Positions 1-64,000 of a stretch of 64,000 nt of DNA are shown piece by piece. A program made the position numbers and the translations under genes. The DNA lies in the NCBI RefSeq assembly GCF_025950095.1, contig NZ_JAPDDR010000001.1:558001-622000 (forward strand), given 5' to 3'. The notes beneath the pieces are model-generated. The model had not been told where the DNA came from. It was given only the letters and a program-made list of their open reading frames with translations, and ran no database searches. Position 1 is the stretch's first letter. The number at the start of each line of letters is the position of its first letter. Source of the stretch: Luteolibacter rhizosphaerae. Lineage in GTDB: Bacteria > Verrucomicrobiota > Verrucomicrobiia > Verrucomicrobiales > Akkermansiaceae.

Positions 1-1115
1 AAGAAGCTCTTGTTATCAAGCGATCCGAAGACCTCGAACACTGCCGTGCCGCGGTCGTCGATATCGCGGTTGTTCGTGTTCTGCAGGGCGACGCTACCCA
101 CCGTCGATTCTTCTAGCAGGTCAACCGTGAACTCGCCGTTCTCGCCATCCGGTGCGAGCCAGAAGGACCAATCACCCGGCACGCCGCTGTCATTGAGGCG
201 GCCATCCGTGAGATTGTCCGGCGGGAAGATGGAGCCGTGCGGGCGGGTGCAGTAGCCCGGGCTGAAGACCGGCTTGCCGAGCGCCAGGTTTCCTTCCTCC
301 TGCTGTGTGCCGGGTGAGATGCGGGTGTGATTGACCAGCATCACCGGGGATTCGTCGAGGGCGGCGAGCAGCTTCGGTCTGCCGGATTCGCGCACCAGCG
401 CGCGGCTTTCTCCGACGCCGAGACGGGTCGGCGCTTGTTGTGTGGTCTGCACTTCCACCTCGCCCTTGAAGACTTCTGTTAGGACGACGGGGGCCGCTCC
501 ATCGCTTCCGACCGCAAGGCCGAACTCCGTGCCGAGATCCACGAATCGCCCGCCGGGAGTATCGATACGAAAGCCCTCTGCGCCATCCGGCGTGTGAACG
601 GAGACACGGCCGTGGGACACGGACAGCGCTTCCTTCTCATCGAGACGGAAGCGGCATGGTCCTTCCAGCACGACACTGGCCCCGCTGGGGAAGCCGAGCT
701 TGATGAAGCCGCGGCGGAACTCCACTGGCACCGCCACGGGGAGCCGCCCGCTGGAAGGAGTGGGGGAGCCTTCCGACCATGCCACGCCTTGGGCATCGAC
801 CACGTTGGCGATCGGTCCGCGAGGCCGGGATATGAAGAAGGTGGCAAGGGCTGCGGTGAGAGTCAGCACCGCCACCGCGGCCAGACGGTGGCGGCGGTAG
901 AAGGGCAGAGGCTTTTTCTGCGGGGCCGCCGCCTCGAAATAGGAGGGCGCCGCCGCTTTGCGGATGAGAGCGGAATGCAGGGCCGCCGCCCGGCGGTAGC
1001 GGGTGCGGTTCTCGGAGCTGCTCCGCAAGAGATCGTTCAATTCCCCACGCTCCGCCTCCCCGAGAGAACCCTCGAAAAGCGCATGAAGGAGGAGATCAAG
1101 ACGGTCTTCTTTCAT
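1..1115 (-). CDS. FecR-domain transmembrane protein with discoidin-like domain (3' end outside window)
   Basis: Probable membrane-bound partner of the sigma factor encoded just upstream. The reading frame opens with ATG at 1115, overlapping the sigma-factor stop by 4 bases (ATGA), and runs open through the left edge, so the C-terminus is missing. Residues about 1-70 are a cytoplasmic region resembling an anti-sigma N-terminus. A membrane segment spans about 77-95 after the basic stretch FYRRHR. A FecR-like domain covers about 105-245 (FRLDEKEALSVSHGRVSV, TPGGRFVDLGTEFGLAV). From about 272 a sequence starting NLALGKPVFS and including NLTDGRLND looks like an F5/8 type C (discoidin) fold, which commonly binds carbohydrate. 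In Planctomycetes and Verrucomicrobia such proteins are commonly encoded beside ECF sigma factors. The signal sensed is unknown. Confidence 0.85.
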   Translation of the reverse strand, partial: MKEDRLDLLLHALFEGSLGEAERGELNDLLRSSSENRTRYRRAAALHSALIRKAAAPSYFEAAAPQKKPLPFYRRHRLAAVAVLTLTAALATFFISRPRGPIANVVDAQGVAWSEGSPTPSSGRLPVAVPVEFRRGFIKLGFPSGASVVLEGPCRFRLDEKEALSVSHGRVSVHTPDGAEGFRIDTPGGRFVDLGTEFGLAVGSDGAAPVVLTEVFKGEVEVQTTQQAPTRLGVGESRALVRESGRPKLLAALDESPVMLVNHTRISPGTQQEEGNLALGKPVFSPGYCTRPHGSIFPPDNLTDGRLNDSGVPGDWSFWLAPDGENGEFTVDLLEESTVGSVALQNTNNRDIDDRGTAVFEVFGSLDNKSF

Positions 1116-1636
1116 GGCGTGGCGAGCTTGCGCTCGATACAGGTTTCGAGCGCCTTGCGGATCCGCATGAGGGCTAGCGAGAGGGCTGTCGGTGTCTGCC
1201 CGCGCTGCTCCGCCAAGTGCTGGACCGAGGAGCCGGGCGCATAGCGGGCAAGGATCAGCTCGCGCTGGCGCTGCGTCAGCTCGTGCAGACACCTTTCCAA
1301 GGCTTGCTCCAGTTCGCCCGCGCTTTCTTCACGGCATTCGGCGGCCAAAATCTCCACCAGCGAATCATCGAAGACGTGGCGGTCCCGGCCGGCATCGCGG
1401 CGGGCGGCCTTCACTTGGTAGAGGGCGATGGTGAAGGCCCACGGGAGGAAAGGCTGGGCCGGATCGTATTCCGCCGCCTTCCGCCACAGCACGAGATTCG
1501 TCTCCTGTGCCACATCGTCCGCCAGCATGCGGTCGGGCAGCAGGGACAGGATGTAGCGGTGGATCTCCGGCTGGTGCCGGGCGATCAGACCTACGATCCT
1601 TTCCTCGGGGCTATGGGTTTCGGCGGACATCTCCAC
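1112..1636 (-). CDS. ECF-type RNA polymerase sigma factor, Rhodopirellula/Verrucomicrobium type
   Basis: A 174-residue sigma-70 family protein that should direct RNA polymerase to a small regulon. Region 2 is visible around residues 25-75 (DRMLADDVAQETNLVLWRKA). Region 4 lies at about 118-165 (LTQRQRELILARYAPG followed by a helix-turn-helix, VQHLAEQRGQTPTALSLALM). Length and layout match the short ECF group common in Planctomycetes and Verrucomicrobia. It is translationally coupled (4-base overlap) to the FecR-like gene that follows, so the two probably act as a signalling pair. ATG at 1636 gives the expected N-terminus. Target promoters cannot be deduced from the window. Confidence 0.9.
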   Translation of the reverse strand: MEMSAETHSPEERIVGLIARHQPEIHRYILSLLPDRMLADDVAQETNLVLWRKAAEYDPAQPFLPWAFTIALYQVKAARRDAGRDRHVFDDSLVEILAAECREESAGELEQALERCLHELTQRQRELILARYAPGSSVQHLAEQRGQTPTALSLALMRIRKALETCIERKLATP

Positions 1637-1706
1637 CCGGGTTTACCAGAAAGCGGCGAAATCTTTCGCGGGAATTTCAAAGGCGGCCCGGCGTGAGCGT
1701 AGATCT

Positions 1707-2726
1707 TCAATGATCCCCCCCATCCAGCTCATGCTGGTGGTAGTGCTCGCTCAACTTGTCGTGACCGAAGTCGCCCTCGAAATCGCGCCAGGTGGCGTGG
1801 ATGTGGTTTGCGTTGTTTTGGGTATTCGCCGCCTCCATCAGGAAGGTCGGTCCTTGGACGCGATAGTACCACGCTTCGCCTCGCTTCGTGCCGCCGGCCC
1901 AGCCAAAGCGGATCTTGTCGATCCCGGCCTTCTCGATCTTCTGCATGTCGGCATCGGCGAGTTCCTTGCGGTGGCGTCCGATATACTCGTTGATCAGCGC
2001 GAGCAGGGCCTTCTTCTGCTCCGGGCTCATCTCGGAGGCGAGGAGGCCGACGGGCTCCAGCGCGGTGACCTTGCGGTTCTCCGCGGTGAGGATCTCGCTG
2101 GGGGCTTTCTCGCTGAAGATCACCTCCTTCTTCCCGGCTTCAAGAAGAAGATTGGCAAGAGCCATCGCCAGATCTTCCTCGGCGGCGAGTACGCGCATGC
2201 CCTTGTGCGGGCCCTCGCGGACTTCACCGGGATTGGCCGCGAAGAAGGACGGAGTGACGGCGACTTCCTTGCCATTGATCACCGTGTAGTTCAGGGCGAG
2301 GTGGTGGCCCTCGAACTTCCAGCCCCACGCCTTGGCATCACCCGGGGTGCCGAAGATCGAAACGTAGTATTTCCCGTTGTCCCGGTAGGTCGGATTCTTC
2401 TCCATCTCCGCCAGCACGCCTTCCAAGGTGATGATCTGGGCCGCCTTCAGCTTGCCCTTGTCGCTGAGCACGGTGTCCAGCAGCTTCATCGCGGCGATGT
2501 GCTGCGCCTCCGTCATCTCCTTGATCGGCAGGCCGCTGCGGTTCTGTGGCGTGAATTTGAAGTTCTCCCGTTGATCGGACTCGAAAGGAAATGAGGCCTT
2601 GGCACGTTTCTCGGCATCGAGGCTGCCGAGGAAGGAGTCCGCGGCGGACTTCATGGCATCGATGGAGGTCGCCCCGTCAGCAAAAGCGGGTAGGGCGAGC
2701 AGCAAGGCGAAGAACGGGTTTTTCAT
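1707..2726 (-). CDS. DUF3500 family secreted protein
   Basis: A 339-residue secreted protein of the DUF3500 family, whose function is not established. I chose ATG at 2726 because it begins a clean signal peptide (MKNPFFALLLALPAFADG); a longer frame upstream to 2903 has no such feature and overlaps the divergent gene. The C-terminus carries the His-rich pattern HIHATWRDFEGDFG...HYHQHELDGGDH, typical of the family and possibly metal-binding. The middle contains WYYRVQGPTFLMEAANTQNN, another family-like stretch. It is transcribed divergently from the hydrolase at 2872 across about 145 bases that must hold both promoters. Confidence 0.8.
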   Translation of the reverse strand: MKNPFFALLLALPAFADGATSIDAMKSAADSFLGSLDAEKRAKASFPFESDQRENFKFTPQNRSGLPIKEMTEAQHIAAMKLLDTVLSDKGKLKAAQIITLEGVLAEMEKNPTYRDNGKYYVSIFGTPGDAKAWGWKFEGHHLALNYTVINGKEVAVTPSFFAANPGEVREGPHKGMRVLAAEEDLAMALANLLLEAGKKEVIFSEKAPSEILTAENRKVTALEPVGLLASEMSPEQKKALLALINEYIGRHRKELADADMQKIEKAGIDKIRFGWAGGTKRGEAWYYRVQGPTFLMEAANTQNNANHIHATWRDFEGDFGHDKLSEHYHQHELDGGDH

Positions 2727-2871
2727 GCAAGCATGATACAATCGCAGCAGAGTGCTTCTCGCAAGGGGGAGTGTCAGCATTCCGCGGCTTCCTCCATCGG
2801 AATTCTCGATGTTGGGCCCTAACGATTCGATTTTGCGTTCAAGATCCGGTTCATATCCTCTGTCCTTCTCC

Positions 2872-3717
2872 ATGTCACGCCGCTTCACCATCTTCAGACG
2901 CATGCTTTTGTGGACGATCCTTCCTATCGCCGCGGTCCTCCTTCTGCTCGCGGGGTGTCAGGGGAATCTGATCTATTTTCCTCGGCCTTATGGCCCGGAC
3001 CACGTCTCCCGGTGGGATGCGGAACCCGGCACGCGGGTGATCGACTACACCACCGCGCAGGGCAAGCAGCAGGCTTACCTGCTCAGCAAGTCCGACAAGC
3101 CCGAGCGGCTCTGGGTAGTCTGCGGCGGGAACGCAACCCTCGTGCTGGAATGGTCCAACTGGCTTCGCGAGCACGGGCCGGAGCAGGATGCCTGGCTGCT
3201 GATGGACATGCCCGGTTACGGCGCCTGTTCAGGCACTCCTCGGCCCGGCACGATCCGGAACACGCTGAAGGGCGCCGTGCCTGCGGGCATGGCGGAACTC
3301 GGATGGTCCCTGCCGGCGGATCGGGACAAGATGCGTTTCTTCGGACATAGCCTGGGGGCTGCCGTGTGCCTGATGGGGGCGGAGGAGTTCGATATCCGGC
3401 GCGGGGTGATCCTCACGCCCTTCACCAGCAGCATGGACATGACGAAGGCCATGTTCGGCGTGGACCTTGGATTCATTGTCTGGCACCGCTTCGACAATCT
3501 GGGGCGGCTGAAGGAGATGGACCGCAAGGGTGGCGCGGAGGTCTTCGTGATCCATGGTTCGGATGACGAAGCCATCCCGGTCGCCATGTCGCGCAAGCTG
3601 GCGGCGGAGGTGCCGGATGTGGTGCGCTACACCGAGATTCCCGGCGGTCGACACAACAATCTGCAGGAGATCTCGCCGGAGACGGTCCGTGAGGCCCTGC
3701 TCAAGGCCAGGCCTTAG
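2872..3717 (+). CDS. Alpha/beta hydrolase lipoprotein
   Basis: A 281-residue alpha/beta-hydrolase fold protein predicted to be lipid-anchored. The N-terminus has basic residues, a hydrophobic segment and a lipobox (LLLLAGC). The nucleophile elbow is GHSLGA; a candidate acid is in HGSDDEAIP and the candidate catalytic His is in GGRHNNL near the C-terminus. ATG at 2872 (MSRRFTIFRR) gives a normal lipoprotein signal; ATG at 2902 is a shorter alternative. Sequence around the elbow resembles serine hydrolases and BEM46-like proteins, but the substrate is not evident. No operon partner is obvious: the next gene starts 115 bases downstream and encodes a separate phosphatase. Confidence 0.85.
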   Translation: MSRRFTIFRRMLLWTILPIAAVLLLLAGCQGNLIYFPRPYGPDHVSRWDAEPGTRVIDYTTAQGKQQAYLLSKSDKPERLWVVCGGNATLVLEWSNWLREHGPEQDAWLLMDMPGYGACSGTPRPGTIRNTLKGAVPAGMAELGWSLPADRDKMRFFGHSLGAAVCLMGAEEFDIRRGVILTPFTSSMDMTKAMFGVDLGFIVWHRFDNLGRLKEMDRKGGAEVFVIHGSDDEAIPVAMSRKLAAEVPDVVRYTEIPGGRHNNLQEISPETVREALLKARP

Positions 3718-3831
3718 GAGCGGGCTTGCAAGTAGGGCCGGTCCGGCCCATCATTTTCATGAACACCGGTGCTGTTTCGGCCGGTGGATGGTCGTCCCCC
3801 CCACACCGTCCACATCCCCCTCCGAATTCCC

Positions 3832-5742
3832 ATGAGCCACCGGGTCCACTGTGCCCTCGCATCTCTTTTCGTATCCCTGAGCCATGCGCAAACCTCGCCG
3901 ATCATGGCTGGGCCGTGGTGCGGGGCGGTCACACCGAGCTCGATTGCCGCCACCGCCCATCTGGCTTCGCCCGGGTTGCAAGCCAGACTGGCAGTCTCCA
4001 CGCAAGCGGACTTCAGTAATGCGATCTTCTCTGCCGTGAAGATATCCCAAGCGGCGTCCGGGAACAACGTCCGGCTGGATGTGAGCGGGCTGAGCCCCGC
4101 CACAAGCTACTTCTACGCGATGGAGGTTGGTGGAGTCTTGCAGACTGCGGCAGGCAGGACCGGAAGCTTCAAGACCTTGCCTGCTGCCGGTCCGGCATCC
4201 TTCCGTTTCGGCTTCGCTTCCTGCGGTGATTGGCACGAGCCGGGGCAGTGGGTGCACCTGAAGATCCTGCACGAGAATCCGCTCTTCTTCATCCACATGG
4301 GCGACCTGAACTACGAGGACACGGACGAGGATGATCCGGTGCCTTACCGGGAGAACATCATCAACTCGATCACGGAGAGCCCCGAACTGGGTCAGATGGT
4401 GCGGAACCTGCCGACCTCGTGGATCTGGGATGATCATGACTTCTCGGGCAACACCTCCGACCGCACGAGCGACGGACGCACAGCGAACCGCGGGGTGTAT
4501 CGCGAGTTGATCCCTCACTACCCTCTGCCTGCCGGAGGTCCGGATGCAGCGATCTATCAGGCCTTCACGTGTGGCCGCGTGCGCTTCATCCTTTCCGACC
4601 TCCGCTCCGAGCGGAACCGCGACTCGGATACCGACAACTCGAACAAGTCGATGATGGGCGTCCTGCAGAAGCAGTGGTTCAAGGACGAGCTGATCGCTGC
4701 GCGCGATGCCGAGGTGCCCTTGATCGTATGGATGAGCGGGGTGCCTTTGATTCAAGTGGGTTCGGTGCGCGACAACTGGGGTTCCTATGCCACGGAACGC
4801 AAGGAACTGCTGGAGTTCATTCGCGACCAGGACATTCGCAATGTCGTGGTGATCTCAGGGGATATGCATGCGCTGGCCTATGACGACGGTCGTGCAACCG
4901 ACAGTTACGTGGCAGGGGTGGGGATCCCGGTATTTCATGCGGCGGCATTGACGCGGGACGGCTCTGAGAAGGGCGGGCCCTATTCCGGCGGCGTGAGCGA
5001 GGGATCGGGACGCTATGGCCTGATGGACGTGAATGACGATGGCTCGCAGGTATCCGTCACCTACACGGGCCGCATCGCCAGTTCGGCGACTGCTGCCACG
5101 ACGTGGAAGAGCTACACCCATCAGGCGGTGCCGGTGAAGCCGCGCCCGGTGCAGGGGCTCTCGGCACTGGCCACCTTGGACAGGATCCGGCTTGCGTGGA
5201 CGGATGATTCGACGGTGGAAACGGGCTATCGGATCGAAAGGGACAGTGGCGGGAGTTGGGAGGTAGTCGCGACACTCGCAGCGGGAGTCACGAGCTACGA
5301 GGATAGCGGCGTGACGGGTGGGGTCAGCTACGATTATCGGGTGATCACGCTCAATGGCACGGCCGCTTCGCTACCTTCCGCCACCGCCACGGCAACCGCA
5401 TCGTCGAGCTTCGCAAATTGGAAGCTCCTCCACTTCGGCAACACCCCGGTGTCCGATAACGCCGACAACGACGGCGACGGCCTGAGCACCGTGGAGGAGT
5501 ATCTCTTCGGCTTGAATCCGCTTCAGGCGGACCGCTACGAGTGGTCGGCAGGCGGGGGGAGCGTAAGCTTTGCGACCAGCCCCGGCAGAAGCTACCGGGT
5601 AGAGGCGAGCGACGATCTCGCCACTTGGCCGATTAGCTCCCCGCCTCTCGTCGGGGACGGGGAACCCAAGCAATGGACGGATCCCGGGATGCCGACCGGC
5701 GGGAAACGCTTCTATCGCATCGTGATTGCGGAGGCCTTGTAG
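3832..5742 (+). CDS. PhoD-like metallophosphoesterase with FN3 domain and C-terminal sorting-like module
   Basis: A 636-residue secreted phosphodiesterase or alkaline phosphatase of the PhoD type. After a signal peptide (HCALASLFVSLSHAQ) comes a fibronectin-like N-terminal PhoD domain, then the metallophosphatase core with metal-ligand motifs SCGDWHEP, MGDLNYED, IWDDHDFSGN and ISGDMH. An FN3-like domain follows (about 440-520). The last 110 residues hold a calcium-type DNADNDGDGLSTVEEY motif, a SYRVEASDDLATW stretch and a terminal RFYRIVI strand shared with three other proteins in this window. ATG at 3832 starts directly before the signal peptide; an upstream GTG at 3769 is less likely. The likely role is release of phosphate from organic phosphates outside the cell. 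Confidence 0.88.
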   Translation: MSHRVHCALASLFVSLSHAQTSPIMAGPWCGAVTPSSIAATAHLASPGLQARLAVSTQADFSNAIFSAVKISQAASGNNVRLDVSGLSPATSYFYAMEVGGVLQTAAGRTGSFKTLPAAGPASFRFGFASCGDWHEPGQWVHLKILHENPLFFIHMGDLNYEDTDEDDPVPYRENIINSITESPELGQMVRNLPTSWIWDDHDFSGNTSDRTSDGRTANRGVYRELIPHYPLPAGGPDAAIYQAFTCGRVRFILSDLRSERNRDSDTDNSNKSMMGVLQKQWFKDELIAARDAEVPLIVWMSGVPLIQVGSVRDNWGSYATERKELLEFIRDQDIRNVVVISGDMHALAYDDGRATDSYVAGVGIPVFHAAALTRDGSEKGGPYSGGVSEGSGRYGLMDVNDDGSQVSVTYTGRIASSATAATTWKSYTHQAVPVKPRPVQGLSALATLDRIRLAWTDDSTVETGYRIERDSGGSWEVVATLAAGVTSYEDSGVTGGVSYDYRVITLNGTAASLPSATATATASSSFANWKLLHFGNTPVSDNADNDGDGLSTVEEYLFGLNPLQADRYEWSAGGGSVSFATSPGRSYRVEASDDLATWPISSPPLVGDGEPKQWTDPGMPTGGKRFYRIVIAEAL

Positions 5743-5744
5743 GC

Positions 5745-6704
5745 TCAGCGCTTCAGGGCGACGCGGAGGATGCGATCGTCCGAAGTGAGGTAGAGACGCG
5801 AACCGCTTTCACCGAAGGCCACATTGGCGGTCGGACGGCCGCAGAGAATGCGACCGAGGAGCTTGCCCTCGGGATTGAAGATCAGGCATCCGCCGGGGCC
5901 GGTGGAGAAGACATTTCCCTTGGAGTCCACCTTGATGCCGTCGGGAGCACCCGGACCTTTGAGGTCCTTGCAATTGTAGAAGACCTTGCCGGCTTCCGCG
6001 CTTCCGTCGGTTTTCAGCGGGTAAGCCATGATCACGGGTAGCGGGCCGTGGGATTGGGCCACGTAGAGGATCTTCCCGTCTGGCGAGAGCGCCACGCCGT
6101 TCGGGCGATCCAGATCGCGGGTGATGAGCGAGACTACGCCCTGAGGAGTTACGCGGAAGACGCCTTGGAAGGGCAGTTCCTTGAACTCGGTGTCCTTCTC
6201 GCGACCCGGTAGGCCATACGGTGGATCGGTGAAATACACGTCGCCATTCGCAGCGATCGCGAGGTCGTTGGGCGAGTTGAAGCGCTTGCCATTGAAGTTG
6301 TCGGCGAGGGTGCGCTTGCCGCCGCCCGGGGTGAGGTAGGATACGCGGCGGTCACCGTGTTCGCAGAAGTAGAGCACGCCCTTCTCGTCCATCGCCAGCC
6401 CGTTCGAGCCCGGCTCCGAGCCATACTGGCCCACGCCGGTGAAGCCGGAGGGCTTCATGAAGATCGATGCCTCTTTGTCGCCTTCCTTCCACTGATAGAC
6501 GATATTCTTCGGGACATCGGAGAAGAGCAGCCGCTTCTCCCTCTCGTCCCATACCGGACCCTCCGCCCAATCGAAGCCACTGCAGAGCGTCTCGATCTTG
6601 GCGTCCGGCGCGATGATTTCATCAAGCGCCGGATCAAGGCGTTCGATACTTTCCTGAGCCGAAGCGAGGGCGGGGAGCAGCGCGAGAAGGCGGAAGAGCT
6701 TCAT
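5745..6704 (-). CDS. SMP-30/gluconolactonase/LRE family protein, secreted
   Basis: A 319-residue six-bladed beta-propeller of the SMP-30/gluconolactonase family with a Sec signal peptide (MKLFRLLALLPALASAQ). Family signatures include GFDWAEGPVWDEREKRLLFSD near the N-terminus, NSPNDLAIAANGDVYFTDPPYG in the middle and DRPNGVALSPDGKILYVAQ. The conserved Glu, Asn and Asp of these motifs are the usual divalent-metal ligands. Such enzymes hydrolyse sugar lactones; the exact substrate is unknown. It lies 64 bases downstream of the DUF1501 gene on the same strand, so it may be the last gene of the PSD1-DUF1501 unit. It converges with the PhoD-like gene, leaving only two bases between the stops. Confidence 0.88.
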   Translation of the reverse strand: MKLFRLLALLPALASAQESIERLDPALDEIIAPDAKIETLCSGFDWAEGPVWDEREKRLLFSDVPKNIVYQWKEGDKEASIFMKPSGFTGVGQYGSEPGSNGLAMDEKGVLYFCEHGDRRVSYLTPGGGKRTLADNFNGKRFNSPNDLAIAANGDVYFTDPPYGLPGREKDTEFKELPFQGVFRVTPQGVVSLITRDLDRPNGVALSPDGKILYVAQSHGPLPVIMAYPLKTDGSAEAGKVFYNCKDLKGPGAPDGIKVDSKGNVFSTGPGGCLIFNPEGKLLGRILCGRPTANVAFGESGSRLYLTSDDRILRVALKR

Positions 6705-6768
6705 GATGACACCTTCCTACGCGCCGGCCGTCGGCGAGTCGTCGGAGAAAGGTGTCATTCAGCCGACT
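6705..6768. other. Inverted repeat between DUF1501 and SMP-30 genes
   Basis: A 10-base inverted repeat (ATGACACCTT at 6706-6715 and AAGGTGTCAT at 6749-6758) occupies nearly the whole gap between the DUF1501 stop and the SMP-30 start codon. It could be an mRNA hairpin adjusting expression of the downstream lactonase, or a protein-binding site. It has no run of T residues, so it does not look like a simple terminator. Confidence 0.35.
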
Positions 6769-8301
6769 TTACGCCAGCAGCTCCTTCACCACCTTGGCCG
6801 GTTCCACGCCGGTGAGCTTTTGCTCGAGGCCTTGGAACTTGAAGGTGAGCTTCTCGTGATCGATGCCGAGGAGATGCAGGATGGTCGCGTTGAGATCGCG
6901 GATGTGCATCGGGTCCTTTACGATATTGTAGGAGAAGTCGTCGGTCTCGCCATAGACCATGCCCGGCTTCACGCCGCCGCCGGCCATCCACATGGAGAAA
7001 CAGCGGGGATGGTGATCACGACCGTAGTTCTCCTTGGTGAGGCCGCCTTGCGAGTATACGGTGCGGCCGAACTCGCCGCCCCAGACGACCAGGGTGTCGT
7101 CGAGCAGGCCACGCTGCTTGAGATCGGCAATGAGGGCGGCGGTCGGTTGATCGACGTCCTCGGCGAGGGTCTTCATCCCGGCGGGAAGGTTGGTGTGGAG
7201 GTCCCAGCCGCGGTGGAAGATTTGGGTGAAACGCACGCCCCGCTCCGCCATCCGGCGGGCCATCAGGCAGTTGTAGGCGTAGGTGCCCGGTTCCTTCGCG
7301 CGCGGTCCGTACATCTGCCAGATCGATTCCGGCTCGTTTGAGAGATCGGTGAGTTCCGGCACGGAGGCCTGCATGCGAAAGGCCATCTCGTATTGGGCAA
7401 TGCGGGCGTTCGTCTCGGGATCGCCGATGCGCTCGTGGAGCTGGCGGTTCATGTCGTTCACGCCATCGATCATCGCGCGCCGCAGTTCGCGGCTAACCCC
7501 CTTCGGGTTGGAGAGGTGGATCACCGGATCGCCACCCGAGCGCAGGGCCACGCCGGCGTGCTCCGGAGAGAGGAAGCCGGAGGACCAGAGGCGCGAGGAG
7601 AGGGCTTGGATGTTCGTGAAAATCGGCAGCTTCGAGGTCAGCACCACGAAGGTCGGAAGATCCTCGTTCATCGAGCCGAGACCGTAGGAGATCCACGAGC
7701 CGATCGATGCCTTGCCGGGAACCATGTTGCCGGAGTTCGCCAGCAGGATCGCGGGCTCGTGGTTGATCGCGTCGGTATGGAGCGACTTCATGATCGCGAA
7801 CTCGTCGGACACCTTCGAGGTGTGCGGGAAGAGCTCGTTTACCCAGTGGCCGGCTTGGCCGTGCTGCTGGAATCCGTAGATGCTGGGGGCGATCGGGAAG
7901 CGCGACTGCGAAGCGGTCATCCCGGTCAGGACTTGGCCGCCACGGACGGACTCCGGCAGATCTTGGTCGAAGCGCTTCGCAAGCTCCGGCTTGTAATCCC
8001 ATGTCTCGAACTGGGAAGGCGCGCCAGCCATGAAGAGGTAGATCGCGCGCTTCGCCTTCGGAGCGTAGTGCGGCAGCAGCACGCCGTGATCACCGCCGCC
8101 GCCGGATGCCATGGCATTACCGGTCATCAGCTTGGCCAGACCGGCCCAGCCGAGAACCTTGCCGGAGCGACCGAGGAATTGACGGCGTGTGGCGAGATCC
8201 AGCCATTGCTGCTTGAGCGCGGCAGGAATCGGGAGATCGAGCGGGCTCGGCCCTTCGCCGGAAAAATCGGAGCACGGGTGCATGGAGTGGAGCGGCGTCA
8301 T
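6769..8301 (-). CDS. DUF1501 family protein with Tat-like signal
   Basis: A 510-residue DUF1501 protein, a sulfatase-fold-related family very abundant in Planctomycetes and Verrucomicrobia. An internal twin-arginine-like signal is seen at about residues 36-68 ([20 protein letters not shown]), preceded by a short leader that often carries it in this family. Family motifs include [31 protein letters not shown] and [17 protein letters not shown]. The start overlaps the stop of the PSD1 gene by 4 bases (ATGA at 8298-8301), showing translational coupling. These pairs are widely thought to take part in polysaccharide use or extracellular oxidation, but no biochemical role is established. Confidence 0.92.
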
Positions 8302-11300
8302 TTGGTCACGTACTCGTCGAGGTTCAGGAACTGATTGGCGACCATCGTCCAGGTGGCGATGTCGGCGGGCTTGAGGGTAGCGTCGGCCGGAGATTCGCCG
8401 GTGGCGAGGAGGGCGGAGACGTCGTCGGGATGCTCGTTGAAGTGCTGGCGGAAAGTGCCGAGGCTCTTGGTAAAAGCAGGAGTTTCTTCGGCGGGATTGA
8501 GGCTGCGGGCGATGGTGGTCCGCGCCATGAAGTCGATGCGGGCGGCGTCATCCGGCGCGGCCTTGATCGCACGCTCGGCGAGCTTGCGTGCAGCCTCGAC
8601 GAACTGCGGATCATTCATCGCGACCAAGGCCTGAAGCGGCGTGTTGGTGCGGGTTCGCTTGGTGCAGACTACCTCGCGCGCCTGGGCGTCGAAGGTTTCG
8701 AGCGATGGCGGCGGGGCGAAGCGTTTCCAGAAGGAATACATCGAGCGGCGGTAGAGGCTCTCGCCTTTGTCCGCTTGATACTGCTTGGTGTTCGACTCGG
8801 GCATCGACACGGCCTCCCAGATGCCCGGCGGCTGGTAGGGTTTCACGGGCGGGCCGCCGACTTTTTCCACCAACAGGCCGGAGGCCTGCAGGGCGGTGTC
8901 GCGCAGCACTTCGGCATCCATCCGGAAGCGGGGGCCGCGGGACAAAAGTCTGTTTTTGTCATCCTTTTCAAGTTTCTCGGGGGTGGTGGCTTGGCTCTGG
9001 CGGTAGGTCGCGGAAGTGAGCATCAGCTTGTAGAGGCGACGCATGTCCCAGCCATTTTCCCGGAAGTCGACGGCAAGCCAATCGAGCAACTCCTGGTGGC
9101 TCGGGCGGGCACCCATGATGCCGAAGTCATCGGCGGTCTCGACGATGCCGGTGCCGAAGAGCTCCTGCCACATGCGGTTCACGGTCACCCGCCCGAGCAG
9201 CGGCTGGTCCGGCTGCAGGAGCCAGTGGGCGAGACCAAGGCGGTTGTGGGGTTCGCCAGCGGCGATGGGCGGCAGGAAGTCCGGAGTGGCAGCGCTGACC
9301 CGGGCCTTGCGCGCGGTGTAGACGCCGCGGTCGAGCACGTTGGCGGTGGCCGGGGTTGGCTTCTCCGCGGCAATCAGGGTCGGCGTGCCGCCTTCGCCGA
9401 TCTTGGCAATTTCCGCATCGAGGCCGGCAAGCTGTTCACGGAGGCGGGCGGCGTCCTGGTTCACGGAGCCGAGATACCAGCGGTCGAGCACGACGAAGCG
9501 CTCGTCATCCGACCACTTCGCCGAGTCCGCTTCGCGGGCGACGATCTCGGCGGCGATGTCCTCGTAGGGCAGGCGGCCGAACTCATCAGGCGAGAGGGCG
9601 CGGCCATAGAGGCGGAAATCCTGGTAGCGGGATTCGCGCAGCGGCTGCTCGTCCTCCCGGCGGCCGATGTGCATGCGGGCGTCCGTGCGGATGGTTTGGC
9701 CGGGTTGTAGGGTGTCGTGGGTAACCTTCAGGGGCACCGGCTTGCCATCGATGTAGATGGTCACGCCCGCGGCCTTGCCCGAGCCGTCGTAGGTGAAGCC
9801 GACGTGGCGCCACTGGCCGCGCGAGAAGGGTTCCGTTTCCACGCGGATGGCGTGCTGCGGCCACTGGTGGATGATGTGGATCACGTAGCGGCCGCCATCG
9901 CAGAAGAGGTCCCAGCCGCGGTGGGAATTGCGCGCGCTATCGCCCATGCGGGAGACGATGCCGCCCATGCCGGTATCGATGTTCGCGGTCTTGAGCCGGG
10001 CCATCGTCCAGAAGGAGATCGAGAAAGGCTGGTCGGCCTCGAAGTCGCCCATCTCCGGCAGGGGCAAGCGGCTGGAAAGGTCCATTCGCATGGAGGGCCA
10101 GAGCCATGAATCCTCACCCCAGACCAAAGGGTTGGTGTCCACCGTGTAGGTGGCTGGATTCGCATTCGGCGCGCTGTTCTTCACCACGTCCCCCGAGCCT
10201 TCATCGAAGCGGAAACGGACTTGCAGGGCATCCTGCGAGACCGGCTTGGGCTTGTGACCGGAGGCCATGCTCATGCGCAGGAGCTTCTCGGCATCCTTGG
10301 CGAGTTGGTCGTATTTCCCGGCGGGTTCGCTGCGGTCCGCGAGTGCGTGTTCCAGAGCGGGCATCTTGTCCGCCGCGGGGATGCGTAGCACCGGAGCGGG
10401 ATCCTGGACGTTGTCATCCCAGGGTTTCTCCGCCGTATTGTGGAAGAAGGCGGAGAGGCTGTAGAAGTCCTTCTGCGAGGTGGGATCGAACTTGTGATCG
10501 TGACAGGCCGAGCAACCGACGGTGAGGCCGAGGAAGGCCGCGCCGAAGGCTTCGGTACGGTCACGGGTATTATTGACGTGGATTTCTTCCGGGATGGTTC
10601 CTCCCTCGTTGGTGGATACGTTCGCGCGGATGTAGCCGGTGGCGACGAGTTGATCGATGCTGGCGGCCGGCATGAGATCGCCCGCGAGCTGCTCGGTCAC
10701 GAAGCGGTCGAAGGGCTTGTTCTGCTGGAAGGAGCGGATGAGATAATCGCGGTAGGGCCAGATCGAGCGCACGTTGTCGAAGTGTAGGCCGTGGGTGTCC
10801 GAGTAGCGGACGTAGTCGAGCCAGTATCGTGCGCGGTGCTCGGCGGAGCGGGGCGAAGCGAGAAGGTGATCGATGTAGGCCTCGTAGGCCGCGTCGGTCG
10901 GATTCGCGGCGAAAGTCTCCACATGCGCGGGGTCGGGCAGGAGGCCGGTGAGATCGAGGGTCACGCGGCGGATCAGCGAGCGGGGATCTTCCGGCGGCGC
11001 AGGATCGAGGCCTTGTGTCTTCAGCTTGGCTTGGATAAAACGGTCGATCGGATTGCGCGACCAGGTATCGCCCGCGAGTTCCGGCAGCGGCTTTTTCTCC
11101 GGCGGCAGGAAGGACCAATGCTCCTCGTATTTCGCGCCTTGGGCCACCCAGCGCTCGAGGAGGGCGATCTCCTCCGGCTTGAGCTGGCGATGCGCCTTCA
11201 CCGGAGGCATGCGCTTCTCCGGGTCCGGATTCTTGATGTATTGGATGATCGAAGATTCCTCCGGTTTGCCGGGAATGATGGCGGGCTTGCCATCGGCGCG

Positions 11301-11522
11301 CTTGATGAAGGCGAACTCCTTGCGGTCGAGACGTAGCGGTTCGCTCTTCGGCTCGCGGGTGCCGCTATCGGGACCGTGGCAGTGGTAGCAGGCCTCGGAA
11401 AGCAGCGGCTGGATCGAGTCGTTGAAGGAGATCTCCCCCTCCTTGGCGGGAGTTTTCGCTCCGGCTTGGGCGACAAGAGCGGATCCCAAGGCGAGGGCAT
11501 GAATCGCAGGCAGACGGCGCAT
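8298..11522 (-). CDS. PSD1/PSCyt1/DUF1549/DUF1553 protein with LamG domain
   Basis: A 1074-residue secreted c-type cytochrome-like protein of the PVC type. ATG at 11522 starts a signal peptide ([20 protein letters not shown]); the longer frame upstream lacks one. PSCyt1 has a haem site CYHCHG at residues 45-50. DUF1549 carries a second CxxCH ([11 protein letters not shown]). A concanavalin/LamG-like domain follows in the middle ([20 protein letters not shown]), then DUF1553 at the C-terminus ([38 protein letters not shown]). It is the first gene of a coupled pair with the DUF1501 gene. It is thought to be periplasmic or surface-located; the inserted LamG domain suggests carbohydrate binding. 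Actual redox chemistry is unknown. Confidence 0.93.
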
Positions 11523-11850
11523 CGTAAGAAGAAAGGACTGGGTCAGGTGCTCCCGAATACGGTGGAAGGTCTGGAATATTCCATGGATCGTGCCCGGAGA
11601 CCACCTCCCAATTAGGATAGGCTTCAACGGAGAGGGGCAGAGAGGATGTTTTAGCGGGGAAAAGTGAAGATCGTAGATGGTAGATTGTGGTAGATTGAGG
11701 ATGGCGGATGGAAGATTTTGAACAGGAGGTAAGGGAGAGAATGGAGGGGGATGGAAGTTCGGGTGGAAGCTCGGAAGGGGGGTGAGATTGTCTCGCGGGA
11801 GCGGGCGCGTTGGTCGATTCGGTCAAGACGTGTGGGTTAAAGTGACAGGT
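11523..11850. other. Divergent intergenic region, PSD1 gene and putA
   Basis: These 328 bases lie between the divergent PSD1 gene and putA and must contain both promoters. I see no gene. The central part is purine-rich and holds a two-copy tandem repeat of TGGTAGATTG (11678-11687 and 11688-11697), followed by looser GATGG and GAAGATT variants to about 11717. No convincing promoter or operator could be assigned. Confidence 0.5.
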
Positions 11851-14800
11851 ATGACTCGTGTTTGCGATCACATCGATCAGTGCCGTCAATTCCGCCCCAG
11901 CGACGATAAGCTGCCCGCGCTTGCGATCGATCTCGCAGCCGAGTTGCTGGAGGAGGCGACACGCGGTCTGAAGTGGGGTGAGCGCATGCAGGCGCGGCAG
12001 ATGGCGGCAATGATGCATGATGCGGCGGGCAAGGCTTTCACCTTCGCGATGGCGGATCAGGTGTTCCGTCCGCCCACGGCATCGCGCGAGGCAAAGCGCT
12101 TCCGCGACCTGATCGATGACTACGGGGTCCCGGAGTATCTCCCCCTCGGTGCGCGGATGGCGATGCGTGCCGGCGAGATGGCTTCCGCCGCCGCCCCGGA
12201 GATCGTGATGCCTTTGGTCGCCGAAAAAATGCGGCAGGAAAGCTCCGCGGTGATCCTGCCGGCTGAAGAGGATAAGCTACGCCGCCACCTGCAAAAGCGT
12301 CGTCGCGCGGGAATGCGGATGAACCTGAACCAGCTCGGTGAAGCGGTGCTGGGTGAAGAAGAAGCGAATCACCGCCTCGAATCGAATCTCGCGCGTCTGG
12401 CCGATCCGGACACGGACTACATCTCGGTGAAGATCTCCGCGATCTTCAGCCAGATCCATCTCGTGGCGCTCGAGGAGACCTTGGAAGAGATCAAGAAGCG
12501 CCTGCGCCTGCTTTATCGTGCCGCGATGCAGCACCAGCGGGCGGAGGGTGGCAGCAAGTTCGTGAACCTCGACATGGAGGAATACCGCGACCTGCGCCTG
12601 ACCTGCGCCGCTTTCCGCGAAGTACTAGATGAGGCGGAGTTCCACAAGCTGGAGGCAGGGATCGTGCTGCAGGCCTACCTGCCGGACGCCTGGCCGGTGC
12701 AGAAGGAACTGAATGCCTGGGCGCTGAAGCGCGTGGATGAGGGTGGAGCCGGGATCAAGATCCGGATCGTAAAGGGAGCGAACCTGGCGATGGAGAAGGT
12801 GGACGCGGAGATCCACGACTGGCCGCTGGCGCCCTATCACTCGAAGGTGGAGGTGGACGCAAACTTCAAGCGGATGCTCCACGAAGGCTGCAAGCCGGAG
12901 AACGTCCGTGCGGTGCGACTCGGCGTGGCCAGCCATAATCTTTTCGACATCGCCTACGGCCTGCTGCTGCGAGCCCGGGAAGGGGTGGAGGAGCGGGTGG
13001 AATTCGAGATGCTGGAAGGGATGGCGAACCATCAGGCACGGACCGTGCGCGATGCGGCGAAGGGCCTGCTGCTCTACGCACCGGTGGTGAAGCGGGAGGA
13101 CTTCCATAGCGCGATCGCCTATCTGGTGCGGCGTCTGGATGAGAACACCTCGCCGGAGAATTTCCTGCACGACCTCTTCGGCATGCAGCCGGGAGACGCA
13201 GCCTGGGAGCGGCAAAAGGAGCGCTTCCTGAATGCTTGCGCGATGATCGATACGGCCTTCGCCGGACCGCAGCGGGTGCAGGATCGCACGAAGGAAGAGC
13301 GGCCTCCGCTGGCTCTGGATCATCCTTTTCACAATGAGGCGGACACCGACTGGTCGCTGCCGCAGAACGTCGCCTGGGTGCGCGACCGGGTGAAGCTCCG
13401 GCGTCTGGAAGGGCAGGTCTTCGTGCCGCTGCAGGTCGGCGGTGAGACAGGCGTAGGAGCCGGAACGGCAAACGCTGCGGACCCCTCGCGACCGGGTGTG
13501 GTGGCCTACCGCCATGCGCTGGGCGGACCCGCTGACATCGAGCGCGCCTTGAGCGTGGCCGTATCGGCTCGCGGGGAATGGGTGGCGATGGGGCTGGAAG
13601 CCCGTGCCGCGATCCTGGCGCGGGTGGGAGCTTCCATCGCGAAGGGTCGTGGCGAAGCCATCTCCGTGATGGTGATGGATGCCGGCAAGTCGGTGATGGA
13701 GGCGGATGCCGAACTGAGCGAGGCGATCGACTTCGCCGACTACTATGCACGTAGTTTGTCGAGCCCGGGCTACTCGGACGGTGTCGCCTGCGAGCCGCTG
13801 GGTACCGTGCTGGTGACTCCGCCGTGGAACTTCCCCTATGCGATTCCTTGTGGTGGTATTCTTGCCGCACTCGTGGCGGGGAACACGGTGATCCTGAAGC
13901 CCGCGCCGGAGACTGTGCTGACCGCTTGGGTGATGGTGAACGCGCTGTGGGACGCCGGCGTGCCGAAGGAGGTGCTGCAGTTCCTGCCTTGCCCGGACAA
14001 CGAGATCGGGCGCTCGCTGGTAACCGACCCGCGGATCGGCGCGGTGATCCTGACGGGAGCCTATGAGACGGCTCGCATGTTCCTGTCCTGGAAGCCGGGC
14101 ATGAAGCTTTTCGCCGAGACCTCCGGGAAGAACGCGCTGGTGATCACGGCCGCTGCCGACCCCGATCTGGGGGTGAAGGATCTGGTGAAGAGCGCCTTCG
14201 GCCACAGCGGGCAGAAGTGCTCCGCCGCTTCGCTCGCGATTCTTGAAGCCGAGCTCTACGACGATCCGGGTTTCCGCCGTCGCCTCAAGGATGCCGCGGC
14301 CTCACTGAAGGTGGGCGCGTCCTGGAACTTCGATTCGATCGCCACGCCGGTGATCCGCGAGCCGGGGGATGCCTTGATGCGTGCTCTCACCTCGCTGGAC
14401 CCCGGTGAGGAATGGCTGCTCAAGCCGGAGATGATCGATGGCAACCCCTGCCTGTGGTCGCCCGGCATCAAGCTGGGAGTCACGCCGGACAGTTGGTTCC
14501 GGCGCACCGAGTGCTTCGGCCCGGTGCTGGGGCTGGTGCGCGCGAACGATCTGGATCACGCGATCCGGATTCAGAACGATTCCGACTTCGGGCTCACCGG
14601 CGGGATCCATTCGCTGGATCCGGCGGAAATCGACGCATGGCGGGAGCGGGTGGAAGTGGGGAATGCCTACATCAACCGGCCGATCACCGGCGCGATCGTG
14701 CAGCGCCAGCCTTTCGGCGGATGGAAGCGTTCGTGTTTCGGCCCCGGCGCGAAGGCGGGCGGACCGAATTACGTGGCGCAGTTCGCGACTTGGAGGGACG

Positions 14801-15387
14801 AGGGTATGCCGCAATTGGGTGCCGCGTTGTCGCCGGAGCAGAAGGAGCTACTGGTCGCTTTGGGGACAAGGCTGCCCGGAGATTCGGCTGTGCTGGAAGC
14901 TGCGGCGGGCAGCGATGCCTGGTGGATGGCGCATGAGTTCGAGATCGGCCATGACCCTTCGGCACTGGACTGCGAGATCAACCTTTTTCGCTACCGGCCG
15001 TTCGAGCGGGCATTGATTCGCGGGTCGGAATCGGATTCCGAGGCGGTGATCGCGCGGATGCTGTTGGCTGCGGTGGCGGCGGGGCTGAAGCCCGAGCTTT
15101 CCCTGCCGCCCGGGCGTGAATTCGCGGTGCCGGGAGTGGCGCTCTGGCATGAGTCGGAGGAGGCTCTATGCCGACGTCTCGGGGCTGCCGCCTATGGTGT
15201 GCTACGGACAGCATCTCCCACCGAGGCCGTGGCGGCGGCGGCGATCGAAGCCGGAGTGCGGCTGGTGGGGCATGTGCCGGTTTCCTCCGGGAAGCTTGAG
15301 CTCCCGGTCTTTTTCCGCGAGCAGGCGATTTCGGAGACCCGGCACCGTCATGGATCCGTGTTGCCCCGTCCGGAAGACCTGCGATAG
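11851..15387 (+). CDS. putA: Bifunctional proline dehydrogenase / L-glutamate gamma-semialdehyde dehydrogenase
   Basis: A 1178-residue PutA that oxidises proline to glutamate in two steps. The N-terminal half is the FAD-dependent proline dehydrogenase barrel (KIRIVKGANLAMEKVD, VRLGVASHNLFDIAYGLLL). The second half is an NAD(P)-dependent aldehyde dehydrogenase with the general base Glu at residue 756 (FAETSGKNA) and the catalytic Cys at residue 790 (SGQKCSAAS), plus PWNFPYAIPCGGI of the nucleotide fold. About 190 extra C-terminal residues match the accessory domain common in PutA. There is no ribbon-helix-helix DNA-binding domain, so it is not an autorepressor. ATG at 11851 is chosen; the extension to 11782 has no family-like sequence. 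It appears monocistronic. Confidence 0.95.
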   Translation: MTRVCDHIDQCRQFRPSDDKLPALAIDLAAELLEEATRGLKWGERMQARQMAAMMHDAAGKAFTFAMADQVFRPPTASREAKRFRDLIDDYGVPEYLPLGARMAMRAGEMASAAAPEIVMPLVAEKMRQESSAVILPAEEDKLRRHLQKRRRAGMRMNLNQLGEAVLGEEEANHRLESNLARLADPDTDYISVKISAIFSQIHLVALEETLEEIKKRLRLLYRAAMQHQRAEGGSKFVNLDMEEYRDLRLTCAAFREVLDEAEFHKLEAGIVLQAYLPDAWPVQKELNAWALKRVDEGGAGIKIRIVKGANLAMEKVDAEIHDWPLAPYHSKVEVDANFKRMLHEGCKPENVRAVRLGVASHNLFDIAYGLLLRAREGVEERVEFEMLEGMANHQARTVRDAAKGLLLYAPVVKREDFHSAIAYLVRRLDENTSPENFLHDLFGMQPGDAAWERQKERFLNACAMIDTAFAGPQRVQDRTKEERPPLALDHPFHNEADTDWSLPQNVAWVRDRVKLRRLEGQVFVPLQVGGETGVGAGTANAADPSRPGVVAYRHALGGPADIERALSVAVSARGEWVAMGLEARAAILARVGASIAKGRGEAISVMVMDAGKSVMEADAELSEAIDFADYYARSLSSPGYSDGVACEPLGTVLVTPPWNFPYAIPCGGILAALVAGNTVILKPAPETVLTAWVMVNALWDAGVPKEVLQFLPCPDNEIGRSLVTDPRIGAVILTGAYETARMFLSWKPGMKLFAETSGKNALVITAAADPDLGVKDLVKSAFGHSGQKCSAASLAILEAELYDDPGFRRRLKDAAASLKVGASWNFDSIATPVIREPGDALMRALTSLDPGEEWLLKPEMIDGNPCLWSPGIKLGVTPDSWFRRTECFGPVLGLVRANDLDHAIRIQNDSDFGLTGGIHSLDPAEIDAWRERVEVGNAYINRPITGAIVQRQPFGGWKRSCFGPGAKAGGPNYVAQFATWRDEGMPQLGAALSPEQKELLVALGTRLPGDSAVLEAAAGSDAWWMAHEFEIGHDPSALDCEINLFRYRPFERALIRGSESDSEAVIARMLLAAVAAGLKPELSLPPGREFAVPGVALWHESEEALCRRLGAAAYGVLRTASPTEAVAAAAIEAGVRLVGHVPVSSGKLELPVFFREQAISETRHRHGSVLPRPEDLR

Positions 15388-15708
15388 TTCACTGCTTCGT
15401 CCCGGCCCGAGCTTGGGTAATCTGGGGGGAGAATCCGGGCTCACCGGGGCGGAGTCCTTTTTGGGAGAAAGCGGGGGTTTTTTAACCGCGAATGGACGCC
15501 AATGGACGCGAATGGCTTCGGGTGGAGGCGGGACTGGAGCGAGGGGTAGGGATGGAACGAAGCGGGGAGGCGTGGAGGTCGCGAGGGGGATCGCGGGTTT
15601 TTTTCGACGGGGAAGGCGGGTTAGGGGCGTGGGCTTTGGATGGGGCCGGATGCGTTTCCCCCTTGCCTCGGGGGCGGGAGAGCCCTTACAACCCCGCGCA
15701 CACCCCAA
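15388..15708. other. Intergenic region upstream of tRNA-Leu with short direct repeats
   Basis: About 320 bases without a recognisable gene. At 15479-15516 a T-run is followed by ACCGCGAATGGACGCC and then repeats of the 10-base unit AATGGACGCS (15491-15500, 15501-15510, then AATGG). Similar AATGGACGC-type motifs recur between genes in related bacteria, as far as I recall. The remainder is G-rich and featureless until the tRNA promoter. Confidence 0.45.
15663..15692 (+). promoter_or_regulatory. Probable promoter of tRNA-Leu
   Basis: TTGCCT at 15663-15668 and TACAAC at 15687-15692 are separated by 18 bases and lie 17 bases before the mature tRNA 5' end. Position and spacing fit a housekeeping sigma-70 promoter, though the -10 match is imperfect. 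Confidence 0.4.
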
Positions 15709-15788
15709 GCCGGCTTGGCGGAATTGGTAGACGCGCTCGACTCAAAATCGAGTTCTAACGAGTGTGGGTTCGAGTCCCACAGCCGGTA
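15709..15788 (+). tRNA. tRNA-Leu (anticodon CAA)
   Basis: A complete cloverleaf can be folded. The acceptor GCCGGCT pairs with AGCCGGT (one G-U pair at the end) and the discriminator is A. The D arm is GCG/CGC with the leucine-type loop GAATTGGTAGA. The anticodon stem CTCGA/TCGAG encloses CTCAAAA, giving anticodon CAA for UUG codons. The T arm is GTGGG/CCCAC around TTCGAGT. The variable region is 11 nt, near the short limit for a class II tRNA. CCA is not encoded (ACT follows), so it must be added after transcription. The gene is 80 nt long. Confidence 0.95.
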
Positions 15789-15845
15789 CTTTTTCGACCG
15801 CATTCGCGTGAATAGATATCACGCGGCGTGACTCATACGAGTCGC

Positions 15846-16439
15846 ATGAACGCGAAGAGCTTTTCGACGGGATGGGTGATGGTGTTTGCGGGGCTTTGCC
15901 TGTGCCTGGCGAGGGCGGAGGAGGTGAAGGCGGAGGATGCGAAGCAGAAGTGGACGGAGCTGGAGGCTGCATTGCGGGCGGCCAAGGAGAAGGAGTTGGC
16001 TGCGAAGCAGGTGGCGCTGGCCAAGGCCTACTCCGTGAGCCCGACGAAGGCGGAGGAGATCCGGGTGATTCCGCAGACGCGGGCGCAGGTGCAGGCGGAG
16101 GATGAAGAGCGCTTGCGGCTGGAGCTTTATTCGGAGGCGGAGATCCAGAGCTTGCTGAAGCGATCCTCCCTGAAGGCGCGGCTGAAGGTGATATGGCAGC
16201 GGCCGGACTACGACGGGGCAGGGACGGAGCACTTCAAGATCATCGTGTGCGATTCGACGGGGAAGGTGCGGCAGCGGATCTCCCCGGACTATCGGGCGCA
16301 GAAGCAGACGGGGGAGTCGGAGTATGGGAATCAGGTGAACGTGACCCTGGACTATGATCCGGGCGAAGAGTTCCGGGTGCGAGTGATCGACCGGAACCTG
16401 AAGGTGCACGCGGACTTCATGGTGAAGCGGGTGGAGTAG
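15846..16439 (+). CDS. Secreted protein of unknown function with coiled coil
   Basis: I do not recognise this 197-residue protein. It opens with a signal peptide (MNAKSFSTGWVMVFAGLCLC...ARA), so ATG at 15846 is preferred over 15828. Residues about 27-65 are rich in A, K and E and are likely a coiled coil (WTELEAALRAAKEKELAAKQ). The C-terminal 90 residues look beta-rich (ARLKVIWQRPDYDG, HFKIIVCDSTGKVRQ, EFRVRVIDRNLKVHADFMV) and could form a small sandwich domain. It follows the tRNA by about 60 bases and precedes lpxI by 106. A 7-base inverted repeat (CGCGTGA/TCACGCG, 15805-15825) lies between the tRNA and this gene. Confidence 0.7.
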   Translation: MNAKSFSTGWVMVFAGLCLCLARAEEVKAEDAKQKWTELEAALRAAKEKELAAKQVALAKAYSVSPTKAEEIRVIPQTRAQVQAEDEERLRLELYSEAEIQSLLKRSSLKARLKVIWQRPDYDGAGTEHFKIIVCDSTGKVRQRISPDYRAQKQTGESEYGNQVNVTLDYDPGEEFRVRVIDRNLKVHADFMVKRVE

Positions 16440-16545
16440 TTCTCGAGGCATCTTGGCGGGGTTGAGGGCCGAATTTGCGGAAGATGCGCCTTTTCGACTC
16501 GCCGGGGAGGGAGGGGGACGTGAGAATCCGCCCCACGGCGAAGGC

Positions 16546-17370
16546 ATGGCGGAGCAAAGGACTATCGGAATCATCGCGGGTAACGGCGTTTATCCGGAGA
16601 CTTTTGCCCGTGCGGCCCGCTCGAAATCGCCGGACGTGCGCTTGGTAGCGGCTGCCTTCGAAGGCGAAACGTCGCCGGAGTTTCTGGAGTTGGTCGATGA
16701 GTCGGCCTGGTTCCGGGTGGGGCAACTCGGGAAGATGATCAAATTCTTCAAGAGCCAGAAGGCGAAGGAAGCGATCATGGTGGGCCAGATCGCGCCGAAG
16801 AATCTCTTCGACCTCCGGCCTGACCTGCGGACCCTAATGCTGCTGGCGCGGCTGAAGGAGCGGAACGCGGAATCGCTCTTCGGCGGGATTGCGGATGAGC
16901 TGGAGAAGGATCACATCCATCTGCTGCCAGCGACCACTTTCCTGGAGGACCTGCTGCCTGCGCCGGGAACGGTCTGCGGGCCGGCGATGAAGAAGCGCCA
17001 ACTGGAGGATGCCGAGTTCGGCTTCCGGATGGCGAAGGAGACGAGCCGCTTGGACATCGGTCAGACGGTGGTGATCCGCCATGGCACGGTGCTGGCCGTC
17101 GAGGCCTTCGAGGGCACGAATTCCTGCATCAAGCGCGGTGGCGAACTGGGGCGCGGGAAGGACGTGATGCTGGTGAAGGTTTCCAAGCCGGATCAGGACT
17201 TCCGCTTCGATGTGCCGGTAATCGGGCCGCACACGATCGAGACCTGCATTGAAGCCGGGGTGAAGGCGATCACGGTGGAGGCGCGTAAGACGCTGCTGTT
17301 GGAGCGGGACACGGTCTTCAAGCTGTGCCAGCAGCATGAGGTGAGCGTGCACGCGCTGGAGGAAAGGTAG
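16546..17370 (+). CDS. lpxI: UDP-2,3-diacylglucosamine pyrophosphatase LpxI
   Basis: A 274-residue LpxI (DUF1009) protein, the alternative enzyme to LpxH that cleaves UDP-2,3-diacylglucosamine to lipid X and UMP in lipid A synthesis. Typical stretches are IGIIAGNGVYPETFARAARS at the N-terminus, GQIAPKNLFDLRPDLR, AVEAFEGTNSCIKRGGELG and VKVSKPDQDFRFDVPVIGP. ATG at 16546 (MAEQRTIGIIAG) gives the family N-terminus; the upstream ATG at 16453 adds unrelated residues. It acts at the cytoplasmic face of the inner membrane. The gene appears isolated from other lpx genes here and implies a lipid A-bearing outer membrane. Confidence 0.92.
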   Translation: MAEQRTIGIIAGNGVYPETFARAARSKSPDVRLVAAAFEGETSPEFLELVDESAWFRVGQLGKMIKFFKSQKAKEAIMVGQIAPKNLFDLRPDLRTLMLLARLKERNAESLFGGIADELEKDHIHLLPATTFLEDLLPAPGTVCGPAMKKRQLEDAEFGFRMAKETSRLDIGQTVVIRHGTVLAVEAFEGTNSCIKRGGELGRGKDVMLVKVSKPDQDFRFDVPVIGPHTIETCIEAGVKAITVEARKTLLLERDTVFKLCQQHEVSVHALEER

Positions 17371-17577
17371 GACTCCGGCAAGCTCTCTCGGACGGAGGAT
17401 CCGGGGTTGCTCTAACGAGAGTGGAGCCCGATTCTGCTTGTCCGCATTTTTACGGGATGATATGTGCGCCCATGGTGGAGGAGCGCTAGGATGCGAGGTG
17501 TTTCCGCCTTGTCTCGCTTGAGCTTCCCTTCGCTGCTGTCCGCCCTTGCCGATTCAAACCATTAACACATACAGGCG

Positions 17578-18267
17578 ATGAAATCTTATGTAGCGGAGTT
17601 CTTCGGAACTTTCTGGCTGGTGCTCGGAGGCTGCGGCAGTGCCGTGCTGGCTTGTAACTATCCGGGAGCCGGAATCGGCTTCGTGGGGGTGTCCCTAGCC
17701 TTCGGTCTGACCGTGCTGACCATGGCCTACGCGATCGGCCATATTTCGGGCTGCCATTTGAACCCGGCTGTGTCCGTGGGCTTGTGGCTGGGTGGGCGCT
17801 TTCCTTCATCGAAGCTGCTGCCTTACATCGGCGCGCAGGTGGCGGGGGGGATCGCGGGCGCGTTGATCCTCTACCTCATCGCATCCGGGAAGGAGGGCTT
17901 CCAAGTGACGGCGGGTTTCGCTTCGAACGGTTATGCGGATCACTCGCCGGACAAGTATACGCTGGTGGCGTGTTTGGTGACCGAAGTGGTGATGACGATG
18001 ATGTTCCTGCTGATCATCCTGGGAGCGACGGACAAGCGGGCGCCGCAGGGATTCGCACCGATCGCGATCGGTCTCGGGCTGACCTTGATCCATCTGATCA
18101 GCATCCCGGTGACGAACACCTCGGTGAATCCGGCTCGGAGTACGGCGGTGGCGGTATTTGCCGGTGGCTGGGCGCTCACCCAGCTCTGGCTGTTCTGGAT
18201 CGCGCCGATCGTGGGCGCGGCTATCGGGGCCTTCGTTTACAAGTTCATCGCGGAGGAGAAGCGTTGA
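17578..18267 (+). CDS. aqpZ: Aquaporin Z
   Basis: A 229-residue water channel with six transmembrane helices and two NPA half-helices: HLNPAVSVG and [10 protein letters not shown]. The selectivity-filter residues of AqpZ can be placed: Phe in the helix before [10 protein letters not shown], His in LIHLISIPV, Thr in TNTSVNPAR and the Arg after the second NPA. The C-terminal part is very close to enterobacterial AqpZ as I remember it ([19 protein letters not shown]). ATG at 17578 begins exactly at the first helix. It should mediate rapid osmotic water flow across the inner membrane. It converges with the haem-binding protein gene; a hairpin separates them. Confidence 0.95.
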
Positions 18268-18275
18268 AATAAGAA

Positions 18276-18306
18276 GCCCCGGCGCGGCAGGGAGCCGGGC
18301 CGGGGC
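18276..18306 (-). terminator. Hairpin terminator between aqpZ and the haem-protein gene
   Basis: GCCCCGGC (18276-18283) pairs perfectly with GCCGGGGC (18299-18306). Read on the minus strand, the stem is followed by TTCTTATTTC, a T-rich tail, so it probably terminates the 18328-21015 gene; it may also stop aqpZ transcripts. Confidence 0.55.
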
Positions 18307-18327
18307 GGGTGAGGGAATGGTGGACGA

Positions 18328-21015
18328 TTATTTGTAGGTCTTCATCCACTCCACGGCGTCGGCCACATCCTGTGCGGACATGCCGAGTTGGTCGGCATTC
18401 AGCATGAGCGAACGGCCCATGCCGCGAATGGCTTGGATGCGGTCCTTGGGCACCATCTGGGTGACGCCGCCTTGCGAGGTGATGACCACCGGATCGCCAT
18501 TCGAGCGGATCAGCCCGTCGATCCAGCGGTTATCCTTGAGTTGGATTGCGGAGCCGTCGAAGCCGTGGGCGATTTCCGCGGAGGGATCGACGATGGCGCG
18601 CACGGCCATCTCGGCGCCTTGGCGGGAGACCCAGCCCTTGAGCTCCGGGCCGTAGGCCGGACCGGCTCCATCGACCTGGTGGCACATCACGCAGCGGGCG
18701 GCCATGGCCTTGCCGCGTGAGGCATCGCCCTTGAGCTTCATCACATCGGCGGTGGTGAAGTTGGTCTTATCCGGCTTGCCGGGGAAGATGGCTTCCTGGA
18801 GCTGGATCTTGTCCGGATCGTAGATGTTCCGCTTCTTCAGCTCGTCCTGCAGGCCGAACTTTGCCCAAGCACCGGTGCCGCGCATGAAGAGCCAGCCGAC
18901 GGCGGCATCCTTGGCGGAGGAATCGGGACCCGCGGCGACCTCGAAGAGTGCCTCGGCGGCGCCCTTGTCATCGATGAAGGACAGCGATTCACAGGCAAAG
19001 CTGCGGGCATCCGCGCTCACCGAGGTATCCAGCGCGCGGGACTTGAGATCGGAGATCGCGGCGGAGGGCCAGAGACGCCAGGTCAGCTTGGCGAAGGCAT
19101 CGGTCCAGCTCTTCGGCTCGCCCGGTGCGAGGGCTGCCTTCATGACCTTCCAGACATCGTTCTCCTGATTCTCGGCGGCGAGGCCGATGGACTCGAGGTA
19201 GTTCTTGTCCTTGCCATCCCAGCCCTTGGCGACGGTCACGAGGATCGGCGCGGTCTTCTCGGCAGGAAGTCCCCGGAGGGACAGGGCGACATCGCGGCGG
19301 ATGGCCGGCACCGGATCGGCGGCGAGCTTCTCGGCGAAAGGCAGGATGTCCTTACCGGCACGCTTGAGGGCGCGGTAGGCGACGAGGCGCTGGCGGGTAT
19401 CGGTGGAGGTCAGGAAACCCTTGCAGGCTTCTTCGCCCTTCGGGCCGAGATTCGCGAGTAGCCAGATGCCGCGGGCGGAGATCCAAGTATCCTTGTCCTT
19501 GGTCACGGCGAGCACGGCATCCACCGCCTCATCGCCCTTGGCCTTGAGAGCCTCGAAGCCGGTCCAGCGGACGTTGATCGCGGGGCTCTTGAGGGCGGTG
19601 ACGGCGCCTTCGATGGTGGCGAGGTCCACCTTCGGATTGACCGGCTTGAAGCCCTTCGGCGCGATGCGGTAGACGGTGCCGGAGCAGGACTCATCCATGT
19701 CGCCGTGGCCGCCCACGCGGGGGTCGAACCAGTCCGTCACGTAGAGTGCGCCATCGGCGCCGACCGCGACGTCGGAGGGACGGAAGAGCAGGGGATTGCC
19801 CGCGCTGCGGGACTCCTGTTTCTTGGCCCCGCCGGTGAAGTCCGCACCGTCGAACTCGCCGGTGGTGTTGCTGGTCATCCAGTCGGTCCGGTCCAGCTTG
19901 TAGGTGGCACCTTCCGGCTGCGGCTGGTAGCCGAAGACCACGTTGCGAGCGGCCTCACAGCTCAGCAGCGTACCGGCGTGCTTGGCACCGAGCGCGCCGT
20001 TCTCGTAAAATACGATGCCCGTAGGAGATCCGCCGCCGTAAACATCGCCGGCATCGAAGGTGCCGGGATCATCCTGGCGCCAGTGGACGCGCTCCCACTT
20101 CTGGTTCGGGCGCTGCACGGTCTTGTAGAAGCGGCCCTCGCGGGTGAAGTAGCCGGCGGAGCCATATTCGAGCACGTAGGAAGTGCGGCAGGCCGGCGGG
20201 TCGTCGTTGTCGTTCTGGAAGAGATCGCCGAGCGAGGTGGTGCAGTGTTCGAAGCTATTGCGGTAGCCGTGGCCGATGATCTCGGCGTTGCTGCCGTCCG
20301 GGTTCATGCGGGCGGAGAAGCCGGCGGTCCACATGTAGCCGTCGTCGCTCTTCTTGCCGGCCATCTCGCGGGAATTGATGAACCACTCGCCGCCGCCGTC
20401 CTTATAGTAATCTCCACCCATCCGGAAGGTCTTGCCGGACTTGTCGGTGAATTCGGCACCGCAGTTGCCGTTGTTGAAGTACCACTTGCCATCCGGACCG
20501 CCGGTCACGGAGTGGAGCGAGTGGTCATGGTTGCGGGCGTTGAAGCCGGTGAGCAGCACCTCGCGCTTGTCCACCGCGGGGTCGAACTTCAGGTCGCGGT
20601 TGACGTCGGTGTATTTGATCAGGTCCGGCGGTTGGGAGACGATCACCACGTTATCGAAGACGCCCACGCCAAGGGGGGCGACGAGGCCCTTCTCCTGTAC
20701 GAAGGTGTGCGATTCGTCGGCCTTGCCGTCGCCGTTCTTGTCTTGGATCACCACGATGCGGTCGCCTTCGGGACGGCGGCCGTTATGGCCACGGTAGTTC
20801 ACGCCTTCCGCCACCCAAATGCGCCCGGCGGCGTCGATGTCCATGTTGGTGGGATTGAAGAGATCGGGAGTGGACGCCCAGACGGTAACTTCCAGACCCT
20901 CAGGGACTTTGAAGTGATCGGCGGCTACTTTATCGGCGGGTTTCGGGGCTTTCCAGTCGTCGGCCATCACCGGGGTGAGGCAGGCGAGCAGGAGGATCGA
21001 GGCGCGGGTCATCAT
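18328..21015 (-). CDS. PVC-type haem-binding dehydrogenase-like protein with HEAT repeats
   Basis: An 895-residue secreted protein of the membrane-bound dehydrogenase/PVC-type haem-binding group. The signal peptide (MTRASILLLACLTPVMA) starts at ATG 21015 or 21012; the upstream frame is unlikely. Residues about 30-480 form a beta-propeller like soluble glucose dehydrogenases (LFNPTNMDIDAAGRIWVAEG, RPSDVAVGADGALYVTDWFD). An alpha-helical HEAT-like region follows (about 490-740). A C-terminal cytochrome c domain carries CVMCH at 775-779 with the TIGR02603-type context DPSAEIAHGF. Probably a periplasmic or surface oxidoreductase acting on sugars or similar compounds; the substrate is unknown. It is divergent from the giant repeat-protein gene. 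Confidence 0.9.
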   Translation of the reverse strand: MMTRASILLLACLTPVMADDWKAPKPADKVAADHFKVPEGLEVTVWASTPDLFNPTNMDIDAAGRIWVAEGVNYRGHNGRRPEGDRIVVIQDKNGDGKADESHTFVQEKGLVAPLGVGVFDNVVIVSQPPDLIKYTDVNRDLKFDPAVDKREVLLTGFNARNHDHSLHSVTGGPDGKWYFNNGNCGAEFTDKSGKTFRMGGDYYKDGGGEWFINSREMAGKKSDDGYMWTAGFSARMNPDGSNAEIIGHGYRNSFEHCTTSLGDLFQNDNDDPPACRTSYVLEYGSAGYFTREGRFYKTVQRPNQKWERVHWRQDDPGTFDAGDVYGGGSPTGIVFYENGALGAKHAGTLLSCEAARNVVFGYQPQPEGATYKLDRTDWMTSNTTGEFDGADFTGGAKKQESRSAGNPLLFRPSDVAVGADGALYVTDWFDPRVGGHGDMDESCSGTVYRIAPKGFKPVNPKVDLATIEGAVTALKSPAINVRWTGFEALKAKGDEAVDAVLAVTKDKDTWISARGIWLLANLGPKGEEACKGFLTSTDTRQRLVAYRALKRAGKDILPFAEKLAADPVPAIRRDVALSLRGLPAEKTAPILVTVAKGWDGKDKNYLESIGLAAENQENDVWKVMKAALAPGEPKSWTDAFAKLTWRLWPSAAISDLKSRALDTSVSADARSFACESLSFIDDKGAAEALFEVAAGPDSSAKDAAVGWLFMRGTGAWAKFGLQDELKKRNIYDPDKIQLQEAIFPGKPDKTNFTTADVMKLKGDASRGKAMAARCVMCHQVDGAGPAYGPELKGWVSRQGAEMAVRAIVDPSAEIAHGFDGSAIQLKDNRWIDGLIRSNGDPVVITSQGGVTQMVPKDRIQAIRGMGRSLMLNADQLGMSAQDVADAVEWMKTYK

Positions 21016-21314
21016 GGTCGGCACGGATACGGGGTTTCGGAGCCTTTTCCTACGCGGAATCGGCGGTAGGTCGAGAGGACAGTTGGGTAGTGAAATGCGC
21101 CGCATCCGGGAAATGCGGGGCATACCACTTTGGGTGGTATGGGGCAGTCCGAGGTGGCGTCTCCAACAATTCCCGGGGTATTCGCCAAGAAATGCGCGTC
21201 CCGCCCGACAAACGGGGGTGAACGCGACCGGCGGGGGAATGAACCCCCTTCCGCCGGGCCGACTACCCGTGTTCCGGAAGCTTCGTCTTCCGGGCTCGCC
21301 TCCTCAAAATATCC
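21016..21314. promoter_or_regulatory. Divergent regulatory region with three hairpins
   Basis: This 299-base gap feeds the haem-protein gene leftwards and the giant repeat-protein gene rightwards. Three stem-loops stand out: CATACCAC/GTGGTATG (21121-21128 and 21134-21141, 5-base loop); a long G/C stem, CCGGCGG with CCGCCGG (21228-21234 and 21251-21257), with GGG/CCC inside; and CCGGAAG/CTTCCGG (21274-21280 and 21287-21293), just before the ATG at 21315. The first may be an operator; the last two would sit in the mRNA leader. No known riboswitch was recognised. Confidence 0.4.
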
Positions 21315-24300
21315 ATGAATCGCCTGACTCTCTCCCTTCTGGCGCTGCCGCTCTGGGCACTGCCCACCGGCCTCAGGGCCGCTTCCGATATCACGATTTC
21401 CACAGCCGCGACCTCGGGCGGAGCCCTCAGCGGGACGAACCCGAAGGCTTTCACGGCCAGCGCCGCCACCGCGAACCTGCAGGTTTCCGCCCTTCAAACG
21501 GAGTTGAATGCGGGAACGGGGGTGACGGTTGATACCGCGAGCGCGTTCTCCGGCAACGGCGATCTCACGATCTCCAACGCCGTGACGAAGAACAGCGGAG
21601 CCCTCAGTCCGCTTGCCCTGACCGCGGCACGGGATATCAGCATCAGTGGCGCGCTCTCCGCCTCGGGCGGGGCCATGCCGCTGACGCTGAATGCCGGGCG
21701 GAACATCACGAGCACGCAGGGGATCACCACGAACGGCGGAGCAGTGGTGTTGGCTCCGACGGGCGAGTTCGTGATCGGGGGCACGCTCAATGCCGGCGCG
21801 GGATCGGTCACGCTGCAGAAGGGCACCTTGCGCTCGGCGACTTCCCAAACGATTTCGACTGCGGGTGGAATGACGGTGACGGCGGGTGCTTCGCTGCGGT
21901 TGCACGGTGCGGTCACCGGCCCCTTGAGCGTGGCGGGCAGCGTCTCGCCGGCGGCACCCGGGGCGACGGGTTCGCTACAGGTCAGCGGGATCTTCAGTCT
22001 GCAGCCGGGGAGCTCCACGTCGATCGAGATCGGCGGGACCTCGATGGGGAGCAATTACGACAAGATCACGGCAACGGGCGCGGTGAATGTCGCGGGGACG
22101 CTAAGCGTGGATCTGGTGAACAACTTCCACGACATGATCGCGACCAGCAATAGCTTCACGATCCTGCAAGGCAGCAGCATCGGCGGGACCTTCACGGGGC
22201 TGCCGAACGGTTCGCGCTACACGCTGCCGAACGACCGCGGGTCATTCCGGGTGAACTACACCGCCACCACGGTGGTGCTGGATGACTGGCAGCCGACGGT
22301 GACCGTTTTGGCTTGGGACCCGGGTACGGCGGAGGCGGGGACGGAGGTCTTCTCCAACACTAACACGCGCGCGGGCCGACACTTCTTCAAGGTGACCACG
22401 CAGTCTTCGGATATCGGCGGCTGGCGCAGCCGCTTGACGGTGACGAGCGGTGAAGCCGCCCTGTATTTCTCGAAGACGATCCTGCCGACCACGAGCAGTA
22501 GCACCCATAGCTCGGTGCAGACGGGGTCCGACGGCTTGGTGCTACGCGACGACCAATTCGCGGCGAACGAAGAGTGGACGCTGATGGTTTTTGCCACGGA
22601 GGGTGCGCAGTGGAACCTCGTGAGCGGCAAGCCCTATGTGCATGACCTGGGGGCTCTGCCCTTCACGGATGCAAACTCGAACGGCCAGTATGACATCGGC
22701 GAGGCGGTGAGCGCGCAGAATGCCCCGGCCGCGCCGATGCCGCCGGAAGGTATCCGCTTCTACAAGTCCGTGCTGCCGACCGGCACTCCAGGTTGGAGCC
22801 TGTGGCTAAACGGCAGCAACCGCGAGATCGCGCTGCGCTCTAACAAACTACCCTTCCACAACCACACGAACAACTACACCCGCAAGCAAGCCGGGCGGAT
22901 GCTGGCGGTGGCTCCGGTGATCGGGAGCACCGGCAGCACCTGGTATTCGAGCATCGTGGCACCTGCGGGCGAGTTGGTCGGCTTGGATTCGCGGATCCAG
23001 TTTGTCAGCGATCTGGCTTACAATGGCACCGTCTCGAACGTCGCGGTGACGGGTGCACCCTACCGCGTTTTCCGCGTGCAGGTGCCGGTGGACCAAATCG
23101 CCTGGGACATCAATGCGGTGGCGGTCACGGGGAATCCGGACATCGCCGTACGCAAGGGCAATGTGCCCGCGGAGTTCGACAACGAAGCCTTCTCCGCCAC
23201 GGCGGGAAGTGCGACCGAGGGCATCACGCTGGTGCCGAATTACCTGACCGACGGAACTTGGTACATCACGGCTTGGGGTGACGCGCCCTACACCTTCACG
23301 CTGAAGAACGGAGATCCGGTCATCACCCCGCTTTCGTTCACCGATACGAAGGTGAACGACCAGCCCGCGCGTGCCGGTTGGCGTTTCTATGCACTGACCG
23401 ACATCCCCTCGCAGGTCGGCGCCTTAGGCTGGGAGCTCCAGCTCGCCAATCATGTTCCCGGCACCCAGATCGCGCTGCGCCGGAACAAGGTGCCGGGCCG
23501 CTGGCAGAAGCGCGTGGACGGTGGCGCCGGAGTCACCGACACGAACAGCGCCTACATGGACGACTCGAGCACGAACGGCTTCGTCCAGCGCATGAATCAC
23601 CAGGCAGATGTCTGGTACGTGGGGATCTTCCTGCCGCAGCAAGCGCTCGGAGCCTTCAACCTGGACGTGCATCCGATCACTCCGGCCACCATTCCCTTCC
23701 AGACCAGCACCGCGGTGGGTCCGATCCCCGCGCAGAAGTGGCACTACTACCGGATGGATATCGGCAGCGGGATGCTCGGCTGGGACCTGCGCCTGAAGAA
23801 CGCCACCGGCGGCAACTGCAGCCTGGTCGTGCGGCGCGATCAGTTGCCATCGACAACCGGAACGAACACCGGCGGGACCACCCCATGGTCGCCCTCCTCT
23901 GGGACCAGTTGGGCGAGCGGCTATCAGATCACGGGCAGCAATGATTGGACCGGCCGTCCCTACGACGTGACCGGCACCGCGCGCCGCGAGATGAATGACC
24001 GTCTGCTGCTGGGCGCGGGCCGTCCTTTGGTCCCCGGAACCTATTACATCGGCATCTACAACGACGGCTCCGACCCGGTGGCAGGGACCAGCGGGCAGAC
24101 GGCTAGCATGACCTTGGAAAGCCGCGGTATCGGTGCCGGGCTGGACATTCCGGTCGGTAGCTTGGGTCTTGCGACCGGGAGCGGCGTGACGGTGAGCAAC
24201 CTCGCTCCGCGCGAAGCCGCCTACTATAAAGTTAGTATTCCAGAGAACACCCCGAGCTGGGAGTTCACGCTGGATCAGGGCCCCGGCGAGTCGGCGGTGG

Positions 24301-27300
24301 TCGCGCGCCGCGGCGCGATCCCGGATTTCAATGCCGTCTACAACGGTGACGTGCAGGACACCTCGAACAACTCCACGCGCCAAGTGAAGGTGCAACGCAG
24401 CGGTAGCGAGCGCTACCTGCTCCTGCCGCTCAACAACCAGCCGGCGCTTCTGGCTGGGGATTACTACATCGGTGTTCTCAGCGAAGGGCTCAATCCTCCG
24501 GCCTCGAACGTCGTCGGGTCGGCCCCAGGGAGCGCCACGCTCACCAGCCGCGGACCTCTGGCCATCCAGGATCTCGGCGCGGCGAGCACTTCGGGGATCA
24601 CACAGCAAATCAGCCTGAGCGGCGCTCAGGTGAAGGCCTATCAATTTACGGTGCCGGTGGGAACCGCGGCGTTGGAAGTGCGCCTCGACAACCGCGCGGG
24701 CAATCCGCAACTGGCGATGATCTCCGGAACCAAGATCCCGCAGCCCGATGCCTCAGCCCATGATTACGGGATCGCCGGTGGGCAGACCGCTGCCCCAAGC
24801 GGCGGCATGGGCCGGGTGACGACCGGCAGCTTGCTCAACATCGCGAACCCGGTGGCGGGGATCTACACGCTCACGGTGCGGGCGGAGGATTTGAACAGCG
24901 TCTACCCGGATGCGAGCGCCAATCTCGTGATCATGGCGAACGGGCCGGTGCCGATGGATTTCAACGACACGGAGATCGTGAGCAATCACACGTCAGCCGC
25001 ATGGCGCTACTTCCAAGTCACCGTGCCGGATGGCGTGATGGGCTGGGACCTGCGCCTGACGAATATTCTCAGCGGCAATCCGCAGATGGTGATCCGCCGC
25101 GACCAGTTGCCCTCGGTCTTGGGGACGAATGTCGGCAATAGCACCCCGTGGAATCCTTCCACCGAGACCACTTGGCCGAGCGGCTACCAGTGGACCGGCG
25201 GGGTCGATTGGACGGGTCGCGGCTTCGACACCAGCACCTCACCCCGGCGCGGCGTGGGAGAGCGGGTCTTCGCGGCCATGGGCCGCCCCCTGACCCCCGG
25301 CACCTACATCGTGGGTGTCTTCAACCAAGGCACGGATCCGCTCACCGGTACCGCCAATACGCCTGCGAGCTACAGCATCGAGAGCCGCGGCGTGGGAGCG
25401 GGCCAGCCAATCGGCGTGGGAGAGATTCCCTTCGTGATCGGTGGTGCCACCACGGTTAACGAGCTGCCGCGCCGTGAGGCTGCCTACTTCAAGATCACCA
25501 TTCCCCCGAACACCCCGCGCTGGGAGTTCAATCTCAACCCCACCGCGGGCGAGGCGATGATGATCGTGCGCCGCGGCTACCTGCCCGACTTCAATGCCGC
25601 CGAAGGAGGGGATGTGCAGGACACCGGCTCAGGCAGCCGCCAAGTCGAGATGCAACGCACCGGCATGGAGCGCTACCTGCTCCTGCCCCAAAATAACCAG
25701 GATTCGATCCTCCCCGGTGACTATTATCTGGCGGTGATCGCGGAAGGGGTGAACCCGCCGGGCTCCACGGTGACCGGCACGGGCACCAGCAGCGCCACCT
25801 TCACCATCCAGCAGCCGATCAATGCGGCGGATCTCGGCACGGTCAGCACCGCGGGCAGCACCCAAGCCGTCGCGCTCGCGGCGGCGGAAACGAAGGCCTA
25901 TCAGTTCACGGTTCCTGCGGGCACCTTGAGCATGGAAATCGGCTTGGATAACAAGATCGGGAATCCGGTGCTGGCGATCATCTCCGGCACGAAGATCCCG
26001 CAGCCGGACAGTTCCGCGCAAGACTACGGCGTGGCTGGCGGACAAAGCTCCGCACCTGCAGGCGGTGGCATGAGCCGCCAATCTATCAGCGGCTTGCAGA
26101 CCTTCACCAATCCTCCGCCGGGCGTCTATACCGCCACGGTCCGTGCGGACGATGTGGCGAATCCCGCGACCGCGGACTTTGTGATCCGCGCGAATGTCCC
26201 GCAGGATCTGCCTCTGGGAGGTGGAAGCACCGTGGTGACCAATCACGGGCCGAACTCGTGGAAGTACTTCCGCGTCGAAGTGCCCGCCGACATCGCGGGC
26301 TGGGACCTGCGCATCAAGGATATCACCGGCGGCGATGTGAGCTGGGCGGTGCGCCGGGACCAGATCCCCGCAAATACCGGCACGAATACCGGCGGCACCA
26401 CCCCGTGGAGCCCTTCTGCCACCTCCTCCTGGCCAAGCGGCAACCAGTGGGCCGGTGGCAAGGACTGGACCGAGCGCGGCTATGACACGACCGTCTCCGC
26501 ACGTCGCGAGATGAACGACCGGCTGGTGATGGCGATGGGCCGCCCCTTGGAGGCGGGCACCTACTTCATCGGCGTCCTGAACGGTGGCTCCGATCCGATC
26601 GGCGGTGGGAGCAACCAGATGTCCTCTTATACCATCGAGAGCCGCTTCATCGGAAACGGTAAGGCGATCCCGATCCGCACACTCGATTATGTCGCGGGCA
26701 GCAGCGTGCCGGTGAACAATCTCGCTCCCCGGGAGGCGGCCTACTACAAGCTTAGTATCCCGGCGAACACCCCGAGCTGGGAATTCACCTTCGCGCCGAT
26801 CTCCGGCGAGACCATGGTGGCAGCACGCCAAGGCTTCATCCCGGACTTCAATGCCGCCGCCGGTGGCAACCTGCAGGATGCGAGCACCAGCCGCCAGATC
26901 AAGGTACAGAAGGCCGGTGCCGAGCGCTACCTGCTCCTGCCGTCGAACAACGAGGACAAGATTTTGGCGGGCGACTACTACATCGCCGTGGTCTCGGAAG
27001 GGGTAAACCCGCCGAACTCGACGGTGATCGGCAGCGGCAGCAGCAGCGGCACCCTGGCGAGCAACGGCTCGCCGGCAGTGACCAATCTCGGCACTGCTTC
27101 GCTCACGCCGATCAATCACGCCGTGAGCCTTTCCGGTGCCCAGGTGAAAGGATATCAGTTCACGGTGCCGGAAGGCGTGGTGAGCTTGGAGCTCCAGCTC
27201 AACAACCGTACCGGCAATCCGCGCATGGCGCTGATCTCGGGCAATCGCTTGCCCTTCCCAGATAGCTCGGTGAACGAGTTCGGGATCGGCGGAGGGCAAT

Positions 27301-30173
27301 CCACGACCCCCGCGGAAGGCTTCGCAAGAACACTGGCGGACAGCCTCATCACGGTGCCGAATCCGCCTCCGGGAGTTTACAGCCTGACGGTCCGGGCGGA
27401 CGACCTGAGCAGCGTTTACCCGGATGCCACCGGGGATCTGGTGATCGTGGCACGTCCTCGCACCGCCTTGAACTTCGCTTCCAGCCAGAATGGCAACGGC
27501 CTTTCGCACAGCGATACCAAGCAGCTCGCGGACGGCCAGAAGCAGTTCTATGAGATCGCCGTTCCCGCCACCCTCTCAAACCAAGCGGTGATCGGTTGGA
27601 TCCTGAAGGTGAATCACGCCCAAGGCGATACCACCCTGCGCGTCTACAAGACTTGGGGGAATACCTCGACCGGCATCCAGGTGACGGGAAATGCCGCGCT
27701 GATCGTACCGCCCTTTCTCACCTTCAACGAAACCTGGTTCGTGGAGGTCACGGCCACCGGCTTGACCAACTACACGCTGACCAGCCGGCCGGTGACCTTG
27801 GAACGTCCGGCGTGGCAGATGCCGACCGGCCACAACTTCACCTTTGGCGATAGTGGCAACGACAGCAGCGGCAATCCTCTGCCCGGAGACCGCGGCGTGG
27901 ATATCGGTCAGGACGACTGGCATGTGTACGCGATCGATGTGCCGCAAAGAAACTCCGGACTGTTGCGCACGGAGTTGCGCGCGATCAGCGGCAACCCCGA
28001 CCTCTACATCCGTGAAGACGGCGTGCCGACCACGGACCACGATGCCAATGGCGGCGAAACCGGCGGTGCCTCCCTCGTCCACCGCGAGATGAAAGACAGC
28101 GGCTCCGAGTATGGCAACTGGGTGCCGGTGGATGGCCGTGCCGAACGCCAGCTCCGCCCGGGCCGCTGGTATCTGGGCGTGAAGGCGGCGGGCGGCAGCA
28201 ATGCGCGCTACCGCCTGCTGGCCTCGACCGGGAATGTCACGGATCTGGAATTGAGCGGTGCGAGCGTGACCAATCAAACCCTGATCGGGCGCGACTCGCG
28301 CTACTACCGCTTCACCGTTCCGGTGGATGCCCCGGCGACGTGGAATCTCGGCTTCACCCAGCAGGTGGGAGATGTGGTCATGTGGGTTCGCGATGCGGTT
28401 CCCTCCGGACAGAATTCAGGCACGAGCTCGGCGAACAGCTCGATCGAGAGTTGGGTGGACGATGCCAAGAACCAAGGACCCTATCTGGCAGGCGGCTACG
28501 ATGCGCCGCAGATCTATGGCCTCAATACCCCGCCGCTACGGCCCGGGCACACCTATTACGCGGGCTTCCGCGCCACGAGCGATGCCACCTTCAGTCTGAC
28601 CAGCAACATCACCGGCAATGCGCCGGTGGCGACCCCGGTGAGCTTCTACAATGGCGTGATCGATACCGCCATCCCGGCGGGTGGCAACGTGCTCTATAAG
28701 ATCGCCGCACCGGCTGAGGGGACGCGCTTGAAGTGGACCTCCACCCATCCGGCCACCGTGCAGCTCCGCGTGGAGCAGGGGACCATTCCCGGTCTCAGTG
28801 GCACGCAGCATAGCAACAGTTCCACCGCGAACAGCACGATGAACCAAGTGCTGACCGCTACGGGTTGGCCATGGCAAAGCGCGCAAACCTACTACCTGCG
28901 GATCGTGAACAACGGGGCCGCCCAAGCCAACGTGCTCGTGAATGTGGCAGGCGTGAATGCCGGCACTGAAGACGAGGACAACGACGGCCTGCTCGATGCC
29001 TGGGAACGCAAGTACTTCAACAGCCTCACCCATAACGGTGCGGCGGATCCGGATGGCGATGGCGTGAGCAACTTGGTGGAGCAGACCGATGGCACCGTCC
29101 CGAACGACATTAACTCCGCGAAGTATTTCCTGAACGTGAACGCGAATTTCGGCAGCGTGACGAAAGCACCGAACCTGCCGAAATATGATCGCGGCACGCA
29201 GGTGACTCTCACCCCGACTCCGAATCCGGGACTGATCTTCACCGGCTGGTCGGTGGGGGCGACGGGAACCAGCAATCCGCTGCAATTCGCCATCATGGCG
29301 GACCGCAACATCACCGCGAACTTCGGCGTGAGCCTGCCGGTGGCACTCGATACCCCGCTGGCCATTACCACCGGTGGCGACGGTATCTGGCTTGGGCAAA
29401 CGGTCACCAGCATGGACGGAACCGATGCCGCCCAGAGCGCGCCAATCGGTAACAACCAGCAGGCATGGATGGAGACCACGGTGAATGGCCCGGGCGAGAT
29501 GGCCTTCGCTTGGAAGGTGTCCTCGCAGTCCGGGGATTACCTCGAGTTCCACGTCGATGGGGTGCTGAAGACCGGTCGCATCACCGGGGAGGTGGACTGG
29601 CAGCTGAAGTCCTACGCCATCGATCCGGGACAGCACGTGCTGCGCTGGCGCTATGTGAAGAACGGCGCAGGCACGGCGGGGGCTGATAGCGCGTGGGTGG
29701 ATGCGGTGAACTGGATGCCAGCCGGTGGCTACAACCAGTGGGTGAGCACGAACTTCACGCCGCAGGAGATCGCCAATCCCCTGATCGTCGGCCAGGATGC
29801 GGATCCGGACCGTGACGGCGTGGCGAACCTCATCGAGTATGCCTTCGGCACCAATCCCAAGGGAACGGGTGATATGGGCATGGGTCGCCTGACACCCGAG
29901 GTGGTGGAGGTGGCCGGGAAGAAGCGTCTGCGCCTGCGATTCACGCTACCCGAGTTCGTTCCCGCCGACGTTCTTTACGAGGTGCAGGTCACGAATGATC
30001 TGGGGAACTGGACGGTAATCGCGGACCAGCAGGGCACCACGGGTTGGAACGGTGCCGCGAGCACTGGCATCGGCCAGCCGGTGGATGGCCGCCGCGAGCA
30101 TCTCATCACCGATGACGCCACGCTGCCGCCGACGACCAAGCGGCTGGGTCGCGTGAAGGTGAGCTTGCAGTAG
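21315..30173 (+). CDS. Giant secreted repeat protein: beta-helix, PPC-like repeats, InlB-like repeat, C-terminal module
   Basis: A 2952-residue extracellular protein, probably an adhesin or matrix component. After a signal peptide ([17 protein letters not shown]) comes a filamentous-haemagglutinin-like region to about 310 ([20 protein letters not shown]). From about 320 to 2550 it is built of PPC-like beta-sandwich repeats (for example [19 protein letters not shown]). Three tandem copies of a roughly 420-residue unit start near 809, 1230 and 1649. D-rich calcium-type motifs lie near 2553-2600. A divergent InlB B-type repeat follows (about 2605-2672, [14 protein letters not shown]), then a jelly-roll-like module (about 2674-2800, [17 protein letters not shown]). 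Residues 2806-2952 resemble the C-termini of three other proteins here. No autotransporter barrel or PEP-CTERM is present. Confidence 0.9.
23739..27500 (+). repeat. Three tandem ~1.26-kb coding repeats inside the giant gene
   Basis: Equivalent points of the repeat, at the codon for the Trp of WHYYRM / WRYFQV / WKYFRV, fall at 23739, 25002 and 26259, spacings of 1263 and 1257 bases. Each unit contains three PPC-like sandwiches with recognisable stretches such as RRDQLPS / RRDQIPA, REAAYYK / REAAYFK, ERYLLLP, and [12 protein letters not shown] / [12 protein letters not shown] / [12 protein letters not shown]. The third unit is followed by more distant single repeats. The copies differ at many codons, so the duplication is old or the copies have diversified. 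Confidence 0.85.
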
Positions 30174-30203
30174 TTTTCCTTGCCATGACCGCTCGATGAG
30201 CGA

Positions 30204-30234
30204 GAGGGGGAGGTGGGCAGCCTCCCCCTCTTTT
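30204..30234 (+). terminator. Rho-independent terminator of the giant gene
   Basis: A perfect 10-base stem, GAGGGGGAGG (30204-30213) with CCTCCCCCTC (30221-30230), encloses a 7-base loop and is followed by TTTT. It lies 31 bases after the stop codon and before asnS. Confidence 0.8.
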
Positions 30235-30297
30235 CATGTCCACGGGGGACCTCTTCCCCCCTTGCCGATGCGTGTCGTGGCAGCTAGACGAGACGGC

Positions 30298-31665
30298 ATG
30301 CGCAGCCTCATCCGTGATCTTCTTGCCTCTGCGGCTCCGGCCGATTCCGTCCAAGCCGCCGGCTGGGTCCGGACGCGTCGCGATTCGAAGGCCTTTTCCT
30401 TCGTCTCCCTGAACGACGGCTCCTGCCTCGGCAACCTGCAAGTGATCGCCGACGTGGGGATCCCGGGTTCAGAGGATCTCGTGAGAATGAGCACCGGCGC
30501 TTCGGTGGCGGTGGAGGGCAAGCTGATCCCGTCCCAGGGCGGCGAGCAGGCATGGGAGTTGCAGGCGACTTCGATCCGTCTGTTAGGCGAGGCGCCGGAA
30601 GATTTCCCGCTGCAGAAGAAGGGTCACTCCCCGGAGTTCCTGCGCAGCATCGCCCACCTGCGGCCGCGCACGAATCTCTACGGTGCGATGTTCCGCGTGC
30701 GCAGCCGCATGAGCCACGCGGTGCACCGCTTCTTCGCGGAGAGGAGCTTCTACTATGTCCACACGCCGATCATCACCGCGAGCGATTGTGAAGGGGCGGG
30801 GGAGATGTTCCGCGTGACCACGATCGATCCGCTTGCAGGCAAGGCGAAGTCCTACGGGGAAGACTTCTTCGGCAAGGCCGCGCACCTCACGGTGTCCGGA
30901 CAGTTGGAGGGCGAACTCTTCGCCACCGCGCTGGGAAATATCTACACCTTCGGGCCAACCTTCCGTGCGGAGAACTCGAATACCTCCCGCCATGCCGCGG
31001 AGTTCTGGATGATCGAGCCGGAGATGGCCTTCTGCGACCTTCAGGGCGACATGGACTTGGCCGAAGCGATGGTGAAGTATCTTGTTAGAGAGGCGCTCGA
31101 TCACCAGGACGGCGATCTCTCGATCTTCGAGAAGTTCGTGGACAAAGGCCTGCGGGCGCGTCTCGAGTTCGTGGCGGACAATTCCTTCGAGCGGATCTCC
31201 TACACCGATGCCGTGGAGATCCTGAAGAAGTCCGGCAAGAGCTTCGAATACCCGGTCGAGTATGGCCTGAATCTCCAGAGTGAGCACGAGCGCTGGCTGA
31301 CCGAGGAGCACTTCAAGAAGCCGACCACCATCTTCAACTACCCGAAGGAGATCAAACCCTTCTACATGCGCTTGAATGACGATGACAAAACCGTCACTGC
31401 GATGGACCTGTTGGTTCCCGGCATCGGTGAGATTGTCGGCGGTAGCCAGCGCGAGGAGCGGCTTGATGTGCTGCTGGCAAATATGGAGCGCCATGGTTTG
31501 AGCACGGAGGACTATTCTTGGTATATCGATACCCGGAAGTATGGCTCTGTGCCCCATGCGGGCTTCGGCATGGGATTCGAGCGAATGCTCATGTTTGTCA
31601 CCGGAATGCAGAATATCCGGGACGTGATCCCCTTCGTCCGGACCCCCGGGCAATGCGAATTCTGA
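30298..31665 (+). CDS. asnS: Asparagine--tRNA ligase
   Basis: A 455-residue class IIb aminoacyl-tRNA synthetase charging tRNA-Asn. The N-terminal OB fold binds the anticodon ([20 protein letters not shown]). The catalytic core has class II motif 2 ([20 protein letters not shown]) and motif 3 ([15 protein letters not shown]), and ends in the family tail [15 protein letters not shown] at 30298 starts the OB fold; the ORF extension to 30196 covers the terminator and is rejected. It is flanked by terminators on both sides, so it is probably transcribed alone. Presence of AsnS suggests direct Asn-tRNA charging rather than reliance on the transamidation route. Confidence 0.96.
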
Positions 31666-31685
31666 GGAATCCGGACATTTATTCA

Positions 31686-31801
31686 GTCTGACAACTATTC
31701 GATAAGCCTCACACCTTCAGTGGTGTGGGGCTTTGTTGCATAGGATTCCATGACGTGGGATGTCATTCTCGGAGACTACCTCATTTTGGTAGTTGTCAGA
31801 C
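31686..31801. repeat. 12-base inverted repeats flanking the asnS terminator
   Basis: GTCTGACAACTA at 31686-31697 is exactly complementary to TAGTTGTCAGAC at 31790-31801, bracketing 92 bases. The right arm covers the -35 box proposed for the cassette A-like gene. This could be a small MITE-like element, a long-range mRNA stem or an operator pair; no target duplication was identified. Confidence 0.45.
31706..31737 (+). terminator. Terminator of asnS
   Basis: GCCTCACACC (31706-31715) pairs with GGTGTGGGGC (31722-31731; one G-U pair), followed by TTTGTT, 41 bases after the asnS stop. Confidence 0.7.
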
Positions 31802-31822
31802 AGATCTAGTGGGTTGTATATA
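31793..31822 (+). promoter_or_regulatory. Probable promoter of the Verru_Chthon A-like gene
   Basis: TTGTCA (31793-31798) and TATATA (31817-31822) with an 18-base spacer form a good sigma-70-type promoter, about 32 bases before the ATG at 31854. The -35 box lies inside the right arm of the 12-base inverted repeat. Confidence 0.5.
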
Positions 31823-31853
31823 CCTAGTGAAACCCAAATAGCCGCTCGCTTTG

Positions 31854-34800
31854 ATGAAAAACCCAATCATCCCGGCACGGCGGAATCTCCACGCCCGTCC
31901 ATTGACGCTTCTGCGCAAGAATGGATTCGCATTGGTGATTTCGCTCTCGCTCATGGTCCTGCTCACGATCCTCGCGGTCGGTCTGCTAGGCATTTCCACT
32001 CTTTCGCTCCGGACCTCCGGTCGCGATGGGGAGATCGCCCAAGCGCGAGCGAATGCCCGGCTGGCGCTGGCAATGGCGATCGGCCAGTTGCAGCGGACCA
32101 GCGGCCCGGATCAGCGCATCACGGCACCGGCGGATCAGCTCACGACGGGCGACGGCAGTGACAGCTCGGCCGCCCCGGAGCGCCGCCACTGGACCGGCAC
32201 TTACCAATCATGGGCTGCAAACCAGAATGATCGCCCGAGCCCGAACTTTCTCTCCTGGCTGGTTTCCGGGCATCCGGAGGACCTCAAGCAGCTGGCCACC
32301 GCAAGGAGTGTCTCCACGGGCGACACGATTTCCCTGATCGGCGAGGGCACCATGGGTGCGGCTGCCGATGAAGGGCGGGTGGATGTGCCCGCGTTGCGTG
32401 TGAGCAACGGCGGCGATCACGCCCCGCGCATTGCCTGGTGGACGGGTGATCAAGGCACGAAGGCCGCGCTTTCCACGCCGGGGCAGCCGGAGGATCATGG
32501 CTTCGCCGACCTGCGGGGTGCCACCCAGGGTGCGCCGCGGAATGCAGTCGAGCTGGTGGAGAGCACGACCGAGCGGCCCTTCGCGAACTTGGATCCGGAA
32601 GACCCCCGCCTCGCTGCGGTGTCCGGCTGGCAGCAGTCCGGCTTTCTTGCTTCCGATGTGAAGTCTCCCCGCGAGCTCTTCCATGACCTCGCGCCGATGT
32701 CGTCCGGCATGCTCACGAACGTTCGCGCCGGCGGTTTCCGGAAGGACCTCTCGATGCAGCTCGAGCGCTCCGCCTCCAGCGCGCCGAGCACCGCGCTCTA
32801 CAGCGTGGGCGGGGAGCAGGGGATCAACCTGAAGGAACTCTGGTGCTACTATAATCTCTACAAGGAAGTCCGTAGCTCCGGCGGCACCACCTTTACCACC
32901 GGCGGGCGGATCGGTGGCAATACGCCCTTCCTGCAAGTTGAAGCCAGCGCGGCGGCTTGCCAGACCGACGACGAGTTCCACCTCAAGCAGCCGGTCATCA
33001 TCAGCTACCAACTCGCGCTCTCCTTCGAGACCCGCACCACCACGGTGAACGGTCGCGCGATGAACCGCCTGCACGTGGTCGCGGACCCGATCCTCACCTT
33101 CTGGAATCCGCTCGACGTGCCGGTGGTCGTGCCGCGCTCCACCTTCTTCTCGGTGAAATACTGGCAGGTGCCTTATGATCTCTATATCAGCATCAATGGC
33201 GGGGCCATGCGTCGCTTCCCGCTCGCCGCTTCGCTGTCGAATGCCACCGCCTCCGGCAACGGCGATGCGAACTACCTCTCGCTGCGCGTGGGCGAGCTCC
33301 AGCAGATGGTCTTCAAGCCCGGCGAAGTGATCAAGATGTCGCAGAGCGGGGCCACCTTGGTGAAGGGCACCAACGAGGCCGATCACAAGCTGGCGGGCAA
33401 GGCCGGCTTCAATTACACCGGGGGTGTCTCCTTGCCGGTGAAAGACCTGGCCGGCACATTCATCGAGATCTCCGCCTCGGACACGATCCGCTACGAAGCC
33501 CGCCCGAACAACCTGACCGCCGGCAAGACCAGTGCGAGCGGTAACACCATCACGGGTGGCAATGCCCACACCCGCCACTTCTCGCTCTCGCATCACGAGT
33601 ACTACATCGGCGAGGACCGCGGCACGAACAGCCTCGGCATCGGCGGGATGTATATCGACTGGGACTTCGGCAACCGTCGCGTGAGATCCTCGGAGATCCG
33701 TTCGGAAACCCAGCCGGGCACCAAGCCTTCCGGGCAGCGGCTGTATGCGAACCGCTTCCCGGCGATCTTCCGCACGCTCAAGGATCAGGATACCCGTCCG
33801 CTTAGCGGATCGGAACTCAGCGGTCGCAAGGCTCCCTTCATGCTCTTCTCCTACGAGGCGAAGACGGAGGCCGGTTCGGACCGGGGGACCCGCTACCTGG
33901 CCCGCTTCAATCCGCGCGCCCATCACGTGGACTTCTACGATCTCACGGATGCCGAGCGCGATATCCTGCCCTACGAGTTCAAGGTCGAGGCGCTGGACTC
34001 ATGGCGCAACCGCTCGCTGGAGGTCAGTACGAATGGCAATGCCTACTTCGGCGGGGGCATGAATGCGGAATTCGGGAATAGCTACGTGAGCACGCTCTCG
34101 GTGCCGCGGGAGCCCTTGGTTTCACTGGCCTCCTTCCAGCACTCGACCGCGAACGGCTTCGAGATCACCAAGCCGAAGTATGGCTACGCCACGCTCAACG
34201 GCCGCGAGCCCTTGCTGCCGCAGATCTCGCATGCGATTGGCAATTCGATGGCTCCATCGATGCTCGCCGCCGGCCGGACGGAAGGGTCCATGGCCGGTGG
34301 CAGACCGCTTGCCGACCACTCGTATCTCGCCAACCGGGCGTTGTGGGATGACTGGTTTCTCTCGGGCATCTCGCCGCAGACGGTGGCCGGCTTCGCCAAG
34401 CGGCGCGCCCAGCGGGATACCGCTCTCCAGTTCCTCGAGGGCAGCGGCCAGCTTCCCGTCGTGCGGTATCTGCCGGATACCGGTGGCCAGGATCCCGCGG
34501 ATCTGATCTCCGGTTTCTTCTCCGGCAGCGTTCCGAACGATGCCGCCACTCGTGAGATCGCCAGCCTGATCCGCGTCGATGGGCTCTTCAATGTGAACTC
34601 CACTTCGGTGGAGGCATGGAAGGCGATGCTGGGCTCCTTGAAAGGACGCCAGATCGTGGTGCGGGATGAGACCGGTGCCGAGTCGATCGTAACCGACGAA
34701 GGTACGCCGGTCGCGAACCTCCGCGGTCCGCATGGCGCGCTGGTGGATGGGTCCGGCAATCTCGATGTGAAGGATCCCTCGCAGTGGGTTGGCCGCCGCA

Positions 34801-35357
34801 GTCTCTCGGAGGGAGAGATCGAGTCGCTTGCCAATGCGATCGTTCGCGAGGTGAGGAAGCGCGGACCCTTCCTGAGCCTGGCGGATTTCGTGAACCGCCG
34901 TCCCGGCGGCGACGAGGATCTTGCCCGCTGCGGTGCCATCCAGAGCGCGCTCGATTCACAGGATGTGAAGATCAACGATGGCTTCCGCGGTAGCGGGCGC
35001 TCCATCGGCAGCGGCGTGTCGAATCGTTTCGCCTTCCCGGAGGCCGAAGAAGGCACGGCTGCCTACGGCGCACCGGGCGCGGTGAAGCAAGGTGATATCC
35101 TCACCCCGATCGCACCGGTTCTTTCCGTCCGCTCGGATAGCTTCATCATCCGCGCCTATGGCGAGTCGGTCGACAACGAGGGCAAGGTGCTGGCCCGGGC
35201 CTGGTGTGAAGCCACGGTGGAGCGCGACAAGCAATTCATCGACGGCAACGACACTCCGGAAACCGCGATCACCAGTCTTTCCGAAGACGTCAACGAGTCC
35301 TTTGGGCGCCGCTACGTGATGACCTCATTTCGCTGGCTGCATCCGGAAGAAATCTGA
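31854..35357 (+). CDS. Verru_Chthon cassette protein A-like large pseudopilin-type protein
   Basis: A 1167-residue protein with a prepilin-like N-terminus. Basic residues and KNG are followed by a 30-residue hydrophobic helix (FALVISLSLMVLLTILAVGL). Position 5 after the presumed cleavage site is Ile, not Glu, as in the GspK tip pseudopilin. The C-terminal third has stretches I associate with Verru_Chthon cassette protein A: LFNVNSTSVEAWKAMLGSL and RGPFLSLADFVNRRPGG. ATG at 31854 is preferred over TTG at 31851. A small secreted protein gene follows 12 bases downstream. Function of the family is unknown; it probably depends on type II secretion or type IV pilus machinery encoded elsewhere. Confidence 0.8.
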   Translation: MKNPIIPARRNLHARPLTLLRKNGFALVISLSLMVLLTILAVGLLGISTLSLRTSGRDGEIAQARANARLALAMAIGQLQRTSGPDQRITAPADQLTTGDGSDSSAAPERRHWTGTYQSWAANQNDRPSPNFLSWLVSGHPEDLKQLATARSVSTGDTISLIGEGTMGAAADEGRVDVPALRVSNGGDHAPRIAWWTGDQGTKAALSTPGQPEDHGFADLRGATQGAPRNAVELVESTTERPFANLDPEDPRLAAVSGWQQSGFLASDVKSPRELFHDLAPMSSGMLTNVRAGGFRKDLSMQLERSASSAPSTALYSVGGEQGINLKELWCYYNLYKEVRSSGGTTFTTGGRIGGNTPFLQVEASAAACQTDDEFHLKQPVIISYQLALSFETRTTTVNGRAMNRLHVVADPILTFWNPLDVPVVVPRSTFFSVKYWQVPYDLYISINGGAMRRFPLAASLSNATASGNGDANYLSLRVGELQQMVFKPGEVIKMSQSGATLVKGTNEADHKLAGKAGFNYTGGVSLPVKDLAGTFIEISASDTIRYEARPNNLTAGKTSASGNTITGGNAHTRHFSLSHHEYYIGEDRGTNSLGIGGMYIDWDFGNRRVRSSEIRSETQPGTKPSGQRLYANRFPAIFRTLKDQDTRPLSGSELSGRKAPFMLFSYEAKTEAGSDRGTRYLARFNPRAHHVDFYDLTDAERDILPYEFKVEALDSWRNRSLEVSTNGNAYFGGGMNAEFGNSYVSTLSVPREPLVSLASFQHSTANGFEITKPKYGYATLNGREPLLPQISHAIGNSMAPSMLAAGRTEGSMAGGRPLADHSYLANRALWDDWFLSGISPQTVAGFAKRRAQRDTALQFLEGSGQLPVVRYLPDTGGQDPADLISGFFSGSVPNDAATREIASLIRVDGLFNVNSTSVEAWKAMLGSLKGRQIVVRDETGAESIVTDEGTPVANLRGPHGALVDGSGNLDVKDPSQWVGRRSLSEGEIESLANAIVREVRKRGPFLSLADFVNRRPGGDEDLARCGAIQSALDSQDVKINDGFRGSGRSIGSGVSNRFAFPEAEEGTAAYGAPGAVKQGDILTPIAPVLSVRSDSFIIRAYGESVDNEGKVLARAWCEATVERDKQFIDGNDTPETAITSLSEDVNESFGRRYVMTSFRWLHPEEI

Positions 35358-35369
35358 TATCGCCTCACC

Positions 35370-36029
35370 ATGTATCGAATTGTTGCTTTCTTTGCCTGCT
35401 GCTTCGTCCCGCTGCTTTCCGCTCAGGAATCCGGTAAGAGTGATCTAAAGGTCCGCTTCCTCGCGGAACGGGCTCCTGCCAATCTCGGGCAGGTGGAACT
35501 GCTGGCGGGCAAGGTCCGCTCCGCCGGATTCGAGCTGCCGGTGAATCATCTCTCCGAAGTCCAGTCGGCGCCGGCCCGCGCCTTCAGCGTCTGCCAGTCG
35601 GGGAAGGAGACTCCGCTCGCCGCGGTGACCCTGCCGGAGAGCGGCAAGGCTTTCATCGTTCTGCTCATCCCCGCCGCCAGCGGCTACAAGCCGGTGGTGG
35701 TTCCTTCGGATGCGTCCTTCAAGCCGGGCGACGTCTATTTCTACAATCACTCCGACAAGCCGGTGCTTGGTTACGTGGGTACCGCCAAGTTCATCCTGGA
35801 ACCGGGCAAGGGACAGACCCTTCGCCCGGAAGGCGCGAAGCCGGAGAAGTATTACGATGTCGGCTTCGGCGTGCGGGAGAAGGAGGGCGACCGCGCCCTC
35901 AGCACCACCCGCTGGCCCGTCGATCCGCAACAGCGCTCGTACGTCTTCTTCTTCGTAAACCCGAAGACCAATCGACTCGACTTCCGCGCGGTGGATGAGT
36001 TCGTCCCGCCTGAGAAACCGGCTTCCTGA
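35370..36029 (+). CDS. Small secreted protein next to the cassette A-like gene
   Basis: A 219-residue secreted protein of unknown function. The N-terminus is a signal peptide (MYRIVAFFACCFVPLLSAQE). The central part resembles a beta-rich domain (VYFYNHSDKPVLGYVGTAKF, LEPGKGQTLRP). Near the C-terminus RWPVDPQQRSYVFFFVNP is a pattern I associate with small proteins accompanying verrucomicrobial pseudopilin cassettes, though I cannot confirm it here. It starts 12 bases after the large cassette protein, so the two are probably co-transcribed and may work together at the cell envelope. Confidence 0.75.
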   Translation: MYRIVAFFACCFVPLLSAQESGKSDLKVRFLAERAPANLGQVELLAGKVRSAGFELPVNHLSEVQSAPARAFSVCQSGKETPLAAVTLPESGKAFIVLLIPAASGYKPVVVPSDASFKPGDVYFYNHSDKPVLGYVGTAKFILEPGKGQTLRPEGAKPEKYYDVGFGVREKEGDRALSTTRWPVDPQQRSYVFFFVNPKTNRLDFRAVDEFVPPEKPAS

Positions 36030-36126
36030 GCTATCCTTAAAGAAAATCGCGTCATTGCGCACTACCCCTTAGGGGAGTCGTGAAGGATTGACGCAAGATC
36101 GGCGAACGGGCCTCGTAGTGGGCCTT

Positions 36127-37419
36127 ATGTCTGAGACCATGCCTCTCGCCGACCGCCGTGCTTTCCTGAAGGCCGGGACCATTGCCGCCGCTGCTTCTTC
36201 GCTTCCCTCCGTGCTGAATGCGCAGGTTGGCGGGAGCGACGAGATCAAGATCGCGCTCGTCGGCTGCGGCGGTCGCGGCAGCGGTGCCGCTGCCCAGTCC
36301 TTGGCCGTGCCCGGCACCCGCCTAGTGGCCATGGCAGATGCCTTCGGCGACAATCTGGAAGGGGCCTACAATCAATTGAAAGGGCAGTTCGGCGAGCGCG
36401 TGGACGTGCCGCAGGAGCGCCGCTTCTCCGGCTTCGAGGCATACAAGCAGGCGATTGACGCCGCCGACGTGGTGCTGCTCTGCACTCCTCCCGGCTTCCG
36501 CCCGGCGCACTTCGAGTATGCCGTGCAGCAGGGCAAGCACGTCTTCATGGAGAAGCCCGTTGCCGTCGACGGTCCGGGCATTCGCAAGGTGATCGAGGCC
36601 GCGAAGGTGGCGGACCAGAAAAAGCTGAAGGTCGTCTGCGGCTTGCAGCGCCGCTACCAGAACAGCTATCTGGAGACCCTCAAGAAAATCAAGGAAGGCG
36701 CGATCGGCGACTTCGTTTCCTCGCAGGTTTACTGGGTCAGCGGCGGCGTCTGGGTGCGCGACCGCAAGGACGGCATGAGCGAAATGGAATACCAGATGCG
36801 GAACTGGTATTACTTCAACTGGATCTGCGGCGACCACATCTGCGAGCAGCACGTCCATAACCTCGACGTGAGCAACTGGTTCAAGGACGGCCAGCACCCG
36901 GTGAAGGCCGTGGGCATGGGTGGCCGCACCAAGCGCGTGGGCAAGAACTACGGCGAGATCTACGACCACTTCTACGTCGAGTACACCTACGCCGATGGCA
37001 CGGTTATGAACTCGCAATCCCGCCACTGGGACAACGTCTGGTCCCGCGTGAGCGAGACCATCTCCGGCACCGAGGGCAACGCCTACCCGGGCATGATCAA
37101 GGATCGCAAGGGCAAGATCATCTGGCGCTTCACCGGGCAGGATAACAACCCTTACGACACCGAGCACGTGGTGCTCTACGATCACATCCGCAGCGATACC
37201 CCGATCAACAACGCCTACTACACCGCGGAAAGCACGTTGACCGCGATCCTTGGACGCATGGCCTGCTACACCGGCCAGGAAGTCACCTGGGATCAGGCGC
37301 TGAACTCGAAGATCGACACCATGCCGCCGAAGCTCGCTTGGGATGCGGATCCCGGACCGAAGCCCGGTGCCGATGGCATGTATCCCTGCCCGATTCCCGG
37401 CGCGGGCGGCGTTGCCTGA
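36127..37419 (+). CDS. Gfo/Idh/MocA family oxidoreductase, Tat-exported
   Basis: A 430-residue NAD(P)-dependent oxidoreductase. A Tat-like signal opens the protein (ADRRAFLKAGTIAAAASS). The Rossmann fold carries IALVGCGGRGSG, and the family motif EKPVAVD follows. The C-terminal substrate domain contains ICGDHICEQHVHNLDVSNW, in which the His and Asp residues fit the usual active-site region. ATG at 36127 is chosen because it immediately precedes the signal; ATG at 36088 is less likely. Related exported members are abundant in Planctomycetes and Verrucomicrobia and act on sugars or glycosides, but the substrate is not evident. A strong hairpin follows the stop. Confidence 0.92.
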   Translation: MSETMPLADRRAFLKAGTIAAAASSLPSVLNAQVGGSDEIKIALVGCGGRGSGAAAQSLAVPGTRLVAMADAFGDNLEGAYNQLKGQFGERVDVPQERRFSGFEAYKQAIDAADVVLLCTPPGFRPAHFEYAVQQGKHVFMEKPVAVDGPGIRKVIEAAKVADQKKLKVVCGLQRRYQNSYLETLKKIKEGAIGDFVSSQVYWVSGGVWVRDRKDGMSEMEYQMRNWYYFNWICGDHICEQHVHNLDVSNWFKDGQHPVKAVGMGGRTKRVGKNYGEIYDHFYVEYTYADGTVMNSQSRHWDNVWSRVSETISGTEGNAYPGMIKDRKGKIIWRFTGQDNNPYDTEHVVLYDHIRSDTPINNAYYTAESTLTAILGRMACYTGQEVTWDQALNSKIDTMPPKLAWDADPGPKPGADGMYPCPIPGAGGVA

Positions 37420-37445
37420 TACTTTCCTCTTGATCTAGCTAGAAT

Positions 37446-37487
37446 AAGGCCCCGGATCGATGGCAATTGCCATGGGTCCGGGGCCTT
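37446..37487. terminator. Bidirectional terminator hairpin
   Basis: AAGGCCCCGGA (37446-37456) pairs with TCCGGGGCCTT (37477-37487); the interior contains the perfect palindrome ATGGCAATTGCCAT. It lies between the convergent oxidoreductase and repeat-protein genes and probably ends both transcripts. Confidence 0.75.
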
Positions 37488-37514
37488 CTCAAAGACGCGC
37501 GTCGCGTTCCCGCC

Positions 37515-40500
37515 TCAGGGCAGCGTTACCTCGACGATCCCGAAGAGGCGTGACCGCGTGGCTGGATCGATCGCAACCCGCTCGATGATACGGTCCCGAT
37601 CCCCGAAGCTCGGCACTACGGTCTTTACCCCGTTCATCGGGACGAAGCTCCCGGGATTCAGAGAGTCGGACCACTTGGCGGTGTAGGTGATGCCGCCGTA
37701 GCGGAGGCGGCCATACTCGACTTGGAACCAGGTCTGCCCGTCCTTCTCGACGATGGAGTAGAGTGGCAGCCCGGTGGTATCGGCATAGCCGGTGCCACTC
37801 CACGGCGTCAGTCGTCGCGTGTCGGGCCAGTGGGGCACGAGATTGAAGGCAAACTTCAGAAGGTTCGATACCCCGTCCTTCTGAGGCGTGGCGTCGAAGG
37901 CGGCGTTGTCACCGCTGAATCCCGCGCCAGCCACGAAGCCGTTGTAGCCGAAGCGGGCTTGCGAGAACCCGTGACCCGTGAGATTCAAGCTGAAAGTCGG
38001 TTGGTCGGGATCGTTGGTCGTCAGCGTCAGAGTCGCGTTGTAGGTCTTGCTGTTATCGGCGCTGAAGTGGATCTGCAAGGTGGAGGATTGTCCCGCTTCG
38101 ATCATGCTCGCGGGGGCCACCTCCATCCGGAAGTTGTATCGATCCGGGCCTGTGACCGTCGCCTCGAAGATCGCCAGACTTGCCGCGGTGCTGCTGGTGT
38201 TTTTCAGCGTGATAGGCATCACCATCGCCGGGCTCGGAGGTGCCTCGCCGAAGTCGATCGTGGTGCCGGAGGAGAGGGGCGAGCTATCCGCACGCGCCAC
38301 CGCGAGCTTGCTCGTGCTGAAGCCGGTGGTCTGGTCGCCCACCAATACCTTGCCACTGCCATCTCCGGGGCTCGCGAAGTAGAAGGAGTGGTGCTCGTCA
38401 TGGCGGAACGCGAACGAATACCCGCTGAAGGGCCGGGTGAATGCAGTGCTGTAGTCGAGCGCCTGGCCGTGGCCATCCGCACCGGAGATCAGGGAACATG
38501 CGAGGAAGGAATTGCCGGTGCCCGTGATCGCCACGTAGTTGTTATTCGGGAGGGTGAGGATGTTTCCCACATGCTCGATGATGCTCAGGTTGCCCATCAC
38601 GCTGTTCGCCGCGCTGATCTCGCCGCGCACACCGCTGGTGCCCTGACCCAGAGCCACACCCCTTGGACTAGGGATCAGGTAGTTCCCGTTTGGAAGAATG
38701 ATCGCCGGTGCCATGCCCACGTTGTCCCCGTATTGCCCGCCGACCAGGCTATTCTCCGGACTGATGGGACCGCTTACGCCGGTGGTCCCGCTTCCCCAGG
38801 TTGCTGCCCCCGTGTAGGAGACATCGTTGCGCTGCCATCTTGGCGATAGAACCAGATAATCGCCTTGAGGCAGCGGGGTTACTCTCCCCCGTGCTGCTAC
38901 TTCACCGTAGTGATGCGACCCCACGAGGCTGTTGGCCACATCGACCACTCCGGGATGAGGTCCGCTGCCCGAACGCCAGGTAAGCGCCCCCACATCGATG
39001 TTGCTGCCATTGTCCCAAAACTGGCTGCTGACCACGTAGTTCCCGTTGGCGAGCGGCGTGATGTCGCTGCTGCCGACGCCATCGTCCTGCTTGGTCCCGA
39101 TCAAGCTGCCCGCGGCACTGATCGCGCCCTTGGTGCCGGTGCTGCCGTTGCCCCAGGTCACCGCGCCCACGCCTCTCACGCCATTGTGAATGAAGCCGCC
39201 GGAGACCACCACATAGTGACCGTTCGAAAGGGCTTTCACGCGGCTCCCGGTGCCATCGTAGTTCTGGATCCCGGTCATGCTGTTAGAAGCGCTGATGGTT
39301 CCCTTGATGCCGGTGCTGCCGTTGCCCCAAGTCGCCGCGCCGATCAGGCCTTTCCAGTAGGGGCTGCCGACCACGTAGTTGCCATTGGTCAAGGCGGCGA
39401 CTCCCGAGGAACCGACGCTATCTCCGGTGATTGATCCGACCAAGCTGTTGGTTGCAGCTACCGCTCCCTTCACTCCGGTCGTGCCGTTGCCCCACGTCAC
39501 CGCACCGCGCGTCAGGGTGTTGTTGCCCATGCCCCACTCGGTGCTGATCACGACGTAGTTCCCGTTGGTCAGGGTCGTGATGCCGTCGATCGAGACGTGA
39601 TCGTTCACCTTGCCACCGATCAGGCTGTTGCTGGCGGAGACAGCGCCCTTCACGCCCGTTGCGGCGCTGCCCCAGGTGGCGGCACCCACGTTCGCAGTGC
39701 TGCCTTTGTACCAGTAAGGACTGGAGACCACATAGTTGCCGTTCGCAAGAATGGTCACGCCATGGCTGCCTACTGAGCCGCCGGTGGTCCCGACCAAGCT
39801 GTTGGTCGCGGAGACCACGCCTTTCGTGCCGGTGCTGCCATTGCCCCAAGTGACGGCGCCATTGCCCCCGTTCCAAGTCGGGCTCACCACCACGTAATTG
39901 CCTCCGGGAAGCGCGATCACCCCGGACCCGAGATCGCTTTCCCACTTGCCCCCACCCACACCGTCTCCGGCAGCGCTGCCGACCAAGCTATTGTCCGCGG
40001 TCATCGGCCCGGTGGTCGGTGCAGTGCCGTTGCACCAGATCACTGCACCTGCGTAGGTAGCGGAGCCATTGCTCCATGCAGGGCTATTCACCACGTAGTG
40101 ACCGTTGCCCAGGAGCGTTATGCAGGATCGGGTACCAAGACGTTGAAGCGCCGTGCTGCCGCTGAGGCTGTTTGCTGCGCTCACGCTACCGCTAATGCCC
40201 GTGCTGCCGCTGGCCCAAGTCACCGCACCGGCATCCTCGAGCGTCCCGTTGTCCCACATGGGGCTGAAGACCACGAAGTTCCCGTTGCCAAGCGCGACCA
40301 CTTGGCTGCCAATGGCATCCTCCGCGGTCGAGCCCCGCAGCGTGCTGATCAATGCGCCGGTGCCACCGTTGAAGAGATAGACCGCCCCGGCATTCTGGCC
40401 GCCCGCGTCGTCGCCGGGAGAGGTGATCACCACGTTGCCGGTCGACAGCGGTAGCACGATACTTCCGAACTGGTTCCCGTCCGCGGGATTCGGATCAACG

Positions 40501-40565
40501 AATTGGGAGAAAGGTACCGCCTGCACGGATACCGGCAGCACGAGCAAAGAGAGAAGACGATGCAT
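37515..40565 (-). CDS. Secreted protein with about eleven 58-residue propeller-like repeats and choice-of-anchor D-like domain
   Basis: A 1016-residue extracellular protein. ATG at 40565 starts a signal peptide (MHRLLSLLVLPVSVQA). Residues about 25-650 consist of roughly eleven repeats of 55-60 residues with the pattern GAVTWGNGSTGxKGxxSAxN, then SLVGS and LxNGNYVVxSPxW, like an FG-GAP-type beta-propeller or two. A region near 750-865 has features of a choice-of-anchor D/ASPM-SPD-2-Hydin-like sandwich (IDFGEAPPSPAMVMPITLKN, TLTTNDPDQPTFSLNLTG). The last 147 residues (about 870-1016) form the C-terminal module shared with three other proteins in the window, ending RLFGIVEVTLP. It appears monocistronic. 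A surface-binding role is inferred. Confidence 0.85.
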   Translation of the reverse strand: MHRLLSLLVLPVSVQAVPFSQFVDPNPADGNQFGSIVLPLSTGNVVITSPGDDAGGQNAGAVYLFNGGTGALISTLRGSTAEDAIGSQVVALGNGNFVVFSPMWDNGTLEDAGAVTWASGSTGISGSVSAANSLSGSTALQRLGTRSCITLLGNGHYVVNSPAWSNGSATYAGAVIWCNGTAPTTGPMTADNSLVGSAAGDGVGGGKWESDLGSGVIALPGGNYVVVSPTWNGGNGAVTWGNGSTGTKGVVSATNSLVGTTGGSVGSHGVTILANGNYVVSSPYWYKGSTANVGAATWGSAATGVKGAVSASNSLIGGKVNDHVSIDGITTLTNGNYVVISTEWGMGNNTLTRGAVTWGNGTTGVKGAVAATNSLVGSITGDSVGSSGVAALTNGNYVVGSPYWKGLIGAATWGNGSTGIKGTISASNSMTGIQNYDGTGSRVKALSNGHYVVVSGGFIHNGVRGVGAVTWGNGSTGTKGAISAAGSLIGTKQDDGVGSSDITPLANGNYVVSSQFWDNGSNIDVGALTWRSGSGPHPGVVDVANSLVGSHHYGEVAARGRVTPLPQGDYLVLSPRWQRNDVSYTGAATWGSGTTGVSGPISPENSLVGGQYGDNVGMAPAIILPNGNYLIPSPRGVALGQGTSGVRGEISAANSVMGNLSIIEHVGNILTLPNNNYVAITGTGNSFLACSLISGADGHGQALDYSTAFTRPFSGYSFAFRHDEHHSFYFASPGDGSGKVLVGDQTTGFSTSKLAVARADSSPLSSGTTIDFGEAPPSPAMVMPITLKNTSSTAASLAIFEATVTGPDRYNFRMEVAPASMIEAGQSSTLQIHFSADNSKTYNATLTLTTNDPDQPTFSLNLTGHGFSQARFGYNGFVAGAGFSGDNAAFDATPQKDGVSNLLKFAFNLVPHWPDTRRLTPWSGTGYADTTGLPLYSIVEKDGQTWFQVEYGRLRYGGITYTAKWSDSLNPGSFVPMNGVKTVVPSFGDRDRIIERVAIDPATRSRLFGIVEVTLP
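38640..40500 (-). repeat. Array of ~58-codon coding repeats
   Basis: The DNA encoding the GAVTWGNGSTG...NGNYVVxSP repeats is a degenerate tandem array with a period near 170-180 bases. Copies 4 to 8 are the most alike; outer copies are eroded. It is coding sequence, not a CRISPR. Confidence 0.75.
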
Positions 40566-40754
40566 GAAGGTGAGGAGAGATGGAAGGAAGAGACAGGGCA
40601 GGCGACGCCACGGAGTTAGGATGATCCGCGCGCTCGGGGTAAATCGAAATTCCGGAACGGAACATCGGGAAAACCGATGCGATGTGCGCGAGTGCTGGAA
40701 AAATAGCAACTCGGATTGTGTGAAGATCACGTGAATCGTCTAGGGCGATCCCGC

Positions 40755-41519
40755 TCAGTTCTCCGCGGCAGGGGGAAAGGCGGGCAGGGGGCCGGCGGGA
40801 TTCAGTTCCATCGGCGCTTGCAGCTTGAAGGTCCGGTCCTTGCCGGCTTGGAAGGCGCCGAAGGCGATGGGCACCACTGTCATGCACACCACCGGCGTGT
40901 CTCCACTGTCCGTGCGATTTACATGCAGCAGCATCGCGCAGTTGGGATACTTGGCCACCGATAGGATATCTCCCGGCGCGATCCAGCCGGGAGCCTTCTC
41001 GTCGGAGGTCGGGAAGAGATATTCGATCATCACCGGCCACGGAGCGGGCTCGGTGAACTCGTCGGGTGCCACCATCGCTTGGGCACGCACCGCGAAGCCG
41101 GGGTGGAAAAGATCGTCCTCACCCAAGCGCCGCACCTTGTCCACGCGGTAGTTCCCTTCCGCATACTGGATCAGCTTCGGTTCGCGCAGGTTGGTCAGGT
41201 AGTTCCGCATCAGCGCGGCATTGAACTTCGCCAGGTCTTCCTGCGAGAGCGCGGCGTAGCGGCGGTAAAATGCCCGCGGATCCGCCGATTCCCCCGGCGG
41301 TGCTTCCAATTCCGTCAGCGGGAGCGGCGCCGTGGTGCGATGGAGCTTCCGCAGGATCTCATAGTTCCGCGGGATCTCCGGGTGGCGGAAAACGTGCAGG
41401 CAGAGCAACCAGCTCAGGACCGCGAGGCAGAGCGCGAGCACGTTTACCAAGGTCCACCAGTAAAAGGCGGGCGGACGCTTCTTCGGCGGCGGCGGCTCCT
41501 TGTCGCGTCGGTTCGGCAT
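40755..41519 (-). CDS. Membrane-anchored protein of unknown function
   Basis: A 254-residue protein with a proline- and lysine-rich N-terminus (PPPPKKRPP) and a single transmembrane helix at about 20-45 (WWTLVNVLALCLAVLSWLLC); the rest is probably periplasmic. I do not recognise a family. The soluble part has stretches such as AFYRRYAALSQEDLAKFNAAL and EGNYRVDKVRRL. Its ATG at 41519 overlaps the stop of the A-type carrier gene by one base (TAATG), indicating translational coupling. Whether this reflects a link to Fe-S assembly or only operon economy is unclear. Confidence 0.75.
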   Translation of the reverse strand: MPNRRDKEPPPPKKRPPAFYWWTLVNVLALCLAVLSWLLCLHVFRHPEIPRNYEILRKLHRTTAPLPLTELEAPPGESADPRAFYRRYAALSQEDLAKFNAALMRNYLTNLREPKLIQYAEGNYRVDKVRRLGEDDLFHPGFAVRAQAMVAPDEFTEPAPWPVMIEYLFPTSDEKAPGWIAPGDILSVAKYPNCAMLLHVNRTDSGDTPVVCMTVVPIAFGAFQAGKDRTFKLQAPMELNPAGPLPAFPPAAEN

Positions 41520-41884
41520 TAGCTCTTGCCGCAGTCCTCGGGTTCGGGAGTGGGTTCGGCCGCCGTCTCGAAGGAGGTGCCGCAGCCGCAGGAGCGCGCG
41601 GCATTCGGGTTATCGATGCGGAACCCGGAGTCGGAAAGATCGTCGACGTAATCGACGCGGCAGCCATCCAGCTTGGAGGTGCTATCCGCCGCCACGATCA
41701 GGCGAGCACCGGCCAGATCGAGCACTTCGTCGCCCACCTCCGGCTCGCCGATCTCCATCACATACTGCCAGCCCGCACAGCCGCCCTTTTTCACACCGAG
41801 GCGCAAGCCCCGGCCAGGTTCCGCATTCTTGCGTTCCAGCAGTGCCTTCAGTTCGTCGGCTGCCCTGTCCGTGATCGAGATCAT
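41519..41884 (-). CDS. A-type iron-sulfur carrier (IscA/ErpA/SufA family)
   Basis: A 121-residue HesB-type protein that carries or transfers Fe-S clusters. The three conserved cysteines are at 36 (KKGGCAGWQY), 99 and 101 (SCGCG). ATG at 41884 (MISITDRAADELKALLE) gives the standard length; a much longer open frame upstream is antisense to mutL and rejected. The short acidic tail (PTPEPEDCGKS) is an extra. It is divergent from mutL across 120 bases and coupled to the membrane protein gene downstream. Which of IscA, ErpA or SufA it corresponds to cannot be told from sequence alone. Confidence 0.93.
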   Translation of the reverse strand: MISITDRAADELKALLERKNAEPGRGLRLGVKKGGCAGWQYVMEIGEPEVGDEVLDLAGARLIVAADSTSKLDGCRVDYVDDLSDSGFRIDNPNAARSCGCGTSFETAAEPTPEPEDCGKS

Positions 41885-42004
41885 CGCTGCGGCAGTGATA
41901 CGCGCGGCGAGCGGAGGAGCGAGCGAAAAAGCGCCGCGGACGCAAGCGCGCGACTCTTCCGGATTGGCACTTGGAACTTCGGATGTGGCACTTAAAAGTC
42001 CCGC

Positions 42005-43780
42005 GTGCCCCGCATCCGCATCCTGCCCGAGATCCTTGCCAGCCAGGTGGCGGCGGGCGAGGTGGTGGAGCGGCCCGCCAGCGCGGTGAAGGAACTGGTG
42101 GAGAACAGCCTCGATGCCGGGGCGGGGGAGATCCTCGTGGAGATCCGGCGCGGTGGGGCTGCCTTGCTGCGGGTGATCGACAATGGCAGCGGCATGTCCC
42201 GCGACGACGCACTGCTCTCGCTGGAGCGGCATGCTACCAGCAAGCTCGCCGATTCCGCCGGCTTGGCTTCGATCCGCACCCTCGGCTTCCGCGGGGAAGC
42301 CGTGCCGAGCATCGCCAGCGTCTCGCGCTTCCGTTTGGTCACGCGTGAACCCGAGGCGGTCTCCGGCACCGAGATCGCGGTGGAAGGCGGGGTGATGCGT
42401 GATGTCCGGGAGGCCGGCTGTGCCCCGGGCACCGTGGTGGAGGTGAAGGATCTCTTCTACAATGTGCCGGCGCGGCGGAAGTTCCTTCGCGCCGAAACCA
42501 CCGAGGCGGCGCACGTGGAGCACCAGCTCCGCATGCACGCGCTGGCCTCCTCCGGCGTGCGCTTCCGCTTCCGTAAGGATGAGCGCGAGGTCTTCGACCT
42601 GCCCGCCGGGATGTCGCGCATGGACCGGGTGCGCTGGATGACCGGCAATGATCTGGGGCGCGAACTCGTGACGTTGCCTCTGACCCACGGCAACGGGCTT
42701 TCCGTAGAGGGCTTCATCCTGCCCGCGGGGCATGCGCGCAAGGGCCGCCGCCATCAGTGCGTGTTCCTGAACGGCCGGCCTGTGGAGGACTCGGCGATCT
42801 CGCGCGGGCTGGCGGAAGGATTCCGCGGCGCTCTCACCGATGGCCTTCATCCCTGTGCCTGGCTCTGGATCGAAATGGAGCCCACCCTGGTGGATGTGAA
42901 CGTGCATCCCGCGAAGCGGGAGATCCGCCTGCACCGGCCGCACGATCTCCGCGAGGCCCTCAACTCCGCGGTCCGGGAGGGCTTGGCTCAGGCCGAGGCC
43001 GCACGGCGACCGCAGCCTCTTCCTCCCGCGCCGCCACCGCAGCGGCAGCCGATGGCCGTGGCGGACCGGGCGGTGGCTCCGGCACCTTTACCCGCGGCGA
43101 AACCTGCCACCATCTGGCCCGCGAGTATTCCGGTGAAGGCCCGCCAGCTTGAGATGCCGCAGGTGGCCCCGCTGCCGGAACCGCAGGCTGATGCCCGCAA
43201 GACCTTGCCTTTCCGCTATGTCGGCACCCTGTTGGATCGTTTCGCGATCCTCGAATCCGCGGATGGCTTGGTTCTGCTCGATCCACGGGCCGCCCGGGAG
43301 CGAATCCTCTACGAGCGCTGGCTCGCGGCGGAAGGCGGTTCGCATAGTCAGGGGCTGATCGTGCCAGTCTTGCTGGAACCCGGCCCGCGCGAGTGCGATC
43401 TCGCCCTGCGTCACCGGGACGAGTTCGCCCGGGCCGGTATCGAGCTGGAGGCCTTCGGCACCGGCACCCTGCGGGTCGGCTCGCTACCGGACTTCCTGCG
43501 GGTGGGGGATGCCCGCGCCTTCCTTACCGGCCTGATCGACGAACTGGCCTCCGGGCAGATCCCGGGAGCCCGGCTGGGCTTCGAGGCCTTGGCCCGCCAG
43601 CTCGCCCGCCGGGCAGCTCTGGCGGAGGCTCCTAGGCCTCAAGAAGCGATGAAACTGCTTGAGATCCTCTTTGATTGCGAATTGCCCTATTGCGCTCCGG
43701 ATGGTCGTCCCACTCTGACCGAATACTCCCTACGCGAACTCGAACGCCGTTTTGCGGGGGGGAAATCGGCTGGTCTTTAA
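42005..43780 (+). CDS. mutL: DNA mismatch repair protein MutL with degenerate endonuclease motifs
   Basis: A 591-residue MutL, linking MutS mismatch recognition to strand removal. The N-terminal GHKL ATPase is complete: ELVENSLDAGAG, DNGSGM, RHATSKL, GFRGEA. A Pro/Ala-rich linker spans about 325-395. In the C-terminal domain the endonuclease signature DQHAxxExxxxE is altered to DPRAARERILYE (from residue 426) and the CPHGRP motif to CAPDGRP (563-569), so metal-dependent nicking may be lost. Translation begins at GTG 42005, which opens the conserved IRILPEILASQVAAGEVVER. It is divergent from the Fe-S carrier gene. Confidence 0.95.
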   Translation: MPRIRILPEILASQVAAGEVVERPASAVKELVENSLDAGAGEILVEIRRGGAALLRVIDNGSGMSRDDALLSLERHATSKLADSAGLASIRTLGFRGEAVPSIASVSRFRLVTREPEAVSGTEIAVEGGVMRDVREAGCAPGTVVEVKDLFYNVPARRKFLRAETTEAAHVEHQLRMHALASSGVRFRFRKDEREVFDLPAGMSRMDRVRWMTGNDLGRELVTLPLTHGNGLSVEGFILPAGHARKGRRHQCVFLNGRPVEDSAISRGLAEGFRGALTDGLHPCAWLWIEMEPTLVDVNVHPAKREIRLHRPHDLREALNSAVREGLAQAEAARRPQPLPPAPPPQRQPMAVADRAVAPAPLPAAKPATIWPASIPVKARQLEMPQVAPLPEPQADARKTLPFRYVGTLLDRFAILESADGLVLLDPRAARERILYERWLAAEGGSHSQGLIVPVLLEPGPRECDLALRHRDEFARAGIELEAFGTGTLRVGSLPDFLRVGDARAFLTGLIDELASGQIPGARLGFEALARQLARRAALAEAPRPQEAMKLLEILFDCELPYCAPDGRPTLTEYSLRELERRFAGGKSAGL

Positions 43781-44190
43781 AAAAATCCGTCATATCTGAT
43801 TGTCCAATCAGTCGGTTATTCAAAAGACCTAAAAATTTCATTGTTTGGAGGCTCTTCTACTGCTTCCTTACACGGGTCCATGAGTTCGATCGTTCCGCGT
43901 CATTTCCCCGTCGCCGCCGATTCGGCAGGGCGGGGGAATGACGTTGGAGCGGGACTTTTCGGTCGGAGGATCCGCGCTGCCATCGGGATTCCTGCCGCAA
44001 AATCGGACATTTGAATCCGGTGCAAACCGTTGATTCCTCAGTATTTCTTTCGAGAATGCGCCTTAGACAACGGTTTCTTCAAAGCGTTCAAAATATCGTT
44101 AGAAATTTCTTGTTTGAATTTCCTGATTGTTCATAGTCCGCGGCGAAGAGTCCTGACGGATTGATTTTTTTTTTAAGAAGCTGCCCCTTC
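43781..44190. other. AT-richer intergenic region with a long imperfect inverted repeat
   Basis: These 410 bases are visibly richer in A and T than the rest of the window and hold no convincing gene. An imperfect stem of about 20 bases (43898-43918 with 43924-43943, outer arms CGTCATT/AATGACG) lies in the middle. A run of ten T residues (44165-44174) sits shortly before the ATG at 44191. It may carry a promoter region or an unrecognised small RNA. Confidence 0.4.
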
Positions 44191-44991
44191 ATGAAAATAT
44201 CCCTCCCCATGCTTATCCTGGCGTTCGCGCCGGCCTTGGTGCCGGTCGCGCAGGGAGCGCTGTTGGGGGATCGTTTGGATGAGATGCACGGGCTGCTTCT
44301 GGAGAATCGCCGCGAGGCCCTGCCCGGCTTGAGTGACCCCTTCGGCGCTCCGGACAAGGCCCGGATCGTGGTGGAAGACGACCAAGCCACTCCCTCCAAC
44401 CTCGCCGCTTGGCGCGGCAATGTGGTGGGAACCGTCTTCTGTGTCGGAGAACTGCCTACCCAGAACAATCCGGTCCCGAATACGATGAGCTCGTGGGACA
44501 TGAGTTGGCAGGCCAACTTCGGCGGCTACGATGATCCCGAGCGCCGCAACGGCTTCCTGCCCGCTGGCTTCACCCCGAAGCTGAATCCTTTCTACGTCGC
44601 ACTGCCCTACAACGACGTCGCCCGCGGTGGCGGACACCGCCCGGAAGCCTCGGAGGTCATCCCGTGGTTCTGGCGCGAATATCGTGGTGACGGTATCTCG
44701 GTCTGCAAGGGCCGGTGGGTAGCGATTCACCGCGAGGGCAAGGTCTGCTACGCGCAGTGGGAAGATGTGGGCCCCTTCGAGGTGGACCACTGGCAGTACG
44801 TTTTCGGCAATGAGCCACCCCGCGCCAACCGCAACGACGCGGCTGGCATCGACATCAGCCCGGCGGTCCGCGACTTCCTGGGCTTCCGCAGCGGCGAGCG
44901 CGTCCAATGGCGTTTCGTCGAGGCGCGCGACGTCCCGCATGGACCTTGGTCCGGCTGGGGCGACTTCCGCGAGGGTCTGCCCAAACGCTGA
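44191..44991 (+). CDS. Secreted protein with possible RlpA-like double-psi barrel
   Basis: A 266-residue secreted protein. The signal peptide (MKISLPMLILAFAPALVPVA) supports ATG at 44191. The C-terminal half has a pattern seen in double-psi beta-barrel proteins such as RlpA: an ALPYND segment, AIHREGKVCYAQWEDVGPF, and AGIDISPAVRDFLGF, which resembles the IDLSPAA stretch of RlpA. The fold is therefore inferred, and the peptidoglycan-cutting residues of RlpA cannot be assigned with confidence. It precedes the secreted-protein cluster by about 300 bases, separated by a large RNA hairpin. Confidence 0.65.
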   Translation: MKISLPMLILAFAPALVPVAQGALLGDRLDEMHGLLLENRREALPGLSDPFGAPDKARIVVEDDQATPSNLAAWRGNVVGTVFCVGELPTQNNPVPNTMSSWDMSWQANFGGYDDPERRNGFLPAGFTPKLNPFYVALPYNDVARGGGHRPEASEVIPWFWREYRGDGISVCKGRWVAIHREGKVCYAQWEDVGPFEVDHWQYVFGNEPPRANRNDAAGIDISPAVRDFLGFRSGERVQWRFVEARDVPHGPWSGWGDFREGLPKR

Positions 44992-45126
44992 GAAAGATCA
45001 CCCGACAAGCAACCTGACAATTGCTGTTCCCACACCCGACACACACACCCGGACGAGCGATCGTCCACCTTACATGACAAACTGATCCCGTCCGGAGAGG
45101 CGATTTCCCGATCGTTTCTCCGGAGG

Positions 45127-45205
45127 CCCGGCGAGGGACTCTGTCCCGAGAGGGCACGGTCCGGCTTCCTTGGTGAGCCGTCCCGTGCCCGGCACCCTCG
45201 CCGGG
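45127..45205 (+). promoter_or_regulatory. Large nested hairpin in the leader of the secreted-protein operon
   Basis: Three nested perfect stems share one axis: CCCGGCGAGGG (45127-45137) with CCCTCGCCGGG (45195-45205); GGGCACGG (45152-45159) with CCGTGCCC (45183-45190); CGGCT (45162-45166) with AGCCG (45176-45180). The structure lies 85 bases before the ATG at 45291. It could terminate the upstream gene, act as an attenuator or be a structured RNA. No strong T-run follows, which argues against a simple terminator. Confidence 0.55.
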
Positions 45206-45290
45206 TCCCTCTTCTCCCGCGGCAAGTCCCACTGCCAAGGGAATCAGGAGAGGCTGTAGAGGTTTGCCAACTGTTCACCCGAAACCAGCC

Positions 45291-46100
45291 ATGAAAACTA
45301 GCCGTACGGCTGCCCTAGCGGCCGCTCTCCTTGCCACCGGTGTGTCCGCACCGTGCGCGTTCGCCCAGTCGACGGAACCGTCGAAGCCTGCATCCAAGGT
45401 CTTCACGGCCTTTCCGCAGACGGTCCAAACAGGAACCAATCCGACCATTACTTGGGAAATCACCTATCCCGAAGTCGCCAAGGATGTCGTCACTATCGGA
45501 GGTAGCGATCCTGGCGGTGGCGGCGGCGGGGGAGGTGACAACGGTACTGGCACCGGCGGCGGCGGAAGTTTCATCGAGACCAAGACCAAGCTGAACGTGA
45601 AGGTCCGGGTTCTCGGTGCCGGCGTGACCGTGGCAAACAGCAACGGCAGCAACATGAGCTTCGTTCCGACTGAGGCCCAGCTTCGCCTCAACACCGGTAG
45701 CTATTCCCGTATTTTCTACGGTACCAACAACAATGTGAACCCCAGCACGGTGGTTTGGTCCCGTACGGGCACTAACGCCCTGCCTGCACAGTCGAAACTC
45801 CGCTTTGGTGGGCGGTACTACTACAACAGTTCTTGGGGTCCCTACTTCAACTCGGATAGCGGCACCAAAAACGTGCGCATTCTGGTGAACGGCGAGCGCC
45901 CTCCCACCACCTATCCGCTGCACACTGCACCCACCTTGGAAAGCTTCCTCAAGCCTTACTTGGATGCGTCAGGTAAGGTGAAGATCGGCCCCATGGACTG
46001 CATCGTCTTCATGGAGCTCACCCACCACGATTCTCAGATGTCCGATCAAGGTTACGACCTTCAGGACATGGTGCTGCTCGTAACCTTTGAGAAGCCATGA
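45291..46100 (+). CDS. Secreted protein of unknown function, first gene of a coupled trio
   Basis: A 269-residue secreted protein without a recognised family. The signal peptide (TAALAAALLATGVSAPCAFA) supports ATG at 45291. A Gly-rich stretch with two poly-Gly runs lies at about 75-92 and looks like a flexible linker between an N-terminal segment (FPQTVQTGTNPTITWEITYP) and a beta-rich C-terminal domain with many Tyr and Asn residues (KLRFGGRYYYNSSWGPYF). The final part (DCIVFMELTHHDSQMSDQGY) may be a small domain. The stop overlaps the next start by 4 bases (ATGA), the first of two such couplings. Confidence 0.8.
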   Translation: MKTSRTAALAAALLATGVSAPCAFAQSTEPSKPASKVFTAFPQTVQTGTNPTITWEITYPEVAKDVVTIGGSDPGGGGGGGGDNGTGTGGGGSFIETKTKLNVKVRVLGAGVTVANSNGSNMSFVPTEAQLRLNTGSYSRIFYGTNNNVNPSTVVWSRTGTNALPAQSKLRFGGRYYYNSSWGPYFNSDSGTKNVRILVNGERPPTTYPLHTAPTLESFLKPYLDASGKVKIGPMDCIVFMELTHHDSQMSDQGYDLQDMVLLVTFEKP

Positions 46101-46684
46101 GGACTGCAATTCATTCAACGCTGCGCTTCGCTGCCCTCGTTGCTGCCGTTCTCACCGGAGCAAGTGCCGCACAAGCTCAGGAGACGCCGGTCAAACCGGT
46201 CTTCAGGAATGCCGCCACCCATGAGGATCTCGTGGAAGTAGCCAGGAAGGAAGCTGAGGAGAAGGCGAAGCAGCAGATGCATGACAATGCCTTTCGGAAG
46301 CCAACTCCCGAGGAGATCGAGCAGGCCAAGCCGCAGGAGCCCACGAGCTTGCTTGCGGTTTCCGACGTGCTTTGCAGTAACGGCCTTGCTACGATGGTGC
46401 CCAAGCGCTCGGTTCTCCATATCCCGAAGGCTCATGCTGGCCGTATCGGCATGCGGGAAGGGGCACGCTTTGTTAGCTATCAGGAGTTCGCGGAACAGAA
46501 CCGCTCTTGGCTCGCTTCTACTCCTGTCTCGCGCAAGCAGGCGGAGGGAAACAAGCCTATGGCGGAGGCTGTGATCAAATCCTTTGAAAAGGAAACCCGC
46601 GTCATCGTCGCCACTTTCCAAGAGGGCCCTATCTCGGTCCTTCCCTTGAAAGTTCCTCAAGAGCCAACCGCTGTAACCAAATGA
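46097..46684 (+). CDS. Secreted protein of unknown function, second gene of the trio
   Basis: A 195-residue secreted protein with a signal peptide (LRFAALVAAVLTGASAAQA). Residues about 40-75 are charged and helical (LVEVARKEAEEKAKQQMHD). The C-terminal region has a compact pattern, NGLATMVPKRSVLHIPKAHA, RIGMREGARFVSYQEF and VIVATFQEGPISVLPLKVP, that looks like a conserved domain I cannot name. The gene overlaps both neighbours by 4 bases, so the three proteins are made together and probably act as a complex or pathway outside the cytoplasm. Confidence 0.8.
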   Translation: MRTAIHSTLRFAALVAAVLTGASAAQAQETPVKPVFRNAATHEDLVEVARKEAEEKAKQQMHDNAFRKPTPEEIEQAKPQEPTSLLAVSDVLCSNGLATMVPKRSVLHIPKAHAGRIGMREGARFVSYQEFAEQNRSWLASTPVSRKQAEGNKPMAEAVIKSFEKETRVIVATFQEGPISVLPLKVPQEPTAVTK

Positions 46685-47748
46685 AGTCGCCACTTCTTAT
46701 TCTTGCGGGACTGTTTCTCGCTCCTTCACTCCTGAATGCTCAAACGGGCAGTACCTTCACTAACCAACTTCGCCAGGTCCAGTTGCCGGACGGTGTCGAT
46801 TGGCGCGTGCCCATTCCCGCTAAAGGAGCCCAGTTATCGCCCCTTTCAATCGATCCGGGCGGTGCTCGTTTTGAACTTTGGACTACGGAAAATATCAGTC
46901 CGCCAAAGGATTATCTTCTCGGAACCCAGTATGTGGGGGCCTACGTGCCTCAGGCGACGGTGACGATCATGACCGCCGATCCTTACACCTCGATTCCCCG
47001 GATTCGTGCGGATCAGCCTTTCTCGGTGACTGTTACAGTCAACGGATTGATGACGGATGCTGGAGCCCCCGCGGCCTACAAGAGCGTCAACTTCATGCAC
47101 CATGTCCAGTCCTACGGGGTTGGCGGGACTGGCATCGGCATCAACCGCGATCAAGCGACCTTGTTCCAGACCGCTTCCATCAAGGAAGAAACATCTCCTG
47201 AAGGAGAAACCCGCATCTACAGCTTCACGCTCAACAATGTTCCGGGAACGAACCGGGCCAAGGTGCGCGGCGAGGAACGGTTCACGGTGATGTCGCTCGA
47301 TGACCAGCAGGGCCCGAACTATCACGTGCTCCCGCAGGTTCTGGCTTCGCGGTATATCCAAGTTTGGCCCGTAGCGGACGGAATGATCGCGGGGATCGAA
47401 GATAATCAATTGATCCGGTTCAGCCTGCCGGCGATCACGCTCACGGTGAATGATGTCTATCCTGATTCCCACACCTATGCCCAAGTGTACAAGGGCGAGG
47501 TCCGGAACAACGTCGATGGCAAGATCGTGCCCGGGTCCTCCAAGGTGATCGCGGATACCTTGCCGCAGAACTTGCTCTTCACCCTCACGGACACCGATTA
47601 CTCCAGTGTTTTTGACGAGGGTGGTGACGGTCGCTGGACTATGGAGCTCCTCACCTCCACTCCCTTCGGCATCGATAGGCTCGATTACGTGACCTTCGAC
47701 TTGGACCGCACCATCCAGTTCAACGGGTCGCTGACGACAAAAGAATAG
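46681..47748 (+). CDS. Secreted beta-rich protein of unknown function, third gene of the trio
   Basis: A 355-residue secreted protein (signal peptide MKSPLLILAGLFLAPSLLNA). Sequence is beta-rich throughout, with ADQPFSVTVTVNGLMTD and SLPAITLTVNDVYPDSHTYA. There is no obvious metal site or enzyme motif; the short KSVNFMHHVQSYG stretch is the only His-containing patch. It may be a structural or binding subunit. It ends 62 bases before the convergent stop of the 47811-48443 gene, so the operon probably ends here rather than continuing into the pseudopilin genes. Confidence 0.8.
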   Translation: MKSPLLILAGLFLAPSLLNAQTGSTFTNQLRQVQLPDGVDWRVPIPAKGAQLSPLSIDPGGARFELWTTENISPPKDYLLGTQYVGAYVPQATVTIMTADPYTSIPRIRADQPFSVTVTVNGLMTDAGAPAAYKSVNFMHHVQSYGVGGTGIGINRDQATLFQTASIKEETSPEGETRIYSFTLNNVPGTNRAKVRGEERFTVMSLDDQQGPNYHVLPQVLASRYIQVWPVADGMIAGIEDNQLIRFSLPAITLTVNDVYPDSHTYAQVYKGEVRNNVDGKIVPGSSKVIADTLPQNLLFTLTDTDYSSVFDEGGDGRWTMELLTSTPFGIDRLDYVTFDLDRTIQFNGSLTTKE

Positions 47749-47810
47749 TCAGGCTAACAGCCCGCGGGTTGTCGCCCTTGCCCGAGGCCATGAACGCTTC
47801 CCTCCCAGCA

Positions 47811-48443
47811 CTACTTGTCCCCGCCGCCGCCCCCGGAGAGCGGCTTGGCGGGGACGAGGAGCTTCTCCAAATCCTGCCGCAGGTTGTCGTTCCGGTAGAG
47901 GAGCGAGAAGGTGGCCTCCCGCCTGTGCCGGACTTGATCCTCGATCTCGCTGTAGGCCAGCAGGAGGAACAGCCCCTTCACCGGCTCGCGGTGGAAAGAG
48001 AGGCTGCGGGTGGCGAATTGATCCTTCACCGCGCGGTCCTGCCGATTGGCGGTCAGCGCCCCGTATTCCGCGGTCAGCGCCTTCTTCAGCTTGTTGAAGC
48101 GGGCCTCCATTTCATCCGCGCTGGTCGCGGGATCGCGGTAGTTCACCGTCACCTCGAAGAGCCTTCCCGAATGAAATCGTCCTTCCACGGACTGGGCGGC
48201 AGTGCCTGGCAGATTTCCCGTTTTTGGGGAAATTTTCAAAATTCGAAGCGCCGGTTGATCTCCGGGAAGCAAAATGTTAACGTCCAGCGAATGTCTGGAA
48301 GCCCAGTCGATCAACTTCTCCGGAGTGTCTCCCCAGCGCAAGCCGAAGGGCGGGTCGAGAAGAGCCTGCGCCTCCGCACTGGTGGATGTCAGCCAGAGGC
48401 TCGTGATGCCTATCGCGAAACGCCGGATCAGATGGGAACGCAC
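47811..48443 (-). CDS. Secreted protein of unknown function, 5' end overlapping the pseudopilin operon
   Basis: A 210-residue protein starting at GTG 48443 (VRSHLIRRFAIGITSLWLTS, a plausible signal peptide ending TSAEA). An upstream ATG at 48491 gives a longer leader. The mature part begins LLDPPFGLRWGDTPEKLIDWA, a pattern I associate with small periplasmic proteins of this phylum, and ends in a Gly-rich tail (PLSGGGGGDK). The C-terminal half contains a helical ADEMEARFNKLKKALTAEYG. Its 5' end overlaps the divergent pseudopilin gene by 12 bases, so each promoter must lie inside the other gene. Confidence 0.7.
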   Translation of the reverse strand: MRSHLIRRFAIGITSLWLTSTSAEAQALLDPPFGLRWGDTPEKLIDWASRHSLDVNILLPGDQPALRILKISPKTGNLPGTAAQSVEGRFHSGRLFEVTVNYRDPATSADEMEARFNKLKKALTAEYGALTANRQDRAVKDQFATRSLSFHREPVKGLFLLLAYSEIEDQVRHRREATFSLLYRNDNLRQDLEKLLVPAKPLSGGGGGDK

Positions 48444-48914
48444 ACGGGGAAGATCGGGTTTTTCCGGCGTGTCCGCAAGCCTGGACGGCATCGCGGTTCG
48501 ATGCTCGTGGAAGCCACCTTGGCGATGGCGATGCTCTCGACCATCGGTCTGATCCTTTTGAAACTTTCGCTGAACGTGACCACGCCGCGGCAGTGGACCC
48601 TGCAGCAGGCGATCACCGATTCCTATCTCACCATCGAGAAGGCCACCGCCCAACGGCAGTCTTTTGAGAACATCATCGGACCGACCTCCCTCTGGCCCTT
48701 GGATCCGGTGACCACCACGGTCGAATTCGGCAAATTGCCGGGTGGCACGCCGATTACCGGCACAATTACACGTCAACGCACACCCGGCCCCGACAATGCC
48801 AATGCGGCAAACAACCCCACAGGCATGCGGGTATGGCACCTTCAGAGCGTGGCGAGGTATACCGTGGGTCGCCGGAGCTACATCAAATCCCGTACCGTCG
48901 TCCGCTCGCAATGA
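48432..48914 (+). CDS. Type IV pilin-like pseudopilin (GspI/J-like), first subunit
   Basis: A 160-residue pseudopilin. A basic leader ending in RHRG is followed by SMLVEATLAMAMLSTIGLIL: cleavage after Gly and Glu at +5, the standard prepilin peptidase signature. The start is taken as ATG 48432 because it supplies the basic leader; ATG at 48501 would remove the cleavage site. The C-terminal part is a small globular region ending RRSYIKSRTVVRSQ. Its stop overlaps the next start by 4 bases. It is probably a minor or tip subunit of a pilus-like filament whose assembly machinery is encoded elsewhere. Confidence 0.82.
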   Translation: MGTHTGKIGFFRRVRKPGRHRGSMLVEATLAMAMLSTIGLILLKLSLNVTTPRQWTLQQAITDSYLTIEKATAQRQSFENIIGPTSLWPLDPVTTTVEFGKLPGGTPITGTITRQRTPGPDNANAANNPTGMRVWHLQSVARYTVGRRSYIKSRTVVRSQ

Positions 48915-49456
48915 AAGCTCTCCAAAGACGATTCCGTCGTAGCCGTGCCTACACCTTGATAGAGCTTACCTTGGCCATGAGCGTGGGCATGGGCCTCGCG
49001 TTGATGATGCTCGCCATCTTCAACCAGCAGCTCGCTTTCCTAAAAATCTTTAACGTGCAGAGCTTCCTGACCACGGACGGTCCCGCGCTGAATAACTACC
49101 TCTCCCGTGTTCTCGGTTCTGCGGAAGGCTTCCAGCTTTATGAAACGCCGGAGGGCTTCGAAGATAATGTAGAGCCTTCCGAGACAGAGGCTTCCGTCCT
49201 AGTGCTAAAGTTCAAGGAGCCAGGGGGCAGCTTCCGCTACTCGATGCTCTCCTTTGAAGACCCTGAAGGGGAAAAGCCGCAAGGACTTTACTTCCGGCAC
49301 GTGAGCCCCACCACCTTGGCCTTGGGCGACGCAGAGTGGGCCCTATCCACAAGGCCGGCGGATGTCGAATTTTCCATCGATGCCGGCATTCTGAAAGTGA
49401 AGATCACCGGTCCCAATGGCGAGGAGATCACCTACGGCGGCACCCAGCAGTTATGA
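48911..49456 (+). CDS. Type IV pilin-like pseudopilin (GspJ-like), second subunit
   Basis: A 181-residue pseudopilin. The leader MKALQRRFRRSRA precedes YTLIELTLAMSVGMGLALMM, giving Glu at +5; the residue before the cleavage site is Ala rather than the usual Gly, which is tolerated in some prepilins. After the helix comes an acidic region (EDNVEPSETEASVLVLKFKE) and a beta-rich C-terminus (VEFSIDAGILKVKITGPNG). It overlaps both neighbours by 4 bases (ATGA), so the three genes form one translationally coupled unit. Size and order fit GspJ or PilW-type minor subunits. Confidence 0.85.
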   Translation: MKALQRRFRRSRAYTLIELTLAMSVGMGLALMMLAIFNQQLAFLKIFNVQSFLTTDGPALNNYLSRVLGSAEGFQLYETPEGFEDNVEPSETEASVLVLKFKEPGGSFRYSMLSFEDPEGEKPQGLYFRHVSPTTLALGDAEWALSTRPADVEFSIDAGILKVKITGPNGEEITYGGTQQL

Positions 49457-51654
49457 AATTACCACGCTCCAATAAGAAACTCCGGCGCGGGTTCGTATCC
49501 TACGTTATGGTCTTAGGAATGGGGCTTGTGCTCACCCTGCTCACGATCAGCGCCTATCAGCGCGCGACCATGGCTCACAAGGTTCAGGCGGAAACCCAGA
49601 TCCGCGTGGACTTTGCCGACAAGGAAGACGAGATCCTTCGAGCCATCGTGAACATCACGCCGAATCGCGCCATCCGAGCCATGAAGAGTGGTGCCTCTTC
49701 GGAGGCAACTCAACTCCGCTGGCAGGCCATCTTCTCGGATGCTCTGACCCAATCGAACGCCCGCAGTTCTGTCTCGACGCAGTTGCAAACGAGCATGGGG
49801 GCCGGAACTTCCATCGTTGCCAATAATGGCGATTCCACACTGGCCAATCTGAACAATATCTTCGATGCGATCGAGCCGGAGCCCGGTTACATGTCCACGG
49901 GAATGAACCGTTCCTTGGGTGGTGGCTTCCCGGTGCCCCTGCAAGGCTCAACTGCCATCGCGGATCAGGACAAGGACTATCCGATCATCACCAACTCGAA
50001 GATCTATTCCAATTTGGCCAGCGCTGGAGTTACCCTGCCGGTGGCCACTTATTCCCGGCTGAATGTAATCCCTTATCCAGAGATCCGCTTCGGCTACTCC
50101 GCCCCCGGTCAACCTTTCGTGGCCAAACGGAACTGGTGGGCCTTCAGCATGCAGCTCGGGGAGAACGATCAGGTCCTTAACAGCTTCTCCCGCGGCGATG
50201 GCAGCGTGGGTGAGCGCGACTTCATCCTTTCGATCTACGAGATTCCCTCCCAACTCGCGATTTCAGCGGAGAGCTTCGTCAATCTCGGCAAGCATGCCGA
50301 TGGGGAGAAGTGGGCAAACACCACGATTGAAGGTGCCGTTTACACCACCCGGGCAGAGGTGGGTTCGGGACTTCACATCGATCGCATTTCAGGCCGTCGC
50401 GGCCTTACCTTGGCTAGTGACGTTAAGGTCGGTACGGAAGATCTCGGTGGAAACCCATTCGATCCGGGAGTCCGGGAGAAATACGAAATCAAGCATGAAG
50501 GGGCTTTTATGCCTGTTACCTTGGCATCCGAGGCTGGCCGAGCTGCGTTTGTTCCGATCAATCGGGGGATCGAGTTTTTCGATCGCTTTCATGCAACCAA
50601 CAAGGATGTAGAGGTCAACGTCTTGTCGCCGACCTCGTGGAATAACTATTCTGTCGGAGCTCTCCAATGTGCGCTTCGATTGGACGTGAAAGAAGTCCTC
50701 ACTCCCACGAATCCTACTCCTTCGGTTTATCGCTTCTCCTATCTCACCGGAACGACAGGAAGCGCGCGGCGCACGATGGATGTTAATATGTTTCCGCCCG
50801 TAAATCCGCAGACTGCCAGGACTTTAGAGGATGGATTTGCGGAAGTTGCCCAAGAGAATCAGGAATACAATTTCGGGACTCGCGTCGTTGATGTGGCTTA
50901 CGGCATTGAGGGCTACTACAATTACATTCGGAATGTGACTGGTCGGGTCAGGTTTGACAACGCCACCTTCGGCGATCCTCGTGTGACAAAGGTCAAGAAG
51001 GGCTATTTCCGTCCTGCCCTGCCTTTCGATAACAAGCTGTTGGGGTCGAAACGCTCGATCGCCATTTACCCCGAACGCCTCCGCGAGTTCGTCGCTGCCC
51101 TCCCAGGTGGGCCTTCGGGAACCAATGTGAACAATTCCATTGTGATCAATGTGGACTACGTTGCCAATCCAGCCCTTGCCAAGCCTGGACCCCCACCATG
51201 TCCGGAGAATGACTACGGGGTGCTGATGACCGAGTGTGACGACCTTCACCATTACGAGAAGGGCTTCTCTCTGGTTACGAATATGCGGCTCTATATCGGA
51301 GACGACTTCAATATTGTCCCGACGACTACGCCGGCGGGCTTGACTGCGCCTTTCTTTCCGCCCTGCTCTTTGTTTGCTCCTGAGAAACGCTATGGCACGG
51401 AGAAGGATCCGTTCCGCGTGGAAATGAACGGGCAGCTCGGGCACTTGGGCGGCGATACGGGATCGGAGACGCCGGTTCACCTGCTCGACATGAAGATGAG
51501 CAGCGGAGCGGATGCCGCCGCCAGCAAGATCGATGTGAACCTCAAGCCGATCACTCACCCGGCAGCCTTGCCTCCCATCTACATGATGAACTGGCTCGTG
51601 ACCGTGGAAGAACGCCGCAAGGCCTTTTACAACTCCGACGGCAGCGCCCGCTGA
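49453..51654 (+). CDS. Large GspK-like pseudopilin, third subunit
   Basis: A 733-residue protein with a prepilin-like N-terminus: KKLRRG, then FVSYVMVLGMGLVLTLLTIS. Residue +5 is Val, so Glu5 is absent, as in GspK, the tip subunit of type II pseudopili. It is far larger than GspK (about 320 residues) and resembles in layout the cassette A-like protein at 31854, although I see no long shared stretch. The middle has a beta-rich region with SIYEIPSQLAISAESFVNLG; a Cys-containing segment (PPPCPENDYGVLMTECDDL) lies near the C-terminus. It overlaps the previous gene by 4 bases and ends the operon. Confidence 0.82.
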   Translation: MKLPRSNKKLRRGFVSYVMVLGMGLVLTLLTISAYQRATMAHKVQAETQIRVDFADKEDEILRAIVNITPNRAIRAMKSGASSEATQLRWQAIFSDALTQSNARSSVSTQLQTSMGAGTSIVANNGDSTLANLNNIFDAIEPEPGYMSTGMNRSLGGGFPVPLQGSTAIADQDKDYPIITNSKIYSNLASAGVTLPVATYSRLNVIPYPEIRFGYSAPGQPFVAKRNWWAFSMQLGENDQVLNSFSRGDGSVGERDFILSIYEIPSQLAISAESFVNLGKHADGEKWANTTIEGAVYTTRAEVGSGLHIDRISGRRGLTLASDVKVGTEDLGGNPFDPGVREKYEIKHEGAFMPVTLASEAGRAAFVPINRGIEFFDRFHATNKDVEVNVLSPTSWNNYSVGALQCALRLDVKEVLTPTNPTPSVYRFSYLTGTTGSARRTMDVNMFPPVNPQTARTLEDGFAEVAQENQEYNFGTRVVDVAYGIEGYYNYIRNVTGRVRFDNATFGDPRVTKVKKGYFRPALPFDNKLLGSKRSIAIYPERLREFVAALPGGPSGTNVNNSIVINVDYVANPALAKPGPPPCPENDYGVLMTECDDLHHYEKGFSLVTNMRLYIGDDFNIVPTTTPAGLTAPFFPPCSLFAPEKRYGTEKDPFRVEMNGQLGHLGGDTGSETPVHLLDMKMSSGADAAASKIDVNLKPITHPAALPPIYMMNWLVTVEERRKAFYNSDGSAR

Positions 51655-51668
51655 GCGCTCTGCCCGGG

Positions 51669-51694
51669 CCTCTCCTGCGATCCAGCGGGAGAGG
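51669..51694. terminator. Convergent terminator-like hairpin
   Basis: CCTCTCCTGC (51669-51678) pairs with GCGGGAGAGG (51685-51694; one G-U pair) across a 6-base loop, between the convergent GspK-like and zinc-ribbon genes. It has only a weak T-rich tail. Confidence 0.5.
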
Positions 51695-51711
51695 GGATCC
51701 TGCAAAATTCT

Positions 51712-52416
51712 TCAATCCTCCGCGTAGAGCAGACGCCCGCAGCTCTCGCACTGCGTGCCTTCCACGCCCGAGTTCACCTTCACCAAGGTAGAGGCCACCA
51801 GCTTGATGTGGCAGCCGCTGCACTTGCCGCCGATGGCGGGCACGATCGCTAGTCCGTTCTTCGTCTTTAGCAGGCGCTCGTAGATCGGCATGTGGGCGGC
51901 AGGAGCATCCGCAGCCAGTCGTTCGCGTTCGGCTTTCACCTCGGCGGCTTCTCCCTGGATCCGCTTCTTGCGCTCCGCCAGCGAGGCCAAGTCTTCATCG
52001 ACCAGCAGCTTGGTCTTTGCCAATGCTGCCTCCGCTCCCGACAAGATGGCGCGTAGCACATCGGCCCGCTCCATCAGCTCCAGCTCCTTGGTCTCGAATT
52101 GGTCTACATCCTTTTCGTAACGGACGATTTCGTGGCCCAAGGCTTGGTATTCGTCGTTCTTCCGGGTTTCGAACTGTTGGGTCTTGAGCCGTTGGATCGT
52201 GGTGCGCCGTGTGCCCACGTCCAGTTCGACCTTCTTGATCTCCACCTCGTTGGCCATCAGTTCCTCGCGGGCCTTCGTCACCGCCACCTCGTCTCCGGAG
52301 AGCCGGTCTTTCGCGCGAGCCTCGTCCTTCGGGATGCGCTCCAGATCCTCGTTCATGCCGCGGAGGCGGCGGTCGCGGTCTTGGAGCACGAGCAGGGCTT
52401 GGATCGAGGGCGACAT
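51712..52416 (-). CDS. Coiled-coil C4 zinc-ribbon protein (zf-RING_7/DUF164)
   Basis: A 234-residue protein of a widespread bacterial family. Residues about 1-175 form a long antiparallel coiled coil (KKVELDVGTRRTTIQRLKTQ, VDQFETKELELMERADVLRA). The C-terminus is a C4 zinc ribbon with CSGCH and CESCG. Family members are thought to bind nucleic acid or proteins; in some phyla they sit near replication or protein-fate genes. It is divergent from the zinc-ribbon membrane protein gene at 52523, about 106 bases apart. ATG at 52416 fits the usual family N-terminus (LLVLQDRDRRLRGM). Confidence 0.88.
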   Translation of the reverse strand: MSPSIQALLVLQDRDRRLRGMNEDLERIPKDEARAKDRLSGDEVAVTKAREELMANEVEIKKVELDVGTRRTTIQRLKTQQFETRKNDEYQALGHEIVRYEKDVDQFETKELELMERADVLRAILSGAEAALAKTKLLVDEDLASLAERKKRIQGEAAEVKAERERLAADAPAAHMPIYERLLKTKNGLAIVPAIGGKCSGCHIKLVASTLVKVNSGVEGTQCESCGRLLYAED

Positions 52417-52522
52417 AAGCGCTTGTTAGCGGCGGGGCCTTGCCGCTGCAAGCTTGTCCCGCGGCAAGGGGCGGATCGCGGGTTGCATTGGCCCCGGGAA
52501 CATCCAATGATGACGCCACCGC

Positions 52523-54115
52523 ATGGATGACCGACAGAGTGATGCTGACAAACTTTCGATCCGCTGCCCCGGGTGTAGCCAGCGCTTCAAGGTGGGGCCG
52601 GAGTTGATGGATCGCATGGTGGAGTGCGGTACCTGCGAACACCGGTTCCGGGTGAATGACGAGGTGGTGGTGCGACAGAAGAGGTTCTACCCGGGTGAGC
52701 GGCGCGACCGCGGCCTCGACCAATTCTCAAGGATTCCCAAGGGCCGCGAACTGGCGACTAATTTCCAGACCGCGCACTACGTGCAGGAGCCGATCCATAC
52801 GCCCGTCGCGGGGACTTCCCCGCTCCGCCTCATCTTCGGCCTGGTGGCAGTCACGGCGGTGGTGCTGGTGCTCATGCTGCTGGCCTTCGGTGGCAAGCCG
52901 GGCGGCATGCTCGACGGAGCTACCCAGTCCAAGCGCCTGATGCTTGCTGCATTCACGGCGGTCATTGCCTGGGTCTTCCTCCTCGCCGCGAACCCCGGGG
53001 CTCGCATCCGGGCGACCATCGGGGCGCTTCTCGCAAGCGGTCTGCTGCTTTCCTTCCCTTTCCTTTTTACCGAGGGAGACACCCCGAAGAGCCAGGATAG
53101 CGGTAATCTGGTGGTCAATCCCGTAGTCCCGCCGGAGCGGGACGAGCCTCACGATCCCACCTACGGCGCGCTCAAGAAGGAGCTCGGCTACGAACAGGTG
53201 GAGCGGGAGATCGAGCGCTACAAGAGTTCTCCCGAGCTGGCTGGGAAGAGCGCCGCAGGCATCTGGCTGCGCGGCATGCAGGGCTACCACCGCCTCCAGA
53301 TCCGCGATTATATCATCCGCAGCACCGGCGCGGATCCGGAATCCCACATCTATCCGCGCACGCCGGACTATCTCATGGTGGTGTCCGGAGTCAGCCAGGA
53401 TTTGTCGGAGCTGGCCCGCCTCTGCGAACGCTTCGGCGAGGTGAAGCGCGTGATCGACGATCTGCGCGTGATCGAGGTGGCGGTGGACAACGAAAGTTTC
53501 AAAGAAGGCCCCCTCGACAAACTCACGAACCGGGACAACCCGAGCTTCTACGAGATGAACCGACGCGAGCTCGAGAGCATCGATCTGGAGCGCGGTCGCA
53601 ATGCGGTCGTGCGTTTGGCGGATGCCGAGCCGAAACTCTACCGTAAGGACATCGTGGCACGGATGCTTCAGCTGATGAAGGAGGGCGATGTCCGGATGCA
53701 GGATCAGATCTGCCGCGCTCTGATTGTCTGGGCGGAGCCGGAGGATGGCTCGGTGCCTGCGGTCCGTGCCGCGTTGGCCAAGCTCCCGCCGAAGGGGGGG
53801 GAGGTGCCGGAGAGCATGGTGAAGTTCCTCGCGACTTCAAAGGATCAGGAAGCCATTCCGCTGGTCGATGCTCTCTGGGTGGCCGATCACAACCGCTGGG
53901 AAGAACTCTACGGGAACTTCGGTCCGGCGATCGAAGACCTCGTGCTGAGCCACTTCGACAAGGCAGCACCTTCGATGAAGCGCTCCGCCGCCCGGCTCTT
54001 GGGGAAGAATGGCAGCGCCAAAAGCATTCCGGTGCTCGAAGCCGCCCGTGCCGGAGCGGATGCCGAGCTTTCCGTCTTCATCGAACGGGCGATCACCGCG
54101 ATCCAAGCCCGCTGA
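52523..54115 (+). CDS. Zinc-ribbon, three-helix membrane protein with HEAT-like C-terminus
   Basis: A 530-residue protein. The N-terminus has a zinc finger of the MJ0042 type: CPGCSQRFKV and CGTCEHRFRV with CxxC pairs at about 15-18 and 35-38. Three transmembrane segments lie at about 105-122, 140-153 and 167-180. Beyond residue 195 it is soluble, mainly helical, and ends in HEAT-like repeats (SMKRSAARLLGKNGSAKSIP). I do not recognise a named family beyond the zinc finger. It is divergent from the C4-ribbon protein and followed by the hydrolase gene 25 bases downstream, so it may share an mRNA with it. Confidence 0.75.
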   Translation: MDDRQSDADKLSIRCPGCSQRFKVGPELMDRMVECGTCEHRFRVNDEVVVRQKRFYPGERRDRGLDQFSRIPKGRELATNFQTAHYVQEPIHTPVAGTSPLRLIFGLVAVTAVVLVLMLLAFGGKPGGMLDGATQSKRLMLAAFTAVIAWVFLLAANPGARIRATIGALLASGLLLSFPFLFTEGDTPKSQDSGNLVVNPVVPPERDEPHDPTYGALKKELGYEQVEREIERYKSSPELAGKSAAGIWLRGMQGYHRLQIRDYIIRSTGADPESHIYPRTPDYLMVVSGVSQDLSELARLCERFGEVKRVIDDLRVIEVAVDNESFKEGPLDKLTNRDNPSFYEMNRRELESIDLERGRNAVVRLADAEPKLYRKDIVARMLQLMKEGDVRMQDQICRALIVWAEPEDGSVPAVRAALAKLPPKGGEVPESMVKFLATSKDQEAIPLVDALWVADHNRWEELYGNFGPAIEDLVLSHFDKAAPSMKRSAARLLGKNGSAKSIPVLEAARAGADAELSVFIERAITAIQAR

Positions 54116-54140
54116 GCTAGCTTCCACCTTCGCCCCTCCC

Positions 54141-55751
54141 ATGCGAACCCCGAAGCTCATCGCCCTCCTCGCCGGTGTCCTTCTCCTGGCGAATTGCGGC
54201 ACGCCCTCTCCGCCGCAGTGCCGCACCCTCCCTCGCGCCTCGCGCGTCGACCCCGCACTCACGCTCCAAGAAGCGAAGAGCGCTTGGCAGACCGCAGCAC
54301 GTAGCGGCGACCCTCAGGCGATCGCCAGCTATAACACGGCGGTGGCCAAGCTCTTCGACCGCCTCCGCTGCGGGGAGGGGACCTTGCACGATCGCGCCGC
54401 GGCCATGGGCTGCGTCTTCGACGAATCCCGCTCCCTCGGTGCGGGGATCCGCCTGCAGGATCTCGATGCCCTCGTCCCGGCCTCGGAAGTCTCGACCAAG
54501 GCGATCGGCGACCGGCACGTGGAGCACGGCATGGGGCTGCCCGTGGTCGGCTGGAAGAAAACCGCGGAGGAGGGCAAGCCGCGCTGGGAATTCGAGCCGC
54601 CCACCGGCGTGCCGCTGAATCTTACCGCTCTGCTGCGCTTCCCCGCCGGCAAGCCGCCCGAGTGGTCCTTCGCCTATCCCGGTCGCGTGCGCGATGTCGA
54701 GGCGGGCAAACGCAAGTTGCCCTTGGCGGCGGATTGGTCGGCACCCTCCGCCCTCTACTGGCAGATGAGCGATCTCGACGACCTCGATATGGAGAAGGTC
54801 TTCCTGCCGAGCCGCTTCAGCGATGAGACCTCCCTCTACGTGGTCGCACCCTACGACCCGAAGAAGATCCCCGTGGTCATGGTGCACGGCCTGAACTCCA
54901 GCCCGGGCACCTTCAAGCGCCTCTACAACGAGCTCAACCGCGAGCCGTGGTTCCGCCAGAATTACCAGGTCTGGTTCTACAGCTATCCCACCGGGAACAA
55001 CTGGCTCTACAGCGCCGCCCTCTTCCGCCTCGCGATGGTGAAGGCGGATCGCTACGCCAAGAAACACGGCCCCACCGACAAGTGGGAGCAGATGGTGGTG
55101 ATCGGTCACTCCATGGGCGGTGTCATCACCCATGCCTCGCTCAAGAAACCGGGAGACGCCTTCTTCAAGGCCTTCCACCAGCGCCCCTTGGAGAAGGTCA
55201 CGGACAACAAGGACATGCGGGAAGCTATCCGCCTCCTGACCATGTATGAGCCGCTGGAGCCCCCCGACCGCGTGATCTTCATGGCCGCACCTCACCGCGG
55301 CTCACCGATGGCGGACCGCTTCTTCTCCACCGTCATCCGCCATATGATCCGCTTGCCCAAAAAGCTGACCATCGATCTCGTGGCGGTTACCCTGAACGAT
55401 TTGGGCAGCTTGGCCACCGATGGAGAGGTCTCTCCGGAGGGCTGGTTCACCAGCATCGGCTCGCTCTCGCCTTCTTATCCCGCCTACAAGGCCTTGGGCG
55501 AAGTTCCGTTCCGGGATCGACTCGCCATCCACTCGGTCATTGGCGATCGCGGCCGCGGTGATACGCCGAAGAGTTCCGACGGCATCGTCCCCTATTGGTC
55601 ATCGCATCTCGATCGCGTGGAGAGCGAGTGCATCGTCCCCTACAATCACAGCGTGCCTGCCTGCCCGCAGGCCGCCGTCGAAGTGAAGCGCATCCTCAAA
55701 CACCACCTGAAAGGCGGGCCGCGGCCCACTCCTTCACGTCGCGGCGATTGA
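54141..55751 (+). CDS. Alpha/beta hydrolase lipoprotein
   Basis: A 536-residue lipoprotein with lipobox LLLANC (ATG 54141, MRTPKLIALLAGVLLLANCG). The first 270 residues are unique and beta-rich. The C-terminal half is an alpha/beta-hydrolase: PVVMVHGLNSSPGTFKRLY holds the oxyanion region, VIGHSMGGVITHASL the nucleophile elbow, and a candidate catalytic His sits in VPYNHSVPACP near the C-terminus, after SSDGIVPYWSSHL. Layout resembles PGAP1-like or lipase-like esterases, with an unknown lipid or ester substrate at the outer membrane. Its last 56 bases overlap the convergent membrane-protein gene. Confidence 0.85.
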   Translation: MRTPKLIALLAGVLLLANCGTPSPPQCRTLPRASRVDPALTLQEAKSAWQTAARSGDPQAIASYNTAVAKLFDRLRCGEGTLHDRAAAMGCVFDESRSLGAGIRLQDLDALVPASEVSTKAIGDRHVEHGMGLPVVGWKKTAEEGKPRWEFEPPTGVPLNLTALLRFPAGKPPEWSFAYPGRVRDVEAGKRKLPLAADWSAPSALYWQMSDLDDLDMEKVFLPSRFSDETSLYVVAPYDPKKIPVVMVHGLNSSPGTFKRLYNELNREPWFRQNYQVWFYSYPTGNNWLYSAALFRLAMVKADRYAKKHGPTDKWEQMVVIGHSMGGVITHASLKKPGDAFFKAFHQRPLEKVTDNKDMREAIRLLTMYEPLEPPDRVIFMAAPHRGSPMADRFFSTVIRHMIRLPKKLTIDLVAVTLNDLGSLATDGEVSPEGWFTSIGSLSPSYPAYKALGEVPFRDRLAIHSVIGDRGRGDTPKSSDGIVPYWSSHLDRVESECIVPYNHSVPACPQAAVEVKRILKHHLKGGPRPTPSRRGD

Positions 55752-56319
55752 GGAAATAGAGCGCCAGCGCCGGATAGATGCAGGAGGCGATCGGGGTGAT
55801 CACGCTGCTCACCACCATCATGGACCCCATGGCGGAGACCATGCCCTTCTCCGCTCCGGAGGGCAGCCCGGAGCCTCCCATCGTTTCGGCCATCATCTGC
55901 CGCGTCAGCGGGATTACCCACAGCGCGGTCACCACGCCGGAGATCACCTTCGTGGTGATGGATGCCCACGCGTAGCGGTTCGACCATGGGATCCCCGCCG
56001 GCTGCGAACGCACCAGCTTGAGCCCGGAGATCAGCAGCAGGATCGCCAGCCCCAGGGTGAAGACTCCTGACATCACCGTGATCCATCTCAGGTCTTCCTG
56101 CATCTTGATCTGTGCTGCGTAGCCCGGCGTCTTCGGGTTGAGGAACATCCCCGTCAAGAAGATGGACACGAAGCTCCACGTCCCCATCAGGAATCCCAGC
56201 CCCGCGAAGATCAGGTGGATCACCCCGAAGGCCTTCACCACACCCGGTTCGATCCCCGATGGCGTGTGCAGGGGCATTGGCGGCGGGGTGGAGGAGGGCG
56301 GGAGATAGGGGCTTTCCAT
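55696..56319 (-). CDS. Four-helix membrane protein of unknown function
   Basis: A 207-residue membrane protein with a Pro-rich N-terminus (MESPYLPPSSTPPPMPLHTP) and four predicted helices at about 28-58, 78-102, 118-136 and 165-190. Verrucomicrobia have many proteins of this layout; the family is not identifiable from sequence alone. It is transcribed against both neighbours: the stop overlaps the hydrolase gene by 56 bases, and its start lies 79 bases from the thiD start. Confidence 0.75.
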   Translation of the reverse strand: MESPYLPPSSTPPPMPLHTPSGIEPGVVKAFGVIHLIFAGLGFLMGTWSFVSIFLTGMFLNPKTPGYAAQIKMQEDLRWITVMSGVFTLGLAILLLISGLKLVRSQPAGIPWSNRYAWASITTKVISGVVTALWVIPLTRQMMAETMGGSGLPSGAEKGMVSAMGSMMVVSSVITPIASCIYPALALYFLNRRDVKEWAAARLSGGV

Positions 56320-56398
56320 GGACTCTATCGCTATCTTCCCGTCGCCCGCTGTCGATCATGGATTGCTTCGCATCGGGGCTTGGCCTTATCCTCCGCGC

Positions 56399-57193
56399 GT
56401 GAATACGCCCCCTCCCGTCGCCCTCAGCATCGCCGGTTCCGATTGTTCGGCAGGCGCGGGATTGCAGGCGGACTTGAAGACCTTCCAGCATCACGGCGTC
56501 TTCGGCCTCACCGCCGTCACCTGCGTCGTTGCGGAGACACCGGCGGTGGTCCGCTCCGTCCACGCCGTGCCCCCGGCCATCCTGCAAGACCAGTTGCGCG
56601 TCATGTTGGACGCCTTCCCCATCGCCGCGATCAAGACCGGCATGCTCTTCTCGAAGGCCCACATCGTTGCCGTCACCGAAATCCTCTCGGAGTACCGCGG
56701 CATCCCGCTCGTCATCGATCCGGTCATGATCGCCTCCACCGGCGATCCTCTGCTGGAAGAGAATGCCATTTCCGCCTACAAGGAGCGCCTGTTCCCCCTC
56801 GCCTCGGTCATCACGCCGAATCTCGATGAGGCCGAGGTGCTCTGGGGGGCACCCGTGCGGGATGAGCTCACCATGGAGCGCGCCGCCTCCGAGCTTTCCG
56901 CCCGCCATGGCTGCGCCGTCTTGCTCAAGGGGGGCCATCTCGGCGCTCCGGTCTGTGCGGATCTGCTTTGGGATGACGGCTTGCCGGAGTGGTTCCGCTC
57001 GGACCGCATCGAGGGTGCCGCTTCGCACGGCACCGGCTGCACCCTGTCCGCCGCGATCGCCGCGCAGTTGGCGCTCGGCGCGGATCTCCACCAGGCGGTT
57101 CAGGACGCGAAGGCGTATCTCGGCGAAACCTTGCGCCGCTCCTTCGCATGGGGAGGCATCGCCGCCCTGAACCAAGGCACCGTCTGGGACTAA
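56399..57193 (+). CDS. thiD: Hydroxymethylpyrimidine/phosphomethylpyrimidine kinase
   Basis: A 264-residue ribokinase-family enzyme phosphorylating the pyrimidine moiety of thiamine. Signatures are SIAGSDCSAGAGLQADLKTF at the N-terminus, VIDPVMIASTGDPLLEE, ITPNLDEAEVLWG and the anion-hole loop SHGTGCTLSAAIAA. The start is GTG 56399 (VNTPPPVALSIAGSD); the ATG at 56318 adds unrelated residues and would overlap the divergent gene. No TPP riboswitch motif is visible in the 79 bases upstream, so thiamine control is not apparent here. It is followed 11 bases later by a small membrane protein gene. Confidence 0.94.
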   Translation: MNTPPPVALSIAGSDCSAGAGLQADLKTFQHHGVFGLTAVTCVVAETPAVVRSVHAVPPAILQDQLRVMLDAFPIAAIKTGMLFSKAHIVAVTEILSEYRGIPLVIDPVMIASTGDPLLEENAISAYKERLFPLASVITPNLDEAEVLWGAPVRDELTMERAASELSARHGCAVLLKGGHLGAPVCADLLWDDGLPEWFRSDRIEGAASHGTGCTLSAAIAAQLALGADLHQAVQDAKAYLGETLRRSFAWGGIAALNQGTVWD

Positions 57194-57204
57194 CGGGTTA
57201 CGAG

Positions 57205-57582
57205 ATGGGTCCCATCCGCTACTTCGCCGCGCTGCGTCCTCCGAAGCTCGTGCTCTGGTGCTACCTCGCTTGGTACTTCGCGGTGGTCGCCTGCTACTTC
57301 GATCCCTCGCCCGCCATTTGGCTCTCCGCCCTCGGGATCTCCGGCTTGATCGGCATCGCCCTGATCTTCGCCACCGGTGTCCCCGGCCAGCGCATGGACC
57401 CATGGACGAAGTTCCGCCTCTTTCTCTTTCCCTTTTGCGTGTCGAGCTATTCGACGCTGATCAAGGGCAAGGGTTTCATCCTGCTTTTCCCCACTCAGGC
57501 GAAGCCCCTGGTCGCGGGCATCGCCGCCTGTGCGGGCATGCTGCTCGTCCATTTCATTTGCCGGACGCTTCGCCGCGCCTAG
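57205..57582 (+). CDS. Small membrane protein of unknown function
   Basis: A 125-residue membrane protein with three or four helices (about 14-34, 38-58, 70-88 and 102-120). I do not recognise a family. ATG at 57205 follows thiD by 11 bases, so the two are probably co-transcribed. Its last 4 bases overlap the convergent His-rich outer-membrane protein gene. The aromatic-rich first helix (LVLWCYLAWYFAVVACYF) is the most distinctive feature. Confidence 0.75.
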   Translation: MGPIRYFAALRPPKLVLWCYLAWYFAVVACYFDPSPAIWLSALGISGLIGIALIFATGVPGQRMDPWTKFRLFLFPFCVSSYSTLIKGKGFILLFPTQAKPLVAGIAACAGMLLVHFICRTLRRA

Positions 57583-58868
57583 TGCCGGTGCCCGTGGTCT
57601 TCACCCACATCGAGCACGAATTGTAGCCACACGCTGTGCTCGTCCGCATAGCCGCCCAGACGGTCATAGGTGTACTGCACTCGGGTGTGCAGGTCAGCCA
57701 TCTCCGCCAGTTCGAAGCGTCTTCCCACGTTCGCCGCGGCACGCCAGCGCCGCTCGTTGCCGGCCATCCGGTTCCCGGAGACCCACTCTACCCGGCTCCC
57801 CGCGGTCCAGTCCTTCGCGAACTCACAGCCGCAGGCCAGATAGATCCCAAGCTCGTCGTAGTCGCCCTTGATTCCCGCTTCATCCCGCGCTTCCACCGCG
57901 CGGTAGAAGGCCTCGCCCTGCCACCAGATCGGGAAGCCGCCCAGCTCCCGGTCTCCTCCCACATCCGCTCCCGCGGTCCACGTGCTGCGGCCGAATCCGT
58001 TCTGCCCCGCCGCGAAGGAAATGCCCGCCCGGTCCACCGGCCCTTGCTCCACCTTTCTCTCCAGGCGGCCGAAGAAAAAGCCGTCGCCCAAATAAGCCTG
58101 CTCCGGGTCATACACCCCTCCGTTCCCGGCAAAGCCGTGCGAGTGGTGCTCGTGACCGTGCTCCTCCTCTTCCTCTCCTTCTTCTTCGTGATGCTCCCCG
58201 GCGTGCTCGATTCCCTCCAAGTACGCCTCGCGTCGTAGTTCCCGCTGCGAGCCGTGGGAGTGCTCGCGCGCTTGTCCGTAGCCGAAGTGGATCGTCCACC
58301 GGTCCTGCGTTCCCGGCAGTGACCACGCCAGCTCGCCACCCTGCACCACCAGTCCTTCCTCGCCTAGCAGGCGGATCATCGAGATCGGCGGTTCCACGAA
58401 GCGCCGCGCATGCAGGTGCAGCGTGTTCTCGTAGCCGAAGGGCGCGAAGAACTGGCCGGCCCGGATGCTCACGCCGCCTGGCAGCTTCGCCGCGGCGAAG
58501 GCCTCTTCCCACTCGCCGTCCCAGCCGTCGAAGTTGTCCCAGAAGACATTGTGGTTCGCATGCAGTGAGACCGACTCTCCCAGTCCTGCCACCACGCCCA
58601 GCTCGATTCCCTGCAGGTTGAATCCATCGTCGATCGGCGCATGGCTCCCACGGATCAGCCCCAGATTCTTTTCCGAGGTGGAACCGCCCAGCGCGATCGC
58701 TGCATTAAGGTGGGGGTCCAGCCGGAACCAGCCCTCCTTCTCCTCGGTTGCATGCGAATGCCCGTGATGGTCGTGATCGTGCCCGGAGTGGTCATGACCA
58801 TCCGCCGCCATCAGCACGGGGGCGAGACACAGTAAGAGGGGGAGTGAGCTGATAAGCGCGCGCAGCAT
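57579..58868 (-). CDS. His-rich outer-membrane beta-barrel protein of the zinc locus
   Basis: A 429-residue outer-membrane protein. The signal peptide (MLRALISSLPLLLCLAPVLM) is followed by HDHSGHDHDHHGHSH, a metal-binding His cluster. A second acidic/His patch lies in the middle (EEEEEHGHEHHSHG) and a third at the very end (EDHGHRH). The rest shows the alternating pattern of a beta-barrel (GVSIRAGQFFAPFGYENTLH), resembling zinc-regulated outer-membrane proteins. ATG at 58868 is preferred because the 58928 extension is not signal-like. An 18-base element lies 17-34 bases upstream of the start and matches that at the TonB receptor. Zinc binding is inferred. Confidence 0.85.
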   Translation of the reverse strand: MLRALISSLPLLLCLAPVLMAADGHDHSGHDHDHHGHSHATEEKEGWFRLDPHLNAAIALGGSTSEKNLGLIRGSHAPIDDGFNLQGIELGVVAGLGESVSLHANHNVFWDNFDGWDGEWEEAFAAAKLPGGVSIRAGQFFAPFGYENTLHLHARRFVEPPISMIRLLGEEGLVVQGGELAWSLPGTQDRWTIHFGYGQAREHSHGSQRELRREAYLEGIEHAGEHHEEEGEEEEEHGHEHHSHGFAGNGGVYDPEQAYLGDGFFFGRLERKVEQGPVDRAGISFAAGQNGFGRSTWTAGADVGGDRELGGFPIWWQGEAFYRAVEARDEAGIKGDYDELGIYLACGCEFAKDWTAGSRVEWVSGNRMAGNERRWRAAANVGRRFELAEMADLHTRVQYTYDRLGGYADEHSVWLQFVLDVGEDHGHRH

Positions 58869-58884
58869 TTTTGCCACAAAGGGA

Positions 58885-58902
58885 CTAATGTAATAAAAGT
58901 GC
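58885..58902 (-). promoter_or_regulatory. Shared 18-base element, copy 1 (candidate metal-repressor operator)
   Basis: CTAATGTAATAAAAGTGC (plus-strand sequence) lies 17-34 bases upstream of the His-rich outer-membrane protein start. Its second copy at 61129-61146 differs in only 2 of 18 positions and has the same orientation relative to its gene. The core resembles AT-rich Zur-type boxes (AATGxxAT-like) and is weakly palindromic. Confidence 0.65.
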
Positions 58903-58933
58903 AAGCGCGTATTTTTGACGTGAACCAAGAGTC

Positions 58934-61099
58934 TCAGAATTCATGCCGCAGTCCTAGGGAGAGCCCGCGGCCGGGCAGGGGAGCCACGTCCTTGCGGAAG
59001 GAGGTCGAGACCCGCCCCTCCTCATCGAGCAGATTGCTGAGGCGGAGGAAGAACTCGAATTTTTGCCCCTCCACCGGCAACTCCCAGTTCATGTCGGCAT
59101 TTACCAGCGTGTAGTCGTCGCTCGGCAGCTCTGCACGCGGAGCCGGTTTCACCCGCTCCTGCGCGGTCGCATGGCGTGCTTCCAAGCCCACGGTCACACG
59201 GTCGTTCTTCCACTCCACCCTCGTTCCGAATCGCAGCGGCGGCATCCGCGGGATCGGTTCGTGGTCGCTGCGGTTCTCCGCCCGCACATAGTCGCTCATC
59301 AGGTTCAGACGCAGCCCCGGCATGATCTCCCAATCGATCTCCGCTTCGAATCCGGTGAAAGTGGCGGCGCGCTCGATGTACTGCACCGCCCGCCCGAAGC
59401 CGCCGGTCAGCTCCGGTGCCTCTTGCAGGAAGATGAAGTTGTCAAAGTCGTAGTGGTAGCCATTCACCCGGGCATTCACCGGCCCCTTCTCCGCCTCGAT
59501 CCCCAGCTCCACTCCCAGCGATGCCTCGGTGGACAGCGGCGTGCCATCCATGTCCCCGCCGATGAGGAAGCGCCCGATCCCGGCATTGTGCCAGAAGGCA
59601 TAGCGCTCCGTCGCGGTGGGGAGCCGCTCGATCCTCGATGCCATGCCGGTGATGGCCAGCCGGTCCATCCCCGCAAAGCCCTCGCGATCCCATGTGAGCG
59701 CGGAGGACAGGCTCTGCGAATACCCGCTCTCACCGCGCACATAGCCGGATTGCTCCGAGCTTAGGGCCTTCACCCGGCTCGCTTCCAGCCGGTAGCCGAG
59801 TTGGCCGGTCCATTCGCCGGATTGGTATTTTTCTAACAGATAGATCCCTTCGCCCTTCCCCCGGAGCTCGTTCCGCGCCTGCTGGAAGTCGGGCGGCGGA
59901 TAGATCGCGCGGGTCGCCGTGAGCTGCTCCATGTTCGCGCTGATTCCCGCCGTCCCGCTGAGGCGTCCGTCCAGTGCCTCGTGCCTGACGTCGAGCCGCG
60001 CCTCGAAGGCATCCTTCGCCAGGATGGTATCCGCGTAGTCCCGTCCCGCGTCTTTGCCCAGCCCGCGGAATAGCTCTTCATGATCGTAGTCCGCGTAGCC
60101 CAGTTTCAGGTCGATCCCCTTCACGGGGCCTTGCTCGGGAGCGAGGCTCGCTTCCAAGTCGAGCCGGTCCTGCATCAGCTCCAGCGTGTAATCGCCGAAG
60201 AGGTCGGTGGCATCGCCCGGATAGAGGTAGGGCACGCCATACCTCGTATCGAAGCGCGAGTACGAGATCCCTAGTCGCAGCGGACTCTGCTCCGGGATTA
60301 GGGACAGCCCAGCGGACCAAGTGCTGCACTGGTGAGCGGAGTTCGGCAGCATCCCGTCGGGATTCGGAACATCGATCAATGCTCCGCTTCCGGGCTGGTA
60401 GATTTGCGGGTTCTCCAGTGCTTGGTAGGCGGGAGTCCGCGCCCGCCCGCCAATCGCGATGTCTTCCGCCTTCCGCGCCGAGCCGGTGAAACGCAGCACC
60501 CAGGGACCGGTTGCCAGCGAGAGATGGCCCGCCCCCGCTCGACCGCTTCCTTGGCTGTCATAGCGGGTCTCCCATGCTCCGGAGACCTCCTTCTCCATCC
60601 GCTCACGTGCGATCACCTTGCTCCGTGCATTCACCGCCCCGCCGATCGCGGAGTTCCCGTAGAGCAGGGATGCCGGACCACGATGAATCTCGATTCCGTC
60701 GAGCAGTGCGGGCTCCAGCGCCACGCCGTGATCCGGGCTGATATCCGAGAGATCGAAGGTGCCCAGATCGTCCCGCAGCATCCGCACCCGCACTCCCTCG
60801 AATCCGCGCAACACCGGTCGCGATGCCCCGGGGCCGAAGTATCCGGAGGAAACCCCGGGCTCCCACGCCAGCGTTTCGCCGAGGCTCGCCTGCGCATTCC
60901 TCCGCAGCACCTCTTCCGGAATCGACTGCACCTTCTGGATCGAGAAATCCGCGAGGGAAGGGGGAATATCCCCGCCCGAATCGGCGGTGACCACGATTTC
61001 TTCCAAGGCCTCCTCCTCCGGCAACTCCTCCAAAAGATCCTGTCCTCGAAGGATCCATGTCATTCCAAGAAAGCTTGCTATCGCACACCGTAGGCGCAT
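58934..61099 (-). CDS. ZnuD-like TonB-dependent outer-membrane receptor
   Basis: A 721-residue TonB-dependent receptor. After the signal peptide is a TonB-box-like EEIVVTA (33-39). The plug contains SLGETLAWEPGVSSGYFGPG, GASRPVLRGFEGVRVRMLRD, ISPDHGVALEPALLDGIEI and HRGPASLLYGNSAIGGAVNA, closely following the plug of ZnuD zinc/haem receptors as I remember them. The barrel ends with the terminal Phe (LSLGLRHEF) recognised by BAM. ATG is at 61099. A TATAAA -10-like box on the minus strand (61120-61125) is adjacent to the second 18-base element. Uptake of zinc or a zinc complex is the best guess; iron or another metal cannot be excluded. Confidence 0.9.
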   Translation of the reverse strand: MRLRCAIASFLGMTWILRGQDLLEELPEEEALEEIVVTADSGGDIPPSLADFSIQKVQSIPEEVLRRNAQASLGETLAWEPGVSSGYFGPGASRPVLRGFEGVRVRMLRDDLGTFDLSDISPDHGVALEPALLDGIEIHRGPASLLYGNSAIGGAVNARSKVIARERMEKEVSGAWETRYDSQGSGRAGAGHLSLATGPWVLRFTGSARKAEDIAIGGRARTPAYQALENPQIYQPGSGALIDVPNPDGMLPNSAHQCSTWSAGLSLIPEQSPLRLGISYSRFDTRYGVPYLYPGDATDLFGDYTLELMQDRLDLEASLAPEQGPVKGIDLKLGYADYDHEELFRGLGKDAGRDYADTILAKDAFEARLDVRHEALDGRLSGTAGISANMEQLTATRAIYPPPDFQQARNELRGKGEGIYLLEKYQSGEWTGQLGYRLEASRVKALSSEQSGYVRGESGYSQSLSSALTWDREGFAGMDRLAITGMASRIERLPTATERYAFWHNAGIGRFLIGGDMDGTPLSTEASLGVELGIEAEKGPVNARVNGYHYDFDNFIFLQEAPELTGGFGRAVQYIERAATFTGFEAEIDWEIMPGLRLNLMSDYVRAENRSDHEPIPRMPPLRFGTRVEWKNDRVTVGLEARHATAQERVKPAPRAELPSDDYTLVNADMNWELPVEGQKFEFFLRLSNLLDEEGRVSTSFRKDVAPLPGRGLSLGLRHEF

Positions 61100-61128
61100 G
61101 AAAAAAAGATGCGTATGAATTTATATTG

Positions 61129-61146
61129 CTAATGCAATAAAAATGC
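61129..61146 (-). promoter_or_regulatory. Shared 18-base element, copy 2 (candidate metal-repressor operator)
   Basis: CTAATGCAATAAAAATGC (plus-strand sequence) lies 30-47 bases upstream of the TonB receptor start and immediately upstream of its TATAAA box at 61120-61125. It also overlaps the ATG at 61143 of the divergent anchor-M gene, so one bound repressor could control both directions. Confidence 0.7.
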
Positions 61147-62828
61147 GAAAAGGCTGCGTCGTGCCCGGACGACTCCTGCCACTCCTGCTCCTCGCCCCGG
61201 CGCTTGCCGCTTCGGCCGCGTCTCCCCGTATGGATCTCCTCTACGGGCACTACGAGATCCACCTCGATTATCAGCCCGTTCCGGGAAACCCCGACGCCGG
61301 CTGGAACTTCTCCGTCTCCTACGATCGGGATGACGATTTCAGCTCGCAGGATGGTGTGGTGCGCATGGATCCGGACTCGACCGTGATCCTCGCTTCGCCC
61401 GCCACCGCGAGGGTCGTCCCCACGCCGCCCGGCACCTTCAGCCGATTCGGTCCTGCTGGCACCCCGCTCTGGGTCCTGCCGCAGAATCTCCTGTCCGGCA
61501 CCCCTTATCTTGGCGTGCGGACCACCATGGCCGCGGGCCTCTTCCAAGCCCGCGTCGGGAATAGCTACTCGCCGAATGCTCAGGGCAGTGTCTCCATGCG
61601 CTTGGTCTCGATGACCGGCACCGGTCCGGCGGCGGGAGGGCAGTTCGCCACGTGGAAGACCGAAAGCCTCGGCACCACCGTCTTCTCCTTCGACAGCACC
61701 GATGGCATCGGCGCGGCCGATGAGATCCCTACGATCCCGGTCTCCTCGCACACGCACTACAACTGGGGCTTCACCAAGCCGGGAACCTACGAGCTCACCT
61801 TCGAGGCGAAGGGCAAGCTCATGCCAGCTCACGGGAATGTCCTCACTTCCGCACGCAGGACCTTCCGCTTCGCGGTGCCCTTCTCATCTTCGGTAGCAGC
61901 CGGAGCCTCGGTCCGCGTGTTACCTGCTCTTGCCGTCGCGAATCCCGCGGAGTCGGTGGCTTATCCCCCGGATCGCGTGATGATCGAAGCGCGGCAGCCT
62001 GCCGCGGCTCATCCCTTGCTGCCCGGTGCGCAGTGGCAGGTCCCCATGAGTTTTGGCACCGGGCCGCTTACCATGGCGAATGGAGTCGGAATCGACCCCG
62101 CCCTCGTCTCGGCCGGCCTGCCCGCCTCCGCACAGACCGGCCTCGGCCTGAAGATCGTGAGCTTCAGCGGCCCCGGGAACTTCGCCTTCCTCGATGGCAG
62201 CACCGCCTTGGCCGACGGGGTGGGGGATGTCCTGCCACTCGATCCCGGAACTACGAGGAACCTCGTAGCAGCCTTCACCGCAAAGGGAATCTTTCGCCTC
62301 GGCGTCTTGGTAGAAGGCGTGCCGGAAAGCACGGGGCCCTTCACTCTCGTCTTCGGCTCCGGACTCGGCGTCGATTTTACTTATCAGGATTGGAGCGCGA
62401 GCTTCGAGGCAGCGGCCAACTTGGCGCCGGGAACCCTTGCCGATCCCCAAGCCGATCCGGATCGCGATGGCCTCACCAATTCCGCGGAGTTCCTCCTCTT
62501 CTGGCATGGCCTTGACCCTTCCAGGCCGGATGCCCGGCTCCAACCGGCGTTGACGCGCGACGGGGCGGGGCGTCCGGCCTTCCCTTTCCTGAGGGATACT
62601 TACAAGGACCCTCTCAATGGCTCCTCATGGCAACTCAGGCCGGGCCGCTCCGCGGATCTTCATGCGTGGCACTACCGTTCGCCACAGTCCCCCGGCTTCC
62701 CCATGGAGCTCTTCGAGAATGGCGCGGAGGAGGGGAATGCCTGGGGCCGCATCATGAAGCGCCGCCTCGATGATCTTTCCGCGAATCCTTCGCGTGCCTT
62801 CTTCCGGTTCGATGTGACCGGGCCCTGA
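61143..62828 (+). CDS. Surface protein with choice-of-anchor M domains and C-terminal sorting-like module
   Basis: A 561-residue secreted protein. After the signal peptide (LLPLLLLAPALAASA) come two anchor-M/TIGR03769-like domains: the first ends with the motif SHTHYNWGFTKPGTYELTF, the second with FTAKGIFRLGVLVEG. In Actinobacteria such domains belong to anchored proteins linked to zinc/manganese-type ABC transporters. Residues about 414-561 form the C-terminal module (QADPDRDGLTNSAEF ... AFFRFDV). The start may be ATG 61143, which overlaps the operator; GTG 61161 with AAAAGG seven bases before it is an alternative with a better ribosome site. It is divergent from the receptor and heads the anchor-M operon. 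Confidence 0.82.
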   Translation: MRKGCVVPGRLLPLLLLAPALAASAASPRMDLLYGHYEIHLDYQPVPGNPDAGWNFSVSYDRDDDFSSQDGVVRMDPDSTVILASPATARVVPTPPGTFSRFGPAGTPLWVLPQNLLSGTPYLGVRTTMAAGLFQARVGNSYSPNAQGSVSMRLVSMTGTGPAAGGQFATWKTESLGTTVFSFDSTDGIGAADEIPTIPVSSHTHYNWGFTKPGTYELTFEAKGKLMPAHGNVLTSARRTFRFAVPFSSSVAAGASVRVLPALAVANPAESVAYPPDRVMIEARQPAAAHPLLPGAQWQVPMSFGTGPLTMANGVGIDPALVSAGLPASAQTGLGLKIVSFSGPGNFAFLDGSTALADGVGDVLPLDPGTTRNLVAAFTAKGIFRLGVLVEGVPESTGPFTLVFGSGLGVDFTYQDWSASFEAAANLAPGTLADPQADPDRDGLTNSAEFLLFWHGLDPSRPDARLQPALTRDGAGRPAFPFLRDTYKDPLNGSSWQLRPGRSADLHAWHYRSPQSPGFPMELFENGAEEGNAWGRIMKRRLDDLSANPSRAFFRFDVTGP

Positions 62829-62839
62829 CAACACCAACC

Positions 62840-63565
62840 ATGACCATGAACATGACAACTCCCCCTTCGCTCCGCACCCTGCCTGCTCTCTGCTCGGCCA
62901 TGGCGCTCTTGTGCCTGCCTTCCTCCGCCGCGCTCTACACCAGCGGTCACGGCGACTTCGGCGTGGCCTATGAAGCGGGCGACTTCCATTTCCACTTCCA
63001 TGCCGATGGCGCCACGGTCGATGGCTCCGTGACGGGGGATGTCGAGTATGACATCCCCGATGTCACCGTCATCGCCAGCACCTCGTCCTCGCTCGTCCTA
63101 CCCATCGATTTCCCGGCCTTGGGTGCCGGCACCGGTCAGACCATCTGGGTGCTCCCGGAGGTTCAGGATCCCGATCTTCCTTTCCTGGGCTTGGCCACGG
63201 AAGAGCTCGAACTCTCCGAGTGGGGAAACATCACCTTCACCTTGGGCAATGTGACCTCGCCCAGCGGCAATGGTGAATTCGCCCTCTGGCAGTCGGGCTC
63301 CTTCGGCGAGGTCCTCTTGCGCATGTCCACTGCCGATCCCGGAAGCGATTCCCTCATCCTGCCGCCCGGCAGCCACGCTCACTACAACTGGGGCTTCACC
63401 GAGGCCGGCACTTGGCAGATCGAGATGACCGTGAGCGGTACTCACGTGACCGATGGGTTCCAGTCCTCCACGGAGACCCTTACCTTCCACGTGGTGCCTG
63501 AGCCCGCCTCCGCCCTGTTAGGGAGCTTGGGCATGCTCGGCCTCCTTCTCCGCCGTCGCCGCTGA
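62840..63565 (+). CDS. PEP-CTERM-anchored choice-of-anchor M protein
   Basis: A 241-residue secreted protein with one anchor-M domain. The signal peptide is followed by TSGHGDFGVAYEAGDFHFHF, a His-rich stretch near the mature N-terminus, and by the family motif SHAHYNWGFTEAGTWQIEM. The C-terminus is a PEP-CTERM sorting signal: VPEPASA, a hydrophobic helix (LLGSLGMLGLLL) and RRRR, so it is probably processed by an exosortase. Three closely spaced ATGs (62840, 62846, 62852) could start it. It begins 11 bases after the previous gene, so both are co-transcribed. A zinc-related surface role is inferred from the domain and neighbours. Confidence 0.88.
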   Translation: MTMNMTTPPSLRTLPALCSAMALLCLPSSAALYTSGHGDFGVAYEAGDFHFHFHADGATVDGSVTGDVEYDIPDVTVIASTSSSLVLPIDFPALGAGTGQTIWVLPEVQDPDLPFLGLATEELELSEWGNITFTLGNVTSPSGNGEFALWQSGSFGEVLLRMSTADPGSDSLILPPGSHAHYNWGFTEAGTWQIEMTVSGTHVTDGFQSSTETLTFHVVPEPASALLGSLGMLGLLLRRRR

Positions 63566-63572
63566 TCGCATC

Positions 63573-64000
63573 ATGGCTACGCGGAACATGGCGATTCCAT
63601 CCCGCCTGCCGGATCTCTTCCGGGACCTGGCAGGCGGCTTCAAGCAACAGATGTTCTTTTGGGGCCTAGATGTGGTGAACCCGGGTGGAAACCTGCTCGT
63701 CCGGCAGGGCTTCTGTCGCGAGCCGTCCGCGGGGCTGAAGGGCACCAGCCACTACAAACTGCCGTGGCAGGGCGGCAGCATCGAGCTGCATGGTGCTTGT
63801 GCAGGCTGGTTCTCCCGGCAGGGTCAGGGCTTCATTTACGTCCGGCCCTTGGGTCGTTGCCATGTCTGGAACGGCGGCCAATCCGCCATCCCGGGCGAGT
63901 GGCCCTCTCCCTTCCTGAAGACGGATGACCTGCAGCGGATGCATGCGCTGGCCGCACCCTTCATCGCGTGGTGGCTGCACTCGGAGGACTGGATCGCGCG
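63573..64000 (+). CDS. Unknown protein of the zinc locus (3' end outside window)
   Basis: An open frame of 142 codons runs from ATG 63573 to the right edge without a stop. No signal peptide or membrane helix is visible, so it may be cytoplasmic. It contains Trp- and Cys-containing stretches (IELHGACAGWFSRQGQGFIY, RPLGRCHVWNGGQ). I do not recognise a family. It starts 7 bases after the PEP-CTERM gene, so it belongs to the same operon. ATG at 63588 is an alternative start. Confidence 0.7.
   Translation, partial: MATRNMAIPSRLPDLFRDLAGGFKQQMFFWGLDVVNPGGNLLVRQGFCREPSAGLKGTSHYKLPWQGGSIELHGACAGWFSRQGQGFIYVRPLGRCHVWNGGQSAIPGEWPSPFLKTDDLQRMHALAAPFIAWWLHSEDWIA

Follow-up and report, generated by a model that had tools for sequence, protein, structure and literature searches.

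A candidate zinc-acquisition locus of Luteolibacter rhizosphaerae that joins choice-of-anchor-M surface proteins to a ZnuD-like TonB-dependent receptor

How zinc travels from secreted proteins into a Gram-negative cell is an open question: no receptor is known for the Anabaena exoprotein ZepA (PMC10957091), nor any zinc recipient for the surface proteins of Corynebacterium (PMC12445094). We analysed a 64,000-nucleotide stretch of Luteolibacter rhizosphaerae DNA (the window; positions 558001-622000 of contig 1, in a 6.2 Mb genome of 31 contigs whose named relatives belong to the Akkermansiaceae/Verrucomicrobiaceae of the Verrucomicrobiota) that encodes a candidate zinc carrier next to a candidate receptor; the two are divergently transcribed, share one predicted operator and are inherited together, an arrangement that makes handover between them testable. 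Does this cluster acquire zinc, and by what route? Read from its sequence, it very probably equips a Gram-negative bacterium to bind scarce zinc outside the cell and draw it across the outer membrane, uniting a family of zinc-binding surface proteins known from Gram-positive bacteria with a dedicated outer-membrane receptor.

An earlier note on this DNA had named a ZnuD-like receptor, a His-rich outer-membrane barrel, two surface proteins and an unknown gene, and all of the named genes are present where it had placed them. The receptor (58934-61099, minus strand, 721 aa) has ZnuD as its best family by a wide margin, as had been proposed (NF038289; E 1.9e-64, 218.5 bits in a profile search). 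Because this score does not reach the NF038289 equivalog cut-off of 950 bits, the protein is named ZnuD-like and not ZnuD. ZnuD-type receptors carry out zinc import powered by TonB. The closest PDB structure is that of ZnuD (4rdr, E 9.9e-65), the second entry following at E 2.9e-17. In ZnuD the zinc ligands are D99, H100, E340 and H499 (PMC4557270; the chain numbering in our HMMER alignments is offset by 14 from the numbering of that paper). The alignments place D123, H124 and E342 of the receptor at the first three of these positions, and all three residues are invariant across the five receptors aligned. The fourth ligand is not kept: N505 stands at the position of H499, adjoined by H504 in this receptor only. 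No counterpart of the His-rich loop 3 of ZnuD was found in the alignment, and the receptor has a His content of 1.5% and no HxH motifs. Lacking the His-rich capture loops of ZnuD, the receptor would leave capture to other proteins.

Candidates for such capture are encoded across the divergent promoter. The gene ancM1 (61143-62828, plus strand) encodes a choice-of-anchor-M surface protein of 561 aa, and ancM2 (62840-63565, plus strand) a choice-of-anchor-M protein of 241 aa. Both products lie above the cut-off of NF038134 (87.3 and 113.6 bits, cut-off 55), bearing out the assignment of two surface proteins with the HxHYNWGF-type domain, and both also exceed that of TIGR03769 (50.7 and 43.8 bits, cut-off 30.9). 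An HxD and an HxH motif, found at residues 40-42 and 203-205 in ancM1 and at residues 37-39 and 179-181 in ancM2, are both kept in every verrucomicrobial anchor-M protein compared. The PEP-CTERM anchor ascribed to the surface proteins holds for ancM2, whose tail scores 17.2 against TIGR02595 (cut-off 16) and 20.3, slightly under the required 20.7, against the Pfam PEP-CTERM family; it does not hold for ancM1, in which the profile search found no PEP-CTERM and which ends in a DxDxDGxxN tail. One exosortase is encoded in the genome (E 8.1e-46). An AlphaFold2 model of ancM2 built from eight sequences (pLDDT 85.6) predicts an all-beta protein, a beta-sandwich, except for the PEP-CTERM helix. Its VIA matches are cupredoxins, fimbrial chaperones and FmlH/FimH lectins (Z at most 6.8), and its Foldseek matches reach a TM of at most about 0.3 by query length; since these are generic beta-sandwiches only, no structural relative of ancM2 is claimed. 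Kinship with filamin Ig domains was set aside as well, the matches in a PDB profile search being weak (E 0.04).

Downstream of the receptor lies the gene for the His-rich outer-membrane-type protein (57579-58868, minus strand, 429 aa with a signal peptide), which starts at ATG 58868 and not at the mechanically chosen TTG 58928. Of the description as a His-rich barrel, the first half is plain from 30 His in 429 residues (7.0%) and 12 HxH/HxD triplets; the barrel fold we infer, the protein having no family match above threshold and a sub-threshold match to Porin_O_P (E 0.0033). Homologues of this protein adjoin znuA in four other genomes. At the opposite end, the unknown gene of the earlier note, ORF5 (63573-64163, plus strand), is present and encodes a cytoplasmic-type protein of 196 aa; it runs past the end of the window at 64000, and a gene for a zinc-chaperone GTPase comes next. 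The ORF5 family has no match in Pfam or NCBIfam and recurs beside anchor-M, zigA or receptor genes. The best ORF5 model has a pLDDT of 85.4, but two of the five models fall under 50, and no convincing structural relative emerged (Foldseek E at least 0.77, VIA Z at most 4.1). The gene that follows, the first past the window (about 64166-65363 in window coordinates), encodes a ZigA-type COG0523 GTPase. Its frame is split near L003:10233, where the P-loop region appears to have lost one base in this assembly, and the product of this broken frame scores 567 bits over 374 of the 390 positions (17-390) of the ZigA profile NF038288; the ZigA proteins of relatives exceed the equivalog cut-off of 600 bits.

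A shared control element would tie these genes together. The palindrome TTGCAA-N5-TTGCAA was first seen by inspecting upstream regions in other genomes. Because a plain count of this palindrome with three mismatches did not tell real sites from noise in a GC-rich genome, a 23-bp weight matrix was used, built from 22 sites of other genomes with the own genome excluded, and run on the window and six further stretches of the own genome. In the sequence examined, the best match (30.9 bits) lies 28 bp before the ATG of znuA on contig 9, and the second and third are in the divergent receptor/ancM1 promoter (CTAATGCAATAAAAATGCGAAAA, 61129-61151, 26.0 bits) and 5' of the barrel gene (CTAATGTAATAAAAGTGCAAGCG, 58885-58907, 17.3 bits), neither site being assigned a strand. 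The latter two are the top matches in the window, while the maxima in 20 shuffled windows ranged from 4.9 to 13.1. The common upstream element proposed for the first three genes is thus recovered as two boxes for three genes, both beyond the shuffled maxima, and the predicted operator is common to znuA, the barrel gene and receptor/ancM1. For the pattern WATGYAAWWWAANTGCRA, written from these three own sites, zero-mismatch matches are circular and only specificity is informative. The motif TGCAAN6TGC has 101 matches genome-wide, and among the 100 listed an A/T-only centre is found only in the receptor/ancM1 promoter and at znuA. The box at 61129-61151 overlaps the annotated ancM1 start codon, an overlap that also occurs in several pseudopilin genes elsewhere. 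The annotated starts may be wrong; alternatively, the operator may cover the start. In six receptor promoters of other genomes (L112, L113, L115, L116, L117 and L119) the best boxes have 2-3 mismatches, a level also attained by about 10% of random 320-bp stretches from these loci; among the receptor promoters compared, only the receptor/zigA promoter of a same-genus genome has a perfect box. A candidate Zur is the third Fur-family protein (L067:7231-7656), and Zur control of the cluster is very likely.

A zinc function for the cluster is predicted with high confidence. Zinc had initially been suggested from His content and family resemblance; the case is now strengthened by the operator shared with znuA, by the ZigA, ZnuABC and COG0523 genes that recur near homologues, by the three invariant ZnuD ligands out of four, and by the Zur regulation and zinc binding of the same domain in C. 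diphtheriae (PMC6711530, PMC12445094). Some other metal (iron/heme, nickel, cobalt or manganese) under a Fur-type regulator is improbable. Such a reading could draw on the relatedness of the receptor families, the hemin receptor family also matching the receptor in the profile search (E 2.3e-28), on the FeoB-like GTPase/Gate genes of related clusters, and on the resemblance of Fur-family boxes to one another. However, both profile searches rank ZnuD well before the heme receptors; the ZigA of relatives is an equivalog-level zinc chaperone, znuA carries the common operator, and the domain is Zur-controlled in Corynebacterium (PMC6711530).

The distribution of the genes bears on whether they belong together. 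Anchor-M genes are sporadic: of 142 genomes in the order 18 have them, as do 28 of 388 in the phylum, but the five other genomes of this genus do not. Their neighbourhoods repeatedly contain ZigA-family GTPases, ORF5 homologues, ZnuD-like receptors, a pseudopilin, a pair of FeoB-like and FAD-oxidoreductase genes, and ZnuA-ZnuC-ZnuB operons with a His-rich protein gene in front; in four other genomes znuABC stands beside homologues. The pseudopilin that accompanies other loci was not found at this one, and matches to it in the own genome cover the N-terminal half only. In 9 of 17 genomes a ZigA-family gene is no more than 10 kb away from anchor-M genes, for which the chance expectation is about 3e-18. 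A receptor-based scan of 84,980 species yielded 30 loci, and a divergent ancM1-ancM2 pair stands opposite the receptor in all nine GTDB verrucomicrobial loci whose receptor has 42% identity or more (42-66%), three of these loci being contigs already in the anchor-M genome set. Two of the loci (L112 and L113) have the full window order ORF5-ancM2-ancM1/receptor-barrel, and the pairing of ancM1-ancM2 with the receptor is also seen at L181 and L183, loci from another order within the class. Acidobacterial receptors (25-31% identity) are without anchor-M, two of them near ORF5 homologues. A same-genus genome has a divergent receptor/zigA pair with the perfect box and without anchor-M, showing that anchor-M is not required by every such receptor.

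Gene neighbourhoods across Verrucomicrobia, which the earlier note had proposed to compare, are thus conserved, and its condition for refutation, a siderophore or cobalamin receptor with no conserved neighbourhood, was not borne out. The conservation already contradicts the very improbable reading that the genes are neighbours by chance or act more broadly in the envelope, for instance in adhesion or biofilm. Surface proteins of Verrucomicrobia often carry PEP-CTERM and DxDxDG-type tails, the ancM1 tail is typical of structural surface proteins, and the beta-sandwich resembles adhesin and chaperone domains (Z under 7), all of which would suit an envelope role; against it stand the gene order conserved across families and two orders, the operator in common and the co-location statistics.

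Taken as a whole, Zur-repressed zinc capture with relay to the receptor is the probable explanation. When zinc is plentiful, a Zur-type repressor on the TTGCAA-N5-TTGCAA boxes would keep the divergent cluster shut. Under zinc limitation the two exported anchor-M proteins would be made, and their HxD...HxH pocket would bind zinc outside the cell, where the His-rich outer-membrane protein may concentrate or admit it. The ZnuD-like TonB receptor would then take zinc from the anchor-M and His-rich proteins into the periplasm, the solitary box-preceded ZnuA of contig 9 could carry it to an inner-membrane permease, and ZigA, encoded by the next gene, would distribute it in the cytoplasm. The part given here to the barrel and any part of ORF5 are conjectural, and direct handover from anchor-M to the receptor is a prospect somewhat below even. 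With similar reserve we suggest that the anchor-M proteins may be dedicated protein zincophores: after export they would load zinc outside the cell and be unloaded by a single, co-evolving ZnuD-like receptor, its own His-rich capture loops given up.

The main rival is that the locus serves zinc with the anchor-M proteins as a surface buffer or store, the receptor and barrel importing free or otherwise chelated zinc themselves with no direct handover, a reading that we regard as credible but rather doubtful. Deletion of znuF/znuG in C. diphtheriae restores growth of an ABC-transporter mutant, and growth is limited when they are over-expressed, the behaviour expected of a sequestering protein (PMC12445094); zinc import by ZnuD proceeds without partners of this kind (PMC4557270), and the receptor/zigA pair shows that a receptor can occur without anchor-M. 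In contrast, the strict pairing of the receptor clade with ancM1-ancM2 (nine of nine) and the missing capture loops, which would leave capture to others, argue for handover.

Among known systems, the domain is best characterized in C. diphtheriae, where ZnuE, ZnuF, ZnuG, CmrA and CmrA2, which carry the HxD...HxH domain, are repressed by Zur and zinc (PMC6711530, PMC12445094). ZnuE and ZnuF bind zinc, and the conserved His matter in growth assays, their own part in zinc binding in vitro being not conclusively proven (PMC12445094). The two systems share the domain family, with HxD and HxH about 150 residues apart (TIGR03769/TIGR03772/TIGR03773), surface proteins under zinc/Zur regulation, here predicted, and a COG0523-type GTPase, Zrg in the C. 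diphtheriae regulon (PMC6711530, PMC6103462, PMC12445094). They differ in that C. diphtheriae is Gram-positive, anchors its proteins to the wall by sortase or by unknown means, and has an ABC transporter as partner, whereas the present locus combines PEP-CTERM sorting with a TonB receptor and an outer-membrane-type protein and is free of ABC transporter genes; its TIGR03773 match (94.2 bits, cut-off 190.3) falls short of a full-length wall protein. Zur regulons include COG0523 GTPases and ZnuA, and the gene next to ORF5 belongs to the ZigA/YciC/Zrg family of zinc GTPases found in many such regulons (PMC6103462), differing in its broken frame in this assembly. The receptor resembles ZnuD of Neisseria and Acinetobacter as a TonB-dependent receptor, here predicted to be for zinc, with D99, H100 and E340 kept and the closest solved structure; it is unlike ZnuD in its score (218 bits against 950), in Asn for H499 and in lacking the His-rich loop 3 clusters.

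The arrangement is less unusual for a Gram-negative than had been supposed, since ZepA (All3515) of Anabaena is a PEP-CTERM zinc exoprotein that aids zinc uptake, perhaps via a TonB receptor (PMC10957091). ZepA and its homologues, including one in Luteolibacter yonseiensis, are comparable: secreted, Zur-controlled, zinc-binding PEP-CTERM proteins whose sandwich domain is Ig-like. Near the homologues lie genes for COG0523 proteins and TonB receptors, and handover to an outer-membrane receptor has been proposed (PMC10957091). Judged by motif and published description, ZepA is set apart by its zinc motif H-X2-9-H-[FY]-H, which none of the anchor-M proteins tested contains, and by its second domain; nor is it described as strictly and divergently paired with a single clade of receptors. 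Both a zinc role for the domain and the notion of PEP-CTERM zinc proteins encoded beside receptors have already been published (2019-2025). A search of openly accessible literature returned nothing on verrucomicrobial anchor-M, the receptor pairing or the operator, and the anchor-M/receptor combination, the operator and ORF5 appear to be undescribed. From the comparison come a candidate operator for zinc genes in Verrucomicrobiota and further candidate regulon members, namely the pseudopilin, ORF5 and the FeoB-like protein. If the anchor-M proteins are zincophores, a protein carrier of zinc and its receptor would here be genetically linked, in analogy to hemophores and, for copper, to azurin-OprC.

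Anchor-M genes are adjoined by a pseudopilin-like protein of the DUF1559/H-X9-DG type that carries an N-methylation signal (in the fetched loci, for example, L044:9131-9853, L046:8717-9439 and L170:7639-8376, and others). Twenty loci each were taken from the order and from the wider phylum, and this neighbour, with an invariant DHxH, was present in about 11 and 14 of them, respectively; the window contains no such gene. The protein may represent a second zinc surface protein, of pilus type. Its start codon is often covered by a predicted zinc box, and the annotated ATG of ancM1 is overlapped by the predicted operator (window 61133-61147). For ancM1 and the pseudopilin genes, the true start may lie further downstream, or control may be exerted at the start codon. 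The short ancM2 is replaced in L041 (genome G137; 4913-8527) and L114 by a long anchor-M protein, in which two domains are followed by His/Asp-rich stretches of the HDDDDHAHDGDDGHGHGDGSGH type.

In this genome, what looks like the loss of one base interrupts the sole zigA copy (L003, the stretch running past the window end, 10166-11363, equal to window 64166-65363), and zigA of genome G138 (L042) is likewise split close to the same position; this may reflect sequencing error or real loss. A znuA on contig 9 (L064:8715-9644) is preceded by a zinc box and is solitary, lacking permease genes. Contig 4 carries another ABC system that includes a ZnuA-family protein (L063:5573-9129), and this one lacks the box. 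The solitary ZnuA may use some other permease. Three loci hold a small protein of about 148 amino acids, without family match, between znuA and znuC (L044:6052-6498, L043:2989-3483, L045:9321-9821).

Anchor-M or ZnuD-like receptor genes are recurrently accompanied by a FeoB-like GTPase/Gate protein, a FAD (Pyr_redox_3) oxidoreductase and an ORF5 homologue (L043:5895-9416, L045:3394-6912, L046:4900-8476, L037:7174-10000, L115:657-3523, L131:11836-15377). This trio is possibly an undescribed inner-membrane metal importer within the zinc regulon, and the same three genes are also found together in an acidobacterial genome.
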